Origin: Sipunculus nudus
Taxonomy: Eukaryota; Annelida; Sipuncula; Golfingiida; Sipunculidae
Length of the DNA: 64,000 bases
NCBI GenBank assembly: GCA_026874595.1
Contig: CM049322.1
Span: 34,625,840-34,689,839 of the forward strand
Direction of reading: 5' to 3'
A program made the translations under genes and the position numbers. Position 1 is the stretch's first letter. The number at the start of each line of letters is the position of its first letter. Under the pieces are notes generated by a model that made no database searches, was not told the DNA's origin, and saw nothing but the letters and a program-made list of their open reading frames with translations. Below, in pieces: positions 1 through 64,000 of this stretch.

Positions 1-63
1 TATATATATATATATTAGTGTGTGTATGTGTATGTATTCTTCATTATATATTGTTATTTGTAG

Positions 64-292
64 TTTCCGCTAAGTTTGTCTGAATATGTCAATCTGACAC
101 CTAAGCACAGACTGGCGCTCTTCAGCTCGGACAAGGAGCGCCCTCTGGCGGTGCCTGCGGCGTTTAACAGCAGTTATGGCGGTCAGCTTGTGGACATTTG
201 GGAGATGGGTCCATACAAGCTGAAGGAGACCTACGAATTTAACGATCTGGGTCTACCTCGGCGGTTCCGGCTTGAATTTTGTGACAATTCAG
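64..292 (+). CDS. unknown secreted protein, exon A (module copy 1)
   Basis: Acceptor tttgtag before 64, donor gtttgt after 292, leaving phase 1. It encodes module copy 1, from FPLSLSEYVNLTPKH to RFRLEFCDNS. It has higher GC than the flanking introns. A TTG at 76 is not a real start, since the frame is open upstream to the acceptor. Confidence 0.75.
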
Positions 293-1016
293 GTTTGTTT
301 ACGTTATAAAACTTTTCTCTAGTTTATTTTTGACTTATTAGTGTATGGGGAGGTGTTGACGCCCTCAGCCCAAACCAGGGTTTTATCATTAACCCCACCT
401 AAGCGTCAGGGCTTTTTTTCTTTAATAGTTTTCTTAATACTTCTGTTACTAAGCTTGAATCGAGAGTAAATTTAGCTGTATTAGTTTCATATTTCTATAT
501 AAATATTACACTTCAGTCAGAAGCATGTACATGCTCTGGACTAATCTTGAGCCGCCGATTCGAATTATTAGGAACAGACCGATTCTTACATTTTAACAGG
601 GGCTGTGGGGGTTCTATGCGGTTATAATGCTAGGTCATTTATCTCAAACATCAACTTGATAAGCATTTGCTTATTTCTGACCCTTCATTTTTTAATGTTA
701 TATATAATGTATTATAATAGTTATACACGTAAACATTTCTTTTCATGCAGACTGTCCATTGCCCACCACAACTGTGACGTCAACCCAGCTTCCGCCGACC
801 ACAACTAGGATACACGTCCCGTCTCAGTGTTAGTGTCTGATTAATCTGTCATGTGTCTCTCACTCCCTCTCTCCCTCTCTGTCTGTCTCTCTTTGTCTGC
901 TTTTTCTTTATCTGCTCTCCCTTTGTCTGTCTCTCCCTCTCTCACTGTTGATTTTGTCTCACATTTTTTTTATTTTGTCTGTCTCCTGTTTCTCTGTACC
1001 TTCCTGTCTGTCTGTA

Positions 1017-1051
<35 letters not shown>

Positions 1052-4000
1052 GCTTGGTTCTTGCCTCACACTTTTTCTGTTTGTCTGTCTGTCTGTCTTT
1101 CTGTCTTTCTCTCCTAGTTATTTTGTTTTTCTTTCTTACACAATCACACGCGAGTACTGAACCATAGAACACATGTACATGTATCTCTGACATAAAGATA
1201 GTTATCTGTAGTCCCTAGTCTGTTAAATTGGAGCCAAAATGCAACATCCTTTCATATATCCCGCTTATTGCATCTCGGAGAATAGGGTCGTTTTTCACAT
1301 AGGTTATACACATTAAAATATAACTATGTATATTTGTGCGTAAGTATAAATATATGCATATATGCAAACATGTGTACATTTATAGAAATACGTACAAACA
1401 TAGATAAAAGTTATATTTAATTATATTATTTAATAGTCTGATGGGATACAATCAAGATAATATTCTTTAATACAATGTTATTTGTAGTTAGTTGCAGAAA
1501 GACCTTAGTGTCTCCAGGTAAAGCGTTACTGGAGCAACAAAGATCCACCCCGAATCAGGAAGGGCTGATTAAAGCGCTTGGTGGACATTTCTGTAACGGG
1601 AGCGTCTTCTACGTCCAAGTATGGGAACCAGTCGATGACGTCACGCGCACGTACAGACTGGTGTGGAACAAGCGCGTGGTAGCGCCCTCTACTGACGGGA
1701 GTTGGACGGTGGTATTTAATATTTATAAACTTCAAGCTCCTTTAATTAATGAATTACTAAATATACCAACAATAAACCCTAGTTTGTTTTTAGTAAGTTT
1801 TTTTAGTCCTGAGGTTTAAGTATATTCCAATAATTAAAGATATACACCCTCCCTTTTTGGCCCTTGGCCTGGGCTATACGTACTGCAGGACATATATAGC
1901 CTTCACTAGGCAGTTATTTAAAACGCCATATTTTCATTCATTAATATCAATATCAGACCAGACTCTTCCCTTTGCGTTAGAACAGCGGCAAACAAAATTA
2001 TTGCCGTTACAGATTTCTTATCGGAAAGGAATTTCTCACAACTGTACCAATTGCCTGTTACTTTCTTGCATATGAATGTTAATTTACAAACATGGAAAGT
2101 ATTTAATGAACGGGATCAACATGCAAAAAATGAAAAATATATGTACTCATTTTTCCGGCGTTCAGCATTAAAATTAACAGTGACTACATTATAGCTGTCA
2201 TTTACAGAAAATGTTTAGTTGAATCAAATGCACAAGCTTCGAATTCCTTTCAAGTTTAATTTGGTTCACAAGGAAAGGTGCAGAATAATTATCGTTGCAA
2301 TTATATAATTTTCCACATGTATTGACATCTTCAATATCATTTTCGATTTTTGTTTTTCATTTTTATTTAAATCCCGATTGCCTATATTACAGATTCCATT
2401 GCTGTTCACTGAGCAATTTACAATGTCGAAGTTTTATAGGACTGCACTATATGTGCCACAAGAGGGCGCTGCTGTTCCGGTTCCGGTATCATTTCGTCCA
2501 ATGGCGACCACCATGGTCCAGGCTAGGTTAAATGGAGGTTACGCCAAATGTCAAAAGGCAGAATTTGAAGACATGGGATTCCCTAATGAATTCTCTCTCC
2601 ATTTCTGCCTGGACATAGGTAGGCCTGCAATACAACAAACTCAGCAGACTTTCTCACTTCTTCTCTCGTAAATTGCATATTTTATTCGTTTTCTTGAATA
2701 TTAAGAGAACAGTATAACAGATAAAATAGAATACCTGTTACAGACGTATTGGATATATAAAGTCTTGTTAAAAATTAAGTAACCATATTTGGACAATGTG
2801 GTTACTTAGATTGATATGTTAAACAATCTTAAATAGGACCTCGTCTTGTCAATCTTCGTTGTCTTGTTCTTTGCAATTAAAATAAAGAGGGGGATTTCTA
2901 TACTGACTATTCTTCGGACATCTCTATTACATGTACGAAACTAAAATGAAGATAAGGTGAGGTCATTAATGGAATTATCAACATCATATTTGATATCCAT
3001 AAACGCTGAAACATAGGTTATATCATCGAAATAACGTTTAACGATATACAGTGTAACCTCCAAATTACGACCACCAATGGGGCCTCGAAAAAGTGGTCAT
3101 ATTCTTCTAAGCGAGGCTGATATAAAGAGAAAAAAAGAATCGGGACCGTAAAATAACGGTCGTTATTTTGAGGCGGTCGCCAGACTGAGGTGGTCGCAAG
3201 GTGAGGTTTCACTATATCTTATTTGTCATTTGCAGTTGATGTTGAGCATTTGGGATAAAGTACCATCATAAATATAACACAAGTTTTTTGTATGCTGCAG
3301 CATGTGAGACATTAAAATACAACACAGTCTCTCCAAGACCACAGAGGGCGCCACCCATGTGCCCAAACTTGACAGAAGGAGTTTCAAAATTCGCAGAACA
3401 TACTACAAAGAAACCCATTATATTGGTAAGGATAAAATTTGGTTTGCCCTAATATCTTGAATTATATACTGACCCGTCAACATGAAGCAGGGACAGGTCT
3501 GCTTATGAGAAACACAACAGCGATCTGATTGGTTAAAGAATGTTGGGATAATCACATAACTTCTTGTCCTCTCAAAAACCATCGCCAAATTAATGTTGTT
3601 CATATACATTGCCAGGAGTGTTCCCTGTAGGCATTTGTGGACACTTTTCTTCCGATTTATTTTGAAGGCAAAATTTTGAATGTTACTTTATTATATTCCC
3701 GCCAGATTAGATAGCTCTTCTGCTAGTTGATTGCTTCATTTGTCAGTGAGCTACTTTGCTTGGAAAGTTATGAACGTATTTTGATGCTACTTTGTGGAAG
3801 GCTAAGGAAATATCAAATGGAATGAATTGTTTCTTTGAATTTGTACCATACGTTTCTACATTAAAGGAATCTTGTCCGCTGTGAAAAGGGTCAATTTCTG
3901 TATCATGGCCGGTGGCCATTGCCATTTATTTGTGTTAGGGCCGTCTTTGTTCTGGAGCTGACCAAGAGATACTACTGTTTAAAACACAAGAAAGTTTGAT

Positions 4001-4738
4001 TAGGACCTGGCGCAGGATTTAAACGTGCGTGTAGGCTCCGACTGCATTTCTAGTTAAAATATGTTTTTTTTTTCATCAGCTAATGATCAGGCACAATAGG
4101 AAGCAGTCATCGGTCTTTCTTCCGTCTTACTTTAAAAAAATACTTGCATTGTTGCATTTAGAATCACACTTTTTCCGAATACATAGTTCCCATTGTAGAC
4201 CCACTTATTTCTATCTAGATATACAAATGATGAACTCATATTGCGTTTGAACCTAAAATCACACATTTATCATTAGATATAAACTTAATCGTTTTTATGT
4301 ATATATATATGTTTTGCCCCTTTTTTCAGAATACAGTTCCGAATGAAATTGAAGAAACGCCAGCTGAAAATCCATCTATTGTCAGAGGTAAACAAATTGC
4401 CCAGAACGCATATGTTTCTATGAACTGTACAATTTTACTTTAAATCGTTGGTGTAATAATTTCAAATAATAAAAAAAAATAGTTCTATAGAATAATACAG
4501 TGACTGAATTAAATCAAAGTTTGTTCATATTTAAAATTATTTTTCCTATGTATTGAAATATAATATTTATACTTCAGTCTAAATACTTAATGTATATGAA
4601 ATATTAATATGTTAATATTTTAAAATTTATCCTTTTTTAGCCGGTCAGTCGAAGAGTGGTTCTAGAAGTCTCGGAAACATGTCATACATGGGTCTCGTTG
4701 GTGCTGCATTGTTTGTATCACGTTGGTTACAAACATGA
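64..4738 (+). CDS. secreted/GPI-anchored protein of unknown family, two repeated domains (5' partial, 7 exons)
   Basis: Seven exons (64-292, 751-828, 1488-1711, 2393-2618, 3301-3425, 4330-4387, 4641-4738) join in one frame to 345 visible residues plus stop; the start lies left of the window. Visible residues 1-76 and 178-253 are diverged copies of one module: both end in F(N/E)D(L/M)G(L/F)PxxFxLxFC. Between them lie a Thr/Pro-rich, mucin-like linker (77-102) and a different segment (103-177) with CNGSVFYVQVWEP. The C-terminus is a short acidic stretch, then Gly/Ser, then a hydrophobic tail ending RWLQT, which looks like a GPI-attachment signal; a short TM tail is the alternative. Several NxS/T sites and Cys residues fit an extracellular protein. 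I do not recognise the family. Exon phases agree at every junction, which is the main support for the model. Confidence 0.72.
751..828 (+). CDS. unknown secreted protein, exon B (Thr/Pro linker)
   Basis: A 78-bp symmetric phase 1-1 exon: acceptor ttttcatgcag, donor gttagt. It encodes DCPLPTTTVTSTQLPPTTTR and six more residues, a likely O-glycosylated stalk. Because exons A and C are compatible without it, it could be skipped in some transcripts. Confidence 0.6.
853..1130. repeat. (TCTG)n/(CTCT)n pyrimidine-rich microsatellite
   Basis: Blocks of tctgtctgtctg and ctctccctct, in the intron between exons B and C of the + strand gene. Confidence 0.9.
1488..1711 (+). CDS. unknown secreted protein, exon C
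   Basis: Acceptor ttatttgtag before 1488 (phase 1), donor gtattt after 1711 (phase 0); a donor at 1709 is equally in phase. It encodes SCRKTLVSPGKALLEQ through KRVVAPSTDGSW, with two Cys and one NGS site. It is not similar to the flanking repeated module. Confidence 0.68.
2393..2618 (+). CDS. unknown secreted protein, exon D (module copy 2)
   Basis: Acceptor tatattacag, donor gtaggc; phase 0 in, phase 1 out. It encodes IPLLFTEQFTMSKFYRTALY through FEDMGFPNEFSLHFCLDI. Aligned with exon A it keeps the spacing of F, G, P, F, L, F and C at its C-terminal end. Confidence 0.75.
3042..3216. mobile_element. ~175-bp MITE in intron of the + strand gene
   Basis: Inverted ends: atacagtgtaacctccaaat...cgaccacc and ggtggtcgcaaggtgaggtt...actatat. 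The 'gaaacctcaccttgcgaccacc' type end is a common small transposon end in marine invertebrates (recalled). A TA-type target is likely. Confidence 0.65.
3301..3425 (+). CDS. unknown secreted protein, exon E
   Basis: Acceptor tgtatgctgcag, donor gtaagg; phase 1 in, phase 0 out. It encodes ACETLKYNTVSPRPQRAPPM, then CPNLTEGVSKFAEHTTKK and a short hydrophobic end. The two Cys residues echo the Cys that starts exon B. Confidence 0.65.
4330..4387 (+). CDS. unknown secreted protein, exon F (acidic linker)
   Basis: Acceptor ccttttttcag, donor gtaaac. It encodes NTVPNEIEETPAENPSIVR, a short acidic stretch of 19 residues. Phase 0 in, phase 1 out. Confidence 0.6.
4641..4738 (+). CDS. unknown secreted protein, terminal exon G (hydrophobic tail)
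   Basis: Acceptor tccttttttag; the frame ends at TGA 4736-4738. It encodes a Gly/Ser-rich segment followed by a moderately hydrophobic tail (YMGLVGAALFVSRWLQT). Small residues before a hydrophobic C-terminal tail suggest GPI anchoring. Confidence 0.65.
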
Positions 4739-6184
4739 AATTATAACAGGCGGGTGAAAAATCATGTACAGTCAGGTCACATTGATGACCACGACGTCGA
4801 CATTTAGCAAAAAGACTAAATTGGATACTTCGAAAAAATATATATTTTTTTTAATTTTGTAATTGCAATTGTAATATATAACAATCTTTTTTTTATCTTT
4901 GTTGATCATTCTCTTGTCTATTATACTATTTTACGTTGTCCTTGTTCGTAAATCTCAATAATTATGTCCAAATCATCGCTGTCATAAAAAAATGCTTTTC
5001 TGTTATTCATATCTAGTATATTAGATTACAAATATAACAACCATTGCAACATTTTCGAATTGCAAGCCTCCGCCGCCATATGTGTGTGTGGGAGGAAGGG
5101 GTGGGAGGGGGGGGGGGGTCCCTAGTGTGGAATGTTCCCAAGCCCGTGTTTGCATTCCCTTATTAGGTCCAGGTTCATTCGTGCATAAGTGACTTGAATT
5201 TGTTAATATTAGTTGATGAGATTCCTTAATCCGGAACATGTGCCTGCTCTGTGATCCCTGGTCATATAAACAAATAGGACCACGTGATAAGCAGACATTG
5301 TTGCTTATCAACCAGGGTCCCAGTGCGTTCTCATATATTCACGACGACTTCTAATACGTCACTCAGTACGTATTTAATATATTAATGTCTGCCAGCGTTT
5401 ATAAGTATCCGTTCGCCAATGTTTACTCCGTATAAATTGTATAAGCAAAAAAATATGACCCCATTAATATATATATAATCTGTGGGGTGAAGTGTTGTAT
5501 AGACTGTCAAAGTATGGTTCAAGTGGATAGCTGTGTTATGTATTTTATATTTGCGGCATATTTACCCAATCATGTATTTTTTTACAGATTGTTAAACGCT
5601 TGCTCAATAAAGAGTTTTTATATAATGTTGGATTTTTTTTAGTGTGGATGTAGCATATTTAATTACATAAACAGACCATCCCATGGGGTTCTTCATTTTA
5701 ACTGCTCCATATATATGTTTATATCAAAACATAACTAATAATATTTCTGATATATATTTGAGCATATATAAGACTTTCCAGGTAAAAATGATTTTGACTT
5801 TACAGGTTGCGTGGGAATTGGACATAATTGGCTATCAAACCAGTGACTCTGGACAGGACACGGTGGCCCTTAAAGACACGCGTAAATAAATGACTCGGAT
5901 AAAACAAACACATACACCTAAACATTAGATCTGCACTGTACATCATATATTCTGTATTTTCTCCCAATCAACAGCAAAATTGAAAGATATGTGTCGATCA
6001 AAACTCGGATAGTTTACATACTTACTTACGGACCTTAATTTGTCGAAATGCGCAGGTCAGATTTTATTTAATTTTGAGACAACAAAAATAGTGTTATGAT
6101 AGGCATAACTTGATTAAGAAAAAAGGTACAGTAATATGTGATAGTTATATGTAAAGATTAGATGTCTGTTGATTGGTGATGACG
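4739..6184. other. convergent 3' intergenic region
   Basis: This holds the 3' UTR of the + strand gene, with a polyadenylation signal AATAAA at 5606-5611 (0.87 kb after the stop), and the 3' UTR of the - strand peptidase gene, with an AATAAA on the minus strand near 6063-6068, about 120 bp after its stop. A G-run sits at 5101-5118. No further gene is seen. Confidence 0.5.
5606..5611 (+). promoter_or_regulatory. polyadenylation signal of the + strand gene
   Basis: AATAAA in the context gctcaataaagag, followed by a T-rich stretch. It is the most convincing signal between the stop at 4738 and the converging gene. Confidence 0.5.
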
Positions 6185-31979
<25,795 letters not shown>

Positions 31980-32199
31980 TTTGCCATAGACTAGTGCCAG
32001 CTCATATATATGCTGTATGGAAACTCCTTTTTCTTTTTTTCCAGTTATGGATTCGCTCAAGAAATATATGTATAAATCCCCTTGATATGGAAAAGTATGT
32101 GGATCTACTCCCCTGAAAGCACTGTATCGGCACTCTCAAGTGCAGCGACACATACGTGTGGTCCGCAGTCGACCATGATACCACGAGCGTGGCATTTGG

Positions 32200-34435
32200 A
32201 CTGAGACTTTGTACGGATTAATATACCGACCTTAGATAACATATATAGACCATGTCGATCAATATAAAAGCGTTTATCTAACTGTCAGCTCCAGGGTTGG
32301 ATATTATCATAATGATGAGTGGAACTTAATAACTGCTGTAACTGTATTAGGTTAATTATGTTATTACGTCATATGCCTTGAAGGATAAGCCTATGATAAG
32401 GTATTAGAGTACGTGAGGGTGAGTGTGTGTGTGTGTCTGTAGGTCTGATTTCCCGTGTATCTGCCTTAAATCCAGAAAATACTTAATAATATGGGGCTAA
32501 AACTTACTAATAAATATAAATATATAAATAATTACATAAATGTTTGTGAACAAACAACAATATGGAATCAGTTATGAAAGTGCAGAAAGGGCACATATTT
32601 ATATAGCGGCCAATGGCGTGGGCAATGTCTGACCACGTCAAATTTAATGAGCGTTTTCAGTAGGTGGACTAATCCCATTCCATGAACCACTGACATACTC
32701 CTTAAAGGGGCCTATTCCGATATCTCAGGTTAATTAACTAAAAATAATCCCTGGAACATTTTCCCATGGGACATAGGCTGTGTGTTTTGTTCACATCCAC
32801 GTGTTTATAACGTGTATAATCAACCCACGTTTAGCGAGGAAATCTGGCGCCAAGTCTGAAGAATACGTTATGCAAAGGACTTTTTGCAACTAATTTCAAC
32901 GTCCTTTCAACAATGTTTCAGCTTCCGTACATATATACAACCACCTTAGGATACGAGTTTTTCTGATTGTCAACATTGGCGCATATACCGTGTTTACAAA
33001 CATGAAATGAAATAAATTCTACAGAAAAGGTAGGTGGATAGTTGGCTGTAAGATGTCCGTCATCTACCGAACTTTTTAACCTTTTGGCCGAATTTCTCAG
33101 GATCTGCAAGTGACGTTAAAGCCGGCGCATGCCTGTGCACATATAGAATTTGTTTGCAGGTTACCAGATTTGTCCGTCCATTTTTGTCACTCCTGTTTTA
33201 GCCTCCATGATTCTGAAGAAAAAAAAATGCAGGAAATCTTTAACATTGTCAAGAAATTTGATGCCGATTTTTTTTTTCAATTAAAAAACTTCGCATCTGC
33301 CGATCCAAACGAATCCTGTATGGGCGGAAGGCCAGCTTTAAGTAATATATAACACAAGATACTATTTTCACCTCCTTCACATTTAATTATTTAGATTTAG
33401 TTTTTGTTTCATTATTTAAGGACAATGTGAAATTTCATTCTTCCTGTCTGCAATGCTTTCTTTAATCTAGTATTTTCATTCATTTTAAGGGAGACACCAA
33501 GGTCAAAGGTTTTCTAGTCACGTGACTTTACAAAATGGTCGTAAAAATGACACACTGATCATGTGACTCGGTGAGATGTAGCTTGGTTCAGAAAAGGAAA
33601 ACCTTCCGAGGCCCAGTAAAGCGACAGTGTGTCTTTCTTGTTAAAAAAAATGAAATTTTAAATTTGTTATTGACTTAAAATTCAAAATATCTGTTTTATA
33701 AAGGTAGATAGGATCGTGGCAGAGGAAAAACACAATAATTGGTTTTTGATATTTTTTCATTCACCTTAATATTAGTACATAAAAATGTCTTAATGTAACC
33801 GGCTTCTTGAAATAGTGTACCTTTAAAAAAATATAATTTTTTCAAAATGTTAAAATATCATAGGAAAATTAATGAAAAGTTCACAAATATGTGTATAGCA
33901 TCAGAAAGAACACTGTCCACTACAGGTTTTAAATAATTGGGTCTATTATGAATTAAGAACAGCTTTTCCATTGATTTTATGGTACCTTTAAAGTGGGGGG
34001 TTTGCCAATCCAACTGTTAACTGCCTGGAAATTGTTTTCAATAATATCTCTTGTCAAGCTGCGTTTATGGGTATGCTATATGCGGAGTGCGGCAGGAGAA
34101 TATGGTTTGCGGAATGCGATATAAAATCCCATTTGGCATTTACTTGGCGGGCGTTAAACCTGATGATGGTGTATCCCGCTAGGTAGCGCTGCATCTGTAG
34201 TTCATGCATATGCATGGTAACCAGAGCCCATGGGCGCTAGCTATTCTATATATTAAGCTATATTGCAGAAACATTTTAATCAGATTATGAAAGTTTATTT
34301 ATATATTTTTTATCTGGTTATGTGAATTAAGACCATCATAGCTTGTGATAAAACCGATGTCATTGTTCCTGAAAAAAAAACAGGGAAACGTTTAAATGAG
34401 GCCAGCAACTTAACCCATGCTAAAACCAATGTTTG
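32200..34435. other. region upstream of the DPP4-like gene
   Basis: Presumably holds the peptidase promoter and any 5' non-coding exon, but neither was identified. It contains the TTTAAAGGGG-type element at 32.7 kb and otherwise unrecognised A/T-rich sequence. No credible coding exon was seen. Confidence 0.4.
32702..33100. mobile_element. TTTAAAGGGG-type element, copy 2 (right end unresolved)
   Basis: Starts ttaaaggggcctattcc and follows copy 3 in order: cacgtgtttataa, a stretch with atatatacaaccaccttagg, then gtgtttacaaacatg. The right terminus is not clear, so the end coordinate is approximate. Confidence 0.5.
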
Positions 34436-34439
34436 CCTT

Positions 34440-35100
34440 ATCATCCAACGTTCTGTTTAATCATTGCAGCAAGTCTATTATCTGCCAGTCAGCTCATAAT
34501 TCAAAAGAAGAGAAATAAAGGGAAGTGGAATAGTGTATTGGAGAAAGTTGACCTGCTGACATTTATCTTTCGCATTTTAGTAAACTGACAACATCAAAGA
34601 ATATCTAACGCTTAAGGAATGAAATATATTGACAAGATCAGCCCCGGTTATGGTATGATTAATAGTTTCTTTTTAAATTAGACAAAATACATTTTTCAAA
34701 AGTTAACTATTGCCCTTAAGTTTGATCATGAATGAATGATATTAAAATGAATGATATATATTTTTTTTAATTTGATCACGTCCCAGGGGAATTAAAGACT
34801 AAAATTAATTGAAAGACCGTGTAACATCATATGACGGATATGTCATAACGTATTAAGTTTCAGTTATTCCTCAAGAAAAAGGACTCGTCATGTCTGGAGA
34901 TTAAAGGCAAAATATGCTGGGCTTTGTACTTTTTTATGTGATACGGAGAATATTTGATTAACCCGAATGTTACTTTCATTGACAGAGTGACAGAGGAGCG
35001 GGGAGACGGACCATGCTATCATCTTAGTTTATACATCTTGCAAATGGTTCAGTTTCGAGATTCTTTGGTACGAGGTTAAGTCCTCCTTTATGTAAACACA
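34440..35100 (+). repeat. long dispersed duplication, copy 1
   Basis: Collinear with 48920-49610 over about 650 bp: tattatctgccagtcagctc, gacaacatcaaagaatat, 'cagagtgacagaggagcggg', 'tggttcagtttcgagattc'. Non-coding and diverged. Confidence 0.65.
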
Positions 35101-35241
35101 TCTTTTAAATATAGTAAAACATCGTAATAACGACCAAAACTAAACCTTGAAAGTGAACAAGCGTTCGATATTTGAGGTATACATTTATATAATTTATTGT
35201 ATATAACATATGTTTTAATATGTATGTATATATATATAATT

Positions 35242-35245
<4 letters not shown>

Positions 35246-35315
<70 letters not shown>
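35246..35315. repeat. (TA)n microsatellite
   Basis: About 34 uninterrupted TA units. It is followed by a short inverted pair around 'cgcctttcagatagaaaggc'. Confidence 0.95.
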
Positions 35316-35317
<2 letters not shown>

Positions 35318-35892
35318 TAGGTAGAGAGAAAGAGTGACGCCTTTCAGATAGAAAGGCTTCTTCGTCAGGTGGTGAGTGGGAACGGGTGAAGAAGCCTGTG
35401 CGCTTCTAAAGCTCGCGTGTTAATAAAAAAGTTAGTCTATCTAAAAGGCCTCACTCTTTCTCCTTACCAATACTTCTACTACAGACTAATACAGCTATAC
35501 CAAAATATAAGCTATATACTAAAAAAGTTGCAATATGTATATGAGGATTCCTACTTCCTCTTCTACTGTACTCTTAAAGGATCAGTTTTTTTTTTTTTTA
35601 GTCCTGTAAACACAGAGTTATGGTAGGGCGGGCAGACACTATCAACCTGATCCACACTGGTCGGCTTCGAATGCTCCAGGTATAAAAACCCTGCGTGGGC
35701 AGGGATTATCAGCCGCACCTGCCTTCCCTGGTGCTTATGTCTTAATCTTTTTTATTTTTATTTTTTTGTACGCTGCACTCTGGCTGTTGGTTTATGGATT
35801 GTCCTTCCATGCTGCCGCTTTATTTCCGCGGAGCCACAATGCGCAGAATCGGATTCACAAGAGTGCGACTCTGCTAGTTAGGATTTGCGGTC

Positions 35893-36376
35893 TTTAAAGG
35901 GGCCTACTCACCTTTCTGGCCTTTCCAAACTAAAGGTAATCCCTTTGAACTTTCATAAATAACTAGGCCAGAAAAATGTGGATATCACTGCACACAGGCT
36001 GCTTGTTTTATTTATATCAACGTGTTTGTAATATGTTGGGACCTGCCCAAATAATCAAAATAAATTCAACAAGGGCATCTGGCAGATAGTCAGACAAGCT
36101 AGAGCCTTGCAAATGTGGCAAATGTTTATTTGCAACAAGTCACCTTTCTGCCTCTGTATATATACAACCTACTACCTTAGGTTACATGTTTCCCGCGTTT
36201 ATCAATATTGCTGTGTTTACAAACATGTTGTTGATAAACAAGTTCAACCATCTGTCAGGAAGGCCTTGTAAGAACTTTTCACAAACAAAATTACCCTTAG
36301 ACTATTAATACATACAGACAGGAAGCCAGAAATCACATAAATTTAAAAAAAAAGAAGGTGAATGGGCAACTTTAAA
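35893..36376. mobile_element. TTTAAAGGGG-type TIR element, copy 3
   Basis: Left end tttaaaggggcctactcacc, right end ggtgaatgggcaactttaaa, a diverged inverted repeat. The interior shares 'atatatacaac...accttagg' and 'gtgtttacaaacatg' with the copy at 32.7 kb. Confidence 0.62.
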
Positions 36377-36444
36377 TATGCAGCCCACAATATTCCGGGG
36401 TTTCTAAATACACGTATAGCGTTCGTATGAAGGTGGTGAAGAGG

Positions 36445-36785
36445 GTGATGTAGTCCGTTCAAGCACGTTGAATAAAAATTGTTTGAAAGTAAATTGCATA
36501 AACATTGGCATTTTTATGGTAAGGACTTCCCGGAATAAGTAATATTTTGTGATTATGCGCATGTGGCCGACAATGCACCGGGCTGTCTACATACACAGAT
36601 TGCGTAGGTATAAATGTCGTAAAAGAGAGAGGACTCTGAGGGGTCAATGTTGTCCGTTCAAGTACGTTTGATATGAAATGTTTCAAAGCAAATTACATAA
36701 ACATGGAGTTTTTTTGTAGTAAAGACTTTACGGAATAAGTAATATTTTGTAAGCATGCGCATGTAAAATGTAAACAGAAGGAGTT
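36445..36785 (+). repeat. tandem duplication of ~200 bp
   Basis: Unit 1 from gtccgttcaagcacgttgaa and unit 2 from gtccgttcaagtacgtttga, both continuing through 'aattacataaacatgg'-like words and 'ggaataagtaatattttgt' to 'atgcgcatgt'. Confidence 0.75.
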
Positions 36786-37629
36786 TCCTTGAAATGTAAC
36801 AATCTTTGCCAATACTGAAATGGGTTGCACATGGCCCGGTAGTAAGTCTGAATCTATTTGGGTCATTGTGTTTGCTTATCCGAAGGCTATTCCTGACACG
36901 AAGTTAGTGGGCACTTGTCGTCTGTCACAGAAAAGTAATGTCATTGCGCATGTCATACCGGACTTATTGAATTCTTGAAAAGGTTCTTGAAAAAAAAAAT
37001 TGGCGTACAATATCAGAGCGCCACCGTGTGTCTGTGTAAGAAACTACTTTCCGCGACAATACCAACCTTCGCACATGGGCACGATTCATTAAGGCAATGA
37101 TTCTTCATCCGTCAAGTTACTTCAGCGGACTTTGACCTAGACCTAAAAACATGGCGGGCGACATGGACCCGGACGTCACCCCAGAACCACGCCTATTAAA
37201 CAAATACGTGCTTAAACCGTGTGGCAAATGGTATCGTTTGTATACATTTACACACAACATCATCGATATCGCACCGCAATGTAGTTCCCCGACTTTTACG
37301 AAATTTAATTAAAAAAAATAACTATAATATTCTTTGTAATCGTAACATTTGAAATTAATGTTGTCAATGCATGTTTTACATTTGCTCGTGACTTAATTAT
37401 TATGATATACAAACCTCAGGCGCAATGGCTCGATTTTGGGGTAAAAGCGTGCTGTGCGAATGAATTTGTACAGGTCACGTGGTCCTATTTGTTTACATGA
37501 CCTGGGGTCACCAAGCCCTAGTAAATGGTCTGGCTTTATCTGGTTGGCTCTAGCCATCATGTGCTGGAGCATCAAAAACACCCCATTGTTTGATTTTTAA
37601 GTATGTTAAGCATTATTTCGAATAAAATT

Positions 37630-37925
37630 GACAGTATTGGTCATTTTTTTAAAAACCTATGGCCAATCAAAGAGATATTGTCCAAATGCTTGTTTGGGAC
37701 TGCTTGGTGGGGTATTTTGGGCTTCACTGCATTCGGGCCAGGATGGTTAAAAAATGAGATACACAAGCTCCCTTTTTCTTGGTCTTGTTTGACTGAAGAA
37801 ACAACAAATTCTCAGGTAAAAAAAAAGTTTAATATCAGAATTTATTTTGAAAATTATTTAAAAGAGGCCCAAACCTCAGGTGTTTTATAGATGTTATATA
37901 GGGAAAATAAATACAGCCACGTGTC
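37630..37925 (+). repeat. dispersed ~300-bp repeat, copy 2
   Basis: Collinear with 8815-9125: 'cctatggccaatcaaag', 'gggcttcactgcattcgg', 'aatatcagaatttatttt', 'tagatgttatatag'. Confidence 0.6.
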
Positions 37926-39224
37926 CTACATGAGATCTATCCTTGAACTTCATAGACAGATCTCGTGTATGGAGATCAATGTCTTTATTCACCACTAGGG
38001 TGCGCCCTCTCCAACCAGAGGTTAATTGAATTGGTCAAGCAAAAAACAGAAAGAAAGGCCTTCTAGCGCTTTTATGGCTGCTTGCATGGTGTGTTTTTCT
38101 CCCCGGGGGGGGGGGAGGGGGGGAATGGGGGTTGAGGAAAGCTACAATTATAAAGCGGCCCCACAAGACCTATCATCGTTACTAGTATTAGATTATAAAC
38201 CCCTACCTTTACCGTGCCGTGCAGTAAAAACAGGAACTCCACACAGAAACTCTGGCCAATGAAATTGGCTTTTAACCCATATCCACTTCACTTGGACTGG
38301 CTTTTTTACTGTGAATTTATCACGCATACAGCCGCAATTAACCGATAAAATGAAAGTTCAAATGATTTTTTTTTGCTTATTTGAGCAGGAATAAGAATAA
38401 AGTTACCCCTCCCCCCCCCAAAAAAAAAAAAAATTATAATCTATATAATACTTGACGATGCTGGCACACAATTGTTGTCACGCACATCTTCTAATACCAC
38501 ACTTTTCTTATTCACTTTTTTATGATTATTGGTATTAATATTTATCTTTTTAATTAAAGTATATTATTATAAATTGATTATTTTTATGAATGTATTAATT
38601 TATTATTATTTTTATTATTATTATTATTATTATTATCATCATTCAGTATTTTTCTAGTATCGACTTCTTAGGGAGAGAGGGAGGACATATTTTGAGGCAA
38701 CTGCATATTATAAAATATTTTAGGGCAATATTTAGGTCAATAAATGGCTGAAGTATGAGACAATTTTGTCGAGAGGTTTCCATTCACGTGAAAGTTAATA
38801 TGATATAAAACAACACGTGTTTTGTGGAGCTCAAAGCATTTTATTGCGAGCGTATCCTATATATGAAAACAAGAGCCACAACTTCATACAAATCAACAAC
38901 AAAAGAAATACATAAACTGCCTCAGTCGATCGTCCCAGCGAGCATGGGTTGTAGTGACACCTAGTGACAAGAATAAACATTACCGCTGAGCACAATGGAA
39001 TATGTTCAGCATTGAAAGGCATAAACTGTGAACTAATTTTCATGAATTTCACCTAAATATAACTGCTTGGGATAACTTGGGGAGAATAATCAAATGGTAT
39101 CTTTTAGATTCGGTGGTTTTTTATGTTTTCCATTCCGTATGTGTATCTGTGCGTTTCTTCAAAGATGCCTTTACTCGATAAACCGAGTGTTTATCATTTC
39201 ATATTCCCCTCCACAGATCTCTGT

Positions 39225-39672
39225 GCCAAACAGGTACCTTTTTATTCACAAGGGTTTTAATTTCGCGATATTCGCGAATGTGAAATAATCGCGAATATTA
39301 CATCCTCGGGAATAAGATGTCCTATCAGATAAGATGACCTCTGGAAACAACCTATTTAGCAACCTAATCTGTGCATGATATCGAAATTGGCCAATGCATC
39401 CAATTATTATAAAACGTATCCATTATTGTAAAACACGCCACACTGACAGAGGCTATTTCGACTGTGATACAAGTCATAAGTTACTGACTGAACCAGTAAT
39501 TATATGTAGTATTGTAGGATTCATTCTAACTTTAAAATCAATAAAAATACTGCTGACTTTATAGTTTCTGGTGCAATCCCGAAAATGAAACTTTCGCGGA
39601 ACGTTCAAAATTTGGAAATCGCGAAATTTCAGCCTCGCGAATATAAAGCCAACCACAGTATATGGCCACAGG
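39225..39672. mobile_element. CGCGAA-type MITE, copy 1
   Basis: Outer parts rich in CGCGAA/TTCGCG: ttaatttcgcgatattcgcg on the left, gcctcgcgaatataaagcca and accacagtat on the right. It matches the element at 47.4 kb in inverted orientation. Confidence 0.6.
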
Positions 39673-40880
39673 CGGTTGGAATGAGGCATTTGGGTTTTTT
39701 TCTAATATATTGACCGTCCATAAACCTTCCATGTGTGCAGTACTATAATTTACTAAAATTGTCAAAAAGCTTGCAAAAGGAAGAAAGAAACGGAGACATA
39801 ATAAGAAAAGGACTGTGTAGTTTGAGCCTACAATCCTGCACCACAATCTCTTAATCAAATTGTTATGTGTCAGTGACAGGCTGAAGTAACACAAATTCAC
39901 CTGCGAGGGTAGTTGCTGAGGAAATGCTGGCCCTAATACCTATGAATCGGGCGGCCACTTCCCGGAGACAAAGGAATCGCCGATACGACGGTTAACAGTG
40001 GTGCATTAAAAATATATCATGGTGTCCCAGACTGCAACCAAGATTAACGATTTTTTTTATTCTTCCTATTATCCTAACCCTTCAAAAAATTTCAAAGAAA
40101 TCCGTTTACGATGTGTTTGCCTAAAATTTCTATCAGGCAAAGCACCAGTAAACCAGAGAGAAAACCTGATACCCGCATTGTGACGTCACTAACTCAAAGC
40201 CCGGGCTCGCTAGAACGTTCGACAGATAAGTGGTTCATAGTTTGACCGCCAGGTCACGTATGTACACATTTTGATCTCATGTTGTCTTATATCATCATCG
40301 TTAAATAACAATGAGGAAAGTTAATTCCAAAATAAAAAATAAAAGATGTGATTGTATATAATTGTCCCTTACACCCAAGTCTTACACGCAAATCTAGTTT
40401 ACCCTCTCGAGACACACACACATACTAACTCTCATGGGCACTATGTTCTGTTGTAAATAAACAAAAATACACTTTTTCCTTGCAGACTGAGCCAAATATT
40501 TAGAAAATATGGATACCATTCCTCAATTGCCAATATCGAAGAAAAACTGCTATTATTCTTGATAACGAGAAATCAATTCACATAAAGATGGTATAAGCTG
40601 ATTTTGCTTAAATTCTGTCGAGTAGGCGAGACGCAGTTATGCATTGGAAGGAGTTAATGAATATCCACTGAATGTATACTTGATATATTCCCTGCATCCA
40701 TGTTGGTACTGTCCATATACAAAATTTTGGATGTACGCTATTTTCAAACAAAAAATTAAACTGCCACAGTAACTTTATTCAAAGCAACCAAGCTCGGCGA
40801 ACCTACTTAATCGAAGAAAATTAATCTAATTTCGATGTTAATAGATATTTTATAAATATAAAATTCAATCATCTAATTTG

Positions 40881-41168
40881 TAAGAGCAAAAAAAATAAAA
40901 GGTGTGGTTCTCAGGCACCGCCCGCGTCAATTTTTAACCCCCGCATCAAAAATTTTTATTTTGATTTTTATCTTTCAAGTAGATAAATAATACAATTTAT
41001 GTAGTGCCTTTACCTGTTTAGCAAAAATATTTGTTATTTTCATATTTTTCACTGATCATATGACATTTTATCGGAGCATTCAAAAAAAGGTCAAAAATAA
41101 AATACCGCCCGCCCGCATCGATTTCTGAAAAAAAGTGCCTGAGAACCATACCTTTTTTTTTTGGCCTA
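40881..41168. mobile_element. Tc1/mariner-type MITE, copy 2
   Basis: TIRs aaggtgtggttctcaggcac (40899-40918) and gtgcctgagaaccatacctt (41135-41154) pair at 19 of 20 positions, with A-rich outer extensions on both sides. About 290 bp, no ORF. Confidence 0.78.
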
Positions 41169-41169
41169 A

Positions 41170-43180
41170 TTTAAATTGATTTAAATGAACAAAAAAAAAT
41201 AAGTTTGAGCTTGAAGATATATGTGCGATCCTCACACAAACACGCACTAGTACATAAATATATATATATATATTATATATATATGTATATATATAATATA
41301 TATATATGTATATATATATATACACAAATATATATAATGTTCATAATGTTAGTAGTAATATGACAATTAACAATAAAGAAGATAACATAAATAGCATATA
41401 TACAAACCTGTTGGTAGCTAAGAAAATATATGACATTTGTGTAGCAAGAGTGATATCTGTCACAAATATATCTCGAGTTCATATTTAAATAAATGTCATT
41501 CTATCTTTTTTCTATCCCTTGTCCTATAAAAAACTACAAGGTATAAAATATTTTATTCAAAATAATGGCGCTCGTGACCTCTTTTGATGTATAGACATAA
41601 CAACGGTAGGCGGTATACCATAGTAAAGCGCAGTAACCATCATAGAACTAGGAACAAAAATTATATAATTTATCCATATGGTTTTCATTTTACATTTAAA
41701 CAGTATAGTTTTAGTTCTTTTAATTTCATTCTTGTATTTTCTCTTCACAATTATACGTTTCATATATATTATTGCTTACAATATTATTTGTTTTTTTTAA
41801 TACATTCTTACATCAACACGGCTTAGTGTAACAATCAATTCCCTACCTATGGTAAGCACCTCAAGAATTAAACGTAAACCCATGCAGTATATATCACACA
41901 CAGGTTAGCCCGTTTCTTTCGCAAACTTTGAGACCATTTGCGCTGGTTACACAATAGCAAATATGACTGGTTCTTCTGAATAATGAAATCAGGCAAATTT
42001 TTTTAAAAAATCCTCAAAACATAGGAAAACTTAAGGTATGCTCTGTCTGAAATTGACCGCAAGCTAAAGTACAAAATAAAATCAGTGCATGCCTTTGATA
42101 GAGGGTTTTCCATTAATTACTGAGTCAAGTTTCTGTCAATGTAAGGAGCGGAATGATCGCGCAATTTGTATCTACAGAGCTATAACATAAAGGTTGCATG
42201 TAAAATCCAGTATAGCATTTAACATAATTCACATTTTTATTATGAAGAATTTTCTATATAGAGTGCTGGCGACTTCCATAGTTTTCGGTGTGTTCTTCTC
42301 CATCAAACAGTAATGGCTTTCGGTATTTCTTCTGAAAACACATTTCTGAAATTATATTTACAAACACATTCTCTTTAAACATAGCTAATATACAGTGTAA
42401 GCGTGCAATATTTTCAATCTCTGCCGAAAAAGCACGTGAGGAATTATTTGTGTAAAAACAACATCATGACGTCACACCTGATGCAGGAACCAGATACAGC
42501 AGCGCACCACGAAGAAATCTACAACAATATTAAATCACATTCCAATGTGTCTTTTACATCACGCATGTGACGCAAAAGCACGTTTCCTGTGTCGCGTTTA
42601 TGCGCATCCAATGTTTCGTTCAAAGTTCAGAAACAACAATAAAAATATAATATGAAATCCTTAATGGTGTATATTCGTTTATATTTCATCAACTTTTAGC
42701 ATCTTTCTAACAACAGGATAAGAATGTTATCTTATACCCAAAGGACAGAATGAATATTTTGTACAAAAAATAGGTCTGCCAGGGAAAATAAAGTTATAAA
42801 AGAGGTCTTTAGAAGTTCAATATATCCGAGTAAACGCGGTAAACAGGTCTAGCCAGGTCGGTGAATACATCTATAATTCTCTTTACCATATTTCTTATTT
42901 TTCACTGTCGTAAATCTTTCATGGCAAATAATTAGATTCTGAGCCTTATTTGGCTATTTTGCGCAATGACTTTTACCGTAAGAATGTTACTTCCGTTTTA
43001 CTGAGTCTCTTATTTTTTTAACAGTATTATGCCATCAACGACACTGAAAAATACGTTTGGCTGAAACTCTAGTTATGTAAAGTAACCTTGGTCACGTGAC
43101 CCTAGTCACATGACTTTCACTTCCAGTTCCTGTTAGCATTCCGACCTGGCATCGATCCTGTGACCGCGTGACCGATTTAG
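41170..43180. other. 3' flank of the GPCR gene
   Basis: TA-rich microsatellite at 41255-41332, then A/T-rich sequence. The part from about 42235 to 43180 probably includes the GPCR 3' UTR. No other gene seen. Confidence 0.4.
42235..42240 (-). promoter_or_regulatory. candidate polyadenylation signal for the GPCR
   Basis: Minus-strand AATAAA about 0.94 kb after the GPCR stop. Other A/T-rich hexamers exist nearer, so the choice is weak. Confidence 0.3.
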
Positions 43181-44350
43181 TCAGATATCGGTGCACGTTG
43201 TGTTCGTGATGGTGGCCTGACGTTTGAGCGGAAGTCGTACGCTGGTACCTCCGTTTCGGTTCTTCTCACCATAGCGACGGCACACGAAACACATGGTGTC
43301 CCACATGGCCCGACGGAAGTGAATGTTCATGACGTAATATAACACAAAGTTGAAGGAAAAGTTCACGCACTGCATGACGTTCGTAATCTCCACAGCCAAA
43401 ACGTATCCAACTAGTACATCTGTAATGTCTTTTAAGAACAGGATGATTTCGGCTGGAGTTACAAGGGCAATGTACATAACCACAATAATTACAAGAATGG
43501 GAGTGATGCGGTGGTTTGATTCCAGCTGAGGACCTCGGACACCACATCGCCGCCGCAAGTTTGTGGACTCGTGCAGCGCTCTCATGAGGCAAATGTTGCA
43601 AAACGCAAGCATGGCCAACGGGATTAGGATCCCAAACACAAAATAAACCCACATATAAATCGTGTACCCGCTCCGAATAGTAGGCTCAATAATAGGATTC
43701 CGGGTGTAGAGAAATTTGCCGTCTTGGCAAGGAATGGTGTCAATTTCATTATTAAAGAGCATTTTGGGAATATTGAACAGGAAACATGACACGAAAACGG
43801 AAGGGATCATAATTTTCGTCGTGCGCATGCTGATAAAATGTCGGCATCGGAATGGATGGCAGATTGCTAAATAGCGACCCGTTGCCATGGTGACGGTTAG
43901 CCACGTGCTCGTCATAATGAAGGCGTTGATGATGGCACCACTGTACGTACGATAGAGCAACTGAAACGAAAGCGAGTCGAAAATCCACGGCTCCTCAGCG
44001 AATAATCCATTGGGTAGGAGAGACACACAGAAAAGGGTATCCGAGACTGCCAATGCGACGAACCCCATATGGACGCTCCGCTCCGTACTACTGCATGTCG
44101 ATTTCAGTCTTTTACGATTTAAAATGATTAGGGTGAGTAAATTTCCAATCATCCCTATAACACACAGACAAGGGACCAAAACCCGACGAAGCACAAAAAC
44201 GACACCTGTTGGCGGATCTCCGAAATGGAATCCCATTCCCGTTGTACAGTTCAGAAATCTGTCACCACCCATCTGGACACTCTGGTCGCTCATGTTGCCG
44301 TCTAGCGCCGAGTAGTTGAAGCTCATCAGTTGATTCACGTTGAAAGGCAT
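43181..44350 (-). CDS. rhodopsin-family (class A) peptide-type GPCR, single coding exon
   Basis: Seven-helix G-protein-coupled receptor of 389 residues in the plasma membrane. The N-terminus (1-50) has NYS, NMS and NCT glycosylation sites. TM1 carries GNLLTLIIL (Asn70), TM2 FVALAVSDTLFC (Asp104), TM3 ends GRYLAICHPF in place of DRY, TM6 has ALVTPAEII and TM7 ends NFVLYYVMN in place of NPxxY. The combination, and LAICHPFRCRHF, resembles invertebrate FMRFamide-type and related neuropeptide receptors; the ligand is unknown. Oddity: position 3.25, normally Cys, appears to be Arg134, while ECL2 keeps a Cys (208), so the usual disulfide may be absent. The start GCCAAAATGC is a good Kozak context. 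A splice acceptor (ttatctttcag) lies 33 bases upstream, suggesting a 5' UTR intron. Frame intact. Confidence 0.9.
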   Translation of the reverse strand: MPFNVNQLMSFNYSALDGNMSDQSVQMGGDRFLNCTTGMGFHFGDPPTGVVFVLRRVLVPCLCVIGMIGNLLTLIILNRKRLKSTCSSTERSVHMGFVALAVSDTLFCVSLLPNGLFAEEPWIFDSLSFQLLYRTYSGAIINAFIMTSTWLTVTMATGRYLAICHPFRCRHFISMRTTKIMIPSVFVSCFLFNIPKMLFNNEIDTIPCQDGKFLYTRNPIIEPTIRSGYTIYMWVYFVFGILIPLAMLAFCNICLMRALHESTNLRRRCGVRGPQLESNHRITPILVIIVVMYIALVTPAEIILFLKDITDVLVGYVLAVEITNVMQCVNFSFNFVLYYVMNIHFRRAMWDTMCFVCRRYGEKNRNGGTSVRLPLKRQATITNTTCTDI

Positions 44351-44383
44351 TTTGGCGGACGTTACGTCAATGAAACTGACAGT
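44351..44383 (-). promoter_or_regulatory. 5' UTR part of GPCR coding exon with splice acceptor
   Basis: On the minus strand gctctttatctttcag ends at 44384, followed by 33 bases to the GPCR ATG. A pyrimidine-rich tract plus AG suggests that a non-coding first exon lies further right. No matching first exon was identified. Confidence 0.45.
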
Positions 44384-44903
44384 CTGAAAGATAAAGAGCT
44401 ATGTTTAATAAACGGGCATCATGAAGAAAGTTAGGGTATTAGTCTGATATTGCTGGCTTTGTCGGTTGTATAATTGTTAATACACTTTGCCCTCCTGGCC
44501 TTCAAGACCTGTTTATTTTTGCACCCTTTCTCGGCCCCATGGAAGAAAACGGCTAAAACGTGTTATAATAAGTGCTATAATCTTAGTAATTCTGCAATCC
44601 GCTTGCCGTCACTGGCCAATATCTACTTAATCTTGGGTAACGACTTCGCACCTATGTCATAAAGACTTCCGGGAGGGATGTTAGCTAAGAGAACAGCCAG
44701 AACTTGACTCGAATGCACAATCTTGTAGTCACAGGTCTAGAGGTTTCCTGTCTGGTTTCCTTCTAAGTAAAACTGACACTGACACAGTGATATTTTCTGA
44801 CTCATTGAAATATAGCTTACGCAAATATGGTAAAATGTTCCGGTTTACATTTTACATTTCGTCATACAGCCATATTAACGTTCATTTACAAACTCCTATA
44901 AGA

Positions 44904-45059
44904 TGTTACGGGGTGACATAAAAGCGGACCGAACTGTCTCGATAGTGAAGCTTGCTTTGCTAGCGAAGCGGTTGGTACGCCGGACTTGTGCGCCACCGAC
45001 CTGGGTTCGACTCGCAGATCGGCCCAGGATTTTCCCCTCATTTATTTGTCTTCGTAACA
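44904..45059 (+). repeat. LTR1 of TRIM-like element, with tRNA-like pol III promoter
   Basis: 156 bp, TGTTACG...CGTAACA. A-box match TAGCGAAGCGG at 44961-44971 (fits TRGYNNARNNG). B-box GGTTCGACTCG at 45004-45014 (10 of 11). The A-to-B start distance is 43 bases, as in tRNA genes. A T-arm-like stem surrounds the B-box. Confidence 0.78.
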
Positions 45060-45179
45060 AAATGGGGGCTCGTCTAACGTGACGGTTAACTTTGTGGCCC
45101 AGGGAATAAGCTCACCAAAGTGTGACTTCTGAGATAATTAGTCTTCTTTTTGATAGCAGAACGCTCTTAAGAAGGGGTG
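45060..45179 (+). repeat. internal domain 1 of TRIM-like element
   Basis: 120 bp without coding capacity. TGGGGGCTCGTC at 45063-45074, three bases after LTR1, is complementary to the 3' end of tRNA-Pro (same start as the murine leukaemia virus primer site). It ends with the purine tract AAGAAGGGG (45169-45177), two bases before LTR2. Confidence 0.75.
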
Positions 45180-45225
45180 TGTTACGGGGTGACATAAAAG
45201 CGGACCGAACTGACTCGATAGTGAA
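45180..45225 (+). repeat. LTR2, left part (split by LINE)
   Basis: First 46 bp of an LTR, starting TGTTACG and ending TCGATAGTGAA (45215-45225), the left copy of the LINE target duplication. Confidence 0.8.
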
Positions 45226-46044
45226 CTCGCCGCCGGCACACCGCAGGGCTCAGCTCTCAGCCCGCTGCTCTGCGTCATATACGTCAACAACATGCCTAGC
45301 CTGTCCGAGAAAGGGGGAGTCCGCACGGGGGCGACGAGCCAATTTGCGGACGATACTGCGCTATGGACACATAGCAAGAGAGCAGTACCCAGGCTACAGG
45401 CAGGTCTAGACGAAGTGACAAAGTGTTGCGCCAAATGGCGGGTAAGAGTCAATGCGACAAAAACGCAGGCTTGCAAGTTTGGTAGGCACCAGAAAGGCAA
45501 TAAGGCCGGCAAGGCACCAGAACTGAAATTGGCCGGGGAACCAATTCAATTCACAGACCAGATAAAATTTCTGGGACTGACGGTTGATAAGAAACTCACA
45601 TGGGTGGCTCACATAAAGGATATCGAACAGAGGTTCAAAGCGAGACTAAACTGCTTAAGAGTGCTAAAAGCAGGGACAGGTGGCATGTCAACCCAAAGTT
45701 TGATATACCTTTATAAAGCCTGGATCAGACCGGTTATGATGTACGGTTGCATAGCCCTGATCTCAGCCAAAGAGCACCACATTAAGAAACTTCAACGGCT
45801 TCAAAACAGAGCCTTAAGGACGGCCTTGAGACTCCCGCCTCGAACCCGAGTATCTGTGCTTCACGAAAAGGCAGAAATAGAATAGGTTAGCGATCACATT
45901 CTAAGGTTGAGCAAAGGCTATGTCGAAAAGGTGAAGCAAGAGAAGTTCTACACAGACCTCAAAATGTGGCTCGACTGGCAAAAGATCAGTGGTAAGCGGA
46001 ACCCCAGTATCATCACCCCACTAGAGAAAGTGGGGGAGGGGTAG
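45226..46044 (+). pseudogene. reverse transcriptase fragment (LINE ORF2 C-terminal half)
   Basis: Contains FADD (two catalytic Asp) and the thumb/C-terminal region typical of Jockey/CR1-type elements. The N-terminal half is lacking and there is one in-frame TAG at 45883. The second half (VSDHILRLSKGYVEKVKQEK) remains readable, suggesting relatively recent insertion. Confidence 0.85.
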
Positions 46045-46669
46045 AAAGGCTCCGGAGCTCTGCAGCGCCCGACTGCAAAAGTAAAATACGGGCCGTCCAT
46101 CGGATGAGGACGTAAAATGGCCGTCCCGTGTCCAGAAGGGGATGGGCACGTAAAAGACCCCATACTGTTTTTCGATAGAAGAGTAGGCCAGCCTGTTGCC
46201 GGCAGTATGGAACCAAGCCCTGTAGAGCCAGCCGTTTGGTGGATAAAAGTTGAGGGGGTCCCGAAAGGATCAGGGACAAGGCTCCGAGACGTAAAAACCG
46301 GGGGTCCGGTTAGGACCAGCAGGGACAAGGCTCAAGCATGATGGCACAAGCACCAGAGAAGGCTCCCGAGAAGGCTCCGATCGAACGAAAACTGTACCTG
46401 GTCGAAAGGGACAGGGCTCAGGGCGGGACTTACGGTAGTCCAGGGGTAGTCCGGTGGCGCTCTGACGTTACTGGCAGGTTGCTAGGCTCAGGCTCCCGGG
46501 AACACCTGGGGGAGCCCCCGGTGGTAGAAGGTCAGCGAGGGCGGGCCGGACCTGGCTGGCTGGCGTGTCAGTTCTGGCGACCTCAGTGCAAAGAGAGGGA
46601 TACCCGAAGAGGCAAAACTGCGGCGTAAAAACCCTAGTTATTGCCTGAGCGGTGAAACTGGCATGTATG
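45226..46669 (+). mobile_element. 5'-truncated Jockey-superfamily non-LTR retrotransposon fragment
   Basis: A 1444-bp insertion flanked by an 11-bp duplication TCGATAGTGAA (45215-45225 and 46670-46680). It begins in frame inside the reverse transcriptase domain (AAGTPQGSALSPLL, the TPQGSxLSPxL motif) and continues through the catalytic motif QFADDTALW, the FLGLTVDKKLTW motif and the C-terminal RPVMMYGCIALIS...LQRLQNRALR region. A TAG stop interrupts at 45883-45885, after which the frame continues to about 46044. The remaining 0.6 kb is a non-coding 3' region with no poly-A tail. The endonuclease and upstream RT are missing, so the copy is dead on arrival. Confidence 0.85.
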
Positions 46670-46680
46670 TCGATAGTGAA

Positions 46681-46790
46681 GCTTGCTTTGCTAGCGAAGC
46701 GGTTGGTACGCTGGACTTGTGCGCCACCGACCTGGGTTCGACTCCCGGATAAGCCCAGGATTTTCCCCTCATTTATTTGTCTTCGTAACA
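46681..46790 (+). repeat. LTR2, right part, with A- and B-box
   Basis: Final 110 bp of the split LTR, ending CGTAACA. A-box at 46692-46702. B-box GGTTCGACTCC at 46735-46745 is a full match to GGTTCGANTCC. The LINE inserted upstream of both boxes, so this promoter is physically intact. Confidence 0.8.
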
Positions 46791-46910
46791 AAATGGGGGC
46801 TCGTCTAACGTGACGGTTAACTTTGTGGCCCAGGGAATAAGCTCACCAAAGTGTGACTCCTGGGATAATTAGTCTTCTTTTTGATAGCAGAACGCTCTTA
46901 AGAGGGGGTG
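46791..46910 (+). repeat. internal domain 2 of TRIM-like element
   Basis: 120 bp, three substitutions from internal domain 1. Primer-site-like TGGGGGCTCGTC at 46794-46805; purine tract AGAGGGGG just before LTR3. Confidence 0.78.
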
Positions 46911-47065
46911 TGTTACGGGGTGACATAAAAGCGGACCGAACTGTCTCGCTAGTGAAGCTTGCTTTGCTAGCGAAGCGGTTGTACGCCGGACATGTGCGCC
47001 ACAAACATGGGTTCGAATCCCGGATCGCCCCAGTATTTTCCCCTGAACAATTTGTCTTCGTAACA
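46911..47065 (+). repeat. LTR3 of TRIM-like element
   Basis: 155 bp, TGTTACG...CGTAACA. A-box 46968-46978; B-box GGTTCGAATCC 47010-47020, a full consensus match. It is the most diverged of the three LTRs and is followed by the AAGA target duplication. Confidence 0.78.
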
Positions 47066-47435
47066 AAGAACTCATGAAATGCTGGAAATTTAAATAAAAA
47101 ATTAAACACAATAATTATGTAATAGATACACAATGAGTACTGTTTTAGGAATATTCAATATTTACAAACACATTGACGGTTTTCTTTAACTTTGAATGTT
47201 TGATTCCTTTTTGGGGGGGGGGGGGGGGGCTGACATGAAGAGTTTTGTTTGCAAAAGAATGTTCAATGATATTTGCATTTTCTTAAGTTATTCATTTACA
47301 CTTTTTTGGTGTTCTGTACACAAGTATAAATATTAGGCAGGTGAGCAAACCCTCTCTTCATATCCTCTCCTAGTGAGCCATTGTGCTGATAATACTACAA
47401 TGAGCTTCCTGCTGGGTGAGGGTACGCTGGCGCGC

Positions 47436-47735
47436 TTTATAATATATTCGCGAGGCTGAAATTTCGCGATTTATCCATTTTGAACGTTTCTCGGGGGTTT
47501 CAATTTCTCAATTGAACCAAAAACATTAAAAGGCGTCTGGATATTAATCGACCTGTGTCACAGTCGCTAAATCCACTGTGATTTCGGCGTGTTTTACAAA
47601 AATATAGGTTTGATAACTACCATGATTGTGCAGATCAAGTTTATTCGTGGGTTTCATATACGCGATTATTTCAGATGAGCGAATATCGCAAAATTAAAAC
47701 CCTTCCCGAATAAAATGACAACCACAGTATATATT
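47436..47735. mobile_element. CGCGAA-type MITE, copy 2 (inverted relative to copy 1)
   Basis: Left attcgcgaggctgaaatttc, right gcgaatatcgcaaaattaaa then caaccacagtatata. Both ends and some internal words (cgtgttttacaa) match the reverse complement of the 39.2-kb copy. Confidence 0.6.
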
Positions 47736-47739
47736 AAGG

Positions 47740-48398
47740 ATATTTTACAATTTCACAGACTTGTAGTAAAGCGTACACCAGACAGCTTAAAATGAGGTCG
47801 ATTTTACCAGAAACATTGGTCTGGTAAAGTTAATCATGAACAATGTGTTTACGTTATGTAGCAAGTAATGACAGTTTGTCCATATGCTGAAACATACAGT
47901 CTTTCAGTAAAAGATCGAAAATGAAGTCGAAGCTTACTAATATGATCATTGGCTAATATGATATTAATATTATCAGTGAATTATGAATGAGAATATGACG
48001 TTATAAATAATTATAATAGAAACACAACAATGGTAAAAACTCAAACTAGAGCCAATTATAAAGCTTTGAGTGCTCGATGTAGTTCAAGTATTCACCGCTA
48101 AAGGTATAACATTGATTTTTCAGCCTGTGACTAGAACATAGAATTTACAATTATCTGCACAATTTGAGTCAACTGTGCGTTAAAATATACCCTAGGGCTA
48201 TGGGATGAACAGCTTGCTGCCCGCCCAGCTTGTCCACTTTTCAAGGATGAAAATCTCGCAATTTCCCCTGGGCGAGTTGACTGCTCTGACAAAGCCTATC
48301 ATTTAACTAATGAAAATAAACTTATGTGATACCTGACAATAATTAAGATTTTATTTGATACATAAGTAATAAATAAAAGATAGTCTAATATTGAGCAA

Positions 48399-48444
<46 letters not shown>

Positions 48445-48915
48445 ATTCATATGATTCTCAAACCTTCAGACAAAACAGTGATAACAGTTTATATTATTAT
48501 TATTTATCTTATTTAAATTAACGCTTTTGCATTTAATTTTGAAATATTTAAATACAAATGCAACATTATGAAATGCCAATGCAACATGTATGTTACGTTA
48601 TGAAGTTTTCTATTATGAAAGTGCATTAATGTTTATGAAAACAATATGGTTCGTATCATATGTTTACCAAAGGTAAAAGAAATATATTAAAAATTAACAT
48701 TATATAATGTATTATTAGAATATAAAAATAAAAACTACAATACTGAAATCAAGAAAATGTGTGTGCATTTATGTATGTGGATAACTGTATTCAACAGTCT
48801 GCGTTTAAAACTTGTGAGAAAATTATCGGATATCTTTTCAATTTATCCATTCCTTAAAGTAAAAAATACGGCACTGTTGAAAGTGATCTCAGTAGTTTAA
48901 CCCAAATGGAATACA
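47740..48915. other. A/T-rich non-coding stretch
   Basis: Apart from the TA tract at 48404-48443 nothing is recognised. Confidence 0.4.
48404..48443. repeat. (TA)n microsatellite
   Basis: About 20 TA units. Confidence 0.95.
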
Positions 48916-48919
48916 ATTT

Positions 48920-49610
48920 CTCTTTTATCATTCAAAATTCTGGTTAATCCCTGTAGCAATAATATTATCTGCCAATCACCTCATAATCCAAGTGACAATA
49001 TCTAACCGGTGGCGGAATTGTGTCTCATAGAGAACTGACCTTCTGCAATTATTTTTTCAATCAGCTGACAACATCAAACAGTATTTTCCTTACATGTGGA
49101 TATAATTTGAATAGATAAGTCCCAGTTTTACCAAGATCGATGATTTCCTTTTTAAACTGTAGAGAAATTCATCATTTTCTAAGAGTTAACGGTCTTAATT
49201 CCATCCCCGTGTTGTTCAGCCGGAATAAATGATATTAAGATTGAGGGTTTGTTTTTAAATTTCACAGAGTTCCAGTAAAATAAAGACTGAAAGGCTACGC
49301 CCTCCAGTGTGACCTGAAGAAAAACTATGTTAGATATTGTGACAGATTTGTCAAAATATGTCAAAATTTCAGTTACTTTCAAAGAAAAAGGTTTATCGTG
49401 TCGAAAGACTAAAGGTAAAATGAACCGGGCTTGAAGGGTTTTATGATGTGGCGAGGAGACAAATTGCAATATAATGACTCGTCTTTACTTCATTAAATTG
49501 ACAGATGAGCCGGGAGACAGACCAATATCAATAATTCAAGTATAGTCTAGTTTCAAGTGGTCCAGTTTCGTGAATCCCTTATTTCGCTGTCAGTTAAAAA
49601 ACACTCCTAT
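48920..49610 (+). repeat. long dispersed duplication, copy 2
   Basis: Matches 34440-35100 in order: tattatctgccaatcacctc, gacaacatcaaacagtat, 'gacagatgagccgggagaca', 'tggtccagtttcgtgaatc'. Both copies are followed closely by TA microsatellites. Confidence 0.65.
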
Positions 49611-49667
49611 ATAGGCACAATTTCATTTAGTAATATGTTAGCATCATTATATTTGTTCTTATTTAAG

Positions 49668-49681
49668 ATATATATGTATAT

Positions 49682-49728
<47 letters not shown>

Positions 49729-49786
49729 TATACATATACACAAGTAAAGAGAGAGACTTACATTTGCCACATTTCTGTATATATAA

Positions 49787-49836
<50 letters not shown>
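49668..49836. repeat. (TA)n/(CA)n and (GA)n microsatellites
   Basis: (TA)n around 49689-49735 and (GA)n at 49792-49834. Confidence 0.95.
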
Positions 49837-49839
<3 letters not shown>

Positions 49840-50352
49840 CATACGCGTTCAGTATCGCCACTGTTAAAAAACGAGTCTTGCTTGATCTTATTGAAAAACG
49901 ACCAGTCTTTTTGATCTTACTGAAAAACAACCAGTTTTCCTTTACTTTTATGAGAGTTACCGTTTAACAAAAATCTGAGCTTTAAGTAAATGCCATAAAA
50001 TGTAGTGACAGTTCTCGAAATATATTGTTTCATAAAACTAATCATGTGTTTATTTGCACCTTTTTTAAAGAAGACCGTCAGTTTTATATTATGAGAAAAA
50101 TGCCAGTGTTTACTTCCGCAACCTTTCCTAACAGTGCGGCTTCCACGATGCGTTTGTCCCTGCAGTCTTCAAATTTAATATGCCGCCTTAACGTAACTTG
50201 TTTTTAGGAGAACTCATCATGACTGTATGAGAGTGACGTAAAATTTTCCTAGGTCGTACAGTTACGATACTGATAACTGTATGGGCGAACAGAATAGACG
50301 AGACTAACATTCGTTTTGATAGCTCTGAGTTACTGTTAGCAGCGTTATACAC

Positions 50353-50355
<3 letters not shown>

Positions 50356-50426
<71 letters not shown>

Positions 50427-50428
50427 TA
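50356..50428. repeat. (TA)n(TATG)n microsatellite
   Basis: (TA)n at 50358-50398, followed by six or seven tatg units. Confidence 0.95.
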
Positions 50429-50949
50429 TACACATCGTCTCAATGACACATTTCCAATATTTCAATTTGGTTTAAGATTTTAGAAAATAAGGTGTAATGT
50501 TTCCAGTATAAGTTAATTCTGAACCAGGTTTAGATATGATATTTCATAATAAAATCATAAATGGAACCTAAGTCTATATACATCTATTTATTAATATATT
50601 ACATTTGCATGCAATCTATAAATAGTACTCTCTGATTAGTGGGGGGGGGGGTCATAATTGTAAGCACCGGTTATTATATAAAGAGCATGACCGTATATTC
50701 TGGCCAGCACGAAAATTGTCTCTTGTGCAGCAAACAAATCCTCATGCAATAATTGTTCTTCTGACTCTTAAGTAAAAACATTCATGGGATTCTGCAAAAA
50801 AAGTAAAAATATTCGCTTGAATTTGAGCAGAAATACATAACATAACCCAGGAATTTTCTTAACTTTTTCTAATTTTTGTGAAGGTAACCGCCTTCATTTT
50901 TAAATGCTTTATTAAATAAGTAGTATCCATCTGCAGAGTTCCGTTCCGG

Positions 50950-51245
50950 TTTTTAACTACGTGACAGGAGCTTACAGGCGATAATGTTGGTGTCAACCAG
51001 GCTAGGTGCACAAATCCTGCGAGTTCTTGGTGTGTGTCATCCCTATTGCTGGGGCATATCACCGAGGAACCCCCGAAAGGTGGTCTCGTTTGTGAGTCAC
51101 GACAGTTTGGCACAGTCTCACCCGAAAGGCTGCAGAGCGTTCACACTTGGTTGGGGCCACCCTTGAAACATTTAACCACCTCAGCTTGGATTCGAACTTA
51201 CGATCTCCCGACTTTGAGCTCTGTTCGAGGAACTTATCCTCATTT
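50950..51245 (-). mobile_element. SINE-like sequence (- strand)
   Basis: On the minus strand a B-box-like AGTTCGAATCC (about 51196-51206) sits in gatcgtaagttcgaatccaa. A GC-richer body then runs to about 50950. The A-box match is poor. Confidence 0.4.
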
Positions 51246-52017
51246 ACTAATGAAAAACGTGAGCGGCAAATCCAGTGAACAATTATATTTATGTGTGCAC
51301 TATTACCCATTCTTTTTCACCTCCGCACGAAAGAGCGAGTCGCGCGGGGTACATTTTTCTCATTTCTATTTCTGTGACCAGCCCTGGTCCAATATACAAT
51401 GTGGATAACCTCACACTGACCTCGTATGACGTTATACTTAAGAGTATACACACCAACCACATGGGAATTCAAATCTAAAGATCTGATTGGTCACGTTATC
51501 TGCGCAATAATCCCACGTTAAATCGTCTGTCGGCCAATAATAGATGCTATAATTGCTAGGTGAATTAAGCTAAACATGCAATTACTGTTCAGAGGCGTTT
51601 ATTTATTGCTGGCGTAATCTGAGTTGATTGCACTGTGATATGAGCGGTCTTTAATGATGCCTCAATTAGTGAGTTTTCAGCCCCAGGTGAATTATTTTGG
51701 GGAACGGATTAGCCTTGTTTTGTCTGCCGATATATCCCAATCATCGCACCTTTCACGTAATTATTGTAAGATTCATATATTTTCTGACAATCTTAAATAT
51801 TCCTTCATATTAAACAATTTAAAACATTCACAAGATAATGCTATAAAGTTTGCTTTTCTTCATTTTTTTTTATTTAAGAATGATTTATGATTCTGTGTAT
51901 GTTTGATCATATGTGTGTCAGAACATTTATATGACTACCTTAGAACTGGTGGATTATTTGGTACTGCTGATTAAAACACTGATTTGTCAATTTTTGGAAA
52001 TATTACTTACTGGTAAT

Positions 52018-52180
52018 CAGCCTCCGCCGTGTGGGGGGTCCCTATTGCAGGACGCCGAGTATGTAACATTGCCGAGCAATGTCCTGACAATTTCATCAAA
52101 GTCCGTTAATAACTTTCGAGTTATATTGCTAACAGACAAACAAACGCTACAAACATAACCCCCGCGCTAGGCGAAGGTAA
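52018..52180 (+). repeat. dispersed repeat tail, copy 1 ('gctaacagacaaacaaacgc')
   Basis: Begins cagcctccgccgtg and ends cgcgctaggcgaaggtaata, with the internal phrase 'gctaacagacaaacaaacgc'. This is the 3' phrase of a widespread marine-invertebrate repeat (recalled). The cctccgcc/ggcgaaggt ends are inverted. Confidence 0.55.
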
Positions 52181-52835
52181 TAAGCACAAATATTCCTGCG
52201 TGGGAAGTAACTGTAATTACGCGGCATCAAGACGCTGTTCATATTGACACCATTGTATAATCAGAAAATCCTCTGGATAGACGCATTAATATAGTTTTAT
52301 TTTTATTAAAAAAAAACAACACTGTCACGTTTCTAAAAATATCAAGGTGTAAGCTACTTACATTTGAAGATACCAGGCAAACGTTGCCGGCCGTTGCACA
52401 ATATGGCGTCCTTTCAATTATGTTTAGTTTATATTTTGATGTTGGGTGTACACACGCGAATCGGGGTAATTTTTTTTGCAATTTATTATTTATTTAGCGT
52501 CCACTGTAAATGGCGTCCAACTGATCAGCTTCCATTTTAATGGCGGCCATCTGACCCACGAGTATCCGCTTCATATGGCGTGCGTACGATGTCACTAAAG
52601 TAAACCCATCTAAGTGCAATGAAGGTAGCGTGTTCACTGTCCGATAAATGTAGCTAATTATTGACAAGAGGATTGGGCTTCCATATGCTTATCTACCCGC
52701 GCATCCTTGTCTTATTTGTCAACGATCTGTCATGAATCGTGGTGTCACGTGGACGTTTAGTTGAAAACTCCCCATGCCTTGCTTGTACCGTGGGTCGTGT
52801 CTCATTAACCGAACTAGAAATTTGCACTCAGAGAG

Positions 52836-53075
52836 CGCAGACCTCCGCCAAGGCAGCTCATTATTCCCATACGATATTGTAAGTAATGCAGCATTTTCCT
52901 TTAAAAAAAACCTGGATCCAGAGGGTAATCCGTATCACAGCCCAAATTTTTTAATCGTTTTCTCCGTGTATCATTGCAGAACTATCCTGAAAATTTACAA
53001 AAATCCGTAATTAACTTTCTAAGAAATGTTGCTAATAGACAGACAAACAAACACACCAACGCCAAGACCATGTTA
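52836..53075 (+). repeat. dispersed repeat tail, copy 2
   Basis: Begins cagacctccgccaaggcagc and includes 'gctaatagacagacaaacaa'. The same family as 52018-52180, longer at its left. Confidence 0.55.
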
Positions 53076-53204
53076 TGTGTAGCATACATAGTCTGATTTG
53101 AATACTGATAAAGATTGTGATCTTTGACTAGTTTCTAGTATTGTATTTTTTTTCAGGAAACTACATTTTATATTTTTATTCTAACTTTATAAGGAAAAAA
53201 CCCT

Positions 53205-54725
53205 TTTAGCTTATACGGTTGTGTTATTCTGTCCAATTTTATATAGATTTTTGCAAACATTTTTTCATAACTTTGGATCATAATTTGACTAAAATTGATG
53301 TTTGCATTTTTTCTTCCGCCATTTGGTTAAATGGCGGCCGTATTAAACCAGGGTTATTTATCACTCGAAAACCGTCATTACAATTAGAGAGGCAACCCAA
53401 AAACAATTTGATAATCCTCAACAGAAAACTTTCCTTGGTAATCCGGGGTAATTTTGTAGAATCGATTTCTGCGCGTCCAGGGGCCTAGACAGCTGAGTGG
53501 TGAAACGCTCGGCCTTCTCCGCTGGCGACCTGGGTGTAGCAATGAGATAGGGTTGTAGACCGGTTGTTTTCTCCGGGTCCTCCGGTTTCCTCCAACCTTA
53601 CCGACTACCGAGCGCCAACATCCGAGCCATGGAGAGTGCCTCGTATTAGTAATTATAACTAGTTGTACAATAAGGTTTATATTTATTTCTGCGCGTTTAT
53701 GTGACACAAAAACATTATGAGCATTATATTTGATCCGTCGCTCTTTACATATGCTAATTAGTTAATTATATATTCAGTGGACTACTTAAGACCAATGTAA
53801 CCGAGGCACCTAAATAAGAACACCTTGACATAAATAACCAACGGATGCAGTATGATACGCATCATAAACCCCAACATTATCAATTCGACCCGTTACTCGT
53901 TACATATGCAAATAAGCTAATTATATAATCACCGGACAACTAGAGTGGAAATCCAGTTACCTAAGTAAGCAGACAAACCATTTAATCACTTTTAATATAT
54001 GCTTCTAAATTGCATTCAATACAAAAAAATCATATTAGTATCGCTATCCCTATAGGAATTATACATGGTAATGTAATTATATATGCAACATAAATGACGC
54101 AAATATGTTAACTGGATTACAAATAAAAAAGGGATTCATTACAGCTGCGTGCTGCGTCTAACAAGTGAATTATAAAGCAACTATTTCCGTTATGGTGTAC
54201 TGATGAAAAGCCACTACCTTTAATCTCAATAATTTGTCTAATTTGCATAATTATGTGCATTTTATGTATTAAAAATATCAGATTTTATAGAGACATACGT
54301 TATATCTTATCAAATTTTCAAATAATCAATAGATTTATTTATTTTATAATCTATTCCACTAATTGATTAAAAAATGCAAATTTATGCAAATTATTTCATT
54401 TATTATGTACAATAAACCCTTTTTAATAGCAGAAATCTTTTCGATAGGAAAAATTAGCCCATGTGATTTCCTATTAAGGCTTATCAAATTGTTCTTGGGT
54501 TACCCCTGTCTATAATGGCGGTTGTCGGGTGATAAAAAACCCTGGTTTTAATGTGGCCGCCATTTTTCCAAGATGCATGGCAGACTACAAACATGCAAAC
54601 ATCAATTTTTAGGTATATTATGATCCAAAGCTATGAAAGTTTGTTTGCAAAAATCGATACGAAAATTCGACAGAAAAAAGGCGATAATGTCACAATTATA
54701 AGGACCAGCTGTCATACACCTTAAC
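53205..54725. mobile_element. fold-back structure with ~170-bp inverted arms
   Basis: The left arm (about 53215-53370) and right arm (about 54525-54700) are reverse complements with divergence. 'tttggatcataatttgac', 'atggcggccgtattaaacca' and 'agggttatttatcact' on the left match 'agtgataa-', 'accctggttttaatgtggcc' and 'attatgatccaaag' on the right. The 1.15-kb loop holds a SINE-like sequence and an imperfect 150-bp duplication ('tttacatatgctaattagtt' / 'gttacatatgcaaataagct'). Confidence 0.68.
53462..53690 (+). mobile_element. SINE-like sequence
   Basis: A tRNA-like start (acagctgagtggtgaaacgc, A-box-like) is followed by cgacctgggtgtagc and ttttctccgggtcctccggt, a phrase I recall from conserved central regions of invertebrate SINEs. 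The B-box is degenerate. It lies inside the 53.2-54.7 kb inverted-repeat structure. Confidence 0.5.
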
Positions 54726-57700
54726 AGATTACAGTGTACTCTTCATCAGTAATCATGCCAAGTCTAAAAAATAATTTTATTTAAACTTGACTTATTTACT
54801 TGAACCGTATACATGTTCTAGCAGCTAGAACGATGTCCTTTCCTTGGCTCAGAGGGTAGCGTTCAGAAGTATGTAAAGTTTGGGGGTGGGGGTGGGGGTG
54901 GGAGGGGGTTGGAATCGGAAAACACCAACGTATATAGCAGCCGACGGCGACGCGACAGTTTTCCGAGTCTGTTGCGTCGCAAGTCCACCAAAGGGCTATT
55001 TTGGATTAAAGCACGAAACGATCTGTAACTCTTAGAAAGGAGATTGAAATAAAAATAAAATTCCTATGGTTGTAAGAATGGAGAGAATCGAAGCATTAAC
55101 AGTCCGGTAGACATCTTGTATTTTGCGGTAGTCCTGTATAATGCGTCAGGTCTGTGTACTAGCTATTGTGTACACATTTTTACTTACTTTGTGCAAAATG
55201 GTGCTGTTAATAGAACATTAATTTTTCGTTGGTCAAAAGTTCGATACACAGAGATGTACTGAACATTAATCAATAGAAATATTTTAAATCGCAAAGTTGT
55301 GTGTGGAGTGTTATAATCACAGTTAACTGTAGGGGCAAACTATGGAGACTCCACATTGCGCCAGTCACTAAAAAAAAGCAATTGAGGAGTCTTTTCTTAT
55401 GGGCTACAACAAACATGGACCTTCCATTACAACTAACTCTCATAGCCACGACATTGACAGTACTTGTGAGAGATTTGCTCCGGTTTGTCTCAGCCTTTCT
55501 CCTGTTTCTGGCAGAATCAGAAAAGTTTTTTTTTCTATATGATATGACATTTTCTCATACGTATATATACTTAGTAAATGTGTTCGATTATACGATAATG
55601 CAAATAAAAAGAAAACAAAGAAAAACGATCAGTCACCGATATGATTGATTAATCGGCACAGCACGAAGTCACTTCAGTGCAGATCTTGGCCTGTGGCCTA
55701 AACACATGACCATTTAGAAAGAAATTTTGCAAAACAATTCAAGAGCCAAAACAATACACATCCCCGCAAGATCTGACATACTTTTTACATTTTTTTACAG
55801 TTTTGTATGTTGTTCTCCAGCAAATGAGCATATTAGCGATATTAATTTATTTTTTTAGGAAGATGCCATGTCAGACTTAACATTTTGATAATCCAATCGT
55901 GGATTTTATTTTACAGAAAGCACAATAAATATGACCAATAAATTAACAGCATTGCGAAAGAAATTAAAAAAGAATTAAAAGAGATTCTAACAGGTCTAAA
56001 ATGGGTTGACAAAACGTAAAACAAGCAATTAAAAATGTCTTTCGCTAAAATTTCTTGTTATGAAAATTTTCTTTTTGCAGTTTGTGATCTGCCTTTGCTG
56101 AGAACCATTATTGTTTAATGCTATCCGAGATGTGCATTGATATTTTAAATCCCCATGTCTCATCACAATAAGGGGGAGAATATAATCACCTACCGTAACG
56201 TGTCACGGAATGTTTCAGTAAAGTTTTCTGCAGTTGCTCTGAGCGCGAATCAAAGTATATCTTCCGTGAAGCCCTGTCTTATACGCCTTAATGGACTCGC
56301 TAGCCAGTGACCGCACTGTGTTGGCCATTGACAGCTTATACCCAGTGGTCAAGAATTGAACCAACCCCATACTATAAATACGCCACCCCCAACACGAGGC
56401 AGAAACAATGCGTGTTGTCACCTATGACGTCAGAGCAATATATCCGCTTGGTTCTGATTGGCGGTTTATTCTAGCTGTACAGACTACCGGTACATCCCTT
56501 CTGTGACGATGCGGTTAATTAGTGAAATTAAGCAGAGAGCAGCTCATCGCTTACAATATTGCTTCAATTATGTTCATCGCTTCAATTATGATGTATTTAT
56601 AAAACACTGTGGCGTTTACCGAAAATATCAGGTTATTGACCAGTGAAAAAAACAGACGAAAAACTGAAAAAAACTGAGTCATGTTTAATTGTCTTTTAAT
56701 TTAGGTCACAACTAAGTCCAATCATTCTGCAGACTCTGAGACAACATTTCGAGGCAATTCTTTTTTTAAACTTACTAGATTAAGAGTACTTGCGATATTT
56801 ATAAAGTTTGATTCGTTTGTCAATGATACCTGTCGGTGAAGAATAAATGCATTAGAAGCAATGGAAGTGGTTTCTTTAAAGGATCTGTGGCGTGAACAAC
56901 AATTAGCAATATTAATACTTACTTATTAAGGCCCTGATCCGCTTACACGAAATAAAATTATCCTCAAAAAATGAAAGCAACGATTACTTATGTTCCTATT
57001 TATCTTGTGGTCCCATATTAATACAATCTACCTGACTGACCGTAGTATAATGACTGCACTGGATGCAACCGTGGAAAAATCACAGTTCTAAAAGAAACAG
57101 TTCTGGAATAAGCTGGTAAGGACAGAATGTCGCATATGTCAATCCTGGGCTTCCGGCAAGGACTTGTTGTATAGTGGTTCACTATATGGACTTGTTTTAA
57201 TGTGTTTCATAATATGACATAAAATTTATTTGTTCTAGAATTCTCCAGAATACCCCTTCCCCTGTAAACAGTTAGCAAAGAATTGCATAATTTTGTTATT
57301 TATCCCACAAAGAAATACGTTTTGGAAAAAGACGTCAGGAACATATAGGGTCTATGAATTATGAGTGAGATTATTTTAATGATAAACAACATGAGTAGGA
57401 CACCGTCATTGATTAGGTTAATGACAATGGAAAATATATATAATCATTTCATTTTGAAGCCATCTACTGTGAAAATAATTTGAGAAAAATACGACTATAG
57501 AAACATGATAGATACTTTTTATAAATTGAAGAGGACATCACGGAAAATTTTGTCAACTGAGGGTAATCTTAGGGATGATAACAGAGACGTAGGTTGGTGA
57601 AGGCACAATCTTTCATGTGAAAATGCAACATAAAGCTGCTAAAGTGAAAAGACAGGCTCAGGTAAATATATTTCAACAGGATTTAATATTTTTATGTTTT

Positions 57701-58589
57701 GTTGATTGACCTGAAATAAGCAGGTTTGGTCGAAAACAAACCACACTCCATGATGAAAGTTGGTTAACAGCCTTCGGTGCAAGTCATTGGTAACAAAATA
57801 AGTGGTTTTTTTTTTTTTTGCTTTGTCAATAAGAAAATTAAAGCAAAACTTCATCTACCGATTTCGCTGAATATTAGTGAAGGGTAAGGGAGGCAAATTT
57901 AAATTTTGGAGGCAATCAGAATCTCCATAATAGATTTTTTTTTCTTAATACCATTATGAGAAAGGACGATTTCTTTTTTCTCCGTGTAGAAGCCGCCTGC
58001 TCATATTTAATTGTTTTTTTTTCCACTCGCAAGGTGAAACCGGTCAGTGAAGCGTGACAGTGTTTATACAAGAAAAGTGTCAGATGAACACATGTCTATC
58101 GGTCAAAAGATGCACCGTAAAATATCCTTGGAGATTGCGGATCCTAAAGGAAAACAGGTGCCCCCCCCCCCCCACTTCTTTCTTTTGAAACAGTAAAAAT
58201 CCTTTAGAGGTGTTATAATGCATATTGGGGGCTCAATTGGGATTATCTGTCATGGAGGTTATAATCAGTACAACCCGTTTCTTCTTAGACCAAAATACAC
58301 AATAACTAAAGTAAACGCACATACAGTTGCCAAAATGTTGCAGTTGTATTGAAAATAAGACTTACTCTTTTGCCACGGTTGAGAAGTTTTTATGTCACCC
58401 CATCCTTGAAACTGATAATATAACTACCTTTTTTTTCGGAAAATACGATCGTATCTCGGTCAAACACAACCTATCTCTATAAATGGGGAGGCGACGAACC
58501 AGTCGTCAGTCAACGGTGCAAAAGGGTAGTCGCTGCAGGCGGCTAGGACCAGTCCCCACGCCAGATCGGGCAATACTGTTGCTGGCTCT
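54726..58589. other. non-coding stretch without recognised features
   Basis: A (GGGGGT)-like run at 54883-54908 and a C-run at 58160-58172. Short open frames (for example around 55301-55648 and 56215-56421) show no recognisable domain or good splice structure. Confidence 0.35.
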
Positions 58590-59015
58590 TTGTTCGCGAA
58601 GGTTACAAATTCGCTAAATTCGCTAAAGTATAATTATCGCGAAAATAAAACCATCGTGAATATGACGCCCAATCTGCACATGTAACACAAACAGTTATAC
58701 TGTTTCCTAAAAAAAATCCATATTATAAATCTACACAGATCTTCAATTTCATCCGTAAATCAAATATTAATATTACATTGTTTATACAATAACTGTATTA
58801 TTTGACAACAATGAACGAGAATTTCTACTGTTTGGTATTATATTGGAGTCCTCAGTTAACTGTTAAGATTTGCCACACCTCATGAATAATTTGTACAATA
58901 TAGTATATAACCTGTGCAGGTGTTATAACTATGTATTACTGTTTAGTAATATCGCTAAAAATACCTTCGCAAAAAACATTGAAAATTAGAAAATCGCGAA
59001 ACTTTGACAACAGTT
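58590..59015. mobile_element. CGCGAA-type MITE, copy 3 (diverged)
   Basis: Starts ttgttcgcgaaggttacaaa with repeated 'aattcgct' and 'atcgcgaaaataaaacc'; ends 'aaatcgcgaaactttgacaac'. Assigned by motif content and end structure only. Confidence 0.45.
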
Positions 59016-59319
59016 TACTTGTCAGATTATTACACACCTGGATGCCACCATATGAGTTTACAAATAATTAAGGTAAAGACTATTCACACAGAAGCCAAAT
59101 AAGTTCAGTCCATCTAAATCCGCTAGGCGGCCACAAAGTCGCTAGGTGACTGACTGGCAGTAATCGGACATGTATCCCTCGCATATCAGAGATACATTTA
59201 TATAGTAACAAACAGAAAGCATACAAGTTGATCAGATGCATGCAAGCACCAATCACGTGGCACCTTTTACCATGACCCCACGTGGAGAGTTACCACGTGA
59301 CTTGCCAAGTACATAGATG

Positions 59320-59880
59320 TTAGACTGGTACCCCGCTCTAATGTGGCCCCGTTGCTCTAAGCCAATCATAGAGACGGGCGCACAACGCCATCTTCATTAC
59401 TCCCAGATGCACTTCCTGATCTTCCGATAGACTGTTTCTAACGCCAATACACACGCTCATGCCGGTCTTCATAAAAGCTCACGCGGTAATGGCTGATTAC
59501 CCGTGAAGAGTTCTTGTAAGATTACTTTCTTTTGTCACTTCTAGTTTAAAAATATTTATAGGGAGCTGTTGCACGAAAATTAAATGATGGAGGTATATAT
59601 AATACGATATACTGAATTAGTTTGAAATTCCACTGTACGTGGCATTGATTTAACATTTATATATATATTAATATAATCATTAATGTCACATGAAATGTAC
59701 AGCCAACATCTGTCAACTTGCCGATTAAACGAAATGTTTATATATATATAAATATTAGGGTTGGAACCAGTCTACCGGAAGATCACGAATTGCAACAGGG
59801 AGTACTGAAGATGGCGTTGTACGCACGTCTCTATGATCGACTGAGAGCAGCGGGGAACCAGTCTACACAGATGTTCCTTC
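59320..59880. repeat. inverted repeat (arms ~115 bp, loop ~315 bp)
   Basis: Left arm about 59322-59445 (...'atcatagagacgggcgcaca', 'acgccatcttcattactccc', 'cttccgatagactgtttc') pairs with right arm about 59760-59875 ('aaccagtctaccggaagatc', 'agtactgaagatggcgttgt', 'acgcacgtctctatgatcga'). No ORF in the loop. Confidence 0.72.
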
Positions 59881-61997
59881 TAAAGCGTTTTTGGTAGCCA
59901 AAAGTAGAGCTCGCGGGATATGCTCTCATTGCTTTCACATTCGTTAGGGATTCATATTCGCAGTATCCATGAAAATGTTAAAATCATGATATAGACACTA
60001 GAAAGACATCTCCCGTCAGATAAACAGTTATTTATTCAATTACTCCGTTAATTGTCTGGGTGTTCTGTCTTGAGTCGTATATTGTTTCGATAACACTGTC
60101 ATCCATCAACAAACTATTTTTTTCCGATCTGCAATCTACCGACATTTATTTTCGGCCTGAAAAAAATATGCACGTATAATGATGAAGCCTCGCTAGCCTG
60201 AGCATGCCGATTTAGCGTGCAGATTAATGAAAAGAAGCCATTGTAAAATAATATTCAATTATTATAATTATACCTATTAGAATTATACCTACAGTACTGC
60301 CCGAGTAAATTAAGTCTAACTTGCGCATCACGCTGAAAGGTCAATTTATACACAGGGTTGTGCACACTTAACCGTTGCACAAGGTAAAGTTTTAATACTG
60401 TTCATGGTTTTGTGTCCTGTTTTTCTTTAATCACTGAAAAAAATAAGAATATTTTAACGGGATAATATTGCTTCTTTTGATATTTGCATACATGATCGTT
60501 TCTGATCGATTATGCAAAATTCAAACCATTATGAAAGAAAACGACCATTTATCGATATAATCAACTAGCTGATAAACCCGGTATACCGGGCTTTTTACCG
60601 GGGTTTGGGAGATATATTTACTGAGATATTGAATGTTGGCTCATTTTTTATTATGAAAGTTAAAAGAAAATATAGATTTTTAGTGGGGTACTCTCGGAAT
60701 ACGATATGTACAAATATTTTTTTACTATTATTATGTGGCGCTGTGCTCGTGGTAAAAATCATAACCCGGTATGCATGGTTACCTTGAAGACCTGGTCAGT
60801 GATGGTTTACATTGCGAACCGGAATGAGACGCGGAGACATACAGTGTTTCGTTGATATTTGACTGGTTTCTATCGTTGGACGTATAAAGAATAGGTTGAT
60901 GTGAGGAACACATGAAATATAAATTATATGTACGTTGAAAGGAAACTGTTCCTGAAGAAGGAAATAGAAATATGCATAAATCGTAAGAAGCATAAACGGA
61001 CCCAGTGGGACTCCATGCAGTGGGTCCGTATCCCATTTTCATCCACCGCAACCTTTTTTTCATCTTATCAGACTATTTTTGAGGCCTGAAACCCCCGCCA
61101 CCACCCCAGCCCTGTTCCTGAAATAGGGACCTTGAATTAGGTTTTGTCATTAATCCCCCTGGGTTGAACTCTCCATTTCATAAAGCGAGAAACATGTGTT
61201 TTTCTCTTTTACTGACCACGCACATGGGTCAAATCCCTCATTGAAAGCAAGCGTTATTCATATGAACAATAGTCCTTAGTGTTAGAGGTTAAGTGACCAC
61301 GATGCACGCATTCCGGTGATTGCCGAAAGCAGTTCGGCTGTGCTCGGTAAAAAAAACGGAAAAATCACTCAAAATTATATGTATATTAAAAATTATTTAT
61401 TTTCATATCGCCTATGTCACTGCGGGGATAATAACCTTTAAAATGATGTATGGCACAATATTGTACACAACGCGGTTTTAGAGAACATTGCGAAACAAAC
61501 GTGAACCGAATTCCTTTTATAAGTATTAGATCTATTGGCCAACAACTAGTGCAGATCAACAGAATTTCCGGCCGTTTAGGTCACTTTTGGGTTCGTTTCC
61601 TGGATTGCTGTCATGAATGTTGAAAGCAGGGAAGGAAGGAAGGAAGAAAAATCGGGAGTCCTTTGTTTGATTCCGTCATCTCATATACAAAATGTTCTGG
61701 CAGGGTAATTTTAAATATCCGTAAAACATCCTGTTATTTAGCGAGATAAAAAAATTAAAAATGCGTGAAAGAAATCAGTGTATGCTTCCTAATGATGAAT
61801 TTATTTGAAGAAAGAGTTTTCAGTTGTTTTGCAAATTAAGGTAATATATATATATATATATGAAGTTATACTGACCAAACAATCGCATTAAAATGCTCAA
61901 CATAATTTGAGCATATTCAAACATAATAAAAACGTGACTTATATAATGAGTTGTTACTCTTACATATTTATAAATTTATATAGAAATCATCATGAAT
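59881..61997. other. non-coding stretch without recognised features
   Basis: Holds a short word match with 10.9-11.1 kb ('ttggattgct...aaggaaggaagaaa' near 61600-61655) and a 'cgatcgtttctgatcgatta' palindrome near 60494-60515 also seen near 7487-7505. No gene recognised. Confidence 0.35.
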
Positions 61998-62095
61998 ACA
62001 CAGAAAAGTCGGTACACTGCCTACGGCAATCGAACCCATGACCTTACGATTGCCGGTCGCTTGTTCTATCCACTGAGCCACAGCCGATCCCCGAC
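61998..62095 (-). mobile_element. tRNA-derived SINE head (- strand)
   Basis: On the minus strand, A-box TGGCTCAGTGG and B-box GGTTCGATTGC, with tRNA-like spacing. The flanking acceptor stem does not pair, so this is not called as a functional tRNA. Confidence 0.6.
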
Positions 62096-62366
62096 AGGTC
62101 AAGTTCAAGAGTAACAGGACAAAGCCCTGAAGTATCATGGCAAAAACATCCGATGTCTGAGTTCGAGAGAGAGAGAGTCAGCACGACTTCCGCTGCTTCA
62201 ACTGTCTGTTTGCGTGTTTGTGTCACAATAAGAGTTAAGTATATTCTTTGCTTCACTGCATGCTTTCCGTGGTGTATTTATTTGAAGAGAATAATTTTGT
62301 CCCAATTGTTTCGCAATCAGATACAATCAAGTTTTTAGTTTTCTTATTGTTTTGCAATCTTATACA

Positions 62367-62429
<63 letters not shown>

Positions 62430-62812
62430 TGTGTGTATAAGAGAACAAACAAAGCTATGGACAAACAGGAAACCATAGTTTATATATATATGCATGCATG
62501 ATTTCCTGTTTGTATATTTCTTTTGTCTGTTTTCTTTGTTGTCGAGACGTAATAACATCCAGTCACGTCAGACTGTTCGGTCAAGTTCAAGAGTAACAGA
62601 ACAAAGCCCTGAAGAATCAAGGCAAAAACAACCTATGTCTGAGTTCTCGAGAGAGTCAGCACGACTTCCGCTTCGTTTAGTGTCTGTTTGCGTGTTTGTG
62701 TCACGATGAGAGTTATTATATATTATTTGCTTCACTGCATGCTTTCCCGTGGTGAATTGATTTGAAGAAAGTGTTTTTAGTTTCCCTATAGTCTTGGAAC
62801 CTGATATAATAA

Positions 62813-62873
<61 letters not shown>

Positions 62874-63060
62874 TGATTTCCTGTTCAATTTCAAGAGTAA
62901 AAGGGCACAGCCTTGTTGTATTATGGCAAAAACATCCGATGTCTGAGTGAGAGACAGCGTCAGCACGACTTCCGCCAAATGTACTGTCTGTTTGTGCCAT
63001 GATGAGATTAAAATATATTCTTTTTGAATCCGTGGACACAAATCTGTAAAAACATTACTT
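62096..63060 (+). repeat. three tandem units with internal (TA)n
   Basis: Units at 62096-62576, 62577-62886 and 62887-63060 (partial). Each starts gtcaagttcaagagtaaca-like and continues through 'acatccgatgtctgag', 'cagcacgacttccgc' and 'actgtctgtttg'. The first two then have a (TA)n tract and end gcatgatttcctgtt. Confidence 0.75.
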
Positions 63061-63589
63061 GAAAATGTATGATATACAGATCCTTTCCTGAATTAATCGA
63101 TTTGTATTACGTAGCAGTACACAGTGCGCATGCGTGATCGACTCCTTTACCACAGGTCATCTACCCCAGGGCAGCGTCTTAAATCGTACAGAATAAATAA
63201 ATGCAAATAAAAACAGACCAAGGGATATTATTGTTAAAAAAATGAATTAAAAAAACGTAAAATCGTATTACTTACAATACAGTTAATGTGCCAAGGTGTA
63301 CGACATAGCTGATATGACTGCACGAGTGTCAATCGTCATTGACAACCACTAGCCGATAGGAGGTGATGTTATTACCCGTGTATGTTTGTTTGTTGCTTTA
63401 AAATTTATTTTGTGTATGTTGGTTCGTGAGATTGCTTGTTTTTAGCAGGATTTCCAAAAAGAAAGTTCTGAATAATTTTCAGTGAATCGTTGTGGGGGGT
63501 AGCAATTTGGGCAAAGAGAAATTTGTTACTGGTCCAAAGATTACGGCTTATCCTATGGGACTGCATTGCCTTGTGATTTAATAAATAAG

Positions 63590-64000
63590 TTGGGATCTGG
63601 AGAAGACATGGATCCGTAAAAGACATACATCAGGGAAGTCATGAATCTAAAGAAGACATAGATCAAGAAAGAAATGCATTTTGAAAAAAGATTTTGGATC
63701 AAGCAGTCATTTATTTTGAGGAAAAAATGGACCTGGAAAAAGCATCGATCTTGAAAAAATAAACATGATTCTTGAGTAGACATGGATCAGAGAAGACACA
63801 TGGGCACATGGATTTGGTGAAGACATGGATCTGAAAAAAGAACATGGATCTGGTAAAACCATGGGTCTGGAGAAAACATGTGACAGAGAAGATATGGATC
63901 TGTAGAATTCATGGATCTAGAAAACAAATTGACCTGAAGAAAATATGGATATGAAAATAATAGATCTGGAAAAGAAATGAATCCTAAGATAACATGGATC
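63590..64000 (+). repeat. degenerate ~20-bp minisatellite 'gacatggatctg...'
   Basis: Units such as gaagacatggatctg and gaaaaaacatggatctgg are repeated some 18-20 times with heavy variation, running off the right edge. Minus-strand reading frames across it are repeat artefacts. Confidence 0.8.

What the first reader, a model, noticed from the sequence alone, without database searches (positions are those of the whole stretch)
44904..47065. TRIM-like retroelement whose LTRs carry a tRNA-type pol III promoter
Seen directly: three LTR-like repeats (TGTTACG...CGTAACA, 155-156 bp), 120-bp internals, a TGGGGGCTCGTC primer-site-like motif three bases after each LTR that is followed by an internal, a purine tract before the next LTR, and a 4-bp AAGA flank duplication. 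Every LTR also has TAGCGAAGCGG (A-box) and GGTTCGANTCC-like (B-box) 42-43 bases apart. Known: plant Cassandra TRIMs carry a 5S rRNA-derived pol III promoter in their LTRs. Inference: this is an animal counterpart with a tRNA-derived promoter, possibly a SINE head captured as an LTR. I know of no described animal example but could not search.
Basis: partly seen in the sequence, partly recalled or inferred. Interest (0 to 1): 0.88.

Follow-up and report, generated by a model that had tools for sequence, protein, structure and literature searches.

The report
Helenus-type TRIM and its Gypsy partner
The repeat is a tiny parasitic retroelement whose ends carry a tRNA-like promoter, a kind already described in 2024, but hybrid and folded-back copies in the same genome point to the larger retroelement that copies it and show how that copying can go wrong.

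Summary
In detail: window 44904-47065 is LTR-int-LTR-int-LTR between AAGA duplications, with a non-LTR fragment inside LTR2. The genome holds a large family; 23 of 42 non-duplicate copies have the same four bases on both sides, against 4.6 by shuffling. The class is known: Helenus/TRIMp3 (Kojima 2024, PMC10886601), with 4-bp duplications in animals. My searches showed no report of direct evidence for how an animal Helenus is mobilised. Here a Gypsy with integrase before RT shares LTR tips, PBS and a similar PPT with the TRIM. Exact patterns gave 16 hybrid LTR/internal junctions beside 502 pure ones; 7 of the 16 were read and confirmed, one with duplication ATGC. A joint of copied tRNA-Pro with an inverted TRIM LTR occurs: of 91 pattern places (0 in control) I read 37: 18 such foldbacks, 14 primer-tRNA read-throughs, 3 tRNA-Pro genes, 2 unclear. 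Six of 9 assessable foldback insertions have 4-bp duplications. Six of 14 read-throughs end within one base of the stop before G37. Pol III use is untested.

The parts
44900..44903 (.). 5' target-site duplication AAGA
44904..45059 (+). LTR1, 156 bp, TGTTACG...CGTAACA
44961..44971 (+). A-box-like TAGCGAAGCGG in LTR1
45004..45014 (+). B-box-like GGTTCGACTCG in LTR1; TTTT (possible pol III terminator) follows at 45030
45063..45074 (+). primer binding site TGGGGGCTCGTC, 12 nt complementary to the 3' end of tRNA-Pro-CCA
   Evidence: host tRNA-Pro genes
45060..45179 (+). internal region 1, 120 bp; purine tract at its 3' end (45169-45179)
45180..45225 (+). LTR2, first part
45226..46669 (+). non-LTR retrotransposon fragment inserted in LTR2, 11-bp duplication TCGATAGTGAA (45215-45225 and 46670-46680); not part of the TRIM
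46670..46790 (+). LTR2, second part (A box 46692, B box 46735)
46791..46910 (+). internal region 2, 120 bp, PBS at 46794
46911..47065 (+). LTR3, 155 bp (A box 46968, B box 47010)
47066..47069 (.). 3' target-site duplication AAGA

Best explanation
[quoted passage not shown] A tRNA-like segment in the LTR probably recruits pol III (inferred). The RNA is packaged with, and copied by, the enzymes of a Gypsy element with integrase upstream of RT (Gmr1-type order) that uses the same primer, tRNA-Pro (supported by shared ends and by chimeras). Copies insert with a 4-bp duplication, often at ATAT (shown). Because Gypsy and TRIM share the PBS, plus-strand strong-stop DNA of one sometimes transfers to the other, giving chimeras. 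Because the LTR contains a tRNA-like T-arm, strong-stop DNA ending in copied tRNA-Pro sometimes anneals there instead and is extended back to the LTR start, giving foldback copies that still integrate (the products are shown; the mechanism is inferred).
For: Family: first-look candidates 1867 for the LTR and 1116 for the internal, 40 of each scored; 367 exact LTR/internal junctions, 0 in control. TSDs: in 23 of 42 arrays the four bases on both sides agree, shuffle mean 4.6, largest value 10 in 2000 shuffles; 16 of these 23 are not ATAT. In 35 adjacent pairs, LTRs of one element are more alike than reshuffled pairs: 0.906 vs 0.892, reached in 0 of 2000 shuffles. Partner: 3' LTR TGTTACA...CCGTAACA, 771 bp in L081; PBS TGGGGGCTCGTCCGGGAT in L072 and L073, one base different in L076; PPT AGGAGGGGGAG; integrase domains in L206, RT and RNase H downstream in L081. 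Chimeras, exact patterns: TRIM LTR+Gypsy internal 9, Gypsy LTR+TRIM internal 7, pure Gypsy 135, pure TRIM 367, 0 in all controls; alignment confirms the 7 of 16 that I hold (L200-L205, L050). L207+L201 is Gypsy LTR-TRIM internal-TRIM LTR with TSD ATGC, the order expected of a mistransferred strong stop. Foldbacks: 91 pattern places with up to 3 mismatches, 0 in control; 37 read: 18 have an inverted TRIM LTR piece right of the joint, 14 are tRNA read-throughs, 3 tRNA-Pro genes, 2 unclear. Exact 4-bp TSDs in 6 of 9 assessable insertions: L070, L085, L087, L090 yes, L086 and L092 no; L094/L118 and L096/L119 yes, L088/L117 no. tRNA-Pro copied beyond the PBS follows a TRIM LTR in L064, L098, L102, L109, L111 and the Gypsy LTR in L099, L107, L108, L112, L114.
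Against: No RNA data: pol III use is unproven. The B box is not better conserved than the rest of the LTR (100 of 146 11-mers are at least as conserved; A box 36 of 146), and both consensus boxes are intact in 57 of 95 LTRs. 89 of 95 LTRs hold a run of 4 or more T, so pol III would have to read through it in the 5' LTR; the window's own internals also carry TTTTT, though 39 of 46 internals have no such run. 19 of 42 arrays lack the matching four bases. The partner rests on LTR tips, PBS, PPT and chimeras; no wider LTR similarity was shown. Some chimeras may descend from one founder, and 9 of 16 rest on a short pattern only. Folded as single-stranded DNA, the strong-stop 3' end does not pair with its own T-arm. 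Own-arm matching in foldbacks is weak: best in 3 of 6; 39 of 720 permutations as good.
Confidence: 0.87

Rival explanations
1. The unit is a tandem tRNA-SINE moved by a LINE, and the LTR-like ends are chance.
For: tRNA-like A and B boxes with tRNA spacing; tandem arrays occur.
Against: Copies end at TG...CA tips, not at the tRNA head or a simple-repeat tail, and the duplications are 4 bp; PBS and PPT lie at the right places; LTR and internal are exchanged with a Gypsy at the LTR/PBS boundary.
Confidence: 0.02
2. A TRIM transcribed by pol II from the LTR's CATAAAAG box; the tRNA-like part is a relic or serves another role.
For: ATAAAAG is kept in 75 of 95 LTRs and the first 36 bases have the highest mean conservation (about 0.97); the B box is not specially conserved and a T-run in the 5' LTR would hinder pol III.
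Against: 57 of 95 LTRs keep both boxes and 39 of 46 internals have no run of 4 T; a TATA-like box upstream also suits pol III (general knowledge). Kojima 2024 reports conservation around both boxes across Helenus families.
Confidence: 0.25
3. Foldbacks and chimeras arose by recombination of genomic DNA after insertion, or are assembly errors, not by template switching.
For: TRIM and Gypsy copies are abundant; several mosaics are complex (L053, L202/L209, L203/L210); arms of a foldback are only weakly matched; 3 of 9 foldback insertions lack an exact duplication.
Against: Exact 4-bp duplications in 6 of 9 foldback insertions and in the chimera L201/L207; the joints read lie at LTR end/PBS or at the tRNA T-arm homology (the pattern asks for these, so this is partly by construction); some copies hold primer tRNA sequence beyond the PBS, which neither element carries.
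Confidence: 0.1

Closest known systems
Helenus (TRIMp3), Kojima 2024, PMC10886601
   Same: TRIM of 311-1263 bp (here about 432), tRNA-like sequence in the LTR, GGTTC in box B and YGG in box A, PBS and PPT, 4-bp TSD in animals, solo LTRs and tandem arrays; tRNA-Pro among bivalve primers; Gypsy inferred as mobiliser in animals from PBS similarity.
   Different: Box A reads TAGCG, not TRGCY. Here chimeric copies tie the mobiliser to the TRIM, and foldback and primer-tRNA copies are seen; the parts read (text parts 1-4 of 6 and the tables) describe neither. Sequence comparison with published families was not possible (supplement not readable).
Cassandra (plant TRIM with 5S promoter), PMC7215508 (passages)
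   Same: Pol III-type promoter in the LTR of a TRIM; long tandem arrays.
   Different: 5S-derived, plants; no autonomous partner indicated according to PMC10886601.
biv-TRIM, Satovic 2019, PMC6934838 (results section)
   Same: Bivalve TRIM with tandem arrays and solo repeats.
   Different: Repeats of 202-218 bp, internal 77-80 bp, PPT GGGGAGA in most, no unambiguous PBS.
Gmr1-type Gypsy (integrase upstream of RT), PMC8220671 (passages)
   Same: The partner copy read has integrase before RT and RNase H.
   Different: No phylogeny was made here, so clade membership is not shown.
Template-switch complexes of Triticeae LTR elements, Sabot and Schulman 2007, PMC1950507 (abstract and results section)
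   Same: Complex copies flanked by one TSD, explained by co-packaging and template switching.
   Different: Those join like elements through R; here the exchange runs through a shared tRNA PBS or the tRNA-like T-arm and also gives inverted copies.

Membership tests
Helenus / TRIMp3 | TRIM shorter than about 1 kb with two LTRs and no coding capacity | tested here: met
   156+120+156 bp unit; many copies
Helenus / TRIMp3 | tRNA-like A and B boxes inside the LTR | tested here: met
   no complete tRNA by ARAGORN and no tRNA match in Rfam up to E 10
Helenus / TRIMp3 | PBS after the 5' LTR and PPT before the 3' LTR | tested here: met
   tRNA-Pro genes of the host
Helenus / TRIMp3 | 4-bp TSD in animals | tested here: met
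   23 of 42 against shuffle mean 4.6
Helenus / TRIMp3 | working pol III promoter | not testable with these tools
   no expression data; Kojima also says that it is unvalidated
SINE | tRNA head at the 5' end, A-rich or simple tail, long TSD | tested here: not met
   copies are bounded by the LTR tips with 4-bp TSDs; 79 of 95 LTRs start TGTTAC, 71 of 95 end GTAACA
Gmr1-type Gypsy (partner) | integrase upstream of RT | tested here: met
   PF17921 and PF00665 in L206, RVT_1 and RNase H in L081 downstream; one copy read
Gmr1-type Gypsy (partner) | falls in the Gmr1 clade of a phylogeny | not tested
   no tree was made

The most novel reading that the evidence does not exclude
The tRNA-like module of the LTR acts not only as a promoter but as a decoy acceptor in reverse transcription: strong-stop DNA that carries a copy of primer tRNA-Pro anneals to the LTR's T-arm, and the resulting foldback and Gypsy/TRIM hybrid DNAs are integrated like normal copies. 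The genome then keeps a record of where the enzyme stopped on the modified primer tRNA (before position 58 and before position 37).
Probability: 0.55. Interest if true: 0.72.

Novelty: new member of a known kind. Interest (0 to 1): 0.58.

Why it matters
The kind of element is published, but in the parts of Kojima 2024 that I read the mobiliser of animal Helenus is inferred from PBS similarity alone. Chimeric insertions with target duplications point to the partner from DNA alone, and the method (searching for LTR/internal exchanges at a shared PBS) can be applied to other TRIMs, including Cassandra. The foldback and primer-tRNA copies make steps of reverse transcription that are usually studied in vitro readable in a genome.

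Tried and rejected
SINE reading: rejected on ends and TSDs. A functional tRNA in the LTR: no ARAGORN hit, no Rfam tRNA. A pol III-blocking TTTTT in the internal as a general argument: dropped, because only 3 of 46 internals have it, the window's among them. Intramolecular self-priming as a stable fold: not supported for L070 and L092. A GTDB scan with the C60 COX1 gave at most 58% identity among the 80 best. Samples are not random: best-scoring matches plus chosen pattern hits. Dropped before the count of 42: 22 chains without complete outer LTRs, the window's own array among them, and 5 with repeated flanks. Of the 91 places, 37 were read: 20, 14 (13 of them chosen for their tRNA-like ending), two in L070, one in L064.

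Full report
WHAT IS THERE. Window 44904-47065 is an array of three LTRs and two 120-bp internals between AAGA duplications. LTR2 is cut at 45226-46669 by a piece of a non-LTR retrotransposon (RVT_1 match) with its own 11-bp duplication. Each LTR has an A box and a B box at tRNA spacing; the pair occurs at these three places in the window and nowhere else, and not in 50 Markov sequences. No whole tRNA is recognised.

FAMILY. The window lies in an unnamed 1.43-Gb assembly. The first look of the search found 1867 LTR and 1116 internal candidates, of which 40 each were scored. In 60 fetched loci, some overlapping, copies occur as solo LTRs, LTR-int-LTR and longer arrays. Of 42 non-duplicate arrays with complete outer ends (22 incomplete chains, the window's own included, and 5 repeats dropped), 23 have the same four bases on both sides; shuffling the flanks gives 4.6 on average and at most 10 in 2000 shuffles. 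Seven of the 23 are ATAT, 16 are other words. ATAT/TATA flanks are frequent (17 of 42 at the 5' side, 11 of 42 at the 3' side; 3.8% background in the 1-kb flanks). In 35 adjacent pairs, LTRs of one element are slightly more alike (0.906) than reshuffled ones (0.892; 0 of 2000 shuffles reach it), which suits old copies made in one period.

KNOWN KIND. Kojima 2024 (PMC10886601; text parts 1-4 of 6 and the tables) named such elements Helenus and grouped them with Cassandra and Ajax as TRIMp3. Animal Helenus have 4-bp duplications; bivalve families include tRNA-Pro primers; the Gypsy superfamily was proposed as mobiliser in animals from PBS similarity. The element is therefore a member of a known kind. 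biv-TRIM (PMC6934838, results section) differs in sizes and PPT.

PROMOTER. Both boxes match the consensus in 57 of 95 complete LTRs; the B box is not specially conserved (100 of 146 11-mers at least as conserved), the A box moderately (36 of 146); 89 of 95 LTRs have a run of 4 or more T; of 76 LTRs with the B-box core, 61 have it 19 bases later and 11 have none after it; 39 of 46 internals have no such run. ATAAAAG is kept in 75 of 95. This suits a pol III unit ending in the 3' LTR, provided the 5' LTR run is read through, but it does not exclude pol II.

PARTNER. A search for LTR ends followed by one more base of the tRNA-Pro site gave 931 places, 0 in control; eight regions that I chose were read. 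Three of them (L072, L073, L076) are a Gypsy whose LTR ends in a GTAACA tip and is followed by the tRNA-Pro site, TGGGGGCTCGTCCGGGAT in two and one base different in L076. In L081 its 3' LTR begins TGTTACA, ends CCGTAACA, is 771 bp long and is preceded by AGGAGGGGGAG. Integrase domains lie upstream of RT and RNase H, the order that PMC8220671 (passages) gives for Gmr1. The copy read contains stops and is described only.

CHIMERAS. Exact patterns for LTR end plus internal start gave: TRIM/TRIM 367, Gypsy/Gypsy 135, TRIM LTR/Gypsy internal 9, Gypsy LTR/TRIM internal 7, 0 in all controls; 16 of 518 are hybrids. The internal starts are told apart by five bases in these patterns, so reading matters: the 7 of 16 that I hold (L200-L203 Gypsy LTR/TRIM internal; L204, L205, L050 TRIM LTR/Gypsy internal) are confirmed by alignment. 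L053 and L064 are further hybrids that the patterns miss. L207+L201 is Gypsy LTR-TRIM internal-TRIM LTR with duplication ATGC; L208+L200 has ATAT on both sides, in an AT repeat. L202/L209 and L203/L210 are more complex mosaics. The Gypsy-LTR/TRIM-internal hybrids have different PBS continuations, so they are unlikely to be copies of one founder. Transfer of plus-strand strong-stop DNA between two elements that share a tRNA-Pro PBS predicts just this order (inference).

FOLDBACKS. L070 is LTR(+), PBS, then the LTR inverted from its T-arm back to its first base, with duplication TGGC. The pattern TGGGGGCTCGTCCGGGATTYGAACCCA occurs at 91 places with up to 3 mismatches, 0 in control. I read 37 of them. 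In 18 an inverted TRIM LTR piece lies right of the joint (L070 twice, L083-L094, L096, L097, L101; L116); 14 are tRNA read-throughs; 3 are tRNA-Pro genes (L105, L110, L115); L095 and L100 are unclear. The sample is not random. Six TRIM-only foldbacks have both outer ends: four with exact 4-bp duplications (L070, L085, L087, L090), L086 and L092 without. Three have Gypsy LTR sequence on the left (L088, L094, L096): GGTA for L094/L118 and GTAT for L096/L119 match, L088/L117 does not. L094/L118 is TRIM LTR-Gypsy LTR part-PBS-inverted TRIM LTR. The joint lies in TCCGGGATT, shared by the copied tRNA-Pro end and the inverted LTR T-arm. Own-arm matching is weak (3 of 6; 39 of 720 permutations), and folding does not show the strong-stop end paired to its own LTR, so annealing to another molecule is at least as likely.

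PRIMER tRNA. ARAGORN finds tRNA-Pro genes in L105, L110 and L115. Fourteen loci hold a tRNA-Pro copy reaching beyond the PBS; the left neighbour is a TRIM LTR in L064, L098, L102, L109, L111, the partner Gypsy LTR in L099, L107, L108, L112, L114, and other or unmatched sequence in L103, L104, L106, L113. Copy ends fall within one base of the last base before G37 in L098, L099, L102, L106, L108 and L114, 6 of 14; L111 scores there too but continues after a small shift and is not counted, and L064 also continues past a shift. If ends were spread evenly over 49 positions, 6 or more of 14 in three of them has probability 1e-4 (the three positions were chosen after seeing the data). PMC13191261 (passages) gives strong-stop ends before m1A58 as the main HIV-1 product and at position 37 as a minor one, lists tRNA-Pro among primer tRNAs with m1A58, and reports m1G37 in tRNAs that read codons beginning with C. 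Whether this host's tRNA-Pro is so modified was not tested.

LITERATURE LIMITS. Searches for TRIM/pol III/tRNA, TRIM/tRNA-derived/mollusc/Cassandra, Helenus, TRIMp3, strong stop with m1A58, self-priming with inverted LTR, and Cassandra with partner and template switching listed no title or abstract that reports chimeras or tRNA-joined foldbacks of a Helenus; listings are capped and the library lacks most subscription papers. Sabot and Schulman 2007 (PMC1950507, abstract and results section) is the nearest precedent found.

VERDICT. A new member of a known kind, with unusually direct evidence on who moves it. Shown: structure, family, 4-bp duplications, chimeras, foldbacks, tRNA copies. Inferred: pol III use, co-packaging, mis-annealing at the T-arm. 

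Noticed in passing
window 43181-44350 (-): ORF of 389 aa matching 7tm_1 (E 3.1e-17) and Srw GPCR models, close to the array.
   Followed up: no
G000 contigs C60, C61, C62, C66, C72, C74, C75, C89 and C123: Full-length COX1 matches on contigs far smaller than the chromosomes. The C60 and C123 stretches read look bacterial; the C60 COX1 has at most 58% identity to the 80 best GTDB loci. The assembly seems to contain bacteria, perhaps associates of the host.
   Followed up: partly
L042-L045 (C17:38.07-38.11 Mb): Four places at 9-23 kb steps whose copies have the same outer flanks: the TRIM lies in a larger tandem duplication.
   Followed up: no
L013, L049, L055: Inverted LTR pieces joined at other places than the T-arm, pointing to further kinds of template switch.
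   Followed up: no
L071, L074: Other LTR-like elements with the tRNA-Pro site; L071 has an open stretch of 716 codons, L074 one of 551.
   Followed up: no
L041: TRIM LTR lying inside a partner-Gypsy LTR, followed by a damaged PBS.
   Followed up: no
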